From Actinoallomurus bryophytorum (GTDB taxonomy: Bacteria; Actinomycetota; Actinomycetes; Streptosporangiales; Streptosporangiaceae), in contig NZ_VFOZ01000003.1 of NCBI RefSeq assembly GCF_006716425.1, positions 1 to 64,000 on the forward strand: a stretch of DNA of 64,000 nucleotides, in the 5' to 3' direction. The notes below the pieces were generated by a model. It did no database searches and had not been told where the DNA came from. It saw only the letters and a list, made by a program, of their open reading frames with translations. Within the stretch, counting starts at the first letter, position 1. Each line of letters begins with the position of its first letter. Positions 1-64,000 of this stretch are shown piece by piece. Made by a program: the position numbers and the translations under genes.

Positions 1-690
1 CTCGTGGCCGGCCTGGACAACGGGCGCGAGGAGAGCGCGGAGAACTACAAGGCGTCCTCCCGTGAGGCGTGGGCCGGCAAGGCGCTGGCGATCGTACGGT
101 CGGGGAGGGCGCCCGGCCCGATCACCGTCACCGTCACCTCGCCCGGTCTGCGCCCCGCGACGACGGTCATCCACGCCACGGGCGGGACGAAGGGCGCCGG
201 GACCGCCGGACCGGCACCGGTGACGACCGCACCGGCCGCGCCCGAACCGGTGAGCGCGGACGCGAGCTACTCGGGTGCCCCTGGTACGGTCCCGGCCGCC
301 ATGCTGGACGGCGACACGACCTCCGGAGGCTGGTCGAACTTCTACGACAAGGCCCCGACGGCGCTCCTGCCCGCGTTCAGCCTGGCCCACGCGCGTGAGT
401 GGGTCTCGGTCTCCTGGCCGTCCCCCCGGCAGGCCGGCACCCTCCAGCCCTACTTCACCATCGGAGCCGGCCGGGCGCTGCCCGCCGGGATCGAGGTCTC
501 CTACCTGCGCGACGGACACTACGTCCCGGTACGGCACCTGAACGTCGCCTGGGCCGCCGGGTCGAACCAGCCGACGACGATCACCTTCGACCCGGTCCGC
601 ACCACGGGCGTGAGGCTGGACATGACCAGCCGGGCGCCGGGCACGCCCGACGGTTTCCTGCAGATCGCCGAGCTCCGGTTCGGCGACTGA
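1..690 (+). CDS. Secreted GH2-type beta-galactosidase, C-terminal part (5' end outside window)
   Basis: The reading frame is open from base 1, so only the last 229 codons are visible. The first ~60 residues read as the final Ig-like domain of large glycoside hydrolase family 2 enzymes (start L-V-A-G-L-D-N-G-R-E-E-S, then S-S-R-E-A-W-A-G-K and I-T-V-T-V-T-S-P-G-L). A Thr/Ala/Pro-rich linker follows (about residues 63-80), then a ~145-residue beta-rich domain ending L-Q-I-A-E-L-R-F-G-D, which looks like a galactose-binding (F5/8 or related) module. GH2 enzymes of this build are exported and remove beta-linked sugars from polysaccharides. The catalytic barrel lies upstream of the window, so the exact substrate cannot be judged. 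Confidence 0.75.
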   Translation, partial: LVAGLDNGREESAENYKASSREAWAGKALAIVRSGRAPGPITVTVTSPGLRPATTVIHATGGTKGAGTAGPAPVTTAPAAPEPVSADASYSGAPGTVPAAMLDGDTTSGGWSNFYDKAPTALLPAFSLAHAREWVSVSWPSPRQAGTLQPYFTIGAGRALPAGIEVSYLRDGHYVPVRHLNVAWAAGSNQPTTITFDPVRTTGVRLDMTSRAPGTPDGFLQIAELRFGD

Positions 691-706
691 AGCGGTCGCA
701 CCGGGT

Positions 707-808
707 TCACCGGCCGATGTAGCGGGTGATGAGCGCGGTGAGCTGCTCGACCATGAGGTCGCGGGGGATGGGCGGGCGGTCCAGGACGTAGCGCACCGAG
801 AGCAGGCC
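707..808 (-). pseudogene. TetR-family regulator, C-terminal remnant
   Basis: Read on the minus strand, the last 33 codons before a TGA at 707-709 are G-L-L-S-V-R-Y-V-L-D-R-P-P-I-P-R-D-L-M-V-E-Q-L-T-A-L-I-T-R-Y-I-G-R in order, the usual end of an actinobacterial TetR ligand-binding domain. The match stops at about 808, and no HTH region follows in any frame. The other side of the break is a 5'-truncated plus-strand gene. What remains cannot bind DNA. Assignment rests on the family-typical tail; the break itself is seen directly. Confidence 0.6.
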
Positions 809-1617
809 TGTACACCTCGGCACTCGCGGGCAACTGTGCCTTCGTCCTCCAGACGATGCACCCCACGATCGGCACGGTGGTCGACCAGAGGTCCAGCTTC
901 CGCGTCGACCCGGTCGGCCGCGCGATCCGCAGCTTCACCTCGGTGCAGACCTGGATCTACGGAGGACAGACGGCCATCGAGGAGGGGGAACGCCTGCGCA
1001 AGATGCACGCCACGATCAGCGCCCAGGACGAGGAGGGCCGTACTCACCACGCCCTCTCCGCCGGGCCGTGGGCCTGGGTGCACTTGACCGGCTTCTACGC
1101 CGCCGTGGTGGCCGCCCGTTACTTCGCCGTCGAGGAGCCGGAGCCGGGCGAGGAGCAGCAGGTCTTCGAGGAGTTCATGCGGTTGGGCCGGATCCTCCAG
1201 GTGCCCGAGCGGATGCTCCCGGCCACCATCGCCGACTACTGGACCTACTTCGACGACATGGTCGAGAACACCCTCGTCGACCACAAGGTGGCGTACGACG
1301 TGCTGGACATGATGGCCCGCGTGCCTCCGGGAACCCCGGCCGCGCTGCGTCCGGTCCTGGCGCCGTTCAGTGCCGTCAGCGGCCACGTCGGCCGGTTCGT
1401 CACGATCGGCACCCTGCCCGCGGCCGCGCGCGACAAACTCGGCCTGAGCTGGGACGACGCCGACGAACGGCGGCTGCGGCGGCTCGGCAAGGCCATCGCC
1501 CGCAGCACCGCCGGCCTGCCGGAGCGCCTGCGCTACATGCCGATCGCCTACCGCGCCCGGCAGGCGGCACGCGCCCAGGCGCGGCTGGACAGGACGCTCG
1601 CCGAGCGTCCCATGTGA
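809..1617 (+). pseudogene. MpaB/DUF2236-family oxygenase-like protein, 5'-truncated
   Basis: The product matches the MpaB/DUF2236 (latex-clearing-protein-like) family. Family-typical segments are a helix reading F-V-L-Q-T-M-H-P followed by R-V-D-P-V-G-R, the Y-G-G run, the W-A-W-V-H segment and a long helical C-terminus. The coding signal already starts in mid-domain at about 809 (L-Y-T-S-A-L-A-G-N-C-A), directly at the TetR remnant. There is no start codon upstream in frame before a stop at 754-756; the first ATG is at 856, inside the conserved helix. Roughly 40-60 N-terminal residues and the promoter are therefore missing. If translated from 856 it would give 253 residues, but probably not a functional fold. 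Confidence 0.65.
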
Positions 1618-1626
1618 CCTTCCCGT

Positions 1627-3939
1627 TCACCGCGCCGTGACCTGGAACGCGTCGTGCAGGCTCGCGGTGGAGCTGTCACCCGCGTACACGTCGATGGTGC
1701 CGGGCTCGACGACGAAGTGGCCGCCGTTGTCGTAGAAGCCGACGTCCTGCCTGGTGAGCGTGAACGTCAGGTGTTTCGTCTGACCGGGCGCCAGCGTGAC
1801 GCGCTGGAAGCCGCGCAGGCGGCGTACCGGCTGCGAGATGCTCGCCACCGGGTCGTGGATGTAGAGCTGCACGACCTCGTCACCGCCGCGCCCGCCGGTG
1901 TTCCGCACCTCGACCGAGGCGCTGATCCGGCCGTCGACCGGCATCTTCGCCGAACTGAGCTTGAGACCCGAGATGGCGAACTTGGTGTAGCTGAGCCCGT
2001 AGCCGAACGGGTAGAGCGGATCGCAGGACGGCAGGTCGCGGTAGCGCGAGGTGTACTTCTGGCCGGCGTCGCAAGGGCGTCCGGTGGGCTCGTGGTCGTA
2101 GTAGATCGGGACCTGGCCGATCGCGCGCGGGAACGACACCGGGAGCTTGCCGCCCGGGTCGACCTTTCCGAACAGGACGTCGGCGACCGCGTTGCCGGCC
2201 TGTACGCCGGGGAACCAGGCCTCCAGGATCGACGGCGCGCTCGCGGCCACCTTCGCGAGCGTCAGCGGCCGTCCGTTGAACAGCACGACGGTGAAGGGCT
2301 TGCCCGTGGCCTTGATCTCGTCGATGAGCTCCTGCTGCTTTCCCGGCAGGTCGATGTCGCTGCGCGCCGCGGCCTCGCCGCTCTGGCCGCGTGACTCGCC
2401 GAGGGCGAGGACGACCTGGTCGGCCTTCTTGGCCGCCGCGACCGCGCCGGGGAAGCCGGCGTCGGACCCGCACTCGTCCGCGGGCGTCACGTCCGGCGGG
2501 TCCTTGTCGATCATTTGGCAGCCGGGGGTGAAGGTCGTGTCCGGGTTCTGCGCCTTGATGCCCTGGTAGACCGACACGGCGTCCTGGTCACGGCCCTGGC
2601 CCCACCAGGGGCCGAGCATGTCGTGCTGGTCGTCGCCGAGCGGGCCGATCACCGCGGTCGACTTCTCCGGGTCGAGGGGCAGCGTGCCGCCGTCGTTCTT
2701 CAGCAGCACCATCGAGCGGCTCGCCGCCGTACGCGCCGCCGCGACCGCGTCGGGCAGCAGCTGCGCGGCGTCGGCCTTGGACGGGTCGGCGTAGGGGTGG
2801 TCGAACAGCCCCGCGCGGAACTTGACCCGCAGGATCCGGCGTACGGCGTCGTCGAGGCGCGACATCGAGATCCGGTGGTCGGCGAGCAGCTGCTTTCCGT
2901 GGTCGCGGAGGTTCGTGCTGACCATCTCCGAGTCGGTGCCGGAGTTCAGCGCCAGCGCGCCGGCCCCGGGACCGTCGGCCGCGACGCCGTGGCCGCAGGG
3001 GCCCTCGTCCGGCGTCTTGGGCGGGCAGGTGCGCATCTCCGAGACCGCGGTGTAGTCGCTCTCGATGAAGCCGTCGAAGCCCCACTCGCGCTTGAGGATG
3101 TCGGTCTCGGTGTGGCTGTCGCCGCACCCCGGCGAGCCGTTGATCGAGTTGAACGAGCACATCACCGTGTCGGCGCCGGCGTCGACCGCGGCCTTGAACG
3201 GCGGCAGGTACAGGTTGCGCAGCCGCTGCTCGGACATGTCGGTCGTGTTGTAGTCACGGCCGCCCTCGGGCTGCCCGTACGCCGCGTAGTGCTTGACGCT
3301 GGTCACGACCTTGTCCGGCGCGCTGTAGTCGCTGCCCTGCGCGGACTTGACGCGGGCGGCCGCGAACACCGACCCGAGGTACGGGTCCTCGCCCGCGCCC
3401 TCGGCGATCCGTCCCCAGCGTGGTTCGTGCGAGACGTCGACCATGGGGGAGTAGATCTGCTTGATGCCGGCCGCCGCCGACTCCCGTGCGCCGAACCTGT
3501 CGTCGGCGGCCGCGACGTCGGGGTCGAAGCTGCTCGCCGCGCCCAGCGGGACCGGGAAGATCGTCCGGTACCCGTGGATCGTGTCGTAGGCGAAGAGAAG
3601 CGGGATGTGCAGCCGCGACTGCTCCACGGCGACGTGCTGGAGGTGATCGATCTTTGCCGGGTCGGTGAGGCTGAACACCGCGCCGACGCCTTTCTTGGCA
3701 TCGTCGTCCGTGACCTGGCCGTCGGAGAGCAACTGGAGCTGCTGCAGCTTCTCGTCCACGGTCATCCGCGCCAGCAGGGCGCTGACGCGCGCCTCGATGT
3801 TCGTGTCCGCCGGCCGCCGTGTCGGCCTCATCGCCGTCTCGTCCGGCGGGCTCGTCGTGGCGGCCGTTCCGGCCGAGGCGAGTGGGACCAGCGTCATGAG
3901 CGCCGCCGCGATCGCTGTCACACGTCTTGTCCGGCCCAT
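1627..3939 (-). CDS. bglX: Secreted glycoside hydrolase family 3 beta-glucosidase
   Basis: 770 residues, close to E. coli BglX (765). A signal peptide is evident (M-G-R-T-R-R, hydrophobic core to about residue 23, A-S-A/G-T-A region). The GH3 N-terminal barrel covers about 70-390 with the K-H-Y-A-A-Y-G segment and the nucleophile motif G-F-D-G-F-I-E-S-D-Y; the catalytic Asp is residue 295. The C-terminal alpha/beta domain spans about 410-650 (L-L-K-N-D-G-G-T-L-P-L; W-F-P-G-V-Q-A-G-N-A). A fibronectin III-like domain ends the protein (R-R-L-R-G-F-Q-R-V-T-L). It should act outside the cell and release glucose or a similar sugar from beta-linked oligosaccharides. The gene stands alone, 143 bases from the receiver gene upstream. 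Confidence 0.9.
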   Translation of the reverse strand: MGRTRRVTAIAAALMTLVPLASAGTAATTSPPDETAMRPTRRPADTNIEARVSALLARMTVDEKLQQLQLLSDGQVTDDDAKKGVGAVFSLTDPAKIDHLQHVAVEQSRLHIPLLFAYDTIHGYRTIFPVPLGAASSFDPDVAAADDRFGARESAAAGIKQIYSPMVDVSHEPRWGRIAEGAGEDPYLGSVFAAARVKSAQGSDYSAPDKVVTSVKHYAAYGQPEGGRDYNTTDMSEQRLRNLYLPPFKAAVDAGADTVMCSFNSINGSPGCGDSHTETDILKREWGFDGFIESDYTAVSEMRTCPPKTPDEGPCGHGVAADGPGAGALALNSGTDSEMVSTNLRDHGKQLLADHRISMSRLDDAVRRILRVKFRAGLFDHPYADPSKADAAQLLPDAVAAARTAASRSMVLLKNDGGTLPLDPEKSTAVIGPLGDDQHDMLGPWWGQGRDQDAVSVYQGIKAQNPDTTFTPGCQMIDKDPPDVTPADECGSDAGFPGAVAAAKKADQVVLALGESRGQSGEAAARSDIDLPGKQQELIDEIKATGKPFTVVLFNGRPLTLAKVAASAPSILEAWFPGVQAGNAVADVLFGKVDPGGKLPVSFPRAIGQVPIYYDHEPTGRPCDAGQKYTSRYRDLPSCDPLYPFGYGLSYTKFAISGLKLSSAKMPVDGRISASVEVRNTGGRGGDEVVQLYIHDPVASISQPVRRLRGFQRVTLAPGQTKHLTFTLTRQDVGFYDNGGHFVVEPGTIDVYAGDSSTASLHDAFQVTAR

Positions 3940-4082
3940 TCGTCGCTCCCGGCTCGTGGACGATGCCGCGGGGAGCGCGCCCCCGCGTTCCAGTTCCCCC
4001 GGAAAGCTCGTGGCCTACACCACGATCAAGCGAATCGCCGGAATCGAATCATGGGCACCTGCGGCCGTCAAGGCCCCCTGGG

Positions 4083-4526
4083 TCAGGCGGCCTCGGGCGG
4101 ACGGGGCAGGCGGGCGACGCGGGTGAAGAAGCTGTTGATCCGCTGGACGACGTTGCTGAAGTCATCGAAGTCGACCGGCTTGGTGATGAAGGCGTTGGCG
4201 TGCAGCTCGTACGTGCCGCTCACGTCCTCCTCGCGCGAGGAGGTGGTGAAGATGACCACGGGGATCGAGCGCAGGTTCTCGTCGGCCTTGAGGGCACGGA
4301 GCACGGCGCGGCCGTCGAACCGGGGCAGGTTCAGGTCCAGCAGGACCAGGTCGGGGCGTGGTGCCTCGGCGTGCGGGTCGGTTCGGTGGACGAAGTTCAG
4401 CGCGTCCTCTCCGTCGGAGACGATCTCCAGCCGGCTGTCCGTGGTGTGCTCGGCGAAGGCCTCCTGGATGAGCAGCTGGTCCCCGGGATCGTCCTCGACC
4501 ACCAAGATCACATGACTCCGCGTCAT
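4083..4526 (-). CDS. Stand-alone CheY/Rcp1-like response regulator receiver
   Basis: 147 residues with a receiver domain only. Acidic residues E11, D12 and D13 follow V-I-L-V-V; the phosphorylation site is D64 in V-L-L-D-L-N-L-P; the conserved Thr lies in F-T-T-S-S and the Lys in I-T-K-P-V-D. This sequence style (long loop before beta3, N-L-P-R-F-D-G) is that of Rcp1-like receivers, which pair with phytochrome-type or GAF histidine kinases rather than act on DNA. I chose the ATG at 4526, next to V-I-L-V-V-E-D-D, because a GAGGGGG ribosome site lies about 9 bases upstream; an in-frame ATG at 4607 would add 27 residues of unlike composition. No kinase gene is adjacent, so this is an orphan. A GAF kinase at 39487 lacks an obvious partner, but a link is speculation. 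Confidence 0.85.
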   Translation of the reverse strand: MTRSHVILVVEDDPGDQLLIQEAFAEHTTDSRLEIVSDGEDALNFVHRTDPHAEAPRPDLVLLDLNLPRFDGRAVLRALKADENLRSIPVVIFTTSSREEDVSGTYELHANAFITKPVDFDDFSNVVQRINSFFTRVARLPRPPEAA

Positions 4527-4760
4527 CACGGCCGCCCCCTCGCTCCTACGTTCACTGCGTGCGACCACTTCGGCCGCGCGTGGCGGCCAATACTTGTCGT
4601 CAGGCAACCGTCAGTGTCTGACTTTACCCGATTGGGCCCTCCCGGCGCACTCTGGGCCGGGTGCCGCCCGAGCCGCCACCTGCGACGGGCCGCAGGTCAG
4701 AGCCGGGGGCGGACCCAAGCTCTCGGTTTGGCGTTTTCTTCACGTTATGCCTTGTTTGGT

Positions 4761-4794
4761 GATTGTTTCTGATCTAAAGTCCCCAACAACAATC
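4761..4794. promoter_or_regulatory. Inverted repeat upstream of sugar ABC operon, candidate DeoR operator
   Basis: In the 333-base gap 4527-4859, GATTGTT (4761-4767) and AACAATC (4788-4794) form a perfect 7-base inverted repeat with a 20-base spacer. TTGTTT also occurs twice 11 bases apart (4752 and 4763). The block is strikingly AT-rich for this genome and ends 65 bases before the SBP start, where an operator-promoter would sit. The DeoR gene at 8009-8773 is the obvious candidate regulator. Binding is inference. The rest of the gap shows nothing I can name. Confidence 0.4.
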
Positions 4795-4859
4795 GTGAAC
4801 GAGCACTAAACCCGGGCGTGGGTCACTCGGGAGCCCGGTTTTCCTAGGGAGTCGTGGAC

Positions 4860-6167
4860 ATGCGCGCAACACCACAACGAGCCGGTCGGCGGCTCGGCGT
4901 ACGGATCACTGCCGGCGCGGCAGTGCTCGCCCTCGGGACCCTGGCCGCCTGTTCCGGCGGCGGCGGCGACTCCGGGAAGTCACATGACGCGATCATCATG
5001 TGGCACGGCTACACCGACGTCGAGAACAAGGCGATCACCCAGCTCGGCCAGGAGTGGAACGCCGCGCACCCCGACCAGAAGGTGAACGTGACCTTCGCCG
5101 GCAGCAACGACGACGCGCTGAAGAAGACGCTGGCCTCCTTCGTCTCCGGGAAGACCCCCGGCGTCGCCTATGAGTACGGCTCCTCGATCACGACCCTGGC
5201 CCAGCGCTCCCAGACACAGGACCTCACGTCACTGGTCAAGGGCACTCCGTCCTTCCAGTGGAACGACTTCTTCCCGGCGGCCCGTCAGGCGGCGACCACG
5301 CCCGACGGCAAGATCTACGGTGTCCCGGCGCTCGTGGACAACCTCGCGCTCGTCTACAACAAGAAGCTCTTCGACGCGGCCGGGCTGTCCTACCCGACGG
5401 CGAACTGGACCTGGGACGACTTCCGCAACGCGGCGCGCAAGCTGAGCGAACCCTCCCAGCACAAGTACGGCTGGGCGTACGTCAACGACGGCACGGAGGA
5501 CACCGTCTGGCGGTACATCGCGATGCTGTGGCAGGCGGGCGGTGACCTGCTCACCCCGGACGGCAAGAAGTCCGCCTTCGACTCGCCGGCCGGGCTGGCC
5601 GCCATGCAGCTGCTGCACGACATGGCGGTGACCGACCACTCGGTCTACCTGGACACCGGCGACGGGCAGTACCAGAACCTCTTCAACTCCGGAAAGATCG
5701 GGATGCTCTGGACCGGGCCCTGGGACCTGGGGACCATCAACAAGGACATCTCCTACGGCGCGCAGTTCCTGCCCGGCAAGGTCACCCACGCGACCATCGC
5801 GGGCCCGGACAACTACATGCTGTTCAACAAGGGCGACCGCACGACCGCATGGGCGTTCGTGCAGTGGCTGGACTCGGCCCAGACGCACCTGAAGTTCGCG
5901 ATCGCCACCGGTGACCTGCCCCTGCGCCAGTCGGAGACCCAGCTCCCCGGCTACAAGGACTTCCTCAAGCGCTACCCGGCCAACCAGGTCTTCGTCGACA
6001 ACCTGAGCAAGAACGCGACCAAGTCCCGCCCGAACATCCCGGCGTACCCGAAGATCTCCCAGGTCCTCGGCACCGCCGTACAGTCCGTGCTGCTCGGCAA
6101 GGCCCAGCCGCAGGCCGCGCTCGACGACGCGCGGCAGCAGGTCGACCAGATCCTCGCGGGGGAGTGA
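4860..6167 (+). CDS. Sugar ABC transporter substrate-binding lipoprotein (CUT1 family)
   Basis: 435 residues. The N-terminus is a lipoprotein signal: R-R-L-G-V-R, hydrophobic stretch, then lipobox L-A-A-C at about residues 29-32 followed by a Ser/Gly-rich tether. The body is a family 1 extracellular solute-binding protein (I-I-M-W-H-G-Y-T; Q-L-G-Q-E-W-N; Y-G-V-P-A-L-V-D; W-T-G-P-W-D-L). It is anchored outside the membrane and feeds sugar to the two permeases that follow with a 1-base stop/start overlap. The ATG at 4860 is preferred over the GTG at 4854 because AGGGAG ends only 2 bases before the GTG but about 8 before the ATG. No ATPase is encoded here; as is common for actinobacterial CUT1 importers, a shared MsiK-type ATPase is probably used. 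Confidence 0.92.
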   Translation: MRATPQRAGRRLGVRITAGAAVLALGTLAACSGGGGDSGKSHDAIIMWHGYTDVENKAITQLGQEWNAAHPDQKVNVTFAGSNDDALKKTLASFVSGKTPGVAYEYGSSITTLAQRSQTQDLTSLVKGTPSFQWNDFFPAARQAATTPDGKIYGVPALVDNLALVYNKKLFDAAGLSYPTANWTWDDFRNAARKLSEPSQHKYGWAYVNDGTEDTVWRYIAMLWQAGGDLLTPDGKKSAFDSPAGLAAMQLLHDMAVTDHSVYLDTGDGQYQNLFNSGKIGMLWTGPWDLGTINKDISYGAQFLPGKVTHATIAGPDNYMLFNKGDRTTAWAFVQWLDSAQTHLKFAIATGDLPLRQSETQLPGYKDFLKRYPANQVFVDNLSKNATKSRPNIPAYPKISQVLGTAVQSVLLGKAQPQAALDDARQQVDQILAGE

Positions 6168-7108
6168 TGACGGTGGCCACGGCCGCCAGGGCCGTAGGAA
6201 AGGGGCCCCGGCGCCGGGGCCGGCAGCGGGGCGTACGACGGGGCGACCAGTTCGCCGGCTGGGCGTTCGTCTCGCCGGCCGTGGTGCTCATCGCGGTGTT
6301 CGGCCTGGTCCCGGTGGTCTGGTCGCTGCTGCTGTCCGTCCAGCAGACGGACCTGACGTCGGCCGGCACGTGGTCCGGCGGGGCGAACTACACCAAGATG
6401 GTGCACGACCCCGTGTTCTGGCAGGCGGCGAGGCAGACGCTGCTCTACTGCGTGCTGTTCGTGCCGATCACCATGGTGCTGGCCGTGCCGATCGCGGTGC
6501 TGCTCAACCAGAAGGTGCGCGGCATGACCTTCTACCGGATGGCGGTGTTCGCCCCGCTCGTCACCTCCACCGTCGCCACGGGCGTGATCTTCAGCTGGCT
6601 CTACAACCCGCAGATCGGGCTCATCAACGCGGGGCTGGACAAGCTCGGACTGCCCCAGCAGGGGTTCTTCCAGAGCACGGGTGAGGCGCTGCCGGCCGTG
6701 GTCGGCATGACCGTGTGGGGCTGGCTCGGCTTCGCGGTCATCATCTACCTCTCGGCTCTGCAGAACGTGCCGCGCGAGCTGATGGAGGCCGCGGCACTGG
6801 ACGGCGCCGGCCGGGTGCGCGCCTTCTTCAAGGTGGAGCTTCCGCTGCTCGCGCCCGCCTCGTCGTTCCTGCTGGTCTGGTTGACCATCAACGCCCTGCA
6901 GCTGTTCGACGAGGTCTACGTGACCACCAAGGGCGGCCCGCTGCACGCCAGCACCGTTCTCGTCTACTACCTCTACCAGCAGGCGTTCGTGAACTTCGAC
7001 GGTGGCTACGCCGCGGCCATCGGTGTCGCGCTGTTCGTGGTCATCCTCATCGTGACGGTGGTCCAGCTGTGGCTGGGACGCCGCACCTCCCACTACGAGG
7101 CGGGCTGA
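6167..7108 (+). CDS. Sugar ABC transporter permease, MalF/UgpA type
   Basis: About 313 residues with a basic cytoplasmic N-terminus (G-P-R-R-R-G-R-Q-R) and six predicted membrane spans. The cytoplasmic EAA loop that docks the ATPase reads E-L-M-E-A-A-A-L-D-G-A-G-R at about residues 205-217. It pairs with the next gene as the heterodimeric channel of the importer. Three in-frame starts crowd the junction: GTG 6164, ATG 6167 and GTG 6173. The GGGGGAG ribosome site ends at 6164, so GTG 6173 has the best spacing, while ATG 6167 gives the common TGATG coupling. The true start is one of these. Confidence 0.9.
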   Translation: MTVATAARAVGKGPRRRGRQRGVRRGDQFAGWAFVSPAVVLIAVFGLVPVVWSLLLSVQQTDLTSAGTWSGGANYTKMVHDPVFWQAARQTLLYCVLFVPITMVLAVPIAVLLNQKVRGMTFYRMAVFAPLVTSTVATGVIFSWLYNPQIGLINAGLDKLGLPQQGFFQSTGEALPAVVGMTVWGWLGFAVIIYLSALQNVPRELMEAAALDGAGRVRAFFKVELPLLAPASSFLLVWLTINALQLFDEVYVTTKGGPLHASTVLVYYLYQQAFVNFDGGYAAAIGVALFVVILIVTVVQLWLGRRTSHYEAG

Positions 7109-7109
7109 G

Positions 7110-7985
7110 ATGAGCCAGACGACGACCCTGGCGGCTCCTCCGCGGGCCACCCCGGCGGAGACGGGCCCGCGGCCGCGGCGCCGGCGTCCCAGCCCGCTGC
7201 ACCTGCTGCTCGTCCCGCTCACCGTGGTGATGCTCGCGCCGCTGATCTGGATGGTGCTGCTGTCGATCTCCACCGAGGCGGAGACCCGGCGCTTCCCGCC
7301 CGGCCTGCCGGGTGGCGTGCACTGGCACAACTACCTCGACGCCTGGCAGCAGGCGCCGTTCGGGCACTGGCTGCTCAACAGCACGATCGTGTCGGTGGCC
7401 TGCGTCGTCGGCAACCTGGTGTTCTGCTCGCTCGCCGGGTACGCCTTCGCGCGGATCCCGTTCTTGGGCAGCCGGCTGCTGTTCATCGCCGTGCTCGCCA
7501 CCCTGATGGTGCCGTTCCAGATCGTGATGCTGCCGACGCTGATCGTGGTGCGCGATCTCCACATGACCGACACACTCGGCGCGCTGGTCGTGCCGAACCT
7601 CGCCACCCCGTTCGGGGTGTTCCTCATGCGCCAGTTCTTCACGACGGTGCCCCGCGAGCTGGAGGAGGCCGCCCGCATCGACGGGGCCGGCCGTCTCCGT
7701 ACGCTGCTGAGCATCATGGTGCCGCTGATGGGCCCGACCCTGGCGACGCTGTCCGTGCTGACGTTCCTGAACGTCTGGAACGACTTCCTGTGGCCGCTGA
7801 TCGCCATCCAGAGCCCTGGCAACATGACCATTCAGCTGGGCCTGCAGAACTTCCAGGGCGCGCACCTGACCAACTGGCCCGTGCTGATGGCGGCGACCGT
7901 GATGAGCCAGATCCCCGTGCTGGTGCTCTTCGTCCTCGCCCAGCGGTTCTTCGTGCGCTCGATCGCCTCGTCCGGTTTCAAGTGA
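7110..7985 (+). CDS. Sugar ABC transporter permease, MalG/UgpE type
   Basis: 291 residues, six predicted membrane spans, starting 1 base after the preceding stop. The EAA loop reads E-L-E-E-A-A-R-I-D-G-A-G-R (about 192-204), and the C-terminus ends F-V-R-S-I-A-S-S-G-F-K, typical for MalG-like subunits. With the preceding permease and lipoprotein it forms a CUT1 sugar importer. The gene is convergent with deoR; only 23 bases separate the stops, so any shared terminator must be very compact. Confidence 0.9.
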   Translation: MSQTTTLAAPPRATPAETGPRPRRRRPSPLHLLLVPLTVVMLAPLIWMVLLSISTEAETRRFPPGLPGGVHWHNYLDAWQQAPFGHWLLNSTIVSVACVVGNLVFCSLAGYAFARIPFLGSRLLFIAVLATLMVPFQIVMLPTLIVVRDLHMTDTLGALVVPNLATPFGVFLMRQFFTTVPRELEEAARIDGAGRLRTLLSIMVPLMGPTLATLSVLTFLNVWNDFLWPLIAIQSPGNMTIQLGLQNFQGAHLTNWPVLMAATVMSQIPVLVLFVLAQRFFVRSIASSGFK

Positions 7986-8008
7986 GCCGCCGATCGGCCA
8001 GTGGTCGC

Positions 8009-8773
8009 CTATACGGTGATGACCTCGACACCCGCGGCGCGGAGGCGCTCCAGGTCGGGCGCGCCGGCCGCGGAGTCGGTGATGAGCATCGCGACCTCCT
8101 CGATCGGGGCGATGCGCGTGAAGGCCCGGTTGCCGACCTTGGAACTGTCGGCCAGCACGACGACCCGCGTCGCCGTCTGCATCAGGCAGTGGTCGGTCTG
8201 GGCCTCGACCTCGTCGTGGGTGCTGATGCCGCCGGTCGCGTCGATGCCGTCGACCCCGAGGAACACCAGGTCCAGGTGGATCCCGGCGAGCGCGCGGTCG
8301 GCGATCGGGCCGACCAGCTCATACGACTCCGGGCGTACGCTGCCGCCGGTGACGACCAGGTCGATGGCGGACCGCACCGACAGGTCTCCGGCAATGTTGA
8401 GCGCGTTGGTGACGACCTTCAGGGACCGGCCGACCGACCCGAGCGCGCGGGCCAGCTCGGTCGTGGTGGTGCCTCCGCCGAGCCCCACCGAATGCACCGA
8501 GTCGGTGACCAGCCGCGCGGCGGCCTGGGCGATGCGGTTCTTCTCCTCCTGGTGGCGGCCCGTCCGGTAGCGCATCGGCAGCTCGTAGATGACCTCCGCC
8601 GCCACCGCGCCACCGTGCGTGCGCTTGAGCAGCTGCTGATCCTCCAGTGCCTTCAGGTCACGCCGGATGGAGGCGGGCGAGGCGCTCAGCTCGGTGGTGA
8701 GGTCGAGGACGGAGACCGTGCCGTGTTTCGCGAGCCGGTCGAGGATCAGACCCAGGCGCTCCTGTTGACGCAT
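8009..8773 (-). CDS. DeoR-family sugar-phosphate-responsive repressor
   Basis: 254 residues. The N-terminal DeoR helix-turn-helix covers about 5-58 (R-Q-Q-E-R-L-G-L-I-L; S-I-R-R-D-L-K-A-L-E; R-T-H-G-G-A). The C-terminal DeoRC sensor domain carries the phosphosugar-binding G-L-G-G-G-T-T-T-T-E-L motif at about 96-106. Such repressors usually respond to a phosphorylated intermediate of the pathway they control. It sits between the ABC importer and the catabolic genes, so both are likely targets. Its own promoter region, 8774-8868, is AT-rich and shares an AGCAGAT...T(A/G)ATAGC pattern with the region upstream of the SIS gene. Confidence 0.9.
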   Translation of the reverse strand: MRQQERLGLILDRLAKHGTVSVLDLTTELSASPASIRRDLKALEDQQLLKRTHGGAVAAEVIYELPMRYRTGRHQEEKNRIAQAAARLVTDSVHSVGLGGGTTTTELARALGSVGRSLKVVTNALNIAGDLSVRSAIDLVVTGGSVRPESYELVGPIADRALAGIHLDLVFLGVDGIDATGGISTHDEVEAQTDHCLMQTATRVVVLADSSKVGNRAFTRIAPIEEVAMLITDSAAGAPDLERLRAAGVEVITV

Positions 8774-8786
8774 TCGCTCACTATAA

Positions 8787-8811
8787 AGCAGATTTCAAGC
8801 TTATTAATAGC
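8787..8811. promoter_or_regulatory. AT-rich promoter/operator region of deoR gene
   Basis: Between the PfkB stop (8869) and the deoR start (8773) lies a strongly AT-rich stretch. It holds AGCAGAT (8787-8793) and TAATAGC (8805-8811). A similar pair, AGCAGAT (12966-12972) and TGATAGC (12982-12988), lies upstream of the SIS-domain gene that heads the catabolic operon. The spacing differs (11 versus 9 bases), so this is only a candidate shared regulator site. Confidence 0.3.
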
Positions 8812-8868
8812 TGTTTAGCGCTTTATTCGCGCACCGGGACTGCTCATTCGGTCACGCCGGTGGGCGTT

Positions 8869-9831
8869 TCAGCCTGCTCGTGCCCTCGTGACCTGCACCT
8901 GGGCCACGACGGACTCGGCCTCGCCGGCGGTCGGCTGGGCGGCGGTGCCCCCCGCCGCGCGGGTGGACAGCGCGCCGCACGCGCAGCCCCAGGCCAGCGC
9001 GTCGGCGATGTCACGGGACGTCAGCCAGCCCGCCAGGAATCCCGCGTCGAAGCCGTCTCCGGCGCCCACCGTGTCGACCGGAGTGACCAGCGGGCCACGC
9101 GCGCCGACTAGAGCGCCCTCGAACAGCGCCAGGGCGCCCTCCCCGCCGCGCTTGACCACCGGGACCGGGCCGCGCGCCGCCAGCGCGGCCAGGGCCGCGT
9201 GGAGCCCGCCGGCCGGGCCCGGTCGGTCCCCCGTCGCGGAGGCCAGGGCGACCGCCTCGGCCTCATTGGGCAGGACCAGGTCGCAGGCGGCCAGCAGACC
9301 GGGGGAGAGCCGCCACTCACCCGCCGGATCGTCGTTGGTGTCCAGCGAAGTGGAGGCACCCGCACGCCGGAACCCTTCGAGCAGCCCGGCCAGCCCGGCG
9401 GCGAGCCGGGGCTGCAGGAAGTAGGAGGCGGCGTGCACGTGACGCGCCGCCACCGCCGGCACCTGCTCGGGACCGAACGCGGGCAGGCAGCCCGGCGCGG
9501 TCAGGATCGCCCGGTCACCGTCCGGCCGGTTGAGGCACACGGTCAGCGCGGTCGGCAGGCTCTCGTGCCGCACGCATCCGCTGATGTCCACGCCGGCCGT
9601 GGACAGCGTGTCGAGCACGAAGTCCCCGGCCGCGTCCCGGCCGACCATCGCCGCGAGCGCGGTCGACAGCCCGAGCACGGCCGCGCCGTGGGCGACGATC
9701 GCCGCCGACCCGCCCAGGGCCAGCGTGCCGGTGTCGACGAGCGTCTCGGCCTGTCCGGCCGGTGGCGTCTCGGGCGCGCCCGAGACCAGCACGTCGGGGT
9801 TGGCGTCACCGACGACCAGCAGGTCGATCAC
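8869..9831 (-). CDS. PfkB-family sugar (phosphate) kinase
   Basis: 320 residues of the ribokinase/PfkB fold. The N-terminal beta strand reads D-L-L-V-V-G-D-A-N-P-D; the G-G-S-A-A-I substrate segment, the N-E-A-E motif and the C-terminal signature T-V-G-A-G-D-G-F-D-A-G-F with the catalytic Asp are all present. The start is a GTG at 9831 that overlaps the GH4 stop by 4 bases (GTGA), so translation is coupled. In a tagatose-type pathway it would phosphorylate tagatose 6-phosphate to the 1,6-bisphosphate for the aldolase encoded two genes upstream. A 6-kinase acting on the free sugar cannot be excluded from sequence. Confidence 0.85.
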   Translation of the reverse strand: MIDLLVVGDANPDVLVSGAPETPPAGQAETLVDTGTLALGGSAAIVAHGAAVLGLSTALAAMVGRDAAGDFVLDTLSTAGVDISGCVRHESLPTALTVCLNRPDGDRAILTAPGCLPAFGPEQVPAVAARHVHAASYFLQPRLAAGLAGLLEGFRRAGASTSLDTNDDPAGEWRLSPGLLAACDLVLPNEAEAVALASATGDRPGPAGGLHAALAALAARGPVPVVKRGGEGALALFEGALVGARGPLVTPVDTVGAGDGFDAGFLAGWLTSRDIADALAWGCACGALSTRAAGGTAAQPTAGEAESVVAQVQVTRARAG

Positions 9832-11168
9832 GGCTGGAGCGACGAGCGCAACGCGGGCGGCAGGGCGTCCCCGTGCGCCGCCACCATGGCGTCGCAGAGC
9901 GCCCAGATCTCGTCCACGGTCAGCGCCGCCGCGGTGGCGGGGTCGGCCATGGCGGCGTGCCGGATGTGACGCGGGTCGCCCTCGATCGCGGCGGCGACGG
10001 TCAGCTCCACGACGTTCAGGAAGCTCCGGTTCAGCGCGGCCAGCTGCGGCGGCAGCGCCCCCACGTGGTGCGGGTGCACGCCGAGCCGGTCCAGGGTGGC
10101 CGGGACCTCGACGCCCGCGCCCGCGGGCAGGTTGGTGATGAGCCCGGTGTTGGCCGTGGTGACCTGGATGGTGCGAAGTGTGCCGGTGGCCATGCTGTGG
10201 ATGACCTGGGGCGCGTACTCGGCGGCGTCCTCCTCCTCGCGCGGCTCGGGCTCGCGGCCGGCCGCCAGCGCGTCGCGTACGGCGCCGTACTCGGCGAGGT
10301 TGCCCGCGCTGATCCCCACGTAGTCGTCGACCGGGATGCGCAGCCGCTCGATCTCCGCGTCGTGCCGCAGGTACCAGGGCACGTACTCCGAGGAGTGCTC
10401 GCTGGTCTCGGTCGGGTAGTAGCCGAGCCGCCGGTACATGTCGACGCGCACGCGGCGGCGCAGCTCCGGGTCGGCGGCGATCGCCTCGTCCAGCGCCGGA
10501 TACAGGTCGCGTCCCCGGTGCTCCCAGCCCAGGATCCACGCCTGGTGGTTGACCCCGGCCGAGACGACGTCGACCTCCTCGTGCGGAACGCCGACGATCT
10601 CGCACAGGTCGCGTACGGTCCAGTAGACCGAGTGGCAGAGCCCGGCGGCCTTCAGCCCCGGGGCGATCCCGGCGAGGTAGCTCAGGTTCATCGCCATCGG
10701 GTTGGTGTAGTTGAGCAGCCATGCGGCCGGGCACACCGCGGCCATGTCGGCGGCCAGCCCCTCCAGCAGCGGGAACGTCCGCAGCGCGCGGAAGATCCCG
10801 CCGATGCCGAGGGTGTCGCCGATCGTCTGCCGCAGGCCGAACCGCGCGGGCACCTCGAAGTCGGTGACCGTGGCGCTATGACCGCCGACGGCGACCATGT
10901 TCACCACCACCTGCGCGCCCTCCAGGGCGGTGCGGCGGTCGGTGCTGGCGACGATCTGCGGCTTGGCGCCGTGGCGGTCGGCCGTACGGTGCGCCAGGGC
11001 CTCGGCCACCGACAGCCGCTCGGCGTCGATGTCGTGCAGGGCGATCCGCACGCCTCCCAGCTCGGGGAAGGAGAAGATGTCGCGCAGCAGCTGCCGGGTG
11101 AACTCCACCGAGCCTGCGCCGATGAAGACGATGTTGATGGGCGCGTTCGAAGTGCCGTTGCCGGTCAT
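9828..11168 (-). CDS. GH4 family NAD- and metal-dependent glycosidase, alpha-galactosidase (MelA) type
   Basis: 446 residues. The N-terminal Rossmann fold reads I-N-I-V-F-I-G-A-G-S-V-E-F (about 11-23). N-Y-T-N-P-M-A-M-N follows, then the family's diagnostic metal motif: here C178-H-S-V181. In GH4, CHSV marks alpha-galactosidases such as MelA, whereas CN(V/I)P and CD(M/V)P mark 6-phospho-glucosidases. A-G-V-N-H-Q-A-W provides further ligands. No signal peptide, so it is cytoplasmic and acts on an imported oligosaccharide or glycoside by NAD-dependent redox elimination with a divalent metal. It overlaps both neighbours by 4 bases. The exact aglycone, and whether the sugar is galactose or a 2-amino derivative, is open. 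Confidence 0.85.
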   Translation of the reverse strand: MTGNGTSNAPINIVFIGAGSVEFTRQLLRDIFSFPELGGVRIALHDIDAERLSVAEALAHRTADRHGAKPQIVASTDRRTALEGAQVVVNMVAVGGHSATVTDFEVPARFGLRQTIGDTLGIGGIFRALRTFPLLEGLAADMAAVCPAAWLLNYTNPMAMNLSYLAGIAPGLKAAGLCHSVYWTVRDLCEIVGVPHEEVDVVSAGVNHQAWILGWEHRGRDLYPALDEAIAADPELRRRVRVDMYRRLGYYPTETSEHSSEYVPWYLRHDAEIERLRIPVDDYVGISAGNLAEYGAVRDALAAGREPEPREEEDAAEYAPQVIHSMATGTLRTIQVTTANTGLITNLPAGAGVEVPATLDRLGVHPHHVGALPPQLAALNRSFLNVVELTVAAAIEGDPRHIRHAAMADPATAAALTVDEIWALCDAMVAAHGDALPPALRSSLQP

Positions 11169-12022
11169 GCCGTGGAGCCTTCCGGGGGAGTGGAGCGCAG
11201 GACGCCGAGCAGCCGCGCCACCTCGGCCGCGGTGACGTCACGCGCCGCGCCGAGATACTTGCGGGTGTCGACCAGGGCGGGGTCCGCGGCCAGCCGGTCG
11301 CGTACGGCGCCGGTGAACACCTTGTTCAGCTGGGTGGCGATATTGATCTTGGTCATGCCGGCGTCGACGGCGGCGGTCAGATCGGCGTCGGCCACGCCGG
11401 AGGACCCGTGCAGCACCAGCGGGACCGGGACCGCCTCGCGCAGCGCGGCGATGAGGGGCAGGTCCAGGGCGGCGTCACGGGTGAGCATGGCGTGCGAGGT
11501 GCCCACCGCCACGGCGAGTCCGTCCACCCCGGTGGCCGCGACGTACGCCGCGGCCTCGCCGGGGTCGGTACGGGCGCCGGGCGCGTGCACGCCGTCCTTG
11601 CCACCGATCTCCCCGAGCTCGGCCTCGACCCACACGTCCTGGTCATGGCAGAACCGCGCGACCTCGGCGGTGGCGGCGACGTTGTCCTCATAGCCGAGGG
11701 CCGACGCGTCGTACATCACCGACCCGAAGCCCAGGGCGACGGCCTCGTGGACCAGGCCGGTGTCGGTGGCGTGGTCGAGGTGGAGCGCGACCGGCGTACC
11801 GGCGAGCTCGGCGACGGCGCGGGCCGCCATGGCGATCGGCCGGAGCGCGCCGTGGTAGCGGACGGCGTTCTGGCTGAGCTGCAGGATCACCGGCGCGCCC
11901 GCCTGCGACGCGCCCGCGGTGATCGCCTGGGCGTGCTCGATCTGGATGACGTTGAACGCGGCGGCACCGCGCCGCCGGGCACGGGCGGCGCCGACGATGG
12001 CCCCGGTGGGGACGAGTGGCAT
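11165..12022 (-). CDS. Class II ketose-bisphosphate aldolase (tagatose/fructose-1,6-bisphosphate)
   Basis: 285 residues of the KbaY/GatY/FbaA fold. Metal and substrate motifs are L-H-L-D-H-A-T (about 79-85), E-A-E-L-G-E-I-G-G, G-T-S-H-A-M and L-H-G-S-S-G-V, together giving the zinc-binding histidines and the catalytic Asp. It cleaves a ketose 1,6-bisphosphate to dihydroxyacetone phosphate and an aldehyde. The length and the operon (SIS enzyme, PfkB kinase, GH4) favour a tagatose-bisphosphate role over housekeeping glycolysis. It starts 11 bases after the SIS stop, with GAAGGAG upstream of its ATG, and overlaps GH4 by ATGA. Confidence 0.87.
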   Translation of the reverse strand: MPLVPTGAIVGAARARRRGAAAFNVIQIEHAQAITAGASQAGAPVILQLSQNAVRYHGALRPIAMAARAVAELAGTPVALHLDHATDTGLVHEAVALGFGSVMYDASALGYEDNVAATAEVARFCHDQDVWVEAELGEIGGKDGVHAPGARTDPGEAAAYVAATGVDGLAVAVGTSHAMLTRDAALDLPLIAALREAVPVPLVLHGSSGVADADLTAAVDAGMTKINIATQLNKVFTGAVRDRLAADPALVDTRKYLGAARDVTAAEVARLLGVLRSTPPEGSTA

Positions 12023-12033
12023 GGCGCTCCTTC

Positions 12034-12927
12034 TCAGCCGGCGGCCGGGCGCAGGATGACCGAGCGGGACAGGTGCCGTGGGACGTCGGGGTCCAGGCCA
12101 CGGGCGGTCGCCAGCGCGAGGGCCAGGCGCTGGGCCATGATGAGCGACGCCAGCGGGTCGAGGTCGGGCTGGACCCAGAGTCCTCCGGTCGCGGTGACCT
12201 GCTCCTCCAGCCCTTCGGGCGCGGGCCCGAACATCCAGACCGCGGAGCGTTCGTCGGTGATCGCGATCGGCCCGTGCCGGTACTCCTTGGCCGGGTAGGA
12301 CTCCGTCCAGCTCAGTGACGCCTCCCGCATCTTCAGCGCCGCCTCGGCGGCCAGGCCGACGGTCCAGCCCGTCCCCAGGAACGTGAACTGGGTACGGTCG
12401 GTGAGCCCGGCGGGGAGGGCGTCGGCGAGGGCACGCCGGGCGTCGGCGATGGCCTTCGACGGGTCCTGCCCGAGGTGGGCGCGCAGGAGCGTGAGGGTCG
12501 TGGTCGCGAACCGGGTCTGCACGACCGACCGCTCGTCGGCGAAGTCGAGGACGATCACCTCGTCGGCCGCGGTCATGACCGGGGTGGTGGCGTCGGCGGT
12601 GATCGCGGTGGTGGGCACCGCGCCGTGGAGCTCACCGAGCAGGTCGAGCACCTCGGTGGTGGTGCCGGAGCGCGTGAGCGCCAGAACCCGGTCGTAGCGG
12701 CGATGGGAGGGCATCTCCGAGGCCGCGAAGGCGTCCGTCTCGCCCAGGCCCGCGCCCTCTCGCAACGAGGCGTACGCCTGCGCGATGAACAGCGAGGTGC
12801 CGCAGCCGACCACGGCGACGCGTTCGCCGGGCTCGGGCAGACCGGGCAGGGGCGTTGAGGCGAGTTCGGCGGCCCGTTGCCAGCAGTCAGGCTGGTCCGC
12901 GATCTCTGTCTCGACGTGGGTCGTCAC
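12034..12927 (-). CDS. SIS-domain sugar isomerase/deaminase, AgaS-like
   Basis: 297 residues with two SIS domains (about 30-160 and 180-290). The phosphosugar loops read G-C-G-T-S-L-F and T-R-S-G-T-T-T-E in the first, and G-T-G-W-T-V-G-L-A-A-E-A-A-L-K with S-Y-P-A-K-E-Y-R-H-G-P in the second, resembling GlmS C-terminal and AgaS proteins. AgaS enzymes convert galactosamine 6-phosphate to tagatose 6-phosphate and ammonia. I place the start at the GTG at 12927, five bases after GGAG; an upstream ATG at 12990 would add unlike sequence. It heads the operon SIS-aldolase-GH4-PfkB. No deacetylase (AgaA/NagA) or hexosamine kinase is present nearby. Confidence 0.8.
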   Translation of the reverse strand: MTTHVETEIADQPDCWQRAAELASTPLPGLPEPGERVAVVGCGTSLFIAQAYASLREGAGLGETDAFAASEMPSHRRYDRVLALTRSGTTTEVLDLLGELHGAVPTTAITADATTPVMTAADEVIVLDFADERSVVQTRFATTTLTLLRAHLGQDPSKAIADARRALADALPAGLTDRTQFTFLGTGWTVGLAAEAALKMREASLSWTESYPAKEYRHGPIAITDERSAVWMFGPAPEGLEEQVTATGGLWVQPDLDPLASLIMAQRLALALATARGLDPDVPRHLSRSVILRPAAG

Positions 12928-13295
12928 GGCAACTCCGTTCTGGCCGCCCGGCTCGGGCAGCAGTGAGCAGATCTGATGGTTTGATAGCACAACTGCTCAT
13001 AACCGCGCAATGTCTGCGCGAATTACCAGGCGTTCGCGATCGTGGTCGCAGGGCGGATCGGGTGCATGATCGCATTGAGCGTTTCGCCGCCCGTCCGCGT
13101 GTGCCGTTGTGAGGTGGCGCAAGAAGCACGTAATTACTCGCAAGAAATCGAGAGAAATCTGCATGGGTAAATCAGACATGTGAAATATCCCGCTCATGGG
13201 CCTTGTCGGGGGAGAGATGGCGGTTTAGTGTCACGTCACCCTCATGGTGTCCGCTCCACCTCGAGCGCGGCCTCCCCGACAGAAACGAGCATTCG
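12928..13295. other. Divergent intergenic region, 368 bases
   Basis: Holds the promoters for the SIS operon (-) and the GH87-like gene (+). The left part has AGCAGAT (12966) and TGATAGC (12982), also seen upstream of deoR. The part at about 13125-13195 is AT-rich relative to the genome (GTAATTACTCG, GAGAGAAATCTG, GTAAATCAG) and is the likely promoter of the beta-helix gene. I see no convincing small gene. Confidence 0.5.
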
Positions 13296-15344
13296 ATGTC
13301 ACCGAGCACCGCAGGAGCCGTCGCGAGGTGGTCCCGCAGACCCAGGATCGCGGCGATGGTGGCGGCCGTCTTCGGGCTCAGCGTCGCGCTCGGTGGCACG
13401 GCCGTCGCCTCGGGCGCGCATGACGTCCCGGCCCCGGTCGTGACCCGCGCCGCCCTCGACCCCGCACTCGTCGCCGGGCGCGGCGCGACCGCCGGCTTCG
13501 CCGAGCAGGAGGCGGAGAACGCTCCGACGGACGGTACCGTCATCGGCCCGGACCGCGCCGCGTACACGCTCCCGGCCGAGGCGTCCGGCCGCAGTGCGGT
13601 GAAACTGGCGCCCGGACGGCACGTGGAGTTCACGCTGCCGAGCGCGGCCAACGCGATCACCGTGCGGTACAGCATCCCCGACGCCACGGGCGGCGGCGGC
13701 ATCACCGCGCCCCTCGACGTGGCGGTGAACGGCAGGCACCGGGCCACCATGACCCTCACGTCGCAGTACGCGTGGCTGTACAACCAGTACCCGTTCTCCA
13801 ACGACCCGGACGCCGGCCTGCTGCACCCGGACTGGTGGATCACCGAGTGCTCCTGCGTGCCGGCCGACACGACGCCGGCACCGACGATCACCAAGCCGTT
13901 CCGCCCGAACCACTTCTACGACGAGCAGCGCCTGCTGCTCGGCCACACCTACCGTGCGGGCGACAAGATCCGGCTGACGGTCCCCACCGGGAGCAGGGCC
14001 GCGTGGACGGTCGTCGACCTGCTCGACTCACAGCTCGTCGGCGCGCCCCGCGTCAGGCCGGTCGCGGCCAACGTGCTGGCGTTCGGCGCCGACCCGCTCG
14101 GCCGCCGTGACTCCGCCGGTGCGTTCGACCGGGCCATCGCCGCGGCCAGGCGAGGGCACCTCGAGGTCTACGTCCCGCCGGGCACCTACCAGGTGAACCG
14201 CCACATCATCGTCGACGACGTGACCATCGAGGGCGCCGGCAGCTGGTACACGATCATCAAGGGTCACCAGGTCTCCCTCGCCACCCCGGCGCCCGACGGC
14301 TCCGTGCACACCGGCGTCGGTTTCTACGGCAAGGACGCGTCGGCAGGGGGGAGTGAGAACGTCCACCTGTCCGGCTTCGCGATCGAGGGCGACGTACGCG
14401 AGCGGATCGACACCGACCAGGTGAACGGCGTCGGCGGCGCCATGAGCGACTCGACCATCGACGGCCTGTACGTGCACCACACCAAGGTCGGCATGTGGTT
14501 CGACGGCCCGATGACCAGGCTGCGCGTGACGAACAACGTCATCGCCGACCAGATCGCCGACGGTCTCAACTTCCACACCGGCGTCACGGATTCGGTGGTG
14601 TCGAACAACGTGGTCCGCAACTCCGGCGACGACGGCCTCGCCCTGTGGTCGGAGAAGACCGAGGACGCCCGCAACACCTTCTCCCACAACACCGTGCAGA
14701 CGCCGGTCCTCGCGAACGGCATCGCGGTCTACGGGGGCACCGACAACACCGTCTCGGGCAACCTCGTCGCCGATCCCATTCGCGAGGGCAGCGCGATCCA
14801 TGCCGGGTCCCGGTTCGGCGCCGAGGCGTTCACCGGGCACCTGCGGATCAGCGACAACACCACGGTACGTGCCGGCACGTACGAGCTGAACTGGAACATC
14901 GGCCTGGGGGCCATCTGGCTCTACGCACTCGAGAAGAACATCGACGCCGACGTCCAGGTCGTCGGTGACCACTTCCTCGACAACACCTACAACGCGATGA
15001 TGCTGGTCAGCGACTTCCCGGTGAAGGACCTCTACTCGATCACGAACGTCCATTTCAAGGACATCAGAGTCGACGGCACGGGCACCTCGGTGCTCAGCGC
15101 GCGCGTGGCCGGGTCCGCGTCCTTCCAGAACGTCGATGCCCGCAACGTCGGTGCGGTGGGCGTCAACAACTGCGGGTCGTTCCACTTCACCCCGGCCGGC
15201 TCGGAGTTCTCGCTGACCGACCTCGGCGGCAATGACGGGGGCGGCACGACCGGGCCCTGGCTCGCCCCGTGGGAGCTGCCGAACACCATCACCTGCGACG
15301 ATCGCCCGCCGGTCGTCGCGCCGCCCGCACCGTCCACCTGGTGA
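13296..15344 (+). CDS. Secreted GH87-like parallel beta-helix glucanase (alpha-1,3-glucanase/mycodextranase type)
   Basis: 682 residues with a signal peptide (R-R-P-R then a hydrophobic run ending A-V-A-S-G-A). Residues about 60-260 form a CBM35-like module of the type found in GH87 proteins: A-S-G-R-S-A-V, V-E-F-T-L, N-A-I-T-V-R-Y-S-I-P-D, H-F-Y-D-E-Q-R-L-L-L-G. A right-handed beta-helix follows (about 280-640), with the likely catalytic acidic pair in N-S-G-D-D-G-L-A-L-W-S near residue 445. GH87 enzymes hydrolyse alpha-1,3-glucans of fungal walls and dental or plant polymers. I chose ATG 13296 because the signal peptide begins there. Family membership is by pattern; the substrate is inferred. 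Confidence 0.75.
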   Translation: MSPSTAGAVARWSRRPRIAAMVAAVFGLSVALGGTAVASGAHDVPAPVVTRAALDPALVAGRGATAGFAEQEAENAPTDGTVIGPDRAAYTLPAEASGRSAVKLAPGRHVEFTLPSAANAITVRYSIPDATGGGGITAPLDVAVNGRHRATMTLTSQYAWLYNQYPFSNDPDAGLLHPDWWITECSCVPADTTPAPTITKPFRPNHFYDEQRLLLGHTYRAGDKIRLTVPTGSRAAWTVVDLLDSQLVGAPRVRPVAANVLAFGADPLGRRDSAGAFDRAIAAARRGHLEVYVPPGTYQVNRHIIVDDVTIEGAGSWYTIIKGHQVSLATPAPDGSVHTGVGFYGKDASAGGSENVHLSGFAIEGDVRERIDTDQVNGVGGAMSDSTIDGLYVHHTKVGMWFDGPMTRLRVTNNVIADQIADGLNFHTGVTDSVVSNNVVRNSGDDGLALWSEKTEDARNTFSHNTVQTPVLANGIAVYGGTDNTVSGNLVADPIREGSAIHAGSRFGAEAFTGHLRISDNTTVRAGTYELNWNIGLGAIWLYALEKNIDADVQVVGDHFLDNTYNAMMLVSDFPVKDLYSITNVHFKDIRVDGTGTSVLSARVAGSASFQNVDARNVGAVGVNNCGSFHFTPAGSEFSLTDLGGNDGGGTTGPWLAPWELPNTITCDDRPPVVAPPAPSTW

Positions 15345-15498
15345 GACGGCGCGGTCAAGGTGAACATTGGCTGAGCAGCCTGTGACCAGCCTTCTTTAAC
15401 GTTTCTTTGCCTGTAATTTGCCTTTTGCGGGTCAGGTACGCCGCCGAGCGCCGACGGCGTACGACCAGTCGAGCCACCCCGCAGAGGAGAACACCCTT

Positions 15499-16857
15499 AT
15501 GACCTCATCGTCGAGGCTGATCCGCCGTGGCGTCGTCGCCGTGGTCGCCGTGGGAGCGTTGACCGCCGCGGCCCTGCCGACGTTCGCCTCGGGCGGCGAC
15601 CGAAGCTCCGGGCTCCGGTCGGCGATCCAGGACGGGAAGGCGCGCAACGTCATCCTGCTGATCGGTGACGGCATGGGCGACTCGGAGATCACGATCGCCC
15701 GGAACTACGCCAAGGGCGCCGCGGGCCGGCTGGCGATGGACACGCTGCCGCTGACCGGCGAGTACACCACGTACGCGGTGAGCAAGGCCGACCCGAGCAA
15801 GCCGGACTACGTCACCGACTCGGCCGCCAGCGGCACCGGCTGGTCGACCGGCCACAAGACCTACAACGGCGCGATCTCGGTGACGCCGGACGGCAGGCCG
15901 CAGGCCACGGTGCTGGAGCTGGCCAAGAAGGCCGGATTCCGCACCGGCGACGTCTCCACCGCCGAGCTCGGCGACGCCACACCGGCCGTGCTTGCCGCGC
16001 ATGTCGAGGACCGGTCCTGCGAGGGGCCGGCCGACATGGCCAAGTGCCCCCGGCAGGACAAGGTGAACGGCGGTCCGGGCTCGATCTCCGAACAGCAGGT
16101 GCAGACCGGCGCCGACGTCTATCTCGGCGGAGGGAGGGCCCGGTTCGCGCAGACGATCAAGGCGGGCCCCTACCAGGGCAGGACCGTGATCGACCAGGCC
16201 ACGGCGGCGGGTTACGGCGTCGTCACCGATCCAGCCGGGCTGGCCGCGGCCAAGCCGGGGAAGAAGCTGCTCGGCCTGTTCGCCGACGGCAACATGCCAC
16301 TGGAGCAGACCGGCCCACTGGCCAAGGTCGGTGGCACCGAGCCGGCGCGCTGCGCACCCAATGCGGAGTTCGGCGGCCCGCACCTCACCGACATGGCGGG
16401 CAAGGCCCTCCAGCTCCTTGACACCCAGACCAGGCACAGTAAGAAGGGCTTCTTCCTGCAGATCGAGGGCGCGTCGATAGACAAGCAGGACCACGCCGCC
16501 AACCCGTGCGGTCAGATCGGGGAGAACGTGGAGTTCGACAAGGCCGTGAAGGCGGCCCTGGACTACGCCGGCCACCACCGTGACACCCTCGTGGTCGTCA
16601 CCGCGGACCACGGTCACACCAGCCAGATCGTCCCGCTGGAGACCGACAGCCCCGGCCAGACCGCCACGCTCATCACGGCCGACGGCGCCCAGATGAAGAT
16701 CAACTACGCCACCACCAAGCCCGGCGTCTCCCAGGAGCACACCGGCACCGAGGTGCGGATCGCCGCCCAGGGGCCGCAGGCCGCGGGCGTGGTCGGTGTC
16801 ACCGACCAGACCGACCTGTTCCACACCCTCAGCCGCGCCCTCGGGGTCGAGCGCTGA
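15499..16857 (+). CDS. phoA: Secreted alkaline phosphatase, PhoA family
   Basis: 452 residues with a Sec-type signal peptide (S-R-L-I-R-R-G, hydrophobic run to about residue 28). Metal site 1/2 residues lie in G-D-G-M-G-D-S-E; the nucleophile is S108 in D-S-A-A-S-G-T-G. Further ligands are in I-E-G-A-S-I-D-K-Q-D-H-A, T-A-D-H-G-H-T and the His of Q-E-H-T-G-T-E. It is a zinc/magnesium phosphomonoesterase that frees phosphate outside the cell. GAGGAG nine bases before the ATG at 15499 fixes the start. The AT-rich upstream stretch around 15395-15425 is the probable promoter. A strong terminator hairpin follows the stop. Confidence 0.92.
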   Translation: MTSSSRLIRRGVVAVVAVGALTAAALPTFASGGDRSSGLRSAIQDGKARNVILLIGDGMGDSEITIARNYAKGAAGRLAMDTLPLTGEYTTYAVSKADPSKPDYVTDSAASGTGWSTGHKTYNGAISVTPDGRPQATVLELAKKAGFRTGDVSTAELGDATPAVLAAHVEDRSCEGPADMAKCPRQDKVNGGPGSISEQQVQTGADVYLGGGRARFAQTIKAGPYQGRTVIDQATAAGYGVVTDPAGLAAAKPGKKLLGLFADGNMPLEQTGPLAKVGGTEPARCAPNAEFGGPHLTDMAGKALQLLDTQTRHSKKGFFLQIEGASIDKQDHAANPCGQIGENVEFDKAVKAALDYAGHHRDTLVVVTADHGHTSQIVPLETDSPGQTATLITADGAQMKINYATTKPGVSQEHTGTEVRIAAQGPQAAGVVGVTDQTDLFHTLSRALGVER

Positions 16858-16868
16858 GTCGGCACTCC

Positions 16869-16909
16869 GCCTGCCGGGCCGGTCACCCACCACGACCGTC
16901 CCGGCAGGC
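16869..16909 (+). terminator. Terminator hairpin after alkaline phosphatase gene
   Basis: GCCTGCCGGG (16869-16878) pairs perfectly with CCCGGCAGGC (16900-16909). CGGTC/GACCG extend the stem inward around one bulge, leaving a loop of about nine bases. It starts 12 bases after the stop. No T-run follows, as is usual for GC-rich actinobacteria. Confidence 0.75.
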
Positions 16910-17073
16910 TCGGCCGCAACGGCTCTGATCGCGGCGTGTGAAGTCGTTCACCCGCTGAATTCCCCTCGCTTTCTGATGGCGTAGTGGAGAGAATTCGCGA
17001 GTCGCCGGCCCGTCGAGCGCGCCGTCGGTATCGGCTGCGCCCTCGCCCTCGCCGTGCGCGGCGAGGCCCGTCG

Positions 17074-17104
17074 TTGACGGGACGAAACGCCCAACTGGTA
17101 CCAT
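17074..17104 (+). promoter_or_regulatory. Candidate promoter of the YbaB/WXG cassette
   Basis: TTGACG at 17074 and TACCAT at 17099 resemble -35 and -10 hexamers with a 19-base spacer (one or two longer than ideal), about 70 bases before the YbaB start. Inferred from sequence only. Confidence 0.35.
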
Positions 17105-17174
17105 CCCCTAATGTCTACCTGAATTGTTCGGTTACCGGGTGGAGCGGCGTCGTCGGCGAACTGGGGGCTGCGGC

Positions 17175-17501
17175 ATGGACCTCGACAGGGGGCTCCTCGA
17201 GGACGAGATCCGGGACCTCGAATCCCGAAGCCGGCAGGCCCAGGAGGAGATCGCGGACCTCGCGGTGGAGGCGAAGAGCAAGGACGGCCTGATTCATCTG
17301 ATCGTCGGAAGTCAGGGGCGCCTGCACCAGCTCAAGCTCGATCCCCGCGTGAAACGGCTGGACGTCGACGTCCTCGCCGAACGGATCGTCGAGATGGTGA
17401 ATGACGCGAACGACCTCGTGCGGCAGGAGACCGCGACCAAGATAAGCGCGACGTTTCCCGACTTCCCGGCGGGCGAGTTCTTCGGAGGGCCTTCACAGTG
17501 A
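17175..17501 (+). CDS. YbaB/EbfC-family nucleoid-associated-like protein
   Basis: 108 residues. An N-terminal coiled-coil helix (E-D-E-I-R-D-L-E-S-R-S-R-Q-A-Q-E-E-I) precedes the YbaB core (S-K-D-G-L-I-H-L-I-V-G-S-Q-G-R-L-H-Q-L-K-L). This is the divergent YbaB branch that in actinomycetes is commonly found next to WXG100/ESX-type genes, not the recR-linked housekeeping ebfC. It heads a three-gene set with 28- and 34-base gaps. Its DNA binding is assumed from the family; a role as partner of the WXG protein is equally possible. The ATG at 17175 is chosen because the preceding codons (R-R-R-R-R-T-G) look non-coding. Confidence 0.75.
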   Translation: MDLDRGLLEDEIRDLESRSRQAQEEIADLAVEAKSKDGLIHLIVGSQGRLHQLKLDPRVKRLDVDVLAERIVEMVNDANDLVRQETATKISATFPDFPAGEFFGGPSQ

Positions 17502-17529
17502 GCCCGCCACGAGACGACTCTGAGCTTCC

Positions 17530-18432
17530 ATGGCCGGCGTGACCCCTCTTCGCGGTGGCCTGTTCGTCGGCGGGAACATCGCGCTCTTCGTCTTCACGAT
17601 GCTCACCACCCCATATCCGGAAGGTGACCCGGGCAAAGCCCGTGAGGCGGCGAAGGTCTGGTCCGAGCTCAAGGGCGACATCGTCGAATGGGCGGAGAAC
17701 GGGAACGCCGCCGCACGAGCGATCACGTCGCACAACGCGGGTGAGAGCATCCAGGCGTTCGGCGATTTCTGGCACACCCACCTGTCGCCCTCTCCTCCGG
17801 CGACGGGAGAGGCCGCCCGGCTCGCCGCCTACTGTCAGCGCGTGAGCGAGGCGTGCGAGGAGTTCGCGGACCTGATCACAAAGGCGCAGTACGCGTTCCG
17901 CACCCTCGCCTTCGCGAACTTCGCCAGCCTGCTCTACATCTCCACCTTCCCCTGGCAGGCGGGCGTCGCCTACGAGATCGCCCAGGTCATCGCGAGGAGA
18001 GCGCAGGCGGGATTCCTGGCGAGGCTTCTCGAAAGCGCCATCGCCAGGACACTGCTCGCCAAGCTGATGGAGTACTCGATCGGCAGCGCGTTCTTCGCCG
18101 TGGGCGATGTGGCGGTCATGGACGGCGTCAAGGCGTGGCGCCACGAGGACGTCGGTTCACTGAAGAGCAACGTGGAGGAGGTCATGAAGGAGTTCGCCGC
18201 CTCCGTCGCCTTCTACGGCGTGTTCGACGCCGCCGCCAAGCCGATGACCAAGATCACAAGCAATGCCGACGTGCGGTACTTCATCTCGCGCCTCGCCGGA
18301 GGATCGGTCGGCTACGGCCCTGTCTACGGCTTCTTGAACGGCAAGCGCGACGACGAGCTGGTACCCACCGTCAAGGACACGACTCTGCGGGTACTCCTCT
18401 ATTCGACGATGGCGCACAAGCCGGCCGGATAG
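17530..18432 (+). CDS. WXG100-like (CpnT-N-terminal-like) protein lacking a toxin domain
   Basis: 300 residues. The first half resembles the WXG100-like N-terminal module of large actinobacterial exported toxins: a hydrophobic start, P-Y-P-E-G-D-P-G-K-A-R-E-A-A-K-V-W, a helical hairpin with F-G-D-F-W, then R-V-S-E-A-C-E-E-F-A-D-L-I. The second half has two hydrophobic helices (about 118-145, F-A-N-F-A-S-L-L-Y) and an Ala-rich helical stretch. It ends with a short tail rather than a nuclease, NADase or deaminase domain. In family relatives this module targets proteins to type VII secretion and is followed by a toxin; here none is present. No secretion genes lie within the window. Function unknown. 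Confidence 0.65.
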   Translation: MAGVTPLRGGLFVGGNIALFVFTMLTTPYPEGDPGKAREAAKVWSELKGDIVEWAENGNAAARAITSHNAGESIQAFGDFWHTHLSPSPPATGEAARLAAYCQRVSEACEEFADLITKAQYAFRTLAFANFASLLYISTFPWQAGVAYEIAQVIARRAQAGFLARLLESAIARTLLAKLMEYSIGSAFFAVGDVAVMDGVKAWRHEDVGSLKSNVEEVMKEFAASVAFYGVFDAAAKPMTKITSNADVRYFISRLAGGSVGYGPVYGFLNGKRDDELVPTVKDTTLRVLLYSTMAHKPAG

Positions 18433-18466
18433 AGCTCCACTCGCGACCGACAAGGATGATGCCAAC

Positions 18467-18997
18467 GTGGCTCCCTCGATACCACCGGACCCACCGAAGT
18501 ACGTCGTCGTCACCGACTGGGGAACACCCCACGGTTCCCTGTGGGACATCGCAGAGGACGTCTTCGAGGACGGCTCCAAGTGGCGTGACATCTACGCCGC
18601 GAACGAGACGGCCATCGGCGCCGATCCCGGCGGCCTCCGGGTGGGCATGCGCCTTCTCCTGCCGCCCAAGGAGGTCCATCCCGCGTACATACGCTTGGTG
18701 GCGGGCGGCCTCGACGGCGAGGCCACGGAGATCGCGACGAAGCTCGAGGCGGCGAAAAGACGGCTCGACGCCATCGGGAACTTCTGGGGCGGCGACGACA
18801 CGGGAACGAAGTTCTTCAAGGGGGCGGAGGGAAAGCCGGGGTACGAGGCCGCCGGTGCCCAGGTCCTGGCGGGAGTCGGCGCCTTGGGGGACTTCTACAA
18901 GAACACCGCGCAGGGCCTGCGCGGGATGGCGAACCGTGACGACGCCACCGAGTGGGAGAACACGATCAGGGTCCTGTCCACGGTCCTGCAGGGCTGA
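18467..18997 (+). CDS. LysM-like plus WXG-type helical protein
   Basis: 176 residues starting at a GTG with AAGGA about ten bases upstream. Residues 11-65 look like a LysM module (Y-V-V-V-T-D-W, S-L-W-D-I-A-E-D-V-F, K-W-R-D-I-Y-A-A-N, L-R-V-G-M-R-L-L-L-P-P). The C-terminal part is a helical hairpin with a W-G-G turn (G-N-F-W-G-G-D-D-T-G), as in WXG100 substrates, followed by G-Y-E-A-A-G-A-Q-V-L and G-M-A-N-R-D-D-A. LysM would bind peptidoglycan or be a cytoplasmic scaffold. It probably pairs with the preceding WXG-like protein. Convergent with the permease gene. Confidence 0.65.
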   Translation: MAPSIPPDPPKYVVVTDWGTPHGSLWDIAEDVFEDGSKWRDIYAANETAIGADPGGLRVGMRLLLPPKEVHPAYIRLVAGGLDGEATEIATKLEAAKRRLDAIGNFWGGDDTGTKFFKGAEGKPGYEAAGAQVLAGVGALGDFYKNTAQGLRGMANRDDATEWENTIRVLSTVLQG

Positions 18998-19048
18998 CAG
19001 TCGCCGGAACCGCCACCACGATGGCGGCGTTCCGGCCGGCGGAAGTGC

Positions 19049-20560
19049 TCACGACATCGGCCCCCAGCCCGGTGGCGGCCGCAGGGCGGGCGGAGGAGGA
19101 GCCAGGGTCGCGGGACGCCGCCGGTTCAGCTGGTCGGTGACGCTCTCGAGTCCGCGGCAGGCCGCCACGCCGAACAGCGCCGCCAGGCCGACGACGAGGG
19201 TCGACGCCCAGAGCGGGCCGTCGTTGTAGGCGACCAGCACCTGGATGATCGCCAGGATCGTGACGGCGAGCAGGGTGCCGAACACACCGGCGCGCCGTCC
19301 GAAGACGCTGGCGCCCCCGAGCAGCACGGCGGCGAGCGCGACCGTGGTGAGATTCGTGCCGCTGCCCTCGGCCGCCTGGATCCGCATGAGCAGCGGGACG
19401 GCGGCGAGCCCGGCCAGGAAGCTGGATCCGGTGAGCCCGGCGATCGCGCCCAGGCCCGCGCGCGGGCCGGTCCAGCGGGCCGGGTCGACGGGACCGCGGC
19501 TCGCGGCGAGCGGGCGGCGTACCCCGGGCAGGAGCCACAGCGCCCCGCCGCCGACCGACACCATGAAGAAGAGGCCGTACCAGAGTGCGGTCGGGTAGCT
19601 CCCCTCGAAGCGCACCGGGATGACCGAACCGTCCGTGAGCGCGAGCGCGATCGCCTGGATGACGGCGACGGCGGCGAGCGTCACGAGCCAGGCGGGTACG
19701 GACAGCACCGCGACCAGGAGCCCGAGCACGAGCCCGATGAGCGTCGCGAGCACGATCGCCACCACCATCGCGGCCGGCTTTCCCCACTGGTGATCGGTGA
19801 TGAGGTACGCGCCCAGCGTGCTGGAGAAGGCGACGATGGATCCCACCGCGAGGTTCGGTGAGCCGGTCCGCAGCGAGAACGCGAGCCCGGCCGCCACGAG
19901 GCCGAGATACCCGGCCTGGCTGAACGCGCTCGTGAGGTTCTGGTGCGGAGTCAACGCGGCCGTCGCGACGATGAGCACGACCGCGATGAACGCGAGCACG
20001 CCCTCCCAGATCAGGTGCACGGCCAGCCGGTCACGGTCGGCGTCGTCCGAGGTGGGTGGCGAGGCCGCCATCGGCGCCCGTCCGGGTGCGACGGGCGGCG
20101 GTCCGCCGGGCTGGGACCAGGGTGGTCCCCCCGGTGGCTGGTAGGGCGGCTGATAGGGAGCCCGGTAGGGCGGTGGTGGTGGCCCGCCGGGGGGAGGGCT
20201 CTGCCCGACGGCCCACCAGGGCTGCTGCCCGCCGCCGGGCGGAGTCCCCGCGGGCCCGGTGGGTGGAGCGGCCACGGGCGCGGGAACCGGCTCCTGCGGA
20301 GACCCAGGTCCCGGCGGCGGGTCCGCCTCCGCGGGAGGGGCCGTCGCGGGGAAGGCTCCGGTCGGGGGAGGACCCTCCCCGGAGGGAGGGGGCGGCATCG
20401 GCCCGGAGCCGTCCTCCTCCTCGGCGGAAGGGACGCCCGGCGGGGATTCCGTCCCCGGTGCGGGAGCGGTCCGTGCTGGCAGGCCGGACTCCGCCGGCTC
20501 TTCCGGTTCGCCGGCCTCGGGGTCCTTGCCGGATCGAGGCTCGCCGGGGGGTCGACTCAC
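19049..20560 (-). CDS. Orphan RbsC/branched-chain-type ABC permease with proline-rich N-terminal tail
   Basis: 503 residues. The first ~180 are disordered and extremely Pro/Gly/Ala-rich (P-P-G-G-P-P, Y-Q-P-P-Y-Q-P-P). The rest has about nine or ten membrane spans of the BPD_transp_2 type, with L-A-V-G-S-I-V-A-F-S-S-T-L, P-A-W-L-V-T-L-A and the typical L-L-G-G-A-S-V-F-G-R-R-A-G-V-F-G-T segment near residue 420. The family moves ribose, xylose or other solutes with an ATPase and binding protein; neither is encoded nearby. The long tail is unusual for transporters and could anchor partner proteins. A role linked to the WXG cassette downstream is only positional. Confidence 0.7.
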   Translation of the reverse strand: MSRPPGEPRSGKDPEAGEPEEPAESGLPARTAPAPGTESPPGVPSAEEEDGSGPMPPPPSGEGPPPTGAFPATAPPAEADPPPGPGSPQEPVPAPVAAPPTGPAGTPPGGGQQPWWAVGQSPPPGGPPPPPYRAPYQPPYQPPGGPPWSQPGGPPPVAPGRAPMAASPPTSDDADRDRLAVHLIWEGVLAFIAVVLIVATAALTPHQNLTSAFSQAGYLGLVAAGLAFSLRTGSPNLAVGSIVAFSSTLGAYLITDHQWGKPAAMVVAIVLATLIGLVLGLLVAVLSVPAWLVTLAAVAVIQAIALALTDGSVIPVRFEGSYPTALWYGLFFMVSVGGGALWLLPGVRRPLAASRGPVDPARWTGPRAGLGAIAGLTGSSFLAGLAAVPLLMRIQAAEGSGTNLTTVALAAVLLGGASVFGRRAGVFGTLLAVTILAIIQVLVAYNDGPLWASTLVVGLAALFGVAACRGLESVTDQLNRRRPATLAPPPPALRPPPGWGPMS

Positions 20561-20708
20561 GTCCGCCTCCTCTGGGGGCGTCTGTCCCGGCGGCCGATTC
20601 TATTGGCTCGCAATGGCGATGAATAGCGCGAGCATCGGCATCCGCCCTGGTCGCCGAATGTATTTTCGGCGAATTCCAGAATCGCAAGGACGCCGGCGCG
20701 GAAATGGC

Positions 20709-20741
20709 GCCGTGGCCCGGCCCGCCATACCGGGCCACGGC
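20709..20741 (-). terminator. Terminator hairpin after sulfonate operon
   Basis: GCCGTGGCCCGG (20709-20720) and CCGGGCCACGGC (20730-20741) form a perfect 12-base stem around a 9-base loop, beginning 6 bases after the TauD stop. This is a strong GC-rich terminator for the minus-strand operon. Confidence 0.8.
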
Positions 20742-20746
20742 ACCCG

Positions 20747-21649
20747 TCAGGCGGCGGCGGCCGGTGTGTAGTGGTGGGCCTCGTCACCTTCGATGACGTA
20801 ACTCGTCTCTCCGCCGATGGCCGACGGAGCGTCGCCGGCCACGGTGACGCGGTGCAGGCGGCGCGGCTGGTCGCCGTAGTCGTCGGGCGCGTAGTGCTGG
20901 GTGATGCGGTTGTCGAAGACGACGAGGTCACCGGGCTTCCACGCGACGCGCAGAATGTTCTCCGGCCGGGTGACATAGGCCTGGAGGATGCGCAGGATGT
21001 CGCGCGACTCGGTGCCGCTGAGCCCGACGATCCGCTGCGCGAAACCGCCGATGAACAGGCCGCGTTCCCCCGACTCCGGGTGCACGCGCACGACCGGATG
21101 GCCGGTCTGGTAGCGCGTGGAGACGAAGACCTTCCGGTACTCCGCGGCCTTGGCCGCGTTGTTCCGCGGCAGCGCGTAGTCGTAGTCGTTGGTGTGCACC
21201 GCCCACAGCCGGTCGGCGAAGTCCCGCAGCTGCTGGGGGAGGTCGCGGTAGGCGGCCCCGGCGTTGGCGATCAGCGTGTTGCCCCCGTACGGCGGCACGA
21301 CGAGGGCCCGCAGCGTGCTGACCTTCGGCGGCGTGCGGACGAACGTCACGTCGGTGTGCCAGTTGTTGGAGCGGATGCCCTCCTCCCCGTCGACCGGGAG
21401 GATGTTGGGCTGGCCGTCCACCGAGGGCACGGTCGGATGCGCACGGGTGAGCGCGCCGAACCGGGACGCGAAGGCGATCTGCCCCTCGTCGTCGAGCCCG
21501 GCGCCACGGAAGATCAGCGCCTTGTGCTCCAGCAGCGCGGAGTTGATCGCTTCGAACAGGCCGTCGGACAGGGCGTTGAGGTCGACGCCGGAGACCTCCG
21601 CGCCGATCCGTCCGCCGATTCTGGTGAGGTCGAGACCGGACATGGTCAT
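20747..21649 (-). CDS. tauD: TauD-like 2-oxoglutarate/Fe(II)-dependent dioxygenase
   Basis: 300 residues, the usual TauD length. Iron ligands H98 and D100 in N-W-H-T-D and H252 in T-Q-H-Y-A, with R263 of Q-P-R-R as the 2-oxoglutarate anchor; the positions are nearly identical to E. coli TauD (H99, D101, H255, R266). Such enzymes oxidise taurine, alkylsulfonates or sulfate esters and release sulfite or sulfate. It is the last gene of an operon with a nitrate/sulfonate-type ABC importer, 9 bases after the permease stop. The sulfur leader peptide upstream supports a sulfur-scavenging role. The precise substrate is not predictable. Confidence 0.88.
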   Translation of the reverse strand: MTMSGLDLTRIGGRIGAEVSGVDLNALSDGLFEAINSALLEHKALIFRGAGLDDEGQIAFASRFGALTRAHPTVPSVDGQPNILPVDGEEGIRSNNWHTDVTFVRTPPKVSTLRALVVPPYGGNTLIANAGAAYRDLPQQLRDFADRLWAVHTNDYDYALPRNNAAKAAEYRKVFVSTRYQTGHPVVRVHPESGERGLFIGGFAQRIVGLSGTESRDILRILQAYVTRPENILRVAWKPGDLVVFDNRITQHYAPDDYGDQPRRLHRVTVAGDAPSAIGGETSYVIEGDEAHHYTPAAAA

Positions 21650-21658
21650 TTCCTTTCC

Positions 21659-22501
21659 TCAGGGACGAGCGGTGGGATCGGCCGCGCGAAGGACGAGCCG
21701 CAACAGCCCGTCGAAGACGAAGCCGAGAACGGCGATCACGGCGATCCCGCTGAAGATCAGTGGAGTCTGGAGGTAGTTGCCGGCCTGCAGGATGAGGAAG
21801 CCCACGCCCCCGGTCGCGGCGATCATCTCGGCGGCGACGATGCTGGTCCAGGCTCCGCCCATGGCGATGCGCATGCCGGTGATGACGCCGGGCACGGCGG
21901 CGCGGAGCCGTACGTGCAGCATCGTGTAGAGGGGCGAGGCGCCGAGGCTGCGGCTCGCGTGGAGCAGCTCGTCCGGTACGGCGTCGAGTGCGCTCAACGT
22001 CGCGACGGTGACGACCGGCAGCACGCCGAAGAAGATCAGTGCCACCTTGGACGTCTCGCCGATGCCGAACCACACGACGAGAAGCGGGATGAACGCGATC
22101 GGCGGGAGGGGCCGCATGACGCCGACGATCGGGTCGGCGAGCTCACGGATCACCCGCATGCCCGCCATCGCCGCGCCCAGCACGAGACCTGCGGCCGTCC
22201 CCAGGAGGAAGCCGGCCAGGATGCGGGCGGTGCTGATCAGCGCGTCCTGCACCAGGGTCCTGCCCTGGACCTCCGGGTACGGTTTCGTCAGGTAACGCAG
22301 GAGGTCGTGTCCCGTCTCCTGGATGGTCGGCATCGTCACCGGATCCCCGACCGCGTACGCCGCGACCTCCCACCCGGCGAGGGCCAGGGCGAGCCCGGCC
22401 GCGCCGATGAGCACCCGGCGCCAGGACCGCCGCCGCCGTGCCGCCCGGCGCCCGCCCGCGGCGGCGAGAGCGTCCGTCTCCTCTGCCAGCGTCGAGCTCA
22501 T
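21659..22501 (-). CDS. Sulfonate/taurine-type ABC transporter permease
   Basis: 280 residues, six predicted spans, SsuC/TauC family. The cytoplasmic loop carries the coupling motif (E-L-L-H-A-S-R-S-L-G-A-S-P), preceded by V-W-F-G-I-G-E-T-S-K-V. The N-terminal tail is Arg-rich (G-G-R-R-A-A-R-R-R-R-S-W-R-R). The ATG at 22501 overlaps the ATPase stop by 4 bases. Works with the ATPase and lipoprotein encoded directly upstream. Confidence 0.88.
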   Translation of the reverse strand: MSSTLAEETDALAAAGGRRAARRRRSWRRVLIGAAGLALALAGWEVAAYAVGDPVTMPTIQETGHDLLRYLTKPYPEVQGRTLVQDALISTARILAGFLLGTAAGLVLGAAMAGMRVIRELADPIVGVMRPLPPIAFIPLLVVWFGIGETSKVALIFFGVLPVVTVATLSALDAVPDELLHASRSLGASPLYTMLHVRLRAAVPGVITGMRIAMGGAWTSIVAAEMIAATGGVGFLILQAGNYLQTPLIFSGIAVIAVLGFVFDGLLRLVLRAADPTARP

Positions 22502-23289
22502 CGCTCCAGCACCTCCCGGATGCGGCGTTTGGCGGTGACGAACTCCAGCGTCTCGGTGTCGTCGTACGTGCGGGGCCGCCGAAGTTCGATGTCGATGACC
22601 GCCTTGGTCCGGCCGGGCCTGCCGGACAGCACCGACACGCGGTCGCCGAGCAGTGTGGCCTCCTCGACGTCGTGGGTGACGAAGACGATGGTGGTGCGCT
22701 GCCGCTGCCAGAGTTCGAGCAGGAAGCGCTGCATCCCGGCCCTCGTGATCGCGTCGAGCGCGCCGAACGGCTCGTCCATGAGCAGGACACGGGGATGGTT
22801 GATCAGGACACGCGCGAACGCCGCGCGGTGCCGCATCCCCCCGGACAGCTCGTGGGGGTAGGCGTCGGCGAAGTCGGTGAGCCCGACGGTCTCCAGCAGT
22901 TCGCCGGCCTCCTCGCGTACCCCGGGGGTGAGGGCACCACGGGCACGCGGGCCGTACAGCACGTTCTGCCGGGTGGTCAGCCAGGGGAAGAGCGTGGGCG
23001 TCTGGAACAGCACGCCGCGGTCCGGGCCCGGCCCCTCGACCGGGCGGCCGTCCACGAGCACCTCGCCGGAGTCGGCCGTGGTGAAACCGGCGAGAATGCT
23101 GAGCAGCGTGGACTTGCCGCATCCGGACGGGCCGACCAGGCACAGGAACTCACCCGCGGCGATGTCCAGGCTCACTCCCTCCAGCGCCGGAGTCTCGCGC
23201 CGCCGCTGCCGGAAGGTCTTGCCGACGCCGCGGAGCCGTACGGCGGCGGGCCGCTCGGTGACGGGCGGGTCCAGGGCGGTGGCGCTCAT
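22498..23289 (-). CDS. Sulfonate/taurine-type ABC transporter ATPase
   Basis: 263 residues. Walker A is G-P-S-G-C-G-K-S (about 53-60), signature L-S-G-G-M-R-H-R-A-A, Walker B V-L-L-M-D-E-P-F, and the switch His is in F-V-T-H-D-V-E-E-A. It belongs to the SsuB/TauB/NrtD group. ATGA overlaps on both sides show strict co-translation with the binding protein and the permease. Expected to energise uptake of an organosulfur compound. Confidence 0.9.
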   Translation of the reverse strand: MSATALDPPVTERPAAVRLRGVGKTFRQRRRETPALEGVSLDIAAGEFLCLVGPSGCGKSTLLSILAGFTTADSGEVLVDGRPVEGPGPDRGVLFQTPTLFPWLTTRQNVLYGPRARGALTPGVREEAGELLETVGLTDFADAYPHELSGGMRHRAAFARVLINHPRVLLMDEPFGALDAITRAGMQRFLLELWQRQRTTIVFVTHDVEEATLLGDRVSVLSGRPGRTKAVIDIELRRPRTYDDTETLEFVTAKRRIREVLER

Positions 23290-24314
23290 GAGCAGCCGCC
23301 GGGCTGCTGTGCCTTGTCCCAGAACGACGGGTCGATGTGCGCGGCGATCTGGCCGAGTGGCGGGGAGGTCTTCGCCCGGCCCTGCCCGACCAGGAAGTCG
23401 CCGGTGAGGTGGAACGTCTTGGCGAGCCTGCCCGAGGCGGCCTTGCCGTCCGCGCCCTTGAGCCAGCCGGTCTCCTCGTTCTGCGGGATGTAGGGGTAGT
23501 CCCTCGTGGCGGCGATCGCGTCGGCCGGCTTCACGCCGAGGAAGCGGCTCGCCGGCGTGACGTACTTGGCGGCCTGAGCGCCCTTGACCAGGGTCTGCGC
23601 CCGGGCGACCTGGCAGACCAGCTGCTGGACGATGGCGGGATGCCGTTTCACGTAGGACGTCTGGACCGCGAGCATGTTGACGGCCGCGTACCCCAGCTTG
23701 GCCACGTCGGCGGCGGTCGTGAGCACACGGCCACCGTGCTTCTTCAGCTCCAGCAGGTACGCCTGGCTGATGTAGACCGAGTCGATCTTGTGGGACTTCC
23801 ACGCGGCGGCCTCGGCGGCCTCGCTCGCGAAGCTGGCGATCTGCACCTTGCCGGTCAGTCCCTGCGAGGTGAGCCAGCCGCGGAGCTGGAAGTCGAGGGT
23901 GGAGCCGACGAGGACGCCGATCTTCCTCAGGTCGGCATTCGAACCGATCTTGCCGTCGACGACCAGGCCGGACTCGTCGATGCTCTCCACGAACACGGCC
24001 CGCACGTCGGTGCCGGAGGTGAACGCTCCGACGAACGGCGGGTTGCCGACGCCGGAGACCACGGGGAACGCGCCGGCGCGCAGCTGGGCCATCCCGGCGA
24101 CCCCGCTGTCGATGGGGCGGAGCCGGATCGTGGACTTGACGTGTGAGGCGAGATCCGGGTTGGCCGCCACGACGGCCTCGGGGCCGGCGACCGCGCCCTG
24201 GAAATAGCCGATCTTGAGTGTGGACGCTCCGGCGTCTGCGGATGCTCCGCAACCGGTGACTCCGGCGAGTGCCGCGAGCGCGGAGACGACGACGGGGAAG
24301 GACTTTCTGGGCAT
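23286..24314 (-). CDS. Sulfonate/taurine-type ABC transporter substrate-binding lipoprotein
   Basis: 342 residues with lipobox V-T-G-C at about 19-22. The body matches TauA/SsuA/NMT1-like binding proteins (T-L-K-I-G-Y-F-Q-G; V-G-S-T-L-D-F-Q-L; D-S-V-Y-I-S-Q-A-Y). First structural gene of the operon; AAGGAGC lies about ten bases before its ATG. A short leader peptide gene is encoded 67 bases upstream. The ligand is an organosulfur compound by context with the dioxygenase; a nitrate or riboflavin-precursor ligand is possible for this superfamily but less likely here. Confidence 0.88.
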   Translation of the reverse strand: MPRKSFPVVVSALAALAGVTGCGASADAGASTLKIGYFQGAVAGPEAVVAANPDLASHVKSTIRLRPIDSGVAGMAQLRAGAFPVVSGVGNPPFVGAFTSGTDVRAVFVESIDESGLVVDGKIGSNADLRKIGVLVGSTLDFQLRGWLTSQGLTGKVQIASFASEAAEAAAWKSHKIDSVYISQAYLLELKKHGGRVLTTAADVAKLGYAAVNMLAVQTSYVKRHPAIVQQLVCQVARAQTLVKGAQAAKYVTPASRFLGVKPADAIAATRDYPYIPQNEETGWLKGADGKAASGRLAKTFHLTGDFLVGQGRAKTSPPLGQIAAHIDPSFWDKAQQPGGCS

Positions 24315-24381
24315 GGCGAAATGCGCTCCTTGAATGGGCCACGCTGCCCTCAGGCGGGAGATGAAAGGGGGAGAAAAGGCG

Positions 24382-24459
24382 TCAGCTGCGACAGCGGGCG
24401 GCGGTGACCCGGACGAGGTCCACGTGCCGCCGGCGGGTGAGGGTGTGCCGGGCGCGCAT
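24382..24459 (-). CDS. Cysteine-containing leader peptide of the sulfonate operon (25 codons)
   Basis: On the minus strand an ATG at 24459 opens a 25-codon frame ending TGA at 24382-24384. It begins M-R-A-R-H, has the core R-R-R-H-V-D-L-V-R-V and ends A-R-C-R-S. Leader peptides of this pattern (basic start, R-x-H-V-D-L-x-R-V, Cys near the end) are known upstream of cysteine, sulfate and sulfonate genes in many actinobacteria, where slow translation at the Cys codon under sulfur limitation is thought to allow downstream expression. It lies 67 bases before the SBP gene in the same direction. Recognition is by pattern; expression is inferred. Confidence 0.8.
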   Translation of the reverse strand: MRARHTLTRRRHVDLVRVTAARCRS

Positions 24460-24497
24460 ACGAGGATGAGAACACGGAGCGGACGAGATAGTCAATC

Positions 24498-24521
24498 ATT
24501 CCTACCTAATTACTATGGAAT
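24498..24521. promoter_or_regulatory. Inverted repeat in divergent promoter, sulfonate operon / LAL regulator
   Basis: ATTCC (24498-24502) and GGAAT (24517-24521) bracket the sequence TACCTAATTACTAT, extended on both sides by near-matching TA bases. It is the most AT-rich spot in the gap and sits 39 bases upstream of the leader peptide start, so it probably covers the operon's promoter. Which protein binds it is unknown. Confidence 0.4.
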
Positions 24522-24604
24522 ACCTTGGGTGTCATCCTCGCCGAGGAGGCCATCGGGGCAGGTCAGGGCCTGTAATCGGGCCGACCGGATAAGCTGCAAG
24601 CGTT

Positions 24605-27478
24605 GTGTCTCACGGATCTCCGGCGAACGCCTCACCGTTCGCCTCGGACTCCTCGGCCGGTGCCGACCTCGCGCGGTCGTCGCGGCGTGGGTGGCGTGGC
24701 CGCGATCGTGAGTGGGATGTTCTCGCCGGGCTGCTCGAGGCGGCCGAGGACAGCCGCGGCGGCGTGCTGCTGGTCGAGGGCGAGTCGGGCATGGGCAAGA
24801 GCCAGCTGCTCGGCGATGCCGCCGACGCCGCGGCGCGCCGGGGGTTCATCCTCGCCCGCGGCGCCGCCGACGAGCCCGGCCGGCTGACGCCGCTGGCGCC
24901 GTTGCTGGCCGCGCTGGGGCAGTCGGGGCAGATGATGCGGGGCGATGGGACGCCGCCCCCGGACGCGGTCGACCAGCGGATGTGGCTGGTGGAGCGGTTG
25001 CAGGCCCGGCTGGAGGAACACGCCGCGCGCGGTCCGTTCCTCCTCACGCTGGACGATCTGCAGTGGGCCGACCCGACGACCCTGATGGCCCTGCGGTCGC
25101 TGGTGCCCGAACTCGCCTCGTACCCGCTGCTGTGGGTCCTGTCCCGTACGACCGGTGGGCTCGAGTCGGACGTGGACCGGCTGTACGGGCTGCTGGAGCG
25201 CGACGGGGCCCTGCGGATCGCGCTGGCGGCGCTCGGCGACGACGCGGTGGCCGAGATCGTCGCCGACGTGTTCGGCGTTCCCCCGGAGGCCGGGCTGCTC
25301 AGGCTGGCGGCCGGGGCAGGCGGCAACCCGTTCATGCTGGTCGAGCTGCTCCTGGGACTCCGCGACGAAGACGCGGTCGAGATCGAGGACGGCCGCGCGC
25401 ACCTGGTCTCGGAGCGTCTGCCGCAGCGGCTGCAGGAGATCGCGCGCAGCCGCCTGAGCCGGCTGTCCTCACGCACCCGCCACCTGCTCCAGGTGGCGGC
25501 CGTTCTGGGACGCTCCTTCGACGCCTCCGACCTCGCCGACATGCTCGGTGAACCCAGCAGCCAGCTGCTGCCGGCGCTGGAGGAGGCCGCGACGGCGGGA
25601 GTCGTCGTGCCCATCGGGGACCTGCTCAGCTTCCGGCACGACCTGCTGTGGCGGGCCGTGAGCGGGACGCTCACTCCCTCGGTGTGCCGGGCCCTGCACC
25701 GGCAGGCCGGGGAGATGCTGCTGAGACGCGGGGGCTCGGCCATCCCGGCCGCCGCCCACCTGATGCGCTACGCCCGGCCGGGGGACACGTGCGCCCTCGC
25801 CGGGCTCGACCAGGCGACGCACGAAGTGCTGCCGTCCTCGCCGCAGACCGCCGCCGAGCTCGCCGTGCGCGCTCTCGACCTGACCGATCCGGGGGACCCC
25901 CGCCGGTTCGACCGTACGGTGACCGCGGTGTTCGCGCTGACGACCGCGGGCCGCCTGCCGGAGGCGGCGGAGTTCGCCCGTTCCGCGCTGGGCCAGGTCG
26001 CGCTGCCGTGCGAGATGGCGCGGCTGCGCTACGAGCTGGCCTACGCCCTGCTGCTGTCCGGACGGCCGGTGCTGTCGGTGGCCGAGGCCGAGAAGGCGCT
26101 CAGCCAGGAGGACCTGTCCAGCGAGCTGCGGGGCCTGGCCCAGCAGGTGCTGTTCCGCGCGCTGTTCGCGAGCCATGACTACGGCCGTGGGGTGGAGCGG
26201 GCACGTGCGGTCGTGGCCGACGAGGAGTGCCCGAGCCAGTCCGCCCTGGTCGGGGCGCACATGCTGCTCTCCTACGCCGCGTGGGGTGAGGGGCGGGCCA
26301 CGAACGGGCTGGCGCACATCCGTGAGGCGGTCCGGATCACGGCCGGGGACCCCGCCCAGGCCAGGCGCGCGCACCCGCGAATGCTCCTGGCCACGTTCCT
26401 GACGGACATGCGGCGGTTCGAGGAGGCAGAATCCCACCTCCAGACCTCGATCGAGGAGATCAGCGCGCTCGGGCACGCCGCGTACGCCGCGAGCCCGGCG
26501 ATCTTCCGTGGCCGGCTGCGGCTCGCCGAGGGACTGCTCGACGACGCGGAGGTCGAGGTCCTGGCCGGCATGGCCATGGCCGACGAGATGGGCATGAACG
26601 CCTTCGTGCTGATCGGCATCGCCGTGCTCACCATCGCGGCGGTACGCCGTGGCGACATCGACGCCGCCGCCGGCCAGGCGCGGGCCTATGCGGCCCGGCA
26701 CCAGGCGGGTCAGGGTGCGATGTACGGATGCGCCTGGGGGAGCTGGGCGATGGCCCTGCTCGCCGACGTTCAGGAAGGCCCGGCGAAGGCGGCCGGGCTG
26801 CTGCGGGCCGCGTACGCCGAGCCTCGCGAGCGGCGCTGGCTGCTCATGGCCGAGCCCGACGCCGCCGCCTGGATGACCCGGACCGCACTGGCCATCGCGG
26901 ACCGTTCCGCGGCCGAGGACGTGGTCGAGACGGCACGATGTCTCGCCCAGGACAATCCGGGCTTCGCCACGCTGGCCGCCGCGGCCGCGCACGCTCGCGG
27001 CATCCTCTACCGCGACGCCGCCGCGCTGGCCTCCGCCGTGGCCTCCCATGCCGGACCGTGGAGCCGTGCCTCGGCCATGGAGGACCTGGGAGTCCTGCTG
27101 GCGGACGGGGCCGATGAGGGTTCGTCGGTGGACCGTCTGGACCAGGCCCTGGAGGGCTACCAGCGGATCGGCGCGGAGCGGGACGCCGCACGCGTCCGCG
27201 CCCGCCTGCGTGAGCTGGGTATCAGGCGCCGGCACTGGACCCAGTCCGAACGCCCGCTCTCGGGATGGAGCAGCCTGACCGCCACCGAGTGCAGCGTCGC
27301 CGAACTCGTCGCGCAGGGGAAGACGAACCCGCAGGTCGCCGACCAGATGTTCATCTCGCCCCACACGGTGAAGTTCCACCTCCGTCAGGTCTTCCGCAAG
27401 CTCGGCATCGGCTCGCGGGTCGAGCTGGCACGGCTCGCCGCCGAGCACGCCCCGGAGCCCGCGCCACCCGGCACCTGA
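24605..27478 (+). CDS. LuxR-family large ATP-binding regulator (LAL/MalT type)
   Basis: 957 residues. The N-terminal AAA/STAND-type ATPase has Walker A G-E-S-G-M-G-K-S (about 59-66) and Walker B L-L-T-L-D-D-L-Q-W-A-D (about 142-152). A long helical TPR-like middle follows, and a C-terminal LuxR helix-turn-helix ends the protein (L-T-A-T-E-C-S-V-A-E-L-V-A-Q-G-K-T, I-S-P-H-T-V-K-F-H-L). LALs activate transcription upon binding an inducer and ATP and often control neighbouring catabolic or antibiotic genes. A GTG start at 24605 is supported by the domain beginning at W-R-G-R-D-R-E-W soon after; TAAGCT at 24589 may be a -10 box giving a very short leader. Target genes are not evident. Confidence 0.88.
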   Translation: MSHGSPANASPFASDSSAGADLARSSRRGWRGRDREWDVLAGLLEAAEDSRGGVLLVEGESGMGKSQLLGDAADAAARRGFILARGAADEPGRLTPLAPLLAALGQSGQMMRGDGTPPPDAVDQRMWLVERLQARLEEHAARGPFLLTLDDLQWADPTTLMALRSLVPELASYPLLWVLSRTTGGLESDVDRLYGLLERDGALRIALAALGDDAVAEIVADVFGVPPEAGLLRLAAGAGGNPFMLVELLLGLRDEDAVEIEDGRAHLVSERLPQRLQEIARSRLSRLSSRTRHLLQVAAVLGRSFDASDLADMLGEPSSQLLPALEEAATAGVVVPIGDLLSFRHDLLWRAVSGTLTPSVCRALHRQAGEMLLRRGGSAIPAAAHLMRYARPGDTCALAGLDQATHEVLPSSPQTAAELAVRALDLTDPGDPRRFDRTVTAVFALTTAGRLPEAAEFARSALGQVALPCEMARLRYELAYALLLSGRPVLSVAEAEKALSQEDLSSELRGLAQQVLFRALFASHDYGRGVERARAVVADEECPSQSALVGAHMLLSYAAWGEGRATNGLAHIREAVRITAGDPAQARRAHPRMLLATFLTDMRRFEEAESHLQTSIEEISALGHAAYAASPAIFRGRLRLAEGLLDDAEVEVLAGMAMADEMGMNAFVLIGIAVLTIAAVRRGDIDAAAGQARAYAARHQAGQGAMYGCAWGSWAMALLADVQEGPAKAAGLLRAAYAEPRERRWLLMAEPDAAAWMTRTALAIADRSAAEDVVETARCLAQDNPGFATLAAAAAHARGILYRDAAALASAVASHAGPWSRASAMEDLGVLLADGADEGSSVDRLDQALEGYQRIGAERDAARVRARLRELGIRRRHWTQSERPLSGWSSLTATECSVAELVAQGKTNPQVADQMFISPHTVKFHLRQVFRKLGIGSRVELARLAAEHAPEPAPPGT

Positions 27479-27482
27479 CGCC

Positions 27483-28355
27483 TCACCCGGCGCCGTGCAC
27501 CTCGGCGAGGAAGGCCAGGATCAGCGCGCTCACCTCGTCCAGTGCGCTCTCCAGCAGGAAGTGACCACCGTCGAGCAGGTGGATCCGGGCGCCGGGGACG
27601 TCGCCGGCGAACGCGCGGGCGCCGTCGGGGCCGAAGATCTTGTCGCCCTTGCCCCAGACCGCCAGCAGCGGGACCTGGCTCGTGCGCAGGTACTGGTGCA
27701 GGCGGGGGTAGAGCGGCGGATTGGTGGCGTAGTCACCGAACAGCTTCAGCTGCACGAGGTCGTTGCCGGGCCGGGAGACCAGCGCGAAGTCGTGGTGCCA
27801 GGTATCGGGAGAGACCACGCTCTCGTCCGGTACACCGGTGACGTACTGCCACTTGATCGCGTCCAGGGTCAGCGCCTCGCGGATCGCGGCCTCGGTGCCG
27901 GGCGTCCGCTCCCGCACGTAGTCCCAGACCGTCTTCCAGAAGTCCGGCACGAAGCCGGCGTCATAGCCGTTGCCGTTCTGGGTGATGATCGCCGTGATCG
28001 CGCCGGGATCCCGCAGGGCCAGCCGCCACCCGATGGGCGCGCCGTAGTCCTGGACGTAGACCGCGTACCGCGTGACGCCGAGCCTGCCGAGCAGCCCGGC
28101 GGTCAGGTCGGTCAGGGCGTCGAAGGTGTAGTCGAACTCCTCGACCGGCGGCGCGTCCGACAGCCCGAAGCCCAGATGGTCCGGTGCGATGACGTGGTAG
28201 CGGCCGGCGAGGAGCGGGATCAGGTCGCGGAACATGAACGAGCTGGTCGGGAAGCCGTGCAGCAGTACGAGCGCGGGCGCGTCGGCCGGTCCGGCCTCCC
28301 GGTAGAACAGCCGCCGGCCCTGTACGTCCGCGTAACGGTGGTGGACGGTCGTCAT
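27483..28355 (-). CDS. Alpha/beta hydrolase, haloalkane dehalogenase/epoxide hydrolase type
   Basis: 290 residues. The oxyanion segment is L-L-H-G-F-P-T-S-S; the nucleophile is an Asp (D103 in Y-V-Q-D-Y-G-A-P-I-G), the mark of the dehalogenase/epoxide hydrolase branch rather than a serine esterase. The final His is in L-D-G-G-H-F-L-L-E. A cap domain spans about 130-210. The start at 28355 follows AGAGGGG; an in-frame ATG 14 codons upstream is less likely. Divergent from the CGNR regulator gene with an inverted repeat between them, which suggests control by that regulator. Substrate unknown. Its stop lies 4 bases from the LAL stop. Confidence 0.82.
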   Translation of the reverse strand: MTTVHHRYADVQGRRLFYREAGPADAPALVLLHGFPTSSFMFRDLIPLLAGRYHVIAPDHLGFGLSDAPPVEEFDYTFDALTDLTAGLLGRLGVTRYAVYVQDYGAPIGWRLALRDPGAITAIITQNGNGYDAGFVPDFWKTVWDYVRERTPGTEAAIREALTLDAIKWQYVTGVPDESVVSPDTWHHDFALVSRPGNDLVQLKLFGDYATNPPLYPRLHQYLRTSQVPLLAVWGKGDKIFGPDGARAFAGDVPGARIHLLDGGHFLLESALDEVSALILAFLAEVHGAG

Positions 28356-28369
28356 GACTAACCCCTCTA

Positions 28370-28395
28370 GATTGCTTTGGTGGTTAGGTGCAATC
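28370..28395. promoter_or_regulatory. Inverted repeat between hydrolase and CGNR regulator genes
   Basis: GATTGC (28370-28375) and GCAATC (28390-28395) are perfect inverted arms around TTTGGTGGTTAGGT. GTTAG/CTAAC elements recur across the gap (28356-28440). This is the expected place for an operator shared by the two divergent genes. Confidence 0.4.
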
Positions 28396-28440
28396 AACCA
28401 GCCGAACCGCTAACCTGTCAAGGAGCGTTTGGAGGTTAGT

Positions 28441-28947
28441 ATGGCGAGTGCCCGGTTGGACGAAGAGATGCTGCTGGACCTGCTCAACACCACGCCGGTC
28501 GTCGACGGCGTACCCCAGGACCGCCTGGACGATCCGGAGTGGGCGCGTTCGTGGTCGCGTGAACACGGCGGCGCGGGCTCGGCCGCCGAGTCGCGCGTGA
28601 CACGCCAGGTCCGCGACGCGTTGCAGGCCGTCGTACGCGGGGAGCGTGCCCCCGGCGCCCTGGCCACCTACCTCGAGGGGGTCAGCTACGTTCCGTCTCT
28701 GTCCGACGAGGGCCTCGACTGGACGCTGGACGTGCCGCCGGCGCACGAGGTGGCCGCCCGCGCCGTACTCGCCTGGAGCGGTCTGGAGAAGACCGGCCCC
28801 GGCCGCCTGAGGCCGTGTGCCAACACCGAGTGCCGGCTGTTCCTGATCGACCGCAGCAAGGTCGGCAACGCCCGCTGGTGCTCGATGGCGGTGTGCGGCA
28901 ACCGGATGAAGGCACGCCGCCACTACCAGCGGGCCCGTGAGGTGTGA
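28441..28947 (+). CDS. CGNR zinc-finger (ABATE-type) transcriptional regulator
   Basis: 168 residues. The C-terminal zinc finger reads C-A-N-T-E-C-R-L-F ... R-W-C-S-M-A-V-C-G-N-R (about 124-153), giving four Cys ligands and the namesake C-G-N-R, followed by a basic helix K-A-R-R-H-Y-Q-R. The N-terminal ABATE domain (stress-associated ligand-binding fold, about 1-110) includes L-L-D-L-L-N-T-T-P. GGAGG five bases before the ATG fixes the start. It probably regulates the divergent hydrolase gene and perhaps the GH15 gene 25 bases downstream. Confidence 0.85.
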   Translation: MASARLDEEMLLDLLNTTPVVDGVPQDRLDDPEWARSWSREHGGAGSAAESRVTRQVRDALQAVVRGERAPGALATYLEGVSYVPSLSDEGLDWTLDVPPAHEVAARAVLAWSGLEKTGPGRLRPCANTECRLFLIDRSKVGNARWCSMAVCGNRMKARRHYQRAREV

Positions 28948-28972
28948 CGTGCCGGATCGGTAGGTTGACGGG

Positions 28973-30805
28973 ATGAGCGACACACCGATCGGCGACTACG
29001 CGCTGTTGTCCGATCGCCATTCCGCGGCCCTGGTCGGCCGTGACGGCTCCGTCGACTGGCTGTGCTTCCCGCGGTTCGACAGCCCGGCCGTGTTCGCGCG
29101 GCTGCTGGACGAGGAGGCCGGGCACTGGTCGATCCGCCCGTCGGTGCCGTACCGGGTGTCCCGGCGGTACGCCGACCAGGCGATGGTGATGGAGACGACG
29201 TTCCACGCCGAGACCGGCACGGTGACGCTCACCGACGCCCTGCTGACCGGCCTGGACGATGGAGGCCACCGGCTCGGCAAGGGCGTTCCGCACGTCCTCG
29301 TGCGCCGGGTCGCGTGCTCCGGCGGGCAGGTGCCGATGGAGCTCGACTACCGGCCCCGGCCCGAATACGGGCTCATCGCTCCGATCCTGACGCCGGTCGA
29401 GGGCGGCCTGACCGCGCGAGGCGGCGCCGAATGGCTCGTGCTCACCGCGCCGGTGCCGGTGAACGCCGCCGACTCGATCGCGCGCGGCACGTTCACGGTG
29501 CGCAGCGGCGAGACGCTGCATTTCGGCCTCCACCGGACCACCCTCGAGGAGGTCCCGGCCCGGATCTGGGGACAGGACGAGCTCGCGTCCCGGCTGGACG
29601 CCACGGTGGAGGCCTGGCGCTCCTGGTCGGCCCTGCACCAGGCGTACGAGGGACCGTGGCGGGACCTGGTCCACCACAGCGGCCGTGTGCTGCAGGCGCT
29701 GTCGTTCCAGCCGAGCGGGGCGATCATCGCGGCGGCGACCACCTCCCTGCCCGAAGGCGTCGGCGGCGAGCGCAACTGGGACTACCGCTACACCTGGGTA
29801 CGCGACTCGTGCCTGACGATGGCGGCACTGTGGGTCGCCGCGTGCCCCGACGAGGCGAGTGACTTCTTCGCCTTCCTCACCACAGCGGCGCCCTCACTGA
29901 CCAAGGACCGGACGCTGCAGATCATGTTCGGCGTCGGCGGCGAGCACGACCTGTCCGAACGCGTGCTGCCGCACCTGAGCGGCTGGCGCGGCAGCCGCCC
30001 CGTACGCGTGGGCAACGGCGCCTGGAACCAGCGGCAGATCGACGTGTACGGCGAGCTCCTGGACTCCGCGCGCATCCTGTCCGACCAGCTCGGCGAGGTG
30101 GACGACGACGTACGCCGCTTCCTCATCGCCTGCGCCGACACCGCCGCCGAGCACTGGCGTGATGAGGACCAGGGCATCTGGGAGGTACGCGGGGCCCCGA
30201 GGCACTTCGTCTACTCCAAGGTCATGTGCTGGGTCGCCCTCGACCGCGCCGTGTCACTGGCCGGCCTCCTCGGTGCCGGAGACCGGGTGGAGTCGTGGCG
30301 GCGGACCCGCGAGGAGATCCGCGAGACGATCCTGAGCGAGGGCTGGAACGACCGCGCCGGCGCGTTCACGCAGTACTTCGGCTCGGAGGACCTGGACGCC
30401 TCCAACCTGATGATGCCGATCGCCGGGTTCCTGCCGGCAGACGACCCGCGCGTGCTCGCCACGATCGACGCCATCGCCGAGCGGCTGACCGACGACGCCG
30501 GACTGGTCTACCGCTACCGCACGGAGGGCGGCGTCGACGGGCTCGCGGGCGAGGAGGGGACGTTCCTGCTCTGCACGTTCTGGCTCGCCGAGGCCCTCGC
30601 CATGTCCGGCCAGGTGGAACGCGCCAGGTCGGTCTTCGAACGTGCGGCCGCGTACGTCAACGACGTCGGCCTGCTCGCCGAGGAGGTCGATACCTCCAGC
30701 GGCGAGCTGCTGGGCAACTTCCCCCAGGCTTTCAGCCACATCGGCCTGATCAACGCCGCCTGGGCCATCGACCAGGCCGAACGCGCGGCCGCCGCCCCGT
30801 CCTAG
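28973..30805 (+). CDS. Glycoside hydrolase family 15 protein (glucoamylase/trehalase-like)
   Basis: 610 residues, cytoplasmic (no signal peptide). Typical of the actinobacterial GH15 group: N-terminal I-G-D-Y-A-L-L-S-D-R-H-S-A-A-L-V-G-R-D-G, then a beta-sandwich, linker and (alpha/alpha)6 barrel. The substrate motif W-D-Y-R-Y-T-W-V-R-D-S lies near 264-274. Likely catalytic acid/base pair: Glu of G-I-W-E (about 403) and Glu of S-G-E-L-L-G-N-F (about 577). Members of this group include trehalases and alpha-glucan-trimming enzymes; sequence alone does not decide. It follows the CGNR gene in the same direction. Confidence 0.85.
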   Translation: MSDTPIGDYALLSDRHSAALVGRDGSVDWLCFPRFDSPAVFARLLDEEAGHWSIRPSVPYRVSRRYADQAMVMETTFHAETGTVTLTDALLTGLDDGGHRLGKGVPHVLVRRVACSGGQVPMELDYRPRPEYGLIAPILTPVEGGLTARGGAEWLVLTAPVPVNAADSIARGTFTVRSGETLHFGLHRTTLEEVPARIWGQDELASRLDATVEAWRSWSALHQAYEGPWRDLVHHSGRVLQALSFQPSGAIIAAATTSLPEGVGGERNWDYRYTWVRDSCLTMAALWVAACPDEASDFFAFLTTAAPSLTKDRTLQIMFGVGGEHDLSERVLPHLSGWRGSRPVRVGNGAWNQRQIDVYGELLDSARILSDQLGEVDDDVRRFLIACADTAAEHWRDEDQGIWEVRGAPRHFVYSKVMCWVALDRAVSLAGLLGAGDRVESWRRTREEIRETILSEGWNDRAGAFTQYFGSEDLDASNLMMPIAGFLPADDPRVLATIDAIAERLTDDAGLVYRYRTEGGVDGLAGEEGTFLLCTFWLAEALAMSGQVERARSVFERAAAYVNDVGLLAEEVDTSSGELLGNFPQAFSHIGLINAAWAIDQAERAAAAPS

Positions 30806-30859
30806 GGTCTTTCTCCTAGTCATGCTGTTGCGGTGTGGCGCCGCCTGAGCGGTGCCTGG

Positions 30860-30883
30860 GCGGGGTTATCCACAGAACCCCGC
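30860..30883. other. Hairpin carrying a perfect DnaA-box sequence
   Basis: GCGGGGTT (30860-30867) and AACCCCGC (30876-30883) form an 8-base stem around the loop ATCCACAG. The stem-loop junction contains TTATCCACA (30866-30874), the consensus DnaA box. It lies 55 bases after the GH15 stop and could serve as that gene's terminator. There is no cluster of boxes, so it is not an origin. Confidence 0.5.
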
Positions 30884-30936
30884 TCTACTTCCACCCGCCG
30901 TTGTTCTGGCTGGACAATGAGAGTGGGATGGCACCC

Positions 30937-30972
30937 CCAGACGGGTGGGCTCCAGACGGGTGGGCTCCAGAC
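30937..30972. repeat. 15-base tandem repeat, 2.4 copies
   Basis: The unit CCAGACGGGTGGGCT occurs at 30937 and 30952 and begins a third time at 30967. It lies in the non-coding gap 30806-30994, just downstream of the small hypothetical gene on the minus strand. No function is apparent. Confidence 0.6.
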
Positions 30973-30994
30973 CGAGGACTTCGACAGGCCCCAG

Positions 30995-31330
30995 CTAGGC
31001 GGGTGTGCCGGGTCCGGATTGGACGCGGCATCTGGGGAGACCGGAGCCCGAGCGCTCACAGACGACGTGCGGTGACGGGGTGCCGGCGTCTGCGGGGCCG
31101 CGCCACGGCATCGTGGCCTCGCCGGTCAGTAGGGCCTCCAGCGTCTGGACCTCGGGGTTGCGAGGTTCGGGGTGGTGCTCGTACGCGGCGGCCCCCAGGG
31201 CGAGCGCGATGGCCATGGCGAGCAGGTTGACGTCGTTCGGTCGCTCCGGGACCTCGGAGCCGGTGGTGGGCTCCAGGCGTATCCCTTCGCCGTGTACGTC
31301 GACGATCCGCGCGATGTACGTACCGGCCAT
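30995..31330 (-). CDS. Small hypothetical protein
   Basis: 111 residues starting at an ATG with GGGGAG seven bases upstream. It begins M-A-G-T-Y-I-A-R-I-V-D-V-H-G-E-G-I-R-L-E-P and contains an Ala-rich helix (L-A-M-A-I-A-L-A-L-G-A-A-A-Y). The C-terminal third (P-S-P-H-V-V-C-E-R-S-G) has weak coding character, so the gene may end in sequence altered by the downstream repeat. I do not recognise the family. A plus-strand frame over the same bases looks like its shadow. Confidence 0.5.
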   Translation of the reverse strand: MAGTYIARIVDVHGEGIRLEPTTGSEVPERPNDVNLLAMAIALALGAAAYEHHPEPRNPEVQTLEALLTGEATMPWRGPADAGTPSPHVVCERSGSGLPRCRVQSGPGTPA

Positions 31331-31472
31331 GGCGGGGCTCCCCTTCTGACGATGTCCGAGGACGGTGTTCAGACCGCACTCTGCGTCCTTTGATTCTTCA
31401 CCGGCCGGGTGACCGTACTCCTACCGGGCCGCGCCCCGGCGTGGCGCGAGCCCGCCATGGTCCCGGTATTCC

Positions 31473-32066
31473 CTACCCCGGTGGGGCCGGCATTTCGAAG
31501 CCGCGACGCATGATCCGCAGGAGCCGCCGCGCGTTCTCGGTCCCGTCGGCGGCGATGGCGGCCGCGCTGGTCAGCGCCAGCAGGTCGCCCACGGCGAGGT
31601 CGGGGTGTACGGCGCCGGTGGTCTTCGCCCTCGTCAGCAGGCCCTCCGCGGTCGATATCAGCGACTCGTGCGACCGGCGGAACAGCTCGGTGTGACCATC
31701 GCCCGGGCCACCGCCGGCCGCCAGGACCAGCGCGCGCATGCCCGCCATGTGACCGAGAAGATCGTCCAGCCAGTCGAAGAGCGCGCCGCCCGCCGAGGGC
31801 TCCCGCAGCAGACCGGCGCCGCGCCGGCACAGTGCCGCCGCCTCGTCCTCGTACACCGCGACCAGGAGGTCCTCGCGGGTCGGGAAGTGGCGGTAGAGGG
31901 TCGCGTTGCCGACGCCCGCCCGGCGCGCCACGACGTCCAGGGCGACCTCCGGGCCGTGCTCGTCGAAGAGCTCGCGTGCCGCCGACACCAGTGAGCGGGC
32001 GTTCGCCGCGGCGTCCGCCCGGCGCGCCCGCCTCGGTGCGCTCCGCTCGTCTTCGCCACGGTCCAT
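31473..32066 (-). CDS. TetR-family transcriptional regulator
   Basis: 197 residues. HTH about 20-65 (A-N-A-R-S-L-V-S-A-A-R-E-L-F; V-V-A-R-R-A-G-V-G-N-A-T-L-Y-R-H-F-P-T-R-E-D-L). The C-terminal helical domain matches the group that often sits beside oxidoreductase or SnoaL-like genes. Divergent from the SnoaL-like gene, with two copies of a GGGGA-N2-TCCCC palindrome in the gap, so it very likely represses both itself and that gene. Confidence 0.88.
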   Translation of the reverse strand: MDRGEDERSAPRRARRADAAANARSLVSAARELFDEHGPEVALDVVARRAGVGNATLYRHFPTREDLLVAVYEDEAAALCRRGAGLLREPSAGGALFDWLDDLLGHMAGMRALVLAAGGGPGDGHTELFRRSHESLISTAEGLLTRAKTTGAVHPDLAVGDLLALTSAAAIAADGTENARRLLRIMRRGFEMPAPPG

Positions 32067-32087
32067 CGCCTGCTCCGATCGTTAAAC

Positions 32088-32133
32088 GGGGAGTTCCCCA
32101 TTAGTGTAGCGCCTCAACCGGGGAGGTCCCCGG
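32088..32133. promoter_or_regulatory. Two-copy palindromic TetR operator
   Basis: GGGGAGTTCCCC (32088-32099) and GGGGAGGTCCCC inside the 16-base CCGGGGAGGTCCCCGG (32118-32133) are two copies of the same palindrome. Their centres are 32 bases apart, three turns of the helix, so two dimers would bind one face. They fill the 83-base gap between the TetR and SnoaL-like starts; the second copy ends 16 bases before the SnoaL-like start. Confidence 0.7.
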
Positions 32134-32149
32134 ATAGGGAGGTACACCG

Positions 32150-32548
32150 ATGGCGCTCTCCGACGCGGACCGTACGGTCATCACCGACCTGATCTCGCTG
32201 CACGGGCACCTGGTCGACGGTGGCGAGCTCGACCGGCTGGACGAGGTCTTCACCGCCGACGTCGTCTACGACGTCACCGACCTGGGCGGCGGGGCGATCG
32301 AGGGACTGGCGGCGCTGCGGGCGGCCGCCCTCGCGATGGGGGACTCGAACCCCGTCGGCCACCACGTCACCAACATCATCCTCACCCCGCTCGCCGACGG
32401 CCGGGTTCACGCCCGCTCGAAGGGAATCGGCGTCACCGTCGACGGCCGCTGCGGAAGCGTGACGTACGAGGACACGATCTCCCGCGGCGACCAGGACTGG
32501 CGGATCGCCCACCGCAGGGTGCTGGCACGGCGCGTGCCCCTGTCGTGA
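32150..32548 (+). CDS. SnoaL-like (SnoaL_4 / NTF2-fold) protein
   Basis: 132 residues with the cone-like NTF2 fold: an initial helix A-D-R-T-V-I-T-D-L-I-S-L-H-G-H-L-V-D-G-G, then D-E-V-F-T-A-D-V-V-Y-D-V-T-D and the T-N-I-I-L-T ... G-I-G-V-T-V strands. Members are small hydrolases, isomerases or cyclases; no specific activity can be assigned. GGGAGG lies upstream of the ATG. Controlled together with the divergent TetR gene, judging by the shared operators. Confidence 0.8.
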   Translation: MALSDADRTVITDLISLHGHLVDGGELDRLDEVFTADVVYDVTDLGGGAIEGLAALRAAALAMGDSNPVGHHVTNIILTPLADGRVHARSKGIGVTVDGRCGSVTYEDTISRGDQDWRIAHRRVLARRVPLS

Positions 32549-32699
32549 GCCATGACCTCGGACGGCACTCCGCCGAGGACGGGCGGGCGCCCGCTGGTCC
32601 TCGGCGGGCGTGGGAGGGGACCAGGCACGCCCGTCCCCGGAAGCCGTCCGCCACCGAAGGAGCGGCGAAGACGCGGGTGGTCTCCCGAGCGGAGCGCTC

Positions 32700-34580
32700 T
32701 CAGCCCTCGTCGAGGAGGGCACGTGCCGCGGACTCGATGTGGGCGGCGTCGATGCCCGCGGCGGCGAGCAGCTCGCCGGTCGTTCCCGAGCCGGGCATCT
32801 CACGAACGCTGAGGTGGACCAGGCGCAGGGGCTGCGTCCGTACGGCCAGCAGGGCGTCCGCCACCGCGGAGCCGAGGCCGCCCTCCGGGTGGTGGTCCTC
32901 GGCCACGACGAGCCGCCCCCGCGTCGCCGCCGCCGCCGCGGCGAGGGTCTCGGTGTCGACGGGCTTGACCGAGTACAGGTCGATCACCCGGGCCGGTACG
33001 CCGTCCTCGGCGAGCCGGTCCGCCGCGGCGAGGCACTGGTGGAGGGTGACACCGGCGCCGATGAGCGTCACCGCGTCGTCCGGGCCGGAGCGCAGGACCT
33101 TGGCCCCGCCCACGGGGAAGGTCTCGTCGCCGTCGTACAGGACGGGGTAGGCGCCGCGGGTGGTCCTCATGTAGCCGACGCCCCGCAGGCCGGCCATCGC
33201 GTCCACCAGCGCGACGGTGCTCGTGGCATCGCTCGGATAGAGCACCGTCGAGCCCTGGACCGCCCGCATCATCGCCAGATCCTCCAGGGCCATCTGGGAC
33301 GGTCCGTCGGCGCCGATCTCGACGCCGGCGTGCGAGCCGACCAGGCGGATGTCGGCCCGCGAGACGGCGGCCATCCGGATGAAGTCGTAGGCGCGGGTGA
33401 AGAACGCGGCGAACGTGGAGGCGAACGGGATGTAGTGCCGTACGCCGAGGCCGACCGCCGCCGCGACGAGCTGCTGTTCGGCGATGAACATCTCGAAGAA
33501 GCGGCCGGGATGCGCCTCGGCGAACTCGGCGGCGTAGGTGGAGTTGCTCACCTCGCCGTCGAGGGCGACGACCCTGGGGTCGCGGTCGCCGAGCGCCACG
33601 AGCGCGTCGCCGTACGCCTTGCGGGTCGCGACCTTGTCACCCACGGAGTACACCGGCGCCGCCGTGCTCACAGGCCTGGCGACCGGCACGCTGGCCGCGC
33701 CGGGCAGCGGGCCCCGTACGAGCAGGTCGCGTTCGCCGCCGAGCTCGGCGATGGCCCGCGCGGCCATGTCCTCGGGGAAGGGCTTGCCGTGCCAGCCCTC
33801 GCGGTCCTCGACCTCGGAGAACCCCCGGCCCTTGATCGTACGGGCGAAGATCACCGTCGGCCGGTCCTCGTCTCCGCCGGTGGCCGTCGTCAGTGCCTCG
33901 TCGATCTGGGTGAGGTCGTGCCCGTCGATGGTGAGTACGCGCGCGCCGAACGCCTCGGCGCGGCGGGCATAGGCGCCGAGGTCCCACTGGAGCTCGGTGG
34001 GCCCGCGCTGGCCAAGGCGGTTGACGTCCACGATCGCCACCAGGTTGGAGAGCCGGTAGTAGCAGGCCTTGTCGATGGCCTCCCAGATGGAGCCCTCGGC
34101 CATCTCGCTGTCCCCGCACAGCACCCAGACCCGGTAGGGCAGCCGGTCGAGGTACTTGCCGGCGAGCGCGACGCCCACCCCGTCGGGCAGCCCCTGGCCG
34201 AGCGACCCGGTGGCGACGTCGACCCAGGGGAGCACCGGAGTGGGATGCCCTTCCAGCCGCGACCCGAAGCGCCGGTAGCCGGTCATCAGCTCCTTGTCCG
34301 ACACCACGCCCACCGCCTTGTAGACCGAGTACAGCAGCGGGGAGGCGTGCCCCTTGGAGAAGATGAGGTGGTCGTTGCCGTCGGCGTCCGGCCGGTCCCA
34401 GTCATAGCGCAGATGCCGCCCCACCAGCACCGCGAGGATGTCCGCGGCGGACATGCTCGAGGTGGGATGCCCGGACCCCGCGCTGGTGCTGGACCGGATC
34501 GAGTCGACCCGGAGCTGGGCGGCCAGCTCGCGTGCCGCGTCGAGGTCGATCGTGGTCAGTGGTGAGTGATCGGTGTCCAT
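32700..34580 (-). CDS. tkt: Transketolase (single-chain, short type)
   Basis: 626 residues, the length of vertebrate-type transketolases rather than E. coli TktA. The thiamine diphosphate motif G-D-S-E-M-A-E-G-S ... I-V-D-V-N spans about 155-187; the N-terminal G-H-P-T-S-S and K-G-H-A-S-P segments bind cofactor and substrate. The Pyr domain has the catalytic Glu in F-I-A-E-Q-Q, and a C-terminal domain follows. Transfers two-carbon units in the pentose phosphate pathway. It lies 33 bases after a RidA gene in the same direction and is probably a paralogue of the housekeeping enzyme recruited to a special pathway. AAAGGGC precedes the ATG. Confidence 0.88.
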   Translation of the reverse strand: MDTDHSPLTTIDLDAARELAAQLRVDSIRSSTSAGSGHPTSSMSAADILAVLVGRHLRYDWDRPDADGNDHLIFSKGHASPLLYSVYKAVGVVSDKELMTGYRRFGSRLEGHPTPVLPWVDVATGSLGQGLPDGVGVALAGKYLDRLPYRVWVLCGDSEMAEGSIWEAIDKACYYRLSNLVAIVDVNRLGQRGPTELQWDLGAYARRAEAFGARVLTIDGHDLTQIDEALTTATGGDEDRPTVIFARTIKGRGFSEVEDREGWHGKPFPEDMAARAIAELGGERDLLVRGPLPGAASVPVARPVSTAAPVYSVGDKVATRKAYGDALVALGDRDPRVVALDGEVSNSTYAAEFAEAHPGRFFEMFIAEQQLVAAAVGLGVRHYIPFASTFAAFFTRAYDFIRMAAVSRADIRLVGSHAGVEIGADGPSQMALEDLAMMRAVQGSTVLYPSDATSTVALVDAMAGLRGVGYMRTTRGAYPVLYDGDETFPVGGAKVLRSGPDDAVTLIGAGVTLHQCLAAADRLAEDGVPARVIDLYSVKPVDTETLAAAAAATRGRLVVAEDHHPEGGLGSAVADALLAVRTQPLRLVHLSVREMPGSGTTGELLAAAGIDAAHIESAARALLDEG

Positions 34581-34613
34581 GACCGGCGCCCTTTCTCTCG
34601 AACCGTCCGGATG

Positions 34614-35012
34614 CTAGGCGGCTGTGGCGGGTACCGCGGCGATCACTTCGATCTCGACGCGGAACTCCGGCCGCACCAGGCCGGGTACGACCGCGAGCAT
34701 GTAGACCGGCTCGTGGTGGATGAACTCCTTGCGAACGGCGACATAGGCCGCGATGTCCTCGGCGCTGGTCAGCCACTGGCGGACACCCACGATGTCGGAC
34801 AGGCTCGCGCCGGCCCGCGAGAGGATCTCCGTGATGTTCTGCCAGGCCTGGGTCGCCTCGCCGGCCATCGTGTCCGGGAGCGTGCCGTCCGGGCCGAGCC
34901 CAGGTGTTCCCGAGACGAGGATCTGGTCGTGGCCGGCCGGCACACGCACGGCATCGGCGTACCGGCCGATCTGGTGCGCCACACCGGCGTCGAAGGACTC
35001 AGGAGTGGACAT
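34614..35012 (-). CDS. RidA/YjgF-family protein
   Basis: 132 residues. Fold features: Q-I-L-V-S-G-T-P-G, Q-A-W-Q-N-I-T-E-I-L, V-V-G-V-R-Q-W-L and the C-terminal V-E-I-E-V-I-A-A-V strand. Canonical RidA proteins deaminate reactive enamine/imine intermediates with an Arg in the last strands; here the region reads P-E-F-R-V-E-I-E, so an Arg is available, but subfamily assignment is uncertain. Likely co-transcribed with transketolase. Divergent from a TetR gene with a palindrome between. Confidence 0.8.
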   Translation of the reverse strand: MSTPESFDAGVAHQIGRYADAVRVPAGHDQILVSGTPGLGPDGTLPDTMAGEATQAWQNITEILSRAGASLSDIVGVRQWLTSAEDIAAYVAVRKEFIHHEPVYMLAVVPGLVRPEFRVEIEVIAAVPATAA

Positions 35013-35064
35013 GGCGCCGATCCTGCCATCTAATGGACCGCTGCGTCCAACTTCTGAACTTCTC

Positions 35065-35089
35065 TTTACCTACATAGTGCATACGTAAA
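35065..35089. promoter_or_regulatory. 25-base palindromic operator between RidA-tkt and TetR genes
   Basis: TTTAC (35065-35069) and GTAAA (35085-35089) are the outer arms; inward the match continues as TTTACnTA against TAnGTAAA around an AT-rich core. The site lies 53 bases from the RidA start and 77 from the TetR start, where it could control both divergent transcripts. Confidence 0.55.
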
Positions 35090-35165
35090 GGGCGAAGCTC
35101 CAAAATACGGGACTATTGGGTCCACTACGAACTGTCACTGTCGCCGACTCGGTAATCTGTCGGCT

Positions 35166-35819
35166 GTGGCGCGGACAGCGGGTGAGAACAGGACCTCCCG
35201 GCTGACGGCACGTGGAGCGGCCACCCGGGCCCGGATTCTGCGGGCGGCCGCCGAGCTGATGTACGTCAGGGGCGTGGGGGCGACGACTCTTGACGACGTG
35301 AGGGCGGCGAGCGACACGAGCAAGTCGCAGCTCTACCATCACTTCGCCGACAAGGACGCTCTGGTGCGCGAGGTGATCGCGTTGCAGGCGGGGCAGCTGC
35401 TCGAACGCCAGCGGCAGCGGCTGGAGCGGCTCCAGTCGCTGCGCGGGCTCGAGCTCTGGCGGGACGCGATAGTCCAGCGCAACGCGTTGCGCAACGGGGC
35501 GTACGGCTGCGAGCTGGGCTCGCTGGCGAACGAGCTCGCCGACCAGAACGAAGACGCCCGCCTCGCCCTCGCGGCGCACTTCACGACATGGCAGGCGCTG
35601 CTCGCCGCAGGGCTCCGGCGGATGCGCGACAACGGGGCGCTCCGGCCCGAGGCGGACGCCGAAAGACTGGCCACGGGCGTCATGGCGGCCCTGCAGGGCG
35701 GATACCTGCTGGCCCAGACCGCGCGGGACACGACCCCGATGGAGATCGCCCTTGACATGGCGCTCGACCAGGTCAGGGCCTACGCGGTGGAGCCGGGTGC
35801 CGCCGGCGACCAGGCATGA
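35166..35819 (+). CDS. TetR-family transcriptional regulator
   Basis: 217 residues from a GTG start. HTH at about 15-62 (G-A-A-T-R-A-R-I-L-R-A-A-A-E-L-M; S-D-T-S-K-S-Q-L-Y-H-H-F-A-D-K). The C-terminal domain has G-A-Y-G-C-E-L-G-S-L-A-N-E-L, typical of the AcuR/YcdC-like branch. Probably binds the palindrome in the divergent gap and controls RidA-transketolase. The FUSC gene follows after 185 bases in the same direction and may be a further target. Confidence 0.87.
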   Translation: MARTAGENRTSRLTARGAATRARILRAAAELMYVRGVGATTLDDVRAASDTSKSQLYHHFADKDALVREVIALQAGQLLERQRQRLERLQSLRGLELWRDAIVQRNALRNGAYGCELGSLANELADQNEDARLALAAHFTTWQALLAAGLRRMRDNGALRPEADAERLATGVMAALQGGYLLAQTARDTTPMEIALDMALDQVRAYAVEPGAAGDQA

Positions 35820-36004
35820 CCGCTGGGCACGATCCGGCGATGATCCTCTTGCCCGGGGCGACGCGGCCGTGACACGCTCCATCCTCGTCCGGGAACCGCA
35901 GTACAGAAGTCCCCGCGCGCGGACGGCGAAAGGAGCGAGATGGCACGCCACCTCGACGCGGAGCACGAACCTGAGCGCCGGCGCGTGATCGTGCCCCCGC
36001 GCGG

Positions 36005-38320
36005 ATGAACGTCCTGGGATGGCTCCGTACCCGTGACGCGGACCTGTCGGCCCTGCGCCGAGCGGGCCGTGCCGCGGTCGTCATGCCGGCGGTCTTCGCG
36101 ATCGCCGACAAGCTGCTCGGCAACCCGACGATCGCGACGTTCGCGGCGTTCAGCGGCCTTTCGACGTTGCTGTTCGTCGACTTCGGCGGCTCGGTGCGCG
36201 ACCGGCTCGCGCAGCAGGCCGGGCTCGTGCTGACCGGTGCGGCCCTGGTGTGCGTCGGCACCCTGGCGTCCCGTGAGGACTGGCTCGCCGCTCTCGCTAC
36301 CCTCGTCGTCGCCTTCGGGGTGCTGTTCGCCGGTGTCGTCAGCTCGGTACTCGCCGGCGCGACGACCGCGTTGCTCGTCGGCCTCGTGCTCCCGGTCACC
36401 CTGCCGGGATCGGTCGGCACGATCCCGGACCGGCTGGCCGGCTGGCTGATGGGCGGAGCGGCGTCGATGCTCGCCATCGCCGTGATGTGGCCCGCTCCCA
36501 CGCGTGAGCCGCTACGGCTCTCGACCGCTCAGGCGTGCGCGCTGCTCGCCCGGAGGCTGCGCGCGGAGGTCGACTGCGTACGCGGCGGCCTCGGAACCGG
36601 TGGCGGCGAGGCTCTCCGCGTGCTCGCAGACGAGGCGACGGCCGCCGTCACGGCGCTGCGTGAGTCGTTCTTCGCCACGCCCTATCGCCCGACGGGCCTC
36701 ACGACGGCGACCCGTACGCTCGTCCGCCTCATCGACGAGGTGGTGTGGCTCGGCTCGGTGCTCGAGCGGACGCCCGCGGACCCGCGGCCGGGACCGAACG
36801 ACGCGCAGGTGTGCGAGGTCAAGCTGGCCGCGGCGCTGCTTCTCGAACGCGGCGCGGCGCTGCTGGAGTCGGTGGCCGGAGACGCCTACGGCCTCGAACC
36901 CGATCTGCACCGGCTGCGGCAGGCGCGGGAGGCCATGGAACACGCGGTGACCTCCGCTCTGCCGGTGCGGCGCGTGGGCGACGGCGTCGCGGAGTTCGTC
37001 AGCTCACTGGAGCCGAGCTTCCGCGCGCAGGAGATGACGTTCGCGATCTCGGCGATCGCCACGAACATCGAACTCACCGTGGCCGCGCGCAGGCGTACCT
37101 GGTGGCAGCGCCTTCTGGGCCGCCGGCCCGAGGGCGTGACGTCGCCCCTGTCGTCGGCGCAGGAACGTGCCGGTGCCCACATCGAGCCGCACTCGGTCTG
37201 GCTGCACAACAGCGTGCGCGGGGCGATCGCGCTCGGCCTGGCCGTGCTCGTGGCCGAGGCGGGGGGCGTCCAGCACTCGTTCTGGGTCGTCTTCGGCACG
37301 CTGGCGGTACTGCGTTCCAATGCGCTGAACACCGGCCAGAACGCCCTGCGCGCCCTGCTCGGCACGGTGGCGGGGTTCATCATCGGCGGCCTGCTCGTGT
37401 TCGCCGTCGGCACCGGCACGACGATGCTCTGGGTGCTCCTCCCGCCGGCCATCGTGTTCGTCGGCCTGGCGCCCGCCGCCATCTCCTTCACGGCGGGCCA
37501 GGCGGGCTTCACCGTCGTCCTGCTGATCCTCTACAACATCATCGAGCCCGCGGGCTGGCGGATCGGCCTGGTCCGGATCGAGGACGTGGCGATCGGCTGC
37601 GCGGTGAGCCTCATCGTCGGCGCGCTCTTCTGGCCACGTGGGGCGGGCTCGGCCCTGGGGCGGGCGCTGTCGGAGGCCTTCTCCGACAGCGCGCGGTACC
37701 TGCGCGGCGCGGTCGAGTACGGCATCACACGGTGTGACGTGCTCGTGCCCGCGGCGGCCGGCCCCGACGACCAGCGGCGTCGCGCCGCCGCCGCGGCCCG
37801 CCGGCTCGACGACGCGTTCCGCGGGTTCCTCGCCGAGCGCGGCACCAAGCACGTCCCGCTCGCGGACGTGACGATGCTGATCACCGGCGTCGCCGTGCTC
37901 CGGCTCACCGCCGACGCCATCCTCGACCTGTGGGCGCGCCAGGACGAGTCGCCGGCCGGAGACCGCACCACGGCGCGGACCGAGATCGTGGAGGCCGGCA
38001 CGCTGCTCGCCGGATGGTACGAGGACACGGCACGGGCGCTGGTCGGGGCCGGCCCCGTGCCCGGCCCGCTCACCCATGACAAGGACGCGGATGGCCGCCT
38101 CATCGAGGCCGTACGCCGCGACCTGACCGGCGAGGACGGGCACGCGACGGCGACGGCGGTCCGGGTGATCTGGACCGCGGACCACATCGACGCGGCCCGC
38201 CGCCTGCAGACCGGCATCCTCGCGCCGACCCGGGCCGTGGCGGCCGTGTGGAGCTCACGGAGGGCGTGGCCGTCCTCGCGCCGCCCCGGCCCTCGCCGTC
38301 AGAAGGCCCTGACCGACTGA
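36005..38320 (+). CDS. FUSC-family membrane protein (aromatic acid exporter-like)
   Basis: 771 residues. Two blocks of membrane helices (about 20-165 and 405-560) are separated by a large cytoplasmic region and followed by another helical cytoplasmic domain, the layout of FUSC/YccS/AaeB proteins. Repeat-like segments N-P-T-I-A-T-F-A-A-F-S-G-L and G-V-Q-H-S-F-W-V-V-F-G-T-L-A-V start the two blocks. Family members export aromatic acids or fusaric acid; the substrate here is unknown. The ATG at 36005 lacks a clear ribosome site. Confidence 0.8.
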   Translation: MNVLGWLRTRDADLSALRRAGRAAVVMPAVFAIADKLLGNPTIATFAAFSGLSTLLFVDFGGSVRDRLAQQAGLVLTGAALVCVGTLASREDWLAALATLVVAFGVLFAGVVSSVLAGATTALLVGLVLPVTLPGSVGTIPDRLAGWLMGGAASMLAIAVMWPAPTREPLRLSTAQACALLARRLRAEVDCVRGGLGTGGGEALRVLADEATAAVTALRESFFATPYRPTGLTTATRTLVRLIDEVVWLGSVLERTPADPRPGPNDAQVCEVKLAAALLLERGAALLESVAGDAYGLEPDLHRLRQAREAMEHAVTSALPVRRVGDGVAEFVSSLEPSFRAQEMTFAISAIATNIELTVAARRRTWWQRLLGRRPEGVTSPLSSAQERAGAHIEPHSVWLHNSVRGAIALGLAVLVAEAGGVQHSFWVVFGTLAVLRSNALNTGQNALRALLGTVAGFIIGGLLVFAVGTGTTMLWVLLPPAIVFVGLAPAAISFTAGQAGFTVVLLILYNIIEPAGWRIGLVRIEDVAIGCAVSLIVGALFWPRGAGSALGRALSEAFSDSARYLRGAVEYGITRCDVLVPAAAGPDDQRRRAAAAARRLDDAFRGFLAERGTKHVPLADVTMLITGVAVLRLTADAILDLWARQDESPAGDRTTARTEIVEAGTLLAGWYEDTARALVGAGPVPGPLTHDKDADGRLIEAVRRDLTGEDGHATATAVRVIWTADHIDAARRLQTGILAPTRAVAAVWSSRRAWPSSRRPGPRRQKALTD

Positions 38321-38368
38321 GCCGGCCGAGGACGTCCGCGTTCCCTGTCCGAGCGCGGGACGCCGGTG

Positions 38369-38857
38369 CTACTCCGCGGCGCGCATCTGGCGCCAGGGCA
38401 CTCCCCCGTCGCCGGGCAGGCCGTTGGTCTGGAAGCGCGCGTTCAGGTCCTGGAACTGCTCCGCCGTGGCGTCCGGGCCGAGCCGGCCCATCTCCAGGAA
38501 CATCTCCTCGTTGCCCGCCGGAGAGGACACGAAGAGCATCCGGCCGCCGGTCGGCGTCGTGAAGGTGTGCTGGCTGCCCTGAGGTATCACGACGATCGTC
38601 CCTGGCCCGCCGGAGAAGGTCGCGTCGCCGACGCGGAAGGCGTACTCGCCCTCGAGCACGTACGCGATCTTCATGAACCCGTGGTGCGCGTGCGGCGGGT
38701 TCTCCTCGATCACGTCATGGGTGAACACGAACGCGCCGAGAGCCTGGTCGACGTCGGCTCCTCGTACGAGGACCTCCAGCCAGTGCGGCCCGCCGATGTC
38801 CACCCTCCGGCCCTCGCCCGGCCGTACCGCCCAGCCGTCCTCGCCCCAAACGCCCAT
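38369..38857 (-). CDS. Cupin-domain protein
   Basis: 162 residues. The cupin core has motif 1 H-A-H-H-G-F-M-K-I-A-Y-V-L-E-G-E-Y (about 53-69) and motif 2 P-G-T-I-V-V-I-P-Q-G-S-Q-H-T-F, providing two histidines, a Glu and a final His for a metal. The C-terminus carries a small helical part. I chose the ATG at 38857 (M-G-V-W-G-E-D-G-W), since the frame upstream to 38932 looks unrelated. Could be a small dioxygenase, an isomerase or a sensor; no context decides. Confidence 0.75.
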   Translation of the reverse strand: MGVWGEDGWAVRPGEGRRVDIGGPHWLEVLVRGADVDQALGAFVFTHDVIEENPPHAHHGFMKIAYVLEGEYAFRVGDATFSGGPGTIVVIPQGSQHTFTTPTGGRMLFVSSPAGNEEMFLEMGRLGPDATAEQFQDLNARFQTNGLPGDGGVPWRQMRAAE

Positions 38858-38968
38858 GAGCCCCCCGTACGCCGCCAGGGGGCACCTGCCCACCCGGACG
38901 AACCCCGATGTAGTGACGGAAAAATACCGCAACCGACCAGTGCTGATTCCGGCGAGCCGTCGCGGGGG

Positions 38969-39292
38969 TCAGGCGCGGATCGTCATGCGGGAGACCTTGT
39001 CGCCCTCGACGCGGAAGGCGAAGTGGCTGGGGCCGTTGAACCCGTTGCCGCCGACCTGTGCGGTGACCACGACCTGGCCGTCGCGTTCGCTCACCTCGGT
39101 GACCCGCAGGCTGACCTGGACGCCGATGAACTCCGCGTCGCTCCATCCGGCGATCCGGGCGCTGCCGTGGAACTCGCGGCCCCAGTCGTCCACGACACCG
39201 TCCGGGGTGAACCCGGCGAGGAACGCGTCGAGGTCACCGGCGTTCGCGGCGTCGAGAACGGCCTGCACGGCGGGATCGGCCTGCTCTGTCAT
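38969..39292 (-). CDS. SnoaL-like / NTF2-fold protein
   Basis: 107 residues with the pattern V-Q-A-V-L-D-A-A-N-A-G-D-L-D-A-F-L-A-G-F-T-P-D-G-V-V-D-D-W-G, typical of SnoaL_2 proteins, followed by S-D-A-E-F-I-G-V and F-A-F-R-V-E-G-D-K-V. AGGAG seven bases before the ATG at 39292 supports this start. Activity unknown. Divergent from the GAF histidine kinase gene; the gap holds a loose CCAAATT...AATTTTGG pair. Confidence 0.75.
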   Translation of the reverse strand: MTEQADPAVQAVLDAANAGDLDAFLAGFTPDGVVDDWGREFHGSARIAGWSDAEFIGVQVSLRVTEVSERDGQVVVTAQVGGNGFNGPSHFAFRVEGDKVSRMTIRA

Positions 39293-39486
39293 CTGGACGC
39301 TCCTGTGGTCGCGACCGCCGATCTTCCCATTCATGAGGCCGATGGGGCCAGCGGTGTGGCGGTGTTCCGTGCGACCAAATTGCAGGAAATGGCGAATTTT
39401 GGCCACTCTGGACCTGCCACTGTAGAGTATTCGGAGGCATTTAATCTCCTTATTTACTTGTCCCCAATCGATCAAGAGGCGAACCG

Positions 39487-40731
39487 GTGGCGGCAAGGCA
39501 CGCACTGCACTGGGCCACGAGCGGGCGGCGAGAAGTAGCCGTCCACTCGCGCGCGGTGGCGTCATGCCTCACCTCGGCGGTGCGATGCGTGCTCGCCGAC
39601 CGTGTCGAGCTGCACCGGCTCGCCGAGTCGCAGGGTGCGCTGCGGCGCGTCGCGACCCTGGTCGCCCGGGGTGTCTCGCCGCCACAGGCGTTCAAGACGG
39701 TCGCCGGCGAGCTCGGCGCGCTCATCGGGGCGGACTACACCGCGATCAACCGGTACGAGCGCGACCGCACGGCGACCGTGGTCACCTCCTGGTCCGACCC
39801 CGGTGTCCCCGATGCCGTCACGCCCCTCGGCGGGCGGTGGCCGATCGGGAGCGACACCGCGGCGGCCGCGGTGCTGCGGACCGGAAAGCCGATACGGATA
39901 ACGAGCAGTTCCATCGGCAGTGAGATCGGAACCTGGACCAGGTCGTGCGGAATTGGTTACGTCGTTTCGTGCCCTATCTGGGTAGAGGGCCGCTTGTGGG
40001 GAGAAATGGCGGTGATGTTCCGTGGGCAGAGCCCGCCGCCCCCGGACACCGAAGAACGCCTGGGTGACTTCGTCGAGCTCGTCGCCTGCACGATCGCGCA
40101 GGCCAAGAGCCGCGCCGACCTCATCGACTCGCGCGCGCGGGTCATCGCCGCCTCCGACGCGACGCGCCGCCGCATCGAGCGCGACCTGCACGACGGAGTG
40201 CAGCAGCACCTGGTCTCGATCGGATTCGACCTTCGCGCGGCGGAGGCGACGGTCTCGGCCGGGCAGGCGGAGCTGAAGCGGCGCCTGTCCGACACGGCCG
40301 AGGAACTGGCCGGCATTCTGTCGGAGCTCCAGGAGATCTCCCGTGGACTGCACCCGGCCGTGCTGTCGAAGTCGGGCCTGGACGCCGCGCTCAAGATGCT
40401 CGCGCGCCGGTCGCCGGTGCCGGTCGAGCTCCATGAGCACCTGTCCGACCGGCTGCCGGAGCAGGTCGAGGTGACCATCTACTACATCGTGTGCGAGGCG
40501 CTGACGAACGTGCTCAAGCACGCGAACGCGTCCACGGTGCGCGTCGACCTGGAGAAGCAGGAACACCGGCTCTGCCTTTCGATCCGCGACGACGGCTGCG
40601 GCGGAGCCGATCTCGAGTGCGGGTCCGGCCTGATCGGCCTCAGCGACCGCGTCGAGGCCCTTGAGGGCGCGATGCAGGTGGAGAGTCCCGCGGGCAAGGG
40701 CACGTCACTGCGCATCACGATCCCGCTCTAG
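39487..40731 (+). CDS. GAF-domain sensor histidine kinase, NarL-partner (HisKA_3) type
   Basis: About 414 residues from a GTG; the exact start is uncertain. A GAF domain covers about 45-205 (A-L-I-G-A-D-Y-T-A-I-N-R-Y-E; P-I-W-V-E-G-R-L-W-G-E-M-A-V). The dimerisation/phospho-acceptor helix has R-R-R-I-E-R-D-L-H-D-G-V-Q-Q-H-L with H235; the ATPase domain has C-E-A-L-T-N-V-L-K-H-A-N and D-D-G-C-G-G-A ... G-L-I-G-L-S-D-R-V. No membrane span, so it senses a cytoplasmic ligand or redox state. No response regulator is adjacent. Confidence 0.87.
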   Translation: MAARHALHWATSGRREVAVHSRAVASCLTSAVRCVLADRVELHRLAESQGALRRVATLVARGVSPPQAFKTVAGELGALIGADYTAINRYERDRTATVVTSWSDPGVPDAVTPLGGRWPIGSDTAAAAVLRTGKPIRITSSSIGSEIGTWTRSCGIGYVVSCPIWVEGRLWGEMAVMFRGQSPPPPDTEERLGDFVELVACTIAQAKSRADLIDSRARVIAASDATRRRIERDLHDGVQQHLVSIGFDLRAAEATVSAGQAELKRRLSDTAEELAGILSELQEISRGLHPAVLSKSGLDAALKMLARRSPVPVELHEHLSDRLPEQVEVTIYYIVCEALTNVLKHANASTVRVDLEKQEHRLCLSIRDDGCGGADLECGSGLIGLSDRVEALEGAMQVESPAGKGTSLRITIPL

Positions 40732-40782
40732 GCGTGACCCGAACCGCCCGATCGGGTCACGCCGGCGAGCGCGGCCGCCCGT

Positions 40783-42420
40783 TCAGCCGCGGCCGAGCGT
40801 GGACATCTCCTGGCGCCGCGCGTGGCGGGCTCTGCGGTACCAGAGCCACAGGGCCCCCATGGTGAGCCCGACCAGCAGGGCGAAGGCGGCGACGGCCTTC
40901 CCGATGGCGTCGAAGACGATCGTCCGTCCCGCGACCCAGTCCTCCGCCAAGGTCGCGGCGAGGACGACCGCGCCGGCCGCGGTCGCCGCGAGCCCGCACC
41001 ACAGCGGACGGCGGCCCCTGGTCTGGGAGGTCCATTCCCGCAGATAGGGAAAGGAGATCAGGAAGACCGGGACCAGGGCGAACACGCCGGCGATCAGGTA
41101 GAGGTAGGCGAAGTGCGGGTCCCACATCGACAGGTGCTTTCCGCCGTCGTCGGGGACCTCCGTGGTGTTGACGCCGAGGAAGGCGATCACGAATCCCACC
41201 GACACACCGATCAGGCTGAGGACGCCGGCGGCGAAGGCGTTCCATTTCTGGCGGCCGTCGTTCCTGCGCCGCTCACGTACGTCTATCGCGGTGATCTCGG
41301 AGCGGAGACTCCCGTCGAGCTGGTCGAACATCTGGCTGAGAGCCTTGGCCTGGTTGGACAGATCCATCGCCTCGTAGAGAGCCGTCTGGAAGGTCTCGAT
41401 CCGCATCAGCGGGAACTCCACGCTGAACGTCAGGTCGAACTCCAGGTTGCCCAGGTTGTCGGCGAGCTCCTCCAGGTCGGCCCGGGTCTGCAGGCCGGCC
41501 TCCTGGCTCTGTTTCCGCTCCTTGAACTGGCGCACCTGCTGATAGGCGTCGTGCCAGATCTGGCGGAAGCGTGAAGAGGTGCCGACCGCGTGGACCGTGG
41601 ACAGGAAGATGCTGTCCTCGACGTAGCGCTGGTGGCCGTAGAGAAGACTGACGTAGGGCGTGACCACACCGAGAGTGCTGAGGTTCGCGTCGTGCACGGG
41701 CTCCTGCCGGAGGGCCTGCAACCAGCTTCGGCCATTGGGGAACGGCCGGTCTGAGAGTTTGACCGCGTTCAGCTGTTCCGGCGTCTTTGGAATGCCGAAC
41801 TCCTCCCGGTACGGAGGGGTCTCCCGGTAGACGATCTCGTTGATCACGACCGGACCGGGCGCGCGCTCCTCTTCGTTCCTGCGCTCGACGAACACCAGTT
41901 GATGCCGTTCGGGCAGAAGGGCGTCGTCGCTGCCGGTCTGGTCATCCTTTGCCAGCCCTTCCCAGACCAGGTCCCCGGTGGGGAGGTCGCGCACGAAGTC
42001 CTGGAGGTCCTTCCCGCCGATCCTGACCTCGTTCTCGATGCACTGCTCCAGCACCCTGGTGATCGGCTTGACGCTGGACAGGTCGCGTAACGGCTGGGTG
42101 GTGAACTCCAGGATCACTGCCAGCACGACCTGGTTGGATGGAAGGGCGAAGAGAAGGGCGTCGGTCCTGGCCATCCCGATGCCATCCACCAGATCGATCA
42201 GCCGGACATCCACGGCCTCGCCGACCGTGCCGCCGCCGATGAGGTCGAACGGCAGCAGGCGCGGCAGCTGGTCTTTGTACAGCTCGTAGTGCCGCTGCAG
42301 GCCGCCCAGCTCGAGGCGGTCGCCCAGGTCCTCCGAGGAGGTGCCCTGGTAGTGCCACGACGTGGAATAGGTGGTGACGACGCGTACCTTGCAGGCGGTA
42401 TCCCTAAGGTCACCCAGCAT
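40783..42420 (-). CDS. Large unrecognised protein with four C-terminal membrane spans (CorA-like layout)
   Basis: 545 residues from the ATG at 42420 (an in-frame ATG at 42438 is also possible). About 390 soluble residues, mixed alpha/beta then helical, include a charged coiled-coil-like stretch (R-Q-F-K-E-R-K-Q-S-Q-E-A) and a long amphipathic helix (A-K-A-L-S-Q-M-F-D-Q-L). Four hydrophobic segments follow at about 395-417, 435-457, 473-497 and 503-527, and a basic tail. The layout resembles CorA-type channels, but the G-M-N signature is absent. I do not recognise the family. It stands alone between the kinase (convergent) and the hydrolase. Confidence 0.6.
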   Translation of the reverse strand: MLGDLRDTACKVRVVTTYSTSWHYQGTSSEDLGDRLELGGLQRHYELYKDQLPRLLPFDLIGGGTVGEAVDVRLIDLVDGIGMARTDALLFALPSNQVVLAVILEFTTQPLRDLSSVKPITRVLEQCIENEVRIGGKDLQDFVRDLPTGDLVWEGLAKDDQTGSDDALLPERHQLVFVERRNEEERAPGPVVINEIVYRETPPYREEFGIPKTPEQLNAVKLSDRPFPNGRSWLQALRQEPVHDANLSTLGVVTPYVSLLYGHQRYVEDSIFLSTVHAVGTSSRFRQIWHDAYQQVRQFKERKQSQEAGLQTRADLEELADNLGNLEFDLTFSVEFPLMRIETFQTALYEAMDLSNQAKALSQMFDQLDGSLRSEITAIDVRERRRNDGRQKWNAFAAGVLSLIGVSVGFVIAFLGVNTTEVPDDGGKHLSMWDPHFAYLYLIAGVFALVPVFLISFPYLREWTSQTRGRRPLWCGLAATAAGAVVLAATLAEDWVAGRTIVFDAIGKAVAAFALLVGLTMGALWLWYRRARHARRQEMSTLGRG

Positions 42421-42497
42421 GATTGCCCCCGTTGGCATTCGCTACCGTGTATACCGGAAATCTCACGGTAAGTGTCCAACCGAGAGTGCGGTGTCAC

Positions 42498-42515
42498 CAC
42501 CGGGCTAGCCCGGTG
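42498..42515. other. Perfect 18-base palindrome
   Basis: CACCGGGCTAGCCCGGTG is a perfect palindrome in the 226-base gap 42421-42646, upstream of the large membrane protein gene. It could fold as a hairpin or be an operator for a dimeric regulator. No partner regulator is adjacent. Confidence 0.5.
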
Positions 42516-42579
42516 CTTTCACTGCAACATTCGGGACGGTGCCGGCTGACCCTGCCGACACATCCGGCGGGCCGAGTAC

Positions 42580-42599
42580 CGCGGCCGTCAAAGGCCGCG
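42580..42599 (-). terminator. Hairpin after chloroperoxidase-like gene
   Basis: CGCGGCC (42580-42586) and GGCCGCG (42593-42599) pair around GTCAAA, 48 bases downstream of the minus-strand stop at 42647. A plausible terminator without a T-run. Confidence 0.5.
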
Positions 42600-42646
42600 C
42601 GCCGGGATCCTCTCCTCCGGGCGCACGGCCTCCGACCGGGCGATGA

Positions 42647-43483
42647 TCAGGAACGCAGGAACGCCAGCAGCTCGGCGTTGAAGGTGTCGGCGTGGGTGAC
42701 GTTGAGCCCGTGGGGAGCGTCCTTGACCACGACCAGCTTGCTGTTCTCGATCGCCTCGGCGGTGCGCTTTCCGCTGACCTCGAACGGCACGATGGCGTCG
42801 GCGTCGCCGTGGATGACCAGGGTCGGGAAGGTGAACGCCTTCAGGTCCTCGCGGAAGTCGGTGGTGGAGAACGCCGTCGTGCAGTCCAGCGTGCCCTTGG
42901 GCGAGGCGGCGGCGGCGATCGTGACGTTGTAGGCGCGCTGCTGCTCGCTGACCAGGTCCGTACGGCCGTTCACGGCGAAGAAGTTCGTCACGAACCCGTC
43001 GAGGAACGCGATGCGGTCGGCCCGCAGGCCGTCGTGGAAGCCGGTGACCGTGGCCTCGTCGATGCCGCCCTCGGGGTTGTCCTCGGACTTGAACAGGTAC
43101 GGCGGGACGGCGGCGGCGAACACCGCCTTGGCGACGCGTCCGCTGTCGTACCTGCCGACGTAGCGGGCGACCTCCCCGCCGCCCATGGAGAAGCCCACCA
43201 GCGTCACGCCGGTCAGGTCCAGGCGTTCGAGCAGGGTGTTCAGGTCGGCCGCGAACGTGTCGTAGTCATAACCGTCCCAGGGCTGGGACGAGGAGCCGAA
43301 TCCACGCCGGTCATAGGTGATGACCCGGTACCCGTCCTCGACCAGCGCGGGCACCTGCTTCTCCCATGACCGGCCGGACAGCGGCCAGCCGTGGATCAGG
43401 ACCACGGGTGCTCCCGAACCATGGTCCTCGTAGTACAGCTCCACGGGAGAGCCGTTCTCCTCGCCGACGGTGATGTACGGCAT
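42647..43483 (-). CDS. Alpha/beta hydrolase, non-heme chloroperoxidase type
   Basis: 278 residues. The serine nucleophile is S99 in V-G-F-S-M-G-G-G; oxyanion motif L-I-H-G-W-P-L-S-G; catalytic Asp in V-I-H-G-D-A-D-A-I-V-P; His in D-A-P-H-G-L-N-V-T-H. These motifs are those of cofactor-free haloperoxidases/perhydrolases (Bpo/Cpo), in practice often esterases. The ATG at 43483 follows GAGAGG by nine bases; the frame extends upstream to 43573 but with poor start context. Monocistronic. Confidence 0.87.
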   Translation of the reverse strand: MPYITVGEENGSPVELYYEDHGSGAPVVLIHGWPLSGRSWEKQVPALVEDGYRVITYDRRGFGSSSQPWDGYDYDTFAADLNTLLERLDLTGVTLVGFSMGGGEVARYVGRYDSGRVAKAVFAAAVPPYLFKSEDNPEGGIDEATVTGFHDGLRADRIAFLDGFVTNFFAVNGRTDLVSEQQRAYNVTIAAAASPKGTLDCTTAFSTTDFREDLKAFTFPTLVIHGDADAIVPFEVSGKRTAEAIENSKLVVVKDAPHGLNVTHADTFNAELLAFLRS

Positions 43484-43642
43484 TTCACGGGTCCTCTCAG
43501 TTTCGGGCTCCGGCCGGAGAATCCCCTGCTCATCCCTACCAACCTGTCCCGATATGGGTGTGTCTGTCGTCAATCATCGCGGAGGCGCGATCGGCCGGTC
43601 GCCCCTGGGGGGCGAATTCATCGGCCGGATGCCGCGCGTGCA

Positions 43643-44875
43643 CTACAGCGTCGAAAGGTCCACGGCGTCCCCCATCGCCGCGTATCCCGCGTCACCCGGG
43701 TGCAGATGGTCGCCCGAGTCGTACGCCGGGCGCATGCGGTGGGGGTGGCGGGCGTCGCGGAGCACGGCGTCGAAGTCGACGACCGCGTCGAACGCGCCGC
43801 CGGTCCGGATCCAGGAGTTCACGGCCTGCCGGGTGCGCTCCTTACGCGCCGTGTAGCACGAGCAGCCACCGAAGGGCGTGAGCGTGCCGCCGATGACGCG
43901 CAGGCCGCGTGCGCGGGACCGTACGGCGATCTCGGCGAGCCCCGCGGTGATCTTGGCGGCATCGAGCTGGTACGGGGCCCGCTGGATGTCGTTGATCCCC
44001 TCCAGCACGATCACCGTGCGCACGCCCGGCCGCGAGAGCACGTCCCGGTCGAGACGGTGGAGCGCGGACGGGCCGTCCTCGCCGTCGTCCAGGAGGACGC
44101 GGTTGCCGCCGATCCCGGCGTTGAGCACGCCGAACCTGCGCTGTGCCGGACCGCGCAGCAGCCGTCCGGTGAGGACGTCGGTCCACCGGTGGTCGGCGTC
44201 GTCGGAGGACCGGTAGCCGTCGGTGATGGAGTCGCCGAGCGCCACGATCGAGCCGGGAGCCGCGGTCGCGCCGGCGACGTCGACGCCCGAGACGAAGCGC
44301 CAGACCACCGTGGGGGAGGGGAACGCGCTCGCGTCCAGGGCGTTCGCCACGTCGGCGCCCCCGGCGAAGAAGGAGTGCCGCATCGCGATCGGGTGATAGC
44401 TCATCCGGACCCGGCGACCGGGCGTGTACGTGGTGACGAGCAGGTCATGGCGGGCGGGCACCGTGAGGAGGACCGGGTCGCTGACGGCCTCGGCGCCCGG
44501 CGCCACCGTGACCGCCGCCCTCCGGTGGAAGGTGACCTGGCGCAGAGTGCCGGGTGCCACCTGCGCGGTGCCGGGGACCGCGGGCAGTGCCACCGTCGTG
44601 TGCCCCACGAGCAGGGGAGCGGTGCCGAAGACGTTCGAGAGCCGCACGCGTACGGCCGTGCCCCCGATGCTCGTGTGGACGACGTCGCGGATCGTGCAGT
44701 CCGCGCAGCCACCGTCCATCGCGGCGGCCATCGTGCCCTGCCAGGTGCCGGCCCACGGACCGGTGGGCCGGGCACGTGGCGCCGCGCCCGCGGAGACGGA
44801 CGCGCCGCCGAGAGCAAGGAGCGCGACTCCGGACGCGATGGCCACAGGCCCCCGAAACGCTTCAGACCACCCCAC
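43643..44875 (-). CDS. Secreted SGNH/GDSL hydrolase
   Basis: 410 residues with a probable signal peptide (hydrophobic run V-A-I-A-S-G-V-A-L-L-A-L-G, A-G-A-A). After an N-terminal beta-sandwich (about 40-205) comes the SGNH domain: block I G-D-S-I-T-D-G with S216, block II G-I-G-G-N, block III E-G-I-N-D-I, and block V D-H-L-H-P-G-D-A-G-Y. Such two-domain secreted enzymes deacetylate or deacylate polysaccharides. The start is a GTG at 44875 whose signal peptide has only one Arg; a GTG at 44845 is an alternative. Confidence 0.85.
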   Translation of the reverse strand: MGWSEAFRGPVAIASGVALLALGGASVSAGAAPRARPTGPWAGTWQGTMAAAMDGGCADCTIRDVVHTSIGGTAVRVRLSNVFGTAPLLVGHTTVALPAVPGTAQVAPGTLRQVTFHRRAAVTVAPGAEAVSDPVLLTVPARHDLLVTTYTPGRRVRMSYHPIAMRHSFFAGGADVANALDASAFPSPTVVWRFVSGVDVAGATAAPGSIVALGDSITDGYRSSDDADHRWTDVLTGRLLRGPAQRRFGVLNAGIGGNRVLLDDGEDGPSALHRLDRDVLSRPGVRTVIVLEGINDIQRAPYQLDAAKITAGLAEIAVRSRARGLRVIGGTLTPFGGCSCYTARKERTRQAVNSWIRTGGAFDAVVDFDAVLRDARHPHRMRPAYDSGDHLHPGDAGYAAMGDAVDLSTL

Positions 44876-44944
44876 GGCGACCGCCCATCCGACCTAGTCG
44901 AAGCTAGGAGGAGTGTCTCCGCGGGGGCTCGCCTCCGTCAACGG

Positions 44945-45239
44945 TCAGCGGCGTGTGCGCCGCACCTCGGGCCGGGCGGCCGAGGGCAGCTTCGCGCGGG
45001 CCGCGGCCGGCGGGTAGAGCGCGACCACGTGGTAGCCGAAGTCCACCGAGTCCGGGGCCGCCGAGGAGAGGTTCAGGGTGAAGCCGGTGGCGCTCGTGTC
45101 GCTCACCCAGTAGGCGCCGCCCGGGTCACCCTGCGGCGTCGCGACGACGATCGGCCTGGCCTGGGGGTCGATGAAGCCGACCCGGAACGAGCACGGCGCG
45201 GACGTCGCGCCGGCGGCCACGTCGCAGACGCCGCTCACG
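44945..45239 (-). pseudogene. Beta-rich extracellular-type protein, C-terminal remnant
   Basis: On the minus strand about 98 codons remain before the stop at 44945. They include V-A-A-G-A-T-S-A-P-C-S-F-R-V-G-F, P-I-V-V-A-T-P-Q, A-Y-W-V-S-D-T-S-A-T-G-F-T-L and V-D-F-G-Y-H-V-V-A-L, the pattern of a terminal H-type-lectin-like or tail-type beta-sandwich. The match begins abruptly at about 45240, where a plus-strand discoidin fragment starts. No signal peptide or start belongs to it. The tail P-E-V-R-R-T-R-R is basic. Confidence 0.5.
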
Positions 45240-45503
45240 CCTGGCGGCCGCATGGTGGTCGACCTGGGCGCGACGTACGCCCTGGACCGGATCACCCTGA
45301 ACTGGCAGCCGGGCCGCGCCACACCGGCGGTCATCTCGGTCTCCGGCGACGGGCTCACCTACCGTCAGCTCACCACCGCCGCAGGCAAGGGCGACGAGAC
45401 GCTGCCGCTCGGCGGCGCGACCGCCCGCTACGTCGCCATCCAGGCCCCACGCTGGGAGGGCAACACCGGCCTGAGTGAGGTCGCGGTCTTTCCGGCGGAC
45501 TGA
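45240..45503 (+). pseudogene. F5/8 type C (discoidin) domain, C-terminal remnant
   Basis: About 86 codons: M-V-V-D-L-G-A-T-Y-A-L-D-R-I-T-L-N-W, then Y-R-Q-L-T-T-A-A and A-R-Y-V-A-I-Q-A-P-R-W ... L-S-E-V-A-V-F-P, the second half of a carbohydrate-binding discoidin domain that normally ends a secreted glycosidase. The first ~50 residues of the domain and all upstream enzyme sequence are missing; the break is at about 45240. An in-frame ATG at 45171 exists only because the frame is open antisense to the other remnant. Confidence 0.55.
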
Positions 45504-45674
45504 GGAGTAGGGCACGACTCGCCACGATGACGCATGGTTCGCCGGCGTTTCGGCGTCGCCGGATTCGGCCACCGGCCCGTGTCCGCCGTACTCGAGGCGG
45601 CTCCCGGCAGCGGCCACGCCGGCCATCGCGGCGGAGGCCGGTGGCATGATTACGCCCTTGCGGGAGAGGTGGAG

Positions 45675-46054
45675 ATGGCCGACCAGGAGGACGTGCGCCG
45701 TATCGCGCTCTCACTGCCCGGGACGGTCGAGGACGAGGACCGCTTCGCGTTCTCCGTGCTCAGCCGGGGCAAGAACAAAGGGATCGCGTGGGTGTGGCTC
45801 GACGCGTCGAGCCGAAGAAGCCGCGTGTCCCGCGGCCGGATGTGATCGCCGTCAGGGTGGCCGGCCAGGGTGAGAAGAAGGAGCTCCTCGCCTCCTCCGA
45901 CGGCGGGAAGTTCTTCACCGAGCCGCACTACAACGGCTTCCCCGCGGTGCTGGTCCGGCTGCCGGCCATCGACGAGGACGAGCTGAGAGAGCCGCTCACC
46001 GGCGCCTGGCGCTGCCAGGCGCCGAAGGCCTTCGTCAGAGAGCCCAGTTTCTGA
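45675..46054 (+). pseudogene. MmcQ/YjbR-family protein, frameshifted
   Basis: The start M-A-D-Q-E-D-V-R-R-I-A-L-S-L-P-G-T-V-E and core W-V-W-L are in one frame. The continuation R-V-E-P-K-K-P-R ... E-P-H-Y-N-G-F-P-A-V-L-V-R-L and the end A-P-K-A-F-V are in another. One base is missing at about 45802-45803 (CTCGA-CGCGTC, where CTCGAGCGCGTC would restore L-E-R-V-E-P). Without the fix, translation stops at 45845 after 56 residues. The family has a CyaY-like fold of unknown or DNA-binding function. AGGTGGAG precedes the ATG. Either a real recent frameshift or a sequencing error. Confidence 0.8.
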
Positions 46055-46111
46055 CCGTCGCCGGGACGAGCGGGCACGACGCCGCGACCGTGACCGCGCC
46101 TGCCGTCCGCA

Positions 46112-46132
46112 GGGAAGGACACGGTCCTTCCC
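46112..46132 (+). terminator. Terminator hairpin after MmcQ/YjbR remnant
   Basis: GGGAAGGAC (46112-46120) and GTCCTTCCC (46124-46132) form a perfect 9-base stem with the loop ACG, 58 bases after the stop at 46054. Confidence 0.6.
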
Positions 46133-46295
46133 GGCGAGGATCCCTTCGGCGGGCCATCCTGACGTCGCACACCTCCGGTCCCCGGAGACGCCACCGCCTC
46201 CCGGTGCCCTGAACGGCGCCGGTCCGCGCGTTCCCTCCACCGGACCGCACGGCACCGCTCTGCGGCGCGCTCGCAAGTGATCTGCCGCACATGCC

Positions 46296-46321
46296 GTCAC
46301 AACGATCGAACAGGCGGTGTC
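46296..46321 (+). promoter_or_regulatory. ECF41 (SigJ-type) sigma factor promoter-like site
   Basis: GTCACA (46296-46301) and TGTC (46318-46321) are separated by exactly 16 bases. The known ECF41 consensus is TGTCACA-N16-CGTC; with the preceding C this is one mismatch in each element. It ends 34 bases before the DoxX start. DoxX-like and other small redox proteins are among genes linked to ECF41 factors. No sigma gene lies in the window. Confidence 0.5.
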
Positions 46322-46355
46322 TTGAGGCCGAACCCTGGAAACGAAGGAGAGCCTC

Positions 46356-46742
46356 ATGAACTTGGCACTGTGGACCGCCGCCGGACTGCTCGCCGTGGTC
46401 GCCCTGGTCGGCGGCATCAGCAAGGCGTTCGTGCCCAAGGAGAACCTGGCCGAGGCCCCTGGCGGGGAATGGACCGAGGACGCCCGCGTCGGCTTCGTCA
46501 AGAGTCTGGGGGTCCTCGAACTCCTGGCCGCGGTCGGCCTGACCCTTCCCGCCGTGGTCGGCATCGCGCCGGTCCTGGTGCCGGTGACCGCCGTCTGCTG
46601 GATCCTGCTGATGGTCGGCGCGATGATCACCCATCTCCGCCACGGCGGTTTCAACAGGTTCGTGGTGCTGAACATGGCCTATCTCGCTCTCGCGGCATTC
46701 ATCGCATGGGGCCACTCCGGCCTCGGGTCCTTCACCTCCTGA
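46356..46742 (+). CDS. DoxX-family membrane protein
   Basis: 128 residues, four predicted membrane helices. Typical start W-T-A-A-G-L-L-A-V-V-A-L-V-G-G-I-S-K and helices L-G-V-L-E-L-L-A-A-V-G-L and W-I-L-L-M-V-G-A-M-I-T-H. A sequence resembling a ribosome site (GAAGGAGA) precedes the ATG. DoxX-like proteins are associated with redox or thiol stress membrane complexes; the exact role of this short form is unknown. Convergent with the propeller protein gene 10 bases on. Confidence 0.8.
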   Translation: MNLALWTAAGLLAVVALVGGISKAFVPKENLAEAPGGEWTEDARVGFVKSLGVLELLAAVGLTLPAVVGIAPVLVPVTAVCWILLMVGAMITHLRHGGFNRFVVLNMAYLALAAFIAWGHSGLGSFTS

Positions 46743-46752
46743 CCGACGCCGC

Positions 46753-47796
46753 TCAGCCGCCGACGTAAGCGGGGGCGAGTGCCGCGGTCATGATTCGTCG
46801 TGCGGTGCCCGTGCCGTCCGCCGGGACGGTCCACAGGTCGCTGCCGTAGTCGCCGGCCAGGGAGTAGACGACGGTGTGGGCGTCGGACCAGACGACCTGG
46901 TCGTCGACGCTGCGGTGCTCGGCCAGGGGTGTCTCGCGCATCGTGTGCAGGTCCAGCGCGTACAGCCGCCAGGGGGCGTCCGGCGACAGTCCCTTGACGC
47001 GTTTCTTGAACACGAGCCGCGTGCCGTCGGGGGACAGGGACGGGCACTCGACGTTCTCCCGCAGGGTGCGGACGGTGTGCGCGGCGGCGTCGCCCTGTAC
47101 GAGGTAGGTCTTCCCGCCGGTCGCGAGGGTCGCGTAGAAACGGGTGTCGTCGGCGAACGTCACGCCCCAGAAGTTGACGTCGGCGGCCCGGTACGCGTGG
47201 CCCTCCCTGGTGATGGCGTAGGACTCCAGGCTGCTCGCCAGCTGCCAGGTCCGTGTGTCGACGATCGAGGTACGGGTGGAGAACGCGGTGCCCGCGTAGG
47301 AGTCGCCGCTGACGAACACGGTCCAGGAGACCATCCGGCCGCTGGGCGAGACCCGGGCACGTGTCGGGATGCCGCCGAGCGGAAAGCGGCGCAGCTCGTG
47401 CAGGCGGGAGTCCAGGACGACGGCGCGGTACGTGTCCTGCACGGCTCCGTGGACGGCCTGCAGGCAGATCCCGGTGCCGGCGGCCGCGTAGAACCGCAGG
47501 CACTTCACCCCCGAGGCGGTACGCGGGCCGTCGGGCGCGGCGGCCGGGACGGTGGAGAGCTCGTCCCGGTGCGGTCCCCAGGCCATGTTCCGGAAGACCA
47601 TCAGCCGCTCGGCGCTCGCGGCGAGCGAGACGTGCCCGGCGGCGATCGGCGGCCCGCCGGCCTGTGCCTGGTCCTTGCGGTCGGCGCGGCCCGCGGCGTG
47701 CAGAACGGACGCGGTCGCGACGACGGCCAGCACCGCCACCGCGGCGGCCAGGACGAGCAGGCGGTTGCGGTGGTTCATCGGCTGCCCGGTGCTCAT
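46753..47796 (-). CDS. Membrane-anchored or secreted TolB/WD40-like beta-propeller protein
   Basis: 347 residues. One N-terminal hydrophobic segment (L-L-V-L-A-A-A-V-A-V-L-A-V-V-A) serves as signal anchor or signal peptide. The body has propeller-like repeats: R-V-S-P-S-G-R-M-V-S-W, P-S-L-S-P-D-G-T-R-L-V-F-K, D-Q-V-V-W-S-D-A-H-T-V-V-Y and S-D-L-W-T-V-P-A-D-G-T-G. It starts within the MFS stop (ATGA), so the two are co-translated. Possibly a ligand sensor or accessory factor for the transporter; unknown function. Confidence 0.7.
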   Translation of the reverse strand: MSTGQPMNHRNRLLVLAAAVAVLAVVATASVLHAAGRADRKDQAQAGGPPIAAGHVSLAASAERLMVFRNMAWGPHRDELSTVPAAAPDGPRTASGVKCLRFYAAAGTGICLQAVHGAVQDTYRAVVLDSRLHELRRFPLGGIPTRARVSPSGRMVSWTVFVSGDSYAGTAFSTRTSIVDTRTWQLASSLESYAITREGHAYRAADVNFWGVTFADDTRFYATLATGGKTYLVQGDAAAHTVRTLRENVECPSLSPDGTRLVFKKRVKGLSPDAPWRLYALDLHTMRETPLAEHRSVDDQVVWSDAHTVVYSLAGDYGSDLWTVPADGTGTARRIMTAALAPAYVGG

Positions 47797-49049
47797 ACGG
47801 CGGCCTCCACAGGACGCAGCCAGGCGGTGGCGCCGACGCAGACCATGAGTGCGATCGCGGTCGCGGTCAGCGCGGTGTGGTCGCCCCACGCCGTCCAGGC
47901 GGCGCCGAAGGCGAGTGAGCAGGCGAAGCGCGCGGCGGCCTGGCCGGTCTGGACGAGCGCGAGACCGCTCGAGCGCAGGGCGGCCGGCACGGTCGCGGAC
48001 GCCGCGGCCATGAGTACCCCGTCGGTGGCCGCGTAGAAGGTGCCGTGCAAGGCCAGCACGGCGTACGGCAGCGCGCCGAAGTGCCAGGGCGTCAGCAGCA
48101 GCCCGTACGCGGCGAGCAGGGCGACGTGCCCTCCGAGGAAGACCCGCCAGCGGCCCAGCCGGTCGGCGAGGCGGCCCAGCGGCACGGTGAGCGTCAGGAA
48201 CGCGGCGGCGGTCCCGAGCGGCAGCAGCGCGAACCACTGGACCGGGACGTCGAACCGGTGCTGGAGCACCAGGTAGACGAAGGAGTCGCTGACCGTGGCA
48301 AGCCCGAGCAGCAGCGCGCAGATCGCGAGGCGTCGCAGGTCACGTCGCTTCAGCAGGGCGAGGGCGGCTCGCAACGAGGCACGGTCCCCGGTCGTGGCGG
48401 CGCCGCGCGCGGTGGCCTGGCGTCCGGGGACGAAGAGCAGGAGCACCAGGACGCCCATCACCGCCACGCACGTGCTCACCGTGAAGACCGCGTCGTACCC
48501 CTCGGCGGCCTGCCGCAGGATCACGAACGCGACGAGCGGCCCGAGCAGCGCGCCCGCGGTGTCCATCGCCCGGTGCACGCCGAACGCGCGGCCGTGCGTC
48601 GCGGGCGCCGACGCGAGCGAGATCATGGCGTCTCTCGGCGCCGTGCGCAGGCCCTTGCCCGTACGGTCGACGGCCAGCACCGCGCCGATCAGCGGGAGAG
48701 TGTGCACGAGCAGCAGCAGCGGCTTGCACACCGCCGAGAGGCCGTACCCGACCACCGCGACGGACTTGTGCCGTCCCCGGCGGTCGGCGAGGTGGCCGCC
48801 CACGAGCCGCACGACGGCGCTGAAGCCGTTGTAGACGCCGTCCAGCAGGCCGAAGCCGAGCGGCGACAGCCCGAGCCCGGCGACGAGGTAGAGGGGGAGG
48901 ACCGCGGTGATCATCTCCGAGGAGATGTCGGTGATCAGGCTGACGGCGCCGAGCGCGAAGACGGTGGGGGCGATGGCGGCGGTCCGCCGGGGCCCGGGAC
49001 GCAGCGCGTCCCGGGCCGCGGTGGCGCCGCGGCTGTCCGCGACGTACAT
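47793..49049 (-). CDS. MFS transporter, 12-helix drug-resistance type
   Basis: 418 residues. First helices contain S-L-I-T-D-I-S-S-E-M-I-T-A-V-L-P-L-Y-L, and the loop 2-3 signature reads G-G-H-L-A-D-R-R-G-R-H-K. V-D-R-T-G-K-G-L-R-T-A-P-R-D-A is a hallmark of a broad group of putative efflux MFS proteins often followed by a propeller protein, as here. Substrate unknown. Starts 4 bases before the phosphoesterase stop. Confidence 0.85.
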   Translation of the reverse strand: MYVADSRGATAARDALRPGPRRTAAIAPTVFALGAVSLITDISSEMITAVLPLYLVAGLGLSPLGFGLLDGVYNGFSAVVRLVGGHLADRRGRHKSVAVVGYGLSAVCKPLLLLVHTLPLIGAVLAVDRTGKGLRTAPRDAMISLASAPATHGRAFGVHRAMDTAGALLGPLVAFVILRQAAEGYDAVFTVSTCVAVMGVLVLLLFVPGRQATARGAATTGDRASLRAALALLKRRDLRRLAICALLLGLATVSDSFVYLVLQHRFDVPVQWFALLPLGTAAAFLTLTVPLGRLADRLGRWRVFLGGHVALLAAYGLLLTPWHFGALPYAVLALHGTFYAATDGVLMAAASATVPAALRSSGLALVQTGQAAARFACSLAFGAAWTAWGDHTALTATAIALMVCVGATAWLRPVEAAV

Positions 49050-49053
49050 CCGG

Positions 49054-49938
49054 TCAGCTCGCCCAGATGCCGGTGATGTCCGACGCCGAGGCGGCGTTGC
49101 CCGCGTGCGAGGTGCCGTACATGTCCTCGATCGTCCGCAGGACGTTGTAGTGGGTGTACTTGGTGGCGGAGGTGCTGCCGGCCTTGACCGGCTGCCCGTA
49201 GAACACAGTGGCGATCTTGTTGCCGCTGAGGCTGTTGTCCTCGTCGAAGGTGACGATGAGGACGCTGTTGTGCGTCTTGGCCCAGGTCGCGTACGCGCCG
49301 AGGTTGTTCTTCAGCCAGGTGTCACCGGTCGAGACCGAGCAGTCGTGCATGTCGCTGCACAGGTTCGGGGTGACGAAGGAGACCTTGGGCAGGGTGGTGT
49401 AGTCGGCCGGGAACTGCGCGAACGTCTTGGCCGTGGAGGTCGGGACGTTGCTGAACCCGAACCAGGGGTTGTGCTTGCGCGCGTACTTGCCGCTGCTGCA
49501 GGTGGTCGAGCCCTGGCTGGGCAGGGTCTCGTTGTAGCTGCCCCAGGTCTTGCCGGCGGCGGTGAGCTCGGAGGCGAGGTTCGGCGCGGAGCTGAACCCG
49601 GCGGTGTAGCAGCCGTCGTCGGTGATGCCCTGGGTCGCGCCGGAGAAGATCGTGAAGTAGTTGGGCTGGCTCGGGTGGGTGATGGCGTAGGAGGAGGTCA
49701 GGCTCGCGCCGCCGGACTTGAGCGAGTTGATGTACGGGGCGCTGGAGCTGCCGATGATCTGGGTGTACGCGTGGTTCTCCATCATCACGACCACGACGTG
49801 GTCGGGCGTCGGAACACTTCCGGCCGCGTTGGCGGTGCCGACACCGGCCCACACTCCCGCGGCCGCGGCGGCGAGGCCGAACGCGGACGCGAGAGCGGTC
49901 AGGACACGGCGGGTGGGTCTTCCGGCGAGTGGGTTCAC
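49054..49938 (-). CDS. Secreted phosphoesterase (acid phosphatase/phospholipase C-like)
   Basis: 294 residues from a GTG with GGAGG six bases upstream. Signal peptide: R-P-T-R-R-V-L-T-A-L-A-S-A-F-G-L with A-N-A-A cleavage near residue 40. Metal-binding motifs of the phosphoesterase family (PF04185): V-M-M-E-N-H-A-Y, T-H-P-S-Q-P-N-Y, and I-V-T-F-D-E-D-N. Expected to hydrolyse phosphate esters outside the cell. The MFS gene follows after 4 bases; whether they act together is unclear. Confidence 0.87.
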   Translation of the reverse strand: MNPLAGRPTRRVLTALASAFGLAAAAAGVWAGVGTANAAGSVPTPDHVVVVMMENHAYTQIIGSSSAPYINSLKSGGASLTSSYAITHPSQPNYFTIFSGATQGITDDGCYTAGFSSAPNLASELTAAGKTWGSYNETLPSQGSTTCSSGKYARKHNPWFGFSNVPTSTAKTFAQFPADYTTLPKVSFVTPNLCSDMHDCSVSTGDTWLKNNLGAYATWAKTHNSVLIVTFDEDNSLSGNKIATVFYGQPVKAGSTSATKYTHYNVLRTIEDMYGTSHAGNAASASDITGIWAS

Positions 49939-50217
49939 ATGGACCTCCGGTTGAGGCGAGGAGAGGCTGGGGGCGACGCCCCGCCAGAGTGTGAAGCCCG
50001 GACGCGAGCCGAGAAAGCGCCGTACGGTTAACCGCTTAAGAACCTTTGGTGACGTCCATGCCCGAGTGTCCGGATCCGGCGGCACGTGACGACCCGCCCC
50101 CCGAACCGCCGCGCCAGGCCGCGTGCTCGCGCCGGCGGTATGGTGGGCGCGCGCCCGCGGCGGTGGGCACGTGCCACTCGTCATCGGGCGGGCGATCGAC
50201 CGAACGAGGGATGCACA

Positions 50218-50817
50218 GTGCCGACAGGGGTGGCCATCCGCGACGTCCGCGAGCAGTTGTTCGCCGCCGCCGAACGCGTCCTGCTCCGGTACGGGCCGAA
50301 CGCGCTGACCAGCCGGGCGGTCACCACGGAGGCGGGCTGCGCCAAGGGCGTTCTGCACCGGCACTTCGCCGACTTCGACGCCTTCCTCGCCGAGCTCGTG
50401 CTCGACCGCATCGGCCGGATCGAGGACCAGGCCACCGCCCTGCGCGACTCCGCCGGGACCGGCACCGTCGCCGGCAACCTCGGCGGCGCGCTGACGGACC
50501 TGTTCGCGTCGGTCGCCGTGGCGATCGTCGGCCTCATCACCTTCCGTGACGAACTCCGCGCCCGTCTGCGCCAGGCCACGCGTCCGGGTGTCCCGGTGCT
50601 CTCCGAGGCGGTGGCCATGCTCGCCTCCTATCTCACCGCCGAGCGCGAGATGGGCCGCATCGCGGCGGATGCCGACGTCGACACGCTCGCGCTCGCGCTG
50701 GTCGGGGCCGGGCACCTGCTGTTCGCCGGCCGGCAGGAAACCCCGCCGGAGCCCGGAGACGTCGACAAGGTCGTGACCACGGTCATCGCCGACGTCGTGC
50801 AGAGACGGCTGCTCTGA
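50218..50817 (+). CDS. TetR-family transcriptional regulator
   Basis: 199 residues from GTG 50218, preceded by ACGAGGG. HTH about 5-50 (D-V-R-E-Q-L-F-A-A-A-E-R-V-L; T-T-E-A-G-C-A-K-G-V-L-H-R-H-F-A-D-F). The ligand-binding part is Ala-rich and helical. Divergent from the phosphoesterase gene (279-base gap); the gap holds a GGTT...AACC dyad around 50027-50045 and nothing else I can name. Confidence 0.85.
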   Translation: MPTGVAIRDVREQLFAAAERVLLRYGPNALTSRAVTTEAGCAKGVLHRHFADFDAFLAELVLDRIGRIEDQATALRDSAGTGTVAGNLGGALTDLFASVAVAIVGLITFRDELRARLRQATRPGVPVLSEAVAMLASYLTAEREMGRIAADADVDTLALALVGAGHLLFAGRQETPPEPGDVDKVVTTVIADVVQRRLL

Positions 50818-50847
50818 GGCGGGCCGGTACGCGGAGGCGGGCCGCTC

Positions 50848-51648
50848 TCAGCGGAGACCGCGGGCGAGCAGCGCGTGGGCCGGGAACGAGACCTCGCCGT
50901 TCTCGCCGGTGAAAGGCGCGAGCCGGCGATAGTAGGCGTCCTTGACCCGCGCGACGGTCGGCGGATCCTGCTGGGACAGGACGAGGCCGTTCGAGCCGAC
51001 CCTGGCCGTCGCGACGTTCTCCCACCATTCCCCGGGGTCGAACGCGAAGTCCCAGTCGAGGTGTTCCACCGCCGCCTCGCGGAACACGCCGCCCACCAGG
51101 GCGGCGAACGCGTCCGGCCGCCCGTGCTCCATGAACGGGCTCAGGGGCACGTCGTCCGGCCAGGGGACGCCGACCTCCTCCATCGCGTCGCGTACGACGG
51201 CCAGGACGCCGCTGCCCGGCATCACCCAGCAGGTCAGCGCCAGCCGCCCGCCCGGCCGCAGGAGCCGGCGGAGTTCCTTCAGCGTCGTCTCGGGCTCTCC
51301 CACGTGGTTGATGACGAAGTTGCCGACCACCGCGTCGAAGGTCTCATCCTCGTACGGCAGGTCGGGCAGGACCGCGACCCGTACCTCCGCGGCCGGTGCG
51401 TTACGTGCCGCCGTCTCGGCCATCTGGGGGTCGGCGTCCACCGCCGAGACCTTCGCGCCCCGGCGTGACGCCTCGGCCGCCACGAGTCCCGGGCCGGTGC
51501 CCAGGTCGAGCACGCGGCTGTCCTCCGTCACCCCGGCCGTGTCCAGCAGCGGTCCGATGGCCCGCGCGGTCAGGCGGGCGAAGCCCCGCTCGTACGCTCC
51601 GGCCCGGCCCGCCCACAGGTCGCGTTCGTACGCGTCGAAGTCCGTCAT
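50848..51648 (-). CDS. Class I SAM-dependent methyltransferase
   Basis: 266 residues. Motif I V-L-D-L-G-T-G-P-G-L-V-A (about 46-57), motif II acidic end V-S-A-V-D-A-D, then F-D-A-V-V-G-N-F-V-I-N-H and R-L-L-R-P-G-G-R-L. UbiE/Methyltransf_11 type with no substrate clue. It is the last gene of the RHH-SRPBCC-methyltransferase operon and overlaps the SRPBCC stop by ATGA. Confidence 0.87.
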   Translation of the reverse strand: MTDFDAYERDLWAGRAGAYERGFARLTARAIGPLLDTAGVTEDSRVLDLGTGPGLVAAEASRRGAKVSAVDADPQMAETAARNAPAAEVRVAVLPDLPYEDETFDAVVGNFVINHVGEPETTLKELRRLLRPGGRLALTCWVMPGSGVLAVVRDAMEEVGVPWPDDVPLSPFMEHGRPDAFAALVGGVFREAAVEHLDWDFAFDPGEWWENVATARVGSNGLVLSQQDPPTVARVKDAYYRRLAPFTGENGEVSFPAHALLARGLR

Positions 51649-52106
51649 GCTCGGCAGCGTACGCCGCCCGGTCCGGACAGCCAGGCCTCGATGGCGTCCT
51701 GCCAGGACCGGAGGAAGGCGGGATATCCGTCGGCGAAGTCCTGGAGGCCCCCTGCGGCGGCATCGCTGAGCGCCGTGAGGGCGTACGTGACCTCGACCTC
51801 ACTGTGACCGCCTGAGCCGTGGACGGTGACGGTGACCGTCCCGGCCCGATCGCGTGGGGTCACGCGGGCGTAGGAGATGTGCCGGCCCGGCTGCCGGGCC
51901 AGGACCAGCCAGGTCGTCGTCGCGCCATGGGCCTCGGTCTCGAAGACGGTGCCCGGTGCGCCGTCGTCCGTGGTCGGGACCGGGAAGCGCGGCGACCATC
52001 CCGCGACCCAGTCCCGCTCGCCACGTGGGGTGAACAGCCGCAGGGCCTCATCCGGTGGCAGGCCGACCCGGATCCGGCCGCTGAGACGCCCCGCCGGGCC
52101 GTTCAT
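51645..52106 (-). CDS. SRPBCC-family (START/Bet v 1-like) protein
   Basis: 153 residues. The helix-grip fold is suggested by G-R-I-R-V-G-L-P-P-D-E-A-L-R-L-F-T, G-T-V-F-E-T-E, T-T-W-L-V-L and the closing long helix (Y-P-A-F-L-R-S-W-Q-D-A-I-E-A-W-L). Small hydrophobic-ligand binding or lyase/cyclase functions occur in the family. Coupled by 4-base overlaps to the RHH gene upstream and the methyltransferase downstream. Confidence 0.82.
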   Translation of the reverse strand: MNGPAGRLSGRIRVGLPPDEALRLFTPRGERDWVAGWSPRFPVPTTDDGAPGTVFETEAHGATTTWLVLARQPGRHISYARVTPRDRAGTVTVTVHGSGGHSEVEVTYALTALSDAAAGGLQDFADGYPAFLRSWQDAIEAWLSGPGGVRCRA

Positions 52107-52348
52107 CCTTCCTCGCCCAGCCGGTGCGCGTCGGCGGCGGTCAGTTCGAGCCCGTACACGGCCTTGAGCTGCTCGATCTTGGCCAGCGTCTCCGGCCCGA
52201 ACGGCGCCCGCCCTTCGAACGCGTGCAGGACGATGCCCTCGACCAGGTCACCGAGCGACAGGTCGAGATACTCGGCCAGCCCCTTGAGCACCTTGAGCGT
52301 GTTCCGCTCGATCCGCAGCCCGGTCTGTGTTCGCTGAATTGGTACCAT
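52103..52348 (-). CDS. Small ribbon-helix-helix-like protein
   Basis: 81 residues. T-G-L-R-I-E-R-N-T-L-K-V-L-K-G-L-A-E-Y-L-D-L-S-L-G-D-L-V-E-G-I reads as a strand-helix-helix unit of the MetJ/Arc type; the C-terminal part is helical. First gene of the operon. There is no ribosome site; TACCTT six bases before the ATG could be a -10 box of a leaderless transcript. An 18-base palindrome spans the start codon, so this protein or another dimer probably blocks transcription there. Confidence 0.7.
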   Translation of the reverse strand: MVPIQRTQTGLRIERNTLKVLKGLAEYLDLSLGDLVEGIVLHAFEGRAPFGPETLAKIEQLKAVYGLELTAADAHRLGEEG

Positions 52349-52356
52349 GTTACCAA
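52339..52356. promoter_or_regulatory. Palindromic operator overlapping the RHH start codon
   Basis: TTGGTACCATGTTACCAA on the plus strand is palindromic except for one base pair class (C/T at the two flanks of the central CATG). The start ATG of the minus-strand gene lies in the centre. Placement over a probable leaderless start points to direct transcriptional repression. Confidence 0.65.
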
Positions 52357-52392
52357 GGTAGGACAAGTCGCCGGATCGCGCACGCCGCCCGC

Positions 52393-53850
52393 TCAGCGCC
52401 TTTCTTTCCGGATCGTGGCGATCGTGACGAGTAGGGTGAGCACCGCGATCCCGGCGGCGACGGCGAAGGCCCGGTCGAAGCCGGCGACCAGCGCGTGCCG
52501 GTGGTCGCCGTGGGCGCGGGTGGAGCCGGCGGTCACGGTCCAGGCGACGGTGCTCAGCATGGCGAGCCCGACGGCGCCGCCGATCTGCCGGGTGGCGTTG
52601 AGCAGGCTGGCGGCCACGCCGGAGTCCGAGTCGGCGACGCCGGCCAGCGCGACCAGTGGCAGTGGCACGAACAGCAGGCCCAGCCCGGCCGCGGTGACCA
52701 GGATCGGGCCGAGCAGTCCGCCCGCGTAGCCGGCGTTCTCGGTCATCAGCGACAGCCAGAACAGGCCGCCGGCACAGCCGGCGGTGCCGGCCAGCAGCAG
52801 CGGGCGGGCGCCGACCCGCGGCAACAGCGTGGAGGCGACGACGGAACCGGCCAGCACCGCGCCGGTCAGCGGCAGGAACGCCACCCCGGTCCGGATGGCG
52901 GAATACCCCCAGACCTCCTGCGCGAAGAGGGTGAGGAAGAAGAACACGCCGAACAGGACGGTGCCCACGCCGAGCATGATGAGGTTCGCCCCGAGCCGGG
53001 CGCGGTCGCGCAGCAGCCTGCCGGGCAGCAGCGCATGCCGGCTCCGCGCCTCGACGAGGCCGAAGGCGGCGAGGAGCACCACGCCGGCCGCCAGCGAGAC
53101 GACCACCTTGGCGTCGCCCCAGTGGGACACGCCGTCCGGGCCGGTCGCCGCACCGGACAGGCCGTAGACGAGCGCGGCGACCCCGGCCGTCCCGGTCAGT
53201 GCCCCCGGGATGTCGAGACGGCCGGCCATCCGCGGTGCCCCGGCCAGCACCAGGGGAGCGGCCAGGGCCGCGGCGACCCCGAAGGGCACGTTGACGAACA
53301 GCACCCACCGCCAGGACGCGTAGTTGACCAGCAGCCCGCCGGCCACCAGCCCGAGCGCGCCGCCCGCCACACTCATCGCGGAGTACACGCCCATGGCACG
53401 GGCGCGCGGCCTGCCTTCCGGGAAGGTGGTGACGATCAGCGACAGTGCGGCCGGCGCGACGATCGCGCCGCCGGCGCCCTGCACGGCGCGGGCCGCCAGC
53501 AGCCAGCCCGTGGAGGTGGCGAACCCGCCCGCCAGCGACGCGGCGGAGAACACCAGCAGGCCGACGACGAACATCCGGCGGCGGCCCAGCAGGTCGCCGG
53601 CCCTGCCGCCGAGTAGCAGCAGTCCGCCGAACGCCAGCGCGTAGGCGTTGACCACCCAGGACAGGTTCGCCGCGGAGAAACGCAGCGCCTCCTGGATGCG
53701 GGGCAGGGCGACGTTCGTCACGGTCGCGTCGAGCACCACCATCAGCTGGGCGGTGGCGATGACCAGCAGCGACAGGCCCTGCCGGGGGCGGCGGACGGCC
53801 TGCGCGGCGCCCCGCGCAGGCGGCACGGCCACCGTTTGAGTTTCGGACAT
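52393..53850 (-). CDS. MFS efflux transporter, DHA2 (14-helix) type
   Basis: 485 residues, 14 predicted helices. Signature segments L-D-A-T-V-T-N-V-A-L-P-R-I in helix 1, G-G-R-A-G-D-L-L-G-R-R-R in loop 2-3 and A-R-A-V-Q-G-A-G-G-A-I-V-A-P-A-A-L-S-L in helix 5. EmrB/QacA-like drug-proton antiporter. GGAGGAG lies before the ATG. It follows the BBE-type flavoenzyme gene by 28 bases, so the two are probably one transcript that modifies and exports a compound. Confidence 0.88.
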   Translation of the reverse strand: MSETQTVAVPPARGAAQAVRRPRQGLSLLVIATAQLMVVLDATVTNVALPRIQEALRFSAANLSWVVNAYALAFGGLLLLGGRAGDLLGRRRMFVVGLLVFSAASLAGGFATSTGWLLAARAVQGAGGAIVAPAALSLIVTTFPEGRPRARAMGVYSAMSVAGGALGLVAGGLLVNYASWRWVLFVNVPFGVAAALAAPLVLAGAPRMAGRLDIPGALTGTAGVAALVYGLSGAATGPDGVSHWGDAKVVVSLAAGVVLLAAFGLVEARSRHALLPGRLLRDRARLGANLIMLGVGTVLFGVFFFLTLFAQEVWGYSAIRTGVAFLPLTGAVLAGSVVASTLLPRVGARPLLLAGTAGCAGGLFWLSLMTENAGYAGGLLGPILVTAAGLGLLFVPLPLVALAGVADSDSGVAASLLNATRQIGGAVGLAMLSTVAWTVTAGSTRAHGDHRHALVAGFDRAFAVAAGIAVLTLLVTIATIRKERR

Positions 53851-53878
53851 GAGATCTCCTCCGGGGGTCCGGGCCGGG

Positions 53879-55216
53879 TCAGCCGCGCTCGGGGCGGATG
53901 TTGTGGGTACGGCGGAACACGTTGCCGGGGTCGTAGCGCCGCTTGACGCCGGCCAGCCGCCGGTACGTGGCCGGCGGGTAGACGCTCGCGACGTCGGCGT
54001 CGGTCGCGGTCCCGAGGAAGTTGACGTAGGCGCCGCGGGCCTGGTCCGCGACCGCGGACCACCGGGCGAGCGGCGCGGCGGCGAGCCGTGGCGGCGTACC
54101 GGGCGGCAGCATCGCGCCGGCCACGACCAGCGCCTCCGCGTCGCGGTGGGCGTAGGCGGTGGCGTCCGGTGCGACGCGGGCGACCGCGCCGCCCAGCCCG
54201 CGCAGCCCGATCGCCGCGCCGTCGGCGTGCAGGTCCGCGATGGCGCGGGTCATCGCGTCGTCCAGGGCCGGGACGAGGGCGTTGCGCATCTCCATCCGCG
54301 CCCCGGGCGGCAGAGCGGGGCAGGCCTCCAGGACATCGGCGTACGGCATCGCGCGTACGGTGTCGGCGCTCACCGGGGCGAGCGCGCGGAACGGGCGCAG
54401 CGCCGCCGCGGCGGCGTCAGGGTCGGCGCCGGCGTGGCAGCACTGCAGCGTGGCCGTGGACGGGCCGGGTACCCCCGGCATCAGGTTGAGAATGGTGGTC
54501 AGGTTCTCGTCGCTCGCCTGGGTGAGCTCCCGCCAGCCGGCCATGAGCCGCGTCAGGTCGGCGGAGCGGTAGGCGATCGTCCCGAAGTGCACGGTGGTGA
54601 CCGGCTGGGCGGTGAACTCGAAGGAGGTCACCACGCCGAAGTTGCCGCCTCCTCCGCGCAGCGCCCAGAACAGGTCGCCGTGCTGTTCGGCGTCGGCGTG
54701 GAGCGGCTCCCCGTCCGCGGTGACCAGATCCACGGCGGTCAGGCTGTCGATGGCAAGTCCGTGGCGGCGCACCAGCCAGCCGATCCCGCCGCCGAGGGTG
54801 AGCCCGCCCACGCCGACCTCCCGGGTGTCGCCGGCGGTCAGGCCCAGCCCGTACCACGCCAGCGCGGCGGCCACCGAGCCCCAGGTCGCGCCCGCCCCGA
54901 TGCGGACCCGTCGGCGTGCCCGGTCCAGCACCTGGACGTCGTGCAGGTTCCGCAGGTCGATGACCATGCCGTCGGTGTGCGTGCTGAGCCCGGCCATGCT
55001 GTGCCCGCCGGACCGCACGGTGACCGCCAGGCCGGCGGCGGTGGCGTGGCGCACGGCGGCGGCCACCCCGGCCGCGTCGCGTGGGCGGACCACCAGGTCG
55101 GGTGTTCCCGCCGCGAACAGGGTGGCCGCGGCTTCGGCGTAGCCGACGGTGCCGGGCGCCAGCACCTCGCCGGGCAGGCGGCCGAGGACGGATCTGGACG
55201 GTGATGTCTGTTTCAT
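53879..55216 (-). CDS. FAD-linked oxidoreductase, BBE/6-hydroxynicotine oxidase type
   Basis: 445 residues. The FAD-binding PCMH domain holds R-S-G-G-H-S with H72 as the covalent 8-alpha-histidyl FAD site; the second covalent Cys of bicovalent relatives is replaced here (G-W-L-V-R-R-H-G-L). The C-terminal BBE segment reads Y-D-P-G-N-V-F-R-R-T-H-N-I. Such enzymes oxidise sugars, amines or polyketide intermediates with O2. The ATG at 55216 is chosen; the frame to 55270 is Arg/Pro-rich and unlike the family start. Operon with the DHA2 pump. Confidence 0.87.
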   Translation of the reverse strand: MKQTSPSRSVLGRLPGEVLAPGTVGYAEAAATLFAAGTPDLVVRPRDAAGVAAAVRHATAAGLAVTVRSGGHSMAGLSTHTDGMVIDLRNLHDVQVLDRARRRVRIGAGATWGSVAAALAWYGLGLTAGDTREVGVGGLTLGGGIGWLVRRHGLAIDSLTAVDLVTADGEPLHADAEQHGDLFWALRGGGGNFGVVTSFEFTAQPVTTVHFGTIAYRSADLTRLMAGWRELTQASDENLTTILNLMPGVPGPSTATLQCCHAGADPDAAAAALRPFRALAPVSADTVRAMPYADVLEACPALPPGARMEMRNALVPALDDAMTRAIADLHADGAAIGLRGLGGAVARVAPDATAYAHRDAEALVVAGAMLPPGTPPRLAAAPLARWSAVADQARGAYVNFLGTATDADVASVYPPATYRRLAGVKRRYDPGNVFRRTHNIRPERG

Positions 55217-55404
55217 GGCGGCGATGCTGCCGGGACGCGGGGGTGCCCGTCGTCGTGCACGGGGTGTCATTTACGCCTGGTCGGCAGGTACCGGATGGAC
55301 CGCGCCGGTACTCCCGTGAGAGGGCGGCGGTACCCCACCGGAAGTAGGCGGGAATGCCTCCGCAGGGAGGATGTGACGGGAGACCGAGCACCTAGGCTCG
55401 GGGC

Positions 55405-56220
55405 ATGCGCATGGATCGTCGCTTGCGCCGGCTCTACGGGGCCGGCTGGCTCATCTCGGCGGGCGTCACACTGGTGGCCTTCCGCATGTGGCACCTGCAT
55501 CTGCGCGAGGTCGAGCAGCGCGCGGAGGAGGCGGAGCGGACCCGGGAGGAGGTCGCCCGGCGGCGTGCGGTGGAGGAGCGGCTGCGCATCGCCCGCGAGC
55601 TGCACGACTCCCTGACGCACAGTATCTCCGTGATCCGGGTGCAGTCGGGCGTGGCCGCCCACCTGGCGCGCAAGCGCGGCGAGGAGGTCCCGCCCGCGCT
55701 GCTGGCGATCACGGAGGCGAGCGCCGACGCCGCCCGCGAGCTGCGCGCCACTCTCAGCGTGCTCCGCAACGGCGACGCCGACGGCGGGACCGGCCTCGGC
55801 CGGCTGGCCGGCCTGATCTCCCGGGCGCGGGCGGCCGGGCTGACGGCGACCGTGACGGTGGCCGGGACCGAGCGGCCGCTGCCGCCCGAGGTGGACCAGG
55901 CCGCCTACCGGATCGTGCAGGAGGCGCTCACCAACGTCTCCCGCCACGCCGGCTCGGCATGCGCGTCGGTGCGGCTCAGGTACGGGCCGGACACGCTGAC
56001 CGTCCAGGTCGACAACGACGCCCCGGGCGCCGGGGACGACGGGGACAGTTCCGGACCCGTCGGCACAGAGGACGGCCGGGAGCCGGCACCCGCACGGGGG
56101 CTGGGGCTGATCGGCATGCGCGAACGCGTCGCCGCTCTCGGCGGCCGGCTCGACGCCGGGCCGCGCGAGCAGGGCGGCTTCCGTGTACGGGCCGAACTCC
56201 CGGCGCAGGCACCCGCGTGA
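55405..56220 (+). CDS. Two-component sensor histidine kinase, NarL-partner type (short N-terminus)
   Basis: 271 residues. One membrane segment (about 11-28) is followed by a coiled coil (E-V-E-Q-R-A-E-E-A-E-R-T-R-E-E) and the HisKA_3 helix R-I-A-R-E-L-H-D-S-L-T-H-S-I-S-V with H67. The ATPase domain has Q-E-A-L-T-N-V-S-R-H-A-G and G-L-G-L-I-G-M-R-E-R-V. No extracellular sensing domain, so input is probably through the membrane helix or a partner. TAGGCT at 55390 may be a -10 with a near-leaderless start. Overlaps the regulator gene by GTGA. Confidence 0.87.
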   Translation: MRMDRRLRRLYGAGWLISAGVTLVAFRMWHLHLREVEQRAEEAERTREEVARRRAVEERLRIARELHDSLTHSISVIRVQSGVAAHLARKRGEEVPPALLAITEASADAARELRATLSVLRNGDADGGTGLGRLAGLISRARAAGLTATVTVAGTERPLPPEVDQAAYRIVQEALTNVSRHAGSACASVRLRYGPDTLTVQVDNDAPGAGDDGDSSGPVGTEDGREPAPARGLGLIGMRERVAALGGRLDAGPREQGGFRVRAELPAQAPA

Positions 56221-56894
56221 TCCGGATCCTGCTCGCCGACGACCAGGCGCTCATCCGCAGCGGCATCCGGGCGCTGCTGGAGTCCGAGGACGGCATCGAG
56301 GTGGTCGGCGAGGCCACCGACGGCCGGCAGGCGGTCGCGCTGGCGAGGGAGCACCGGCCGGACATCGCCCTGGTGGACATCCAGATGCCGTTGCTGGACG
56401 GGATCGAGGCGACCCGGCAGATCGCGGGCGACGAGCAACTGGCCGCCGTACGCGTCGTCATCCTCACCAACCACGGGCTGGACGAGTACGTCTTCCGCGC
56501 CCTGCGGGCCGGGGCCAGCGGCTTCCTGCTGAAGGACACCGAGCCGGCCGACCTGCTGCAGGGGCTCGGGGTCGTGATGCGCGGCGACGCGCTGCTGTCC
56601 CCCGCGGTCACCCGGCAGCTGATCACCGAGTTCGTCGCCCGGCCGCCCGACGCCCTCGGCGCGGCGGGCCTGGAAGCCCTCACCAACCGGGAACGCGAGG
56701 TGGTGGCCCTGGCCGCGCACGGCCTGAGCAACGCCGAGATCGCCGCGTCGATGGTGCTCAGCCCCACCACCGCCAAGACCCACGTCAGCCGGGCGATGAC
56801 CAAGCTCGGCGCCCGCGACCGCGCCCAGCTGGTGGTCTTCGCCTATCAGTCCGGGCTCGTCAGCGCCCGCGACCCCGGCCGCCTTTCGTCTTAG
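56217..56894 (+). CDS. NarL/FixJ-type response regulator
   Basis: 225 residues from a GTG overlapping the kinase stop. Receiver: L-L-A-D-D-Q, phosphorylation site D54 in A-L-V-D-I-Q-M-P, Lys in F-L-L-K-D-T. LuxR-type HTH: L-T-N-R-E-R-E-V-V-A-L-A-A-H-G-L-S-N-A-E-I-A, then T-A-K-T-H-V-S-R. Partner of the preceding kinase. Nearby divergent BBE-DHA2 operon and GH92 gene downstream are possible targets; no operator is evident. Confidence 0.9.
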   Translation: MIRILLADDQALIRSGIRALLESEDGIEVVGEATDGRQAVALAREHRPDIALVDIQMPLLDGIEATRQIAGDEQLAAVRVVILTNHGLDEYVFRALRAGASGFLLKDTEPADLLQGLGVVMRGDALLSPAVTRQLITEFVARPPDALGAAGLEALTNREREVVALAAHGLSNAEIAASMVLSPTTAKTHVSRAMTKLGARDRAQLVVFAYQSGLVSARDPGRLSS

Positions 56895-56961
56895 GCCAAG
56901 CCGGCTTATGGTGCGCCAGGAGCCTCAGGAATTGTGTGTCGCGACCGAAGGAGATCGGGCG

Positions 56962-59900
56962 ATGACGTCCCTCAGTCCCGGGCGAGGCAGGCGCGTACGG
57001 CGCCTTCTCCTGTCCGGCATCGCGGCCCTCATGCTGGTCGCCGCGCCCCTCGTCTCGGCGCCTTCGGCGGAGGCGGCCGGCGCCCTGGTCACGGACCCGG
57101 TCCAGTACGTGCACACACTGGCGGGTACGCAGGGCTCGACCAACTCGTTCCCCGGCCCGGCCATGCCCTTCGGCATGGTGCAGTTCTCCCCGGACACGGC
57201 CGGCGGCGGCAATGTCCAGAGCACCAATGGCCCGACCGGTGCCGGCTACAAGTACGACCAGAAGTACGTCATCGGCTACGGCATGACCCACGCCTCCCAG
57301 GGCTGCGGCATGGGCGGCGACTTCCCGATCCTCCCGACCAGCTACGACGACCTCACGGCGACCGGCAACACCCAGGCCCCGTGGGCTCAGAAGCTCGCAC
57401 TGGACCGCACGAGCCACCCGGAGACCGGCGAGGCGGGCTACTACAAGGCCACCGCCCGTGACACCTCGACGATGAACGGCACGACGGCGGCCGGGCGGCT
57501 CATCACCACCGAGCTCAGCGCCTCGACGCGCGCCGGCATCGCGAGATTCACCTTCCCCGCGGACACCCCGCGGCCCAAGGTCTTCCTGCGCACCAACCAG
57601 ACCGCGTGGTCGACGTCCTCCTATGACTCCGAGATGACGATCGACCCCGCGACCGGCCTGGTCACCGCGCGCGCCCTGGTCGGCAACTTCTGCCGCAAGG
57701 GGGAGCAGCACGACATCTACTACGCGCTGCGCTTCGACCAGCCGTGGAAGGTCTTCGGCACCTGGGCCGACGGGCAGGCGGCGGAGGCCGGTCGCACCCA
57801 CGTGTCGACCGCCTCCAACTCGCAGACCGGCGGCTACTTCACGTTCCCCGACGGCACCCAGACGATCACCGCGCGTACGGCGGTCTCCTACACCTCGGCG
57901 GCCAACGCGGTGCTCAACCTGGGCACCGAGATGCCGAACGGCCGTGGCTTCGACGACGTGCGACGGGCCAACGCCGCCGCGTGGAACGCCGACCTGGGCA
58001 AGGTCCAGGTCTCCGCGCCGGTCCAGGGCCAGTCGGAGGACTACCTGAAGACCTTCTACACGTCGCTCTACCACTCGCTCACGCACCCGGCCACGTTCAG
58101 CGACGTCAACGGTGACTACATCGGTTTTGAGACCAAGCCCAAGGTGCACAACGTCTCGGAGCATCCGGGCGCGGGCCACCGGAGGAGAGTCCAGTACTCG
58201 ATGTTCTCCGACTGGGACACCTACCGGAACCTGGTGTCCTTCCAGGCCGCGGTGTTCCCGGACCAGGCCTCCGACATCGCCCAGTCCCTCGTCAACGCGG
58301 CCCGGCAGATGGGCTCCTTCCCGAGATGGACCGTCGCCAACGGCTCGACCGACCAGATGAACGGCGACAGCGTCGGCCCGCTGCTGGCCTTCACCTGGGA
58401 GTTCGGCGCCCGTGACTGGGACGTCGACGAGGCGCTCGACATCATGATCGACAACATCGTCGGCGACAAGGCCGGCAAGCCCACCGGTGGCACCAACACG
58501 GGTGCCGGCGGCGCCGGCGGAATGACCAACGTCCGGCTGCCCATCATGGAGCGGCCCGGCGCGGACTACTACAACCGCTACCACTACGCGCCGCAGGTGC
58601 GCCCCTTCCAGGAAGACCACATGGTCACCGGCGCGTCGTACACGCTGGAGTACTCGGTCGACGACTTCTCCGTCGCCACGCTCGCGGCCGAGCGGGGCCG
58701 GGCGAAGACCGCGAAGAAGTTCTACGACCGCGCGCAGTACTGGCAGAACCTGTGGAACCCGACGGCGAACGGCATCCAGCCGCGCGACCTGGGCGGACGG
58801 TTCCCGGACAACGCCGACCCGAACCAGCAGTACCCGGCCTCGTTCGGCTACCGCGGCAACGTCTACGACCTCGGCCAGCAGGGCTTCGAGGAGGGCAACG
58901 CCGAGCAGTACGTCTGGATGGTCCCGGACAACCTCGCCGGCCTGACCAAGGCCATGGGCGGCAAGAGCGCGGCCGTCCAGCGCCTCGACACGTTCCTGTC
59001 GACGGGGCTGACGCGCGGTGCCGACGTGGGCGTCCCGTACATGAACCTCGACAACGAGCCGGACTTCGGCGTGCCGTGGATCTACAACTACCTCGGCCGG
59101 CCCGACCGTACGTCCGAGGTGGTCGACGAGATCACCCAGAGCCTTTTCGGCTACCAGCCGTCCGGCTCAGAGCCGGGCAACGACGATCTCGGCGCGCTGG
59201 CGAACTACTACGTCTGGGCCGCGCTCGGGATGTACCCGGAGAGCTCCGGTTCCTCGGTCGTGACCTTCAACGCCCCGATGTTCGACAGGTCCGTCGTCCA
59301 CCTCGGCAACGGCCACACGCTGACGATCAACGCCGACGGGGCGCAGACCGACCGCGACCACCAGGCGCCCGACGGCCACAAGTACATCAACGCGGTCTCG
59401 GTCAACGGCACCTCGACGTCGAAGTCGTGGCTCGACTGGGGGAGGCTGTCCCGCAACACCACGATCGACGTGTCACTCGGCTCCACGCCGAACGCCTGGG
59501 GCAGGTCCGATACCGACCTGCCGCCGTCGTGGCAGTCGGGTTCGAAGCCGGTCGCGCTCAACGTCAGCACTGTCGGGTCGCCGACGCCCGGGGCGGTCGT
59601 CCTGCGGCCGGGCAGCGCCGGCACCGCGCAGCTCGACGTGCAGCGGATCGGCTCGGCCGCTCGCGGCTTCGACGTCTCGGTGACGACCTCGAACCGGGGC
59701 ATCGCCGCCGCCCATGTCCCCGCGCAGTCGTTCGACGCGAACGGACGGGCCCATGTCCGACTGTCCTTCACCGTCGACGCGCACCTGACCTCCGGGTACT
59801 ACGACGCGACCGTGAAGGTCACCTCAGGCGGGGTGTCCACGTCGGACAAGGCCGTCCTGCGGGTGGTACGGCCGGGTTCGATCGAGGCCGGCCGCACCGT

Positions 59901-60516
59901 CACGGGCACCGCCCTGTACGACGCCCTGAAGGGATCCTTCGACGGCGGCAGCGGCGTGACGTGGTCCGGTGGCAACGGCACGAACATGGGCGACAACACG
60001 ACGACCGACACCTACGACCGGAGGCGACTGGCCTCCGTGGGCCTCGCGCCCGGGGCGGTCAAGCACTTCACCGCCGACGGCGTGCCGCTGACGGTGATCT
60101 GGCCGACGGCACCCGCCGGGTTCCCGGAGGCCACCCAGCCTGCGGCGGGCCAGACGATCACGCTCGACCGCCCGGCCGCGCGCTTCTCGCTCGTGGGCGC
60201 GTCGTACACCGGTGCCACGACCGTCCAGGCGTCACTGCGGATCACGAACGGCACGCACACGGACACGGTCACCTACCCGGTCGCGTTCTCCAACTGGACG
60301 CAGCCGCCGGACGCCGGCGACGGGACGCTCCAGCCGCAGTACGGCAACTCCGTCGTGGCGCGGATGCCGCACCGCCTCGCGCCCGAGACGGCCGGCGACG
60401 CGGGTGCGTCCGTGTTCGCGACGAAGCCGTACGTGGCCCCGAAGGGCTGGAAGGTCACCTCGATCACGTTCCCGGCCGACGGGACAGGCCAGCGGATCTT
60501 CGCGGTCGCGGGCTGA
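56962..60516 (+). CDS. Secreted GH92 exo-alpha-mannosidase
   Basis: 1184 residues. GAAGGAG lies about nine bases before the ATG. Signal peptide to about residue 40 (R-R-L-L-L-S-G-I-A-A-L-M-L-V-A, S-A-E-A-A-G). GH92 motifs: G-T-Q-G-S-T-N-S-F-P-G-P near the start, F-S-D-W-D-T-Y-R-N at about 415, E-G-N-A-E-Q-Y near 643 with the likely general acid Glu, and G-N-D-D-L-G-A-L near 739 for calcium/base. C-terminal extensions include a NEW3-like sandwich (about 870-960) and a further beta domain. GH92 enzymes are calcium-dependent inverting alpha-mannosidases trimming N-glycans or fungal mannans. Followed by GH20. Confidence 0.9.
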   Translation: MTSLSPGRGRRVRRLLLSGIAALMLVAAPLVSAPSAEAAGALVTDPVQYVHTLAGTQGSTNSFPGPAMPFGMVQFSPDTAGGGNVQSTNGPTGAGYKYDQKYVIGYGMTHASQGCGMGGDFPILPTSYDDLTATGNTQAPWAQKLALDRTSHPETGEAGYYKATARDTSTMNGTTAAGRLITTELSASTRAGIARFTFPADTPRPKVFLRTNQTAWSTSSYDSEMTIDPATGLVTARALVGNFCRKGEQHDIYYALRFDQPWKVFGTWADGQAAEAGRTHVSTASNSQTGGYFTFPDGTQTITARTAVSYTSAANAVLNLGTEMPNGRGFDDVRRANAAAWNADLGKVQVSAPVQGQSEDYLKTFYTSLYHSLTHPATFSDVNGDYIGFETKPKVHNVSEHPGAGHRRRVQYSMFSDWDTYRNLVSFQAAVFPDQASDIAQSLVNAARQMGSFPRWTVANGSTDQMNGDSVGPLLAFTWEFGARDWDVDEALDIMIDNIVGDKAGKPTGGTNTGAGGAGGMTNVRLPIMERPGADYYNRYHYAPQVRPFQEDHMVTGASYTLEYSVDDFSVATLAAERGRAKTAKKFYDRAQYWQNLWNPTANGIQPRDLGGRFPDNADPNQQYPASFGYRGNVYDLGQQGFEEGNAEQYVWMVPDNLAGLTKAMGGKSAAVQRLDTFLSTGLTRGADVGVPYMNLDNEPDFGVPWIYNYLGRPDRTSEVVDEITQSLFGYQPSGSEPGNDDLGALANYYVWAALGMYPESSGSSVVTFNAPMFDRSVVHLGNGHTLTINADGAQTDRDHQAPDGHKYINAVSVNGTSTSKSWLDWGRLSRNTTIDVSLGSTPNAWGRSDTDLPPSWQSGSKPVALNVSTVGSPTPGAVVLRPGSAGTAQLDVQRIGSAARGFDVSVTTSNRGIAAAHVPAQSFDANGRAHVRLSFTVDAHLTSGYYDATVKVTSGGVSTSDKAVLRVVRPGSIEAGRTVTGTALYDALKGSFDGGSGVTWSGGNGTNMGDNTTTDTYDRRRLASVGLAPGAVKHFTADGVPLTVIWPTAPAGFPEATQPAAGQTITLDRPAARFSLVGASYTGATTVQASLRITNGTHTDTVTYPVAFSNWTQPPDAGDGTLQPQYGNSVVARMPHRLAPETAGDAGASVFATKPYVAPKGWKVTSITFPADGTGQRIFAVAG

Positions 60517-60672
60517 TCGGCTCCCTCTCGCGGTATGGACCAAACCGTGCCGCCTGTTTAAGCTGACCCAAGTTCCCCACATAAGGGATATATCGGCAGT
60601 TCTGACATTAACCAGTACAGGCCAGTCATCAGAAATTGTGGACGTATCCGGCGCACCGATGCAAGGAGTGAC

Positions 60673-63642
60673 GTGAGGATCTCGTTCTTCTCGCCGAAAC
60701 GCGAGCGGAGGTACAGCGGAGGCCATCGGTCCCGTACCGTCTCCGTTCTGACGATCGGTGCGCTTCTGGCCACGTCTGTCACCGGTGTCCTTGCGAGCGG
60801 CGCCGGATATGCCGACACGGCGCGGCCGTCCACGACGTCCGCCGATCCCTCGGCCTCCGACAGCGTCAATCTCGCCCTGCTGCCGGGTGCGGTCGCCTCG
60901 GCCAAGTCGCAGCGTATGACCTCGCCCGCGGCGACGTACGCGCCGGCCAACGCGATCGACGTCTTCGTCCACAACGGCTGGACCTCGAACTACGCGTCGG
61001 TCGGGGACGGCTATGACCCGACCCAGGACTGGTTCCAGGTCAAGCTGGCCAAACCCGCCCCCGTGTACGAGGTGTCCAGCCTCTGGACGTCGCCGGCCAA
61101 GCCGACGGAGTACGACATCCAGGTCGCGACGGACGCCGGCTGTCAGACGTGGTCGACGGTCGCCCACGTGGTGAATCCGGGCGACAAGGATTCCCACGTG
61201 ATCGATCGCAAGGATCCGATCTCGTGTGTCCGTATGCAGGCCCTGGCCACGAATTCCACCAGCGGATACACGCTGAATGAGTTCGAGGTGTGGTCCGGCC
61301 CCAAGCCGGCGCCGGTCGTGGGGCAGATCATTCCCGTACCGGTGCGGCAGACGCCCGGCACCGGTCAGCCGTGGGAGCTCACGGCCAGATCCCGGATCGT
61401 GATCTCCGACGGCGGCCTCGCCGCCACGGGAGATGTTCTCGCGGGCTACCTGCGGCCGGCCACCGGGTACGAACTCCCCGTGGTGACAGGCTCCGCCACC
61501 GCCGCCGATATCGCCCTCACCCTCGCGCCGGTTCCCGGACTTCCACCGGGCAACGACGTCGCCGCGGCCGAGGGCTATTCCCTCACGGTGTCGCGCGCGG
61601 GCGCGAAGGTCGTGGCCCCGAAAGCCCACGGCCTGTTCAACGGCTTTGAGACCCTCCGGCAGCTGTTGCCGGCGGCGAGCTACTCGCCCGCCATCGGCAC
61701 GGGGCCGTGGACGGTGCGGCCCATCACGGTCGTGGACTACCCGCGATACGCACACCGGGGTCTCCAGCTCGACCCCGCCCGTAACTTCCTGACGGTGGCC
61801 GAAATCAGGTCCATGATCGACCAGCTGGCGGCGTTGAAGGGCGACCGGCTGCACCTGCACCTGAGCGACACCCAGTCCTGGCGCCTTGAGATCAAGGGCT
61901 ACCCGGCGCTGGACGGCACCGGGTGCAACGGAGCGAACTGCCTCGCGGGTTTCTACACGCAGGAGGACTTCAAGGGCCTGGTCAAGTACGCGGCCGACCG
62001 GTTCATCGAGATCGTCCCCGAGCTGGAGGCCCCGGCCCATGCCACGGCGGCGGTCAAAGCCCTGGGCGGCGTCGCGGTCATGGGGTGCCAGGGCCAGACC
62101 CAGACCGACCGGTTCTGCACCGATCCGGATGACCCGGCCAGCGCGCGGGCCCTCGCGTTCTGGAAGGACGCGATCGCGCAGCTTGCCGCGATCTCTCCCG
62201 GACCCATCATCCACATCGGCGGGGACGAGGCCATCGGGATGCCCCACGAGGACTACAAGTGGTGGATCGGCCAGATGGAGAAGATCGTCGACGACAACGG
62301 CAAGCGGGTGATGGGCTGGAACCCGGCGCTGGAGGGGTACGCGCCGAACTCCACCTCCATCAACCAGTACTGGTCCGACTACACCGGCGGTGGACCCCCT
62401 CTCATCAAGCCCGAATGGTTCAACCAGGGCCGGAGCGTCATCGAGACCCCGGAATGGAACGCCTATCTCGACTTCGCCTATGACGGATCTCCCGGCAGAA
62501 CGCCGGCGACGGAACTCCAGAAGGCCTACACGTGGGACCCGGAATGGGTCTACGAGAAGTACCGGTCGGTCTGGGCTCAACCCGCGTACGGCGGGCCGAA
62601 GGCGGAAGACATCCTCGGTATCGAGGCGCCCATCTGGGGTGAGCAGATGCGCGGGCTGGCCACGAACGAGTTCATGGTCTTCCCGAGGATGGCCGGAATC
62701 CTGGAAAAGGCCTGGTCTCCCAAAACGCTCACCCAGGACTACGACGCGTATCGGCAGCGGCTCAGCGTGGCCGGACCGCGGTGGGCGTTCGCGAACGTGA
62801 ACTTCGGCTCCATATCCCAGGTCGACTGGAGCCCGGCGGCGATGGGGACGATCTCCCGTTTCGGCGTGGACAAGACCCTGGGCGACGCGCTCCTGGCGCG
62901 TCTGAGCGCCGGCTCGATTCCGCCCGGTGAGTTCGCGGCCGTGATCGATTGGGGCGATGGATCTCCGACGGAGCCGGCCGTCATCGCGGGACGCGACTAC
63001 GTGGCGAGCCAGCGGCAGGGGAGAGGCCTGATGTCGGTCAGCGGGAGCCATTCCTATCCGGCGGACGGGGTCTACCACGGCACCGTCACCTACCGGCATC
63101 AGGACCAGACCTGGGCCGTGCCTTTCCTCGCGACCGGCGTCCCGTCCTGCACGAAGACGATCACCGGCACGCACAACGGCCCATTGACCGTCTCCTCGGG
63201 TGTCACGTGTCTCGATGACGCGACGATCACCGGGCCGGTGACCGTACGCACAGGTGCCGGGCTTTACGCGTCGGGGTCCGAAGTGCGTGGCCCGCTGACG
63301 GCGTCCGGGGCCACCGACGTGCTGCTGTGCGGCACCACGGTGTCCGGGCCGGCCACCGTGACCGGCGGGACGCGGGTCTGGCTCGGCAACCGCGACGGTG
63401 ACTGCGCGGCGGCGACGATCAAAGGCCCGGTGAACGTCACCGGCGTGACGGGTCAGGTCACGATCGACGGCACGACCGTGGGCGGCCCGCTCGCCGTGCG
63501 GGACAACACGGCGACGACGATCGTCGCCGGCAACCACATCGGCGGACCGCTGTCGTGCGCCGGGAACTCCCCGGCGCCGGGCGACGCGGGCCGGCCCAAT
63601 ACCGCGTCAGGCCCGAAGTCGGGACAGTGCGCCGGACTGTAG
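60673..63642 (+). CDS. Secreted GH20 beta-N-acetylhexosaminidase with discoidin, PKD and solenoid modules
   Basis: 989 residues from a GTG with AAGGAG five bases upstream. Long signal peptide ending near residue 47; F5/8 discoidin about 62-212 ([11 protein letters not shown]); GH20b about 214-355; catalytic barrel about 356-740 with [11 protein letters not shown] and the catalytic pair D518-E519 in H-I-G-G-D-E. A PKD-like domain (I-D-W-G-D-G-S-P) follows at about 756, then six to seven G-P-initiated repeats of 18-26 residues (about 836-966) forming a probable beta-solenoid. Removes terminal GlcNAc/GalNAc from glycans or chitin oligomers outside the cell. The AT-rich 156-base gap upstream carries its promoter. 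Confidence 0.9.
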
Positions 63643-63757
63643 ACGGACGGAATGCCCGACCGGCCGGGCACAGCCGTTCGGGTACGGGGTGGCCGCAGGC
63701 CGGCGCACGGCCCGGCCGTGTCAGGATCGGAGGTGTCACCGCACCAGGGAGGCCGAC

Positions 63758-64000
63758 ATGACCGATGGCACGCGCGGGGAGTTGTTCAGCGAGGAGCGCT
63801 CGGCCGACGTCGTGAGCGCCAGCTTCGACGGCACGCCCGATCCCCGGCTGCGGGAGGTGATGGGGTCGCTCGTACGCCACCTGCACGCGTTCGTGAAGGA
63901 CGTCGAGCTGACCGAGGACGAATGGAACGCCGCGATCGGGTTCCTCACCGCGACCGGGCACAAGTGCGACGACGTGCGCCAGGAGTTCGTCCTGCTCTCC
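63758..64000 (+). CDS. Intradiol ring-cleavage dioxygenase, N-terminal part (runs off window)
   Basis: 81 codons visible. [39 protein letters not shown] and [12 protein letters not shown] ... [12 protein letters not shown] match the N-terminal helical domain (PF04444) of catechol/hydroxyquinol 1,2-dioxygenases. GGGAGG lies about six bases before the ATG. The iron-binding domain lies beyond the window. Confidence 0.8.

Follow-up and report, generated by a model that had tools for sequence, protein, structure and literature searches.

A conserved single-cysteine leader peptide with a near-invariant UGU codon precedes an organosulfur importer and dioxygenase operon in Actinoallomurus bryophytorum

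The described systems closest to the one reported here include the mycobacterial polycysteine leaders Ms5788A and Ms4527A, which are leaderless short open reading frames (ORFs) that, like ours, have Cys near their ends and lie upstream of sulfur genes; the part of the source available to us also reports 70S ribosome occupancy for a mycobacterial Cys-leader ORF (PMC4633059). In the available portions of two further papers, Canestrari et al. (2020) are cited for Cys-leader ORFs that attenuate by cysteine (PMC9031893; PMC13236596). The mycobacterial polycysteine attenuators carry a run of Cys codons and are described as masking a Shine-Dalgarno site, whereas the leader described here has a single Cys and no conserved masking is predicted for its set. 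The candidate cys leaders of Seliverstov et al. (2005), from mycobacteria, P. acnes, and B. longum, are likewise short Cys ORFs upstream of cys genes, without a terminator, but have runs of Cys codons where the present leader has one; in the excerpted text Rho is suggested for the mycobacterial cases, a suggestion its authors call weak, and neither UGU nor UGC is mentioned (PMC1262725). The Rhodobacterales uORFC-8-2, upstream of cysS, also uses Cys codons in an upstream ORF as an attenuator but, as far as the accessible text describes it, has two tandem Cys codons with UGC dominant and an intrinsic terminator, unlike our leader (PMC8632094). The NCBIfam entry NF042934 (“putative leader peptide”, cis_reg_atten) has in common with our leader both the sequence core and the register of the Cys; it is a protein model, silent on the Cys codon.

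The window, i.e. the whole 64,000-nucleotide stretch of A. bryophytorum DNA that was analyzed, contains a minus-strand frame that translates as MRARHTLTRRRHVDLVRVTAARCRS* (25 residues plus stop; Table 1). Its core is R-R-H-V-D-L-V-R-V, its sole Cys is third from the end, and its stop is followed after 67 nt by the ATG (24314) of a gene for a substrate-binding protein (SBP). An initial annotation of this DNA had pointed to a frame of the form R-x-H-V-D-L-x-R-V with a near-terminal Cys, 67 bases before the SBP gene, and both the translation and the coordinates bear this out. The peptide scores 28.5 bits against NF042934, above the curated cut-off of 27, and when all six frames of the 9.47 Mb genome were searched, the site came up at E = 9.2e-5 (26.4 bits for the match alone, 27 bits once neighbours in frame are counted); the same search of 14 control genomes gave matches at E ≤ 10 in 10 of them and over the cut-off in none. 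Scores for Ms5788A (NF042933, 17.5 bits) and Ms4527A (NF042936, 18.4 bits) lie below the cut-off of 45. The leader also fits the placement that we take to be typical of NF042934, directly upstream of a same-strand, sulfur-related operon, a property outside the model itself: the SBP gene follows on the same strand, and the operon is recognized as sulfur-related by its Pfam, NCBIfam, and PDB relatives. With its family score, the conservation set out below, and relatives before sulfur genes in its own genome, the proposal of an actinobacterial-type Cys leader holds; judged from its sequence, the leader is a real, conserved Cys leader of the already known NF042934 family.

Table 1. Positions of the leader, its control region, and the downstream operon within the window
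Feature	Position	Strand	Basis
Dyad ATTCC-N14-GGAAT, right half GGTAGGAAT adjoining the -35; candidate site	24498..24521	-	Sole such dyad in the window
-35-like hexamer TTGACT, 36 nt before the ATG	24490..24495	-	Spacing conserved in SBP orthologues
-10-like TCTCAT with TGT before it, ending 6 nt from the ATG	24466..24471	-	GTGTTTnnATC-like block, by eye, same-genus sequences
Leader-peptide ORF, probably leaderless	24382..24459	-	Translation; NF042934 score; SBP-orthologue conservation
Register Cys codon TGT (mRNA UGU), V+10 of the core, proposed pause site	24391..24393	-	Codon constancy in orthologues and family
67-nt spacer, rich in C and poor in G just after the stop, with Shine-Dalgarno GGAG further on	24315..24381	-	C 0.40, G 0.22
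Substrate-binding protein, lipoprotein-like, NMT1_2 / TauA-SsuA relative	23286..24314	-	PF13379 2e-8; PDB 6ssy taurine-binding protein 1e-10
ABC transporter ATPase	22498..23289	-	Nearest NCBIfam models (SaoA, nitrate, and taurine ATPases), none reaching its cut-off
ABC transporter permease, TauC/SsuC-like	21659..22501	-	NF007545 TauC 169.5 bits, cut-off 342
Alpha-ketoglutarate dioxygenase, TauD/AtsK family	20747..21649	-	PF02668 1e-64

The products of the operon resemble those of tauABCD and fall short of its equivalog cut-offs (TauD 228 of 313 bits, TauC 169.5 of 342, TauA 53 of 304). The SBP, a distant relative of taurine-binding proteins in the PDB, scores below the cut-offs of TIGR01729 and TIGR01728. 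In the PDB alignment the dioxygenase retains the HxD and the region of the distal His, and its PDB matches are the alkylsulfatase AtsK (1oih, 8e-90), the Rv3406 sulfate-ester dioxygenase (2e-77), and TauD (1gqw, 1e-53). Because the dioxygenase is closest to AtsK, with TauD further off, “organosulfur importer and dioxygenase” is a safer name than “sulfonate operon”: the importer/dioxygenase sulfur-acquisition operon of the initial annotation stands, its sulfonate label is less secure, and these relationships make sulfate esters a possible substrate in place of sulfonates. With this locus, the actinobacterial Cys-leader group gains a sulfur-scavenging operon.

Conservation was followed through the SBP, for which a protein search matched 20 of the 297 genomes of the host's family; 16 loci at no less than 64% identity, our own genome included, were counted as orthologues. 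Of these 16, 15 are preceded by a leader-like peptide, within which synonymous changes occur; the exception (L032) retains the promoter but no longer has the leader. For four SBP relatives at 36–39% identity, the 500 nt upstream showed no leader, and in three of the four the SBP gene comes after a dioxygenase gene. Met1, Arg2, Leu7, Arg9, Arg11, His12, Val13, Asp14, Val18, and Cys23 are invariant in the 15 leaders, and six of these ten residues are encoded by more than one codon, with the Cys always TGT; Arg17 is kept in 14 of the 15, and the residues after the Cys vary. Absence of the HVDL core from orthologous leaders, which the initial annotation gave as grounds for refutation, was not observed. 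MR[AV] and R[RQ]RHVD were required by the extraction pattern, which makes the residues they cover invariant by construction; Leu7, Arg9, Val18, and Cys23 are invariant without any search pattern requiring them and are fair evidence of conservation. Looser searches (VD followed by L, F, Y, or A; promoter spacing alone) jointly recover the same 15 leaders.

Named genomes, searched separately, yielded 18 loci; 16 of them have the leader and two lack it (L276 of Actinomadura fibrosa and L288 of A. flavalba), and all four operon genes were found by tblastn in 17 of these 18 relatives. Since 10 of the 18 named loci appear to repeat genomes of the first search, the distinct SBP-orthologue operons number about 24, of which about 22 have the leader. 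The two Actinomadura operons (L288 apparently being the same as L032) keep the GTAGGAATAGTTG promoter element and are therefore natural leader-loss operons; that the leader has been lost with the promoter kept in two of about 24 operons indicates that it is not indispensable. In Thermomonospora echinospora (L027, L277) the core has decayed to HVDHGHV, while the Cys is still TGT and the promoter spacing is intact. When six other SBP-orthologue leaders were scanned against NCBIfam, four passed NF042934, one from the same genus scored 24.9, and L027 had no NCBIfam match.

Beyond this operon, the genome of A. bryophytorum holds seven relatives of the leader, five over the NF042934 cut-off and two under it, as counted among the best 8 of 19 own-genome matches at E ≤ 10 (L001–L008; the 11 weak ones were dropped). 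The genes that follow these paralogues encode an SBP_bac_5 protein, an ABC permease, a HEAT-repeat protein, and a winged-helix regulator, and, as sulfur genes, DUF4395 with a rhodanese, a cysteine dioxygenase, and a nitrite/sulfite reductase. NF042934 is found in 58 of 61 genomes of the host's family (E 0.001), in 131 of 197 genomes of the class (1e-4), and in 12 of 198 genomes of a phylum sample (1e-4), all 12 from the same class.

The codon of the near-terminal Cys is more uniform than the peptide model could reveal. We define the register Cys as the Cys ten codons after the Val (in some leaders Ile or Met) of HVD/AVD, i.e. V+10, and it is almost always encoded by the rarer of the two Cys codons. 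TGT stands there in 15 of 15 SBP-orthologue leaders and, against two cases of TGC, in 166 of 168 family leaders (HVDLxRx5C); both exceptions (L001 and L008) are in our own genome and have a QASALC end. For comparison, Cys in coding-like ORFs is TGC 110 times and TGT 12 times in the window, and TGC 706 times and TGT 77 times in flanking coding-like ORFs. Leaders collected later are all TGT (11 from the phylum search, 13 from SBP orthologues, and 7 from named genomes), bringing the total to 197 of 199. Counted by eye, 22 families of the class are represented among the 168 leaders and L236.

The 168 leaders (8 from our own genome, and 60 plus 100 from the family and class searches) are all distinct in sequence and were taken nearly all in score order, so that weak members are under-sampled. 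The family search was made on translated sequence, which should not favour either synonymous Cys codon, and the reading pattern required a Cys at V+10, not its codon. Seventeen of the 168 loci lay off the first pattern; 13 of them were read at the match site and L008, L042, L057, and L175 separately, and all are included in the 166:2 count. In L081, which has two leader-like peptides, the more central one was counted, and both have TGT.

Since the sequences are related, the real control for the bias is the contrast within the same leaders. Their other Cys codons (TGC:TGT) are 84:5 at V+3, 43:8 at V+8, 6:1 at V+9, and 42:20 after the register, TGT being raised, less strongly, at the late positions too (8 of 51 at V+8 and 20 of 62 after the register). 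For this contrast the Fisher p is 1.6e-69, which for related sequences is no true probability. GC3 at V+10 is 0.01 compared with 0.71–0.99 in all other columns from V-8 to V+14 (151 leaders), and in the orthologues with a second Cys (L285 and L290) the extra Cys is TGC and the register Cys TGT. In the family leaders the base after the register codon is C, T, A, or G depending on the leader, and these differences mean that context does not explain TGT. Across 22 families one wobble base is thus nearly fixed at one register, whereas at two and seven codons upstream of it Cys is mostly encoded by the commoner codon. TGT at V+10 provides a DNA-level mark for annotating such leaders, and the near-invariant UGU is a sharp, testable property of the family and the part for specialists to follow.

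The tRNA complement bears on how this codon is read. All 67 tRNA places found in the genome with RF00005 were read with ARAGORN; two are tRNA-Cys, both with anticodon GCA, and none has ACA. The second tRNA-Cys(GCA) gene lies in an array of ten packed tRNA genes, many of them low-scoring (L257, G000:C1:2656592-2657560), which looks like a mobile-element tRNA array. UGU is read by the GCA anticodon through G-U wobble. The CUA codons of the leu leader are also a case of biased synonymous choice at regulatory codons, but one explained by isoacceptors: the available part of that work accounts for codon choice in attenuators by selective charging of isoacceptors, and judges the older idea of rare codons in leaders, e.g. 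of the leu operon, an oversimplification (PMC1183508). Our leader differs in that Cys has a single tRNA anticodon, for which selective isoacceptor charging should give no preference for UGU. A UGU preference in such leaders was not met in the literature searched, which did not extend to Canestrari et al. (2020) itself. Because the isoacceptor theory offers no preference for a one-anticodon amino acid, the NF042934 family offers a clean natural experiment for asking if a regulatory pause of the ribosome is set by wobble decoding.

On its simplest reading, UGU would be a slow codon that marks where the ribosome waits, with the other Cys codons mostly fast; it would fix the pause site of a peptide-assisted stall, and, by analogy with arrest peptides, the conserved peptide residues may explain how one codon suffices. 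A broader version, in which the family senses sulfur class-wide through one near-invariant, wobble-read UGU and so through the decoding quality of tRNA-Cys, codon-specifically and with the help of an arrest peptide, we regard as unlikely as a whole. In that version a single tRNA-Cys anticodon serves both UGU and UGC, so isoacceptor charging would not be the signal. Within it, low charging would possibly be amplified by wobble, and perhaps also by loss of a sulfur-containing modification beside the anticodon. The candidate for such a modification next to the anticodon is of the ms2i6A37 type.

The region upstream of the leader suggests how it is translated. In 11 of the 15 leader-bearing orthologues a strict TTGAC starts 35–37 nt ahead of the ATG, the other four having TTGC or TTGA there, and no Shine-Dalgarno site was seen between the -10-like hexamer and the leader ATG. 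This spacing and the missing Shine-Dalgarno site together correspond to a leaderless transcript layout, and translation of the leader is probably leaderless. A strict sigma-70 scan reported no promoter, the -10-like hexamer being without an A in second position. Across the whole NF042934 family the strict TTGAC spacing occurs in 25 of 168 leaders, and a lenient version in 68 compared with 18 at a control offset; a leaderless start appears well supported in the SBP set only.

We consider it likely that this probably leaderless, single-Cys leader of the NF042934 family couples the organosulfur importer and dioxygenase operon to cysteine supply. Transcription would begin at the leader AUG, and every transcript would be translated from its 5′ end. 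With ample Cys-tRNA, the ribosome would read through the single UGU, terminate, and depart; the naked C-rich spacer would then permit shut-off, perhaps by Rho-type early termination or by lost coupling to the SBP start. Under cysteine shortage, the ribosome would pause with UGU in its A site; the conserved R, HVD, and R would then lie in the exit tunnel, some 6 to 13 residues behind, and help to hold it. Two codons from the stop, the paused ribosome would cover the start of the spacer, and the operon would be expressed. The wobble-read and presumably slower UGU would be kept at the register so that the pause falls at one place, other Cys codons being mostly UGC.

Three other accounts of the frame or its codon were weighed. 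A frame of 25 codons in GC-rich DNA is short enough to raise the question of a chance ORF, but the family score, the conservation in 15 of 16 orthologues, the promoter spacing, and the codon pattern are all against this; contradicted by conservation, it was rejected and deserves practically no credence. A function for the peptide as a small protein in trans would agree with amino acids conserved through varying codons, yet the frame precedes the operon in about 22 of about 24 SBP orthologues, its residues after the Cys vary, and its paralogues precede different genes, which makes a trans-acting product highly improbable. The near-total invariance of a single wobble base is unusual for a kinetic preference and could instead reflect a reason at the RNA or DNA level for keeping UGU, such as base pairing or a protein site, and not its decoding speed. 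The bases flanking the register codon vary, however; the duplex energy of the UGU region with the downstream 120 nt is -14.97 compared with -14.70 for shuffled sequences (167 leaders, p 0.45, shuffles preserving base composition only); and in 84 folded leaders the pairing probability of the third base is 0.62 compared with 0.61 overall, the middle G reaching 0.82. Pairing of the UGU region with the spacer accordingly shows no excess over shuffled sequences, and we think such a reason improbable.

For the step downstream of the pause, the region was examined for structure. No terminator-like site was found in 24200–24620, which speaks against an intrinsic terminator, and no Rfam match to E 1 in 24000–24800, which speaks against a known RNA family. 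The RNA of leader plus spacer folds worse than shuffled versions of it (z +1.65): 197 of 200 shuffles matched or bettered its fold. The initial annotation had suggested folding 24315–24384 in search of alternative hairpins, and these results gave them no support: with no terminator-like site, folding below that of shuffles, and predicted Shine-Dalgarno masking not above that of shuffled sequence over 15 orthologues, the features of a classical transcription attenuator (intrinsic terminator, alternative hairpins) are not found in the leader region. Spacers range from 60 to 262 nt across the orthologues, and their sequence is not conserved. Over the 60 nt after the leader stop, C minus G averages 0.153 in 168 leaders compared with 0.026 at 30 control gene starts, all of these within this window; as an indicator of Rho loading, such an excess of C over G is weak. 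We lean, weakly, toward a Rho-type step rather than translational attenuation. The description of the mycobacterial leaders as translational, not Rho, attenuators, in the portions of two papers at hand, counts against a Rho step (PMC13236596; PMC9031893).

The alternative that keeps Cys sensing and makes this step translational holds that the end of the leader or the spacer masks the SBP Shine-Dalgarno site, and that a ribosome paused at UGU opens it. In its favour, translational attenuation is cited for M. smegmatis Cys genes (PMC13236596; PMC9031893, available in part), and such systems are generally described as Shine-Dalgarno masking (PMC13236596); the predicted opening of the site also rises when the ribosome is moved to UGU in our own leader (0.31 to 0.45), in L021 (0.13 to 0.34), and in L035 (0.00 to 0.72). 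Across the 15 orthologues, however, the predicted opening averages 0.31 for the free leader and 0.39 once the ribosome stands at UGU (p 0.14), and when the final 45 nt of the leader are included it is 0.33 compared with 0.30 for shuffles that preserve base composition only (p 0.33). These values, the weak folding, and a spacer conserved neither in length nor in sequence do not support a conserved masking structure, and we hold the translational step possible but somewhat doubtful.

Adjoining the -35-like hexamer is a dyad (Table 1) whose right half recurs with small changes in the SBP orthologues, and which is a possible transcription-factor site. A search of our own genome with this upstream element returned the present copy as its best match and three hits at no more than three mismatches, compared with four for the reversed control, so that no further copies beyond chance were found there. 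On the other side of the upstream region, a large LuxR-type regulator with an AAA domain is encoded divergently (24605–27478, plus strand) and starts 146 bp from the leader start.
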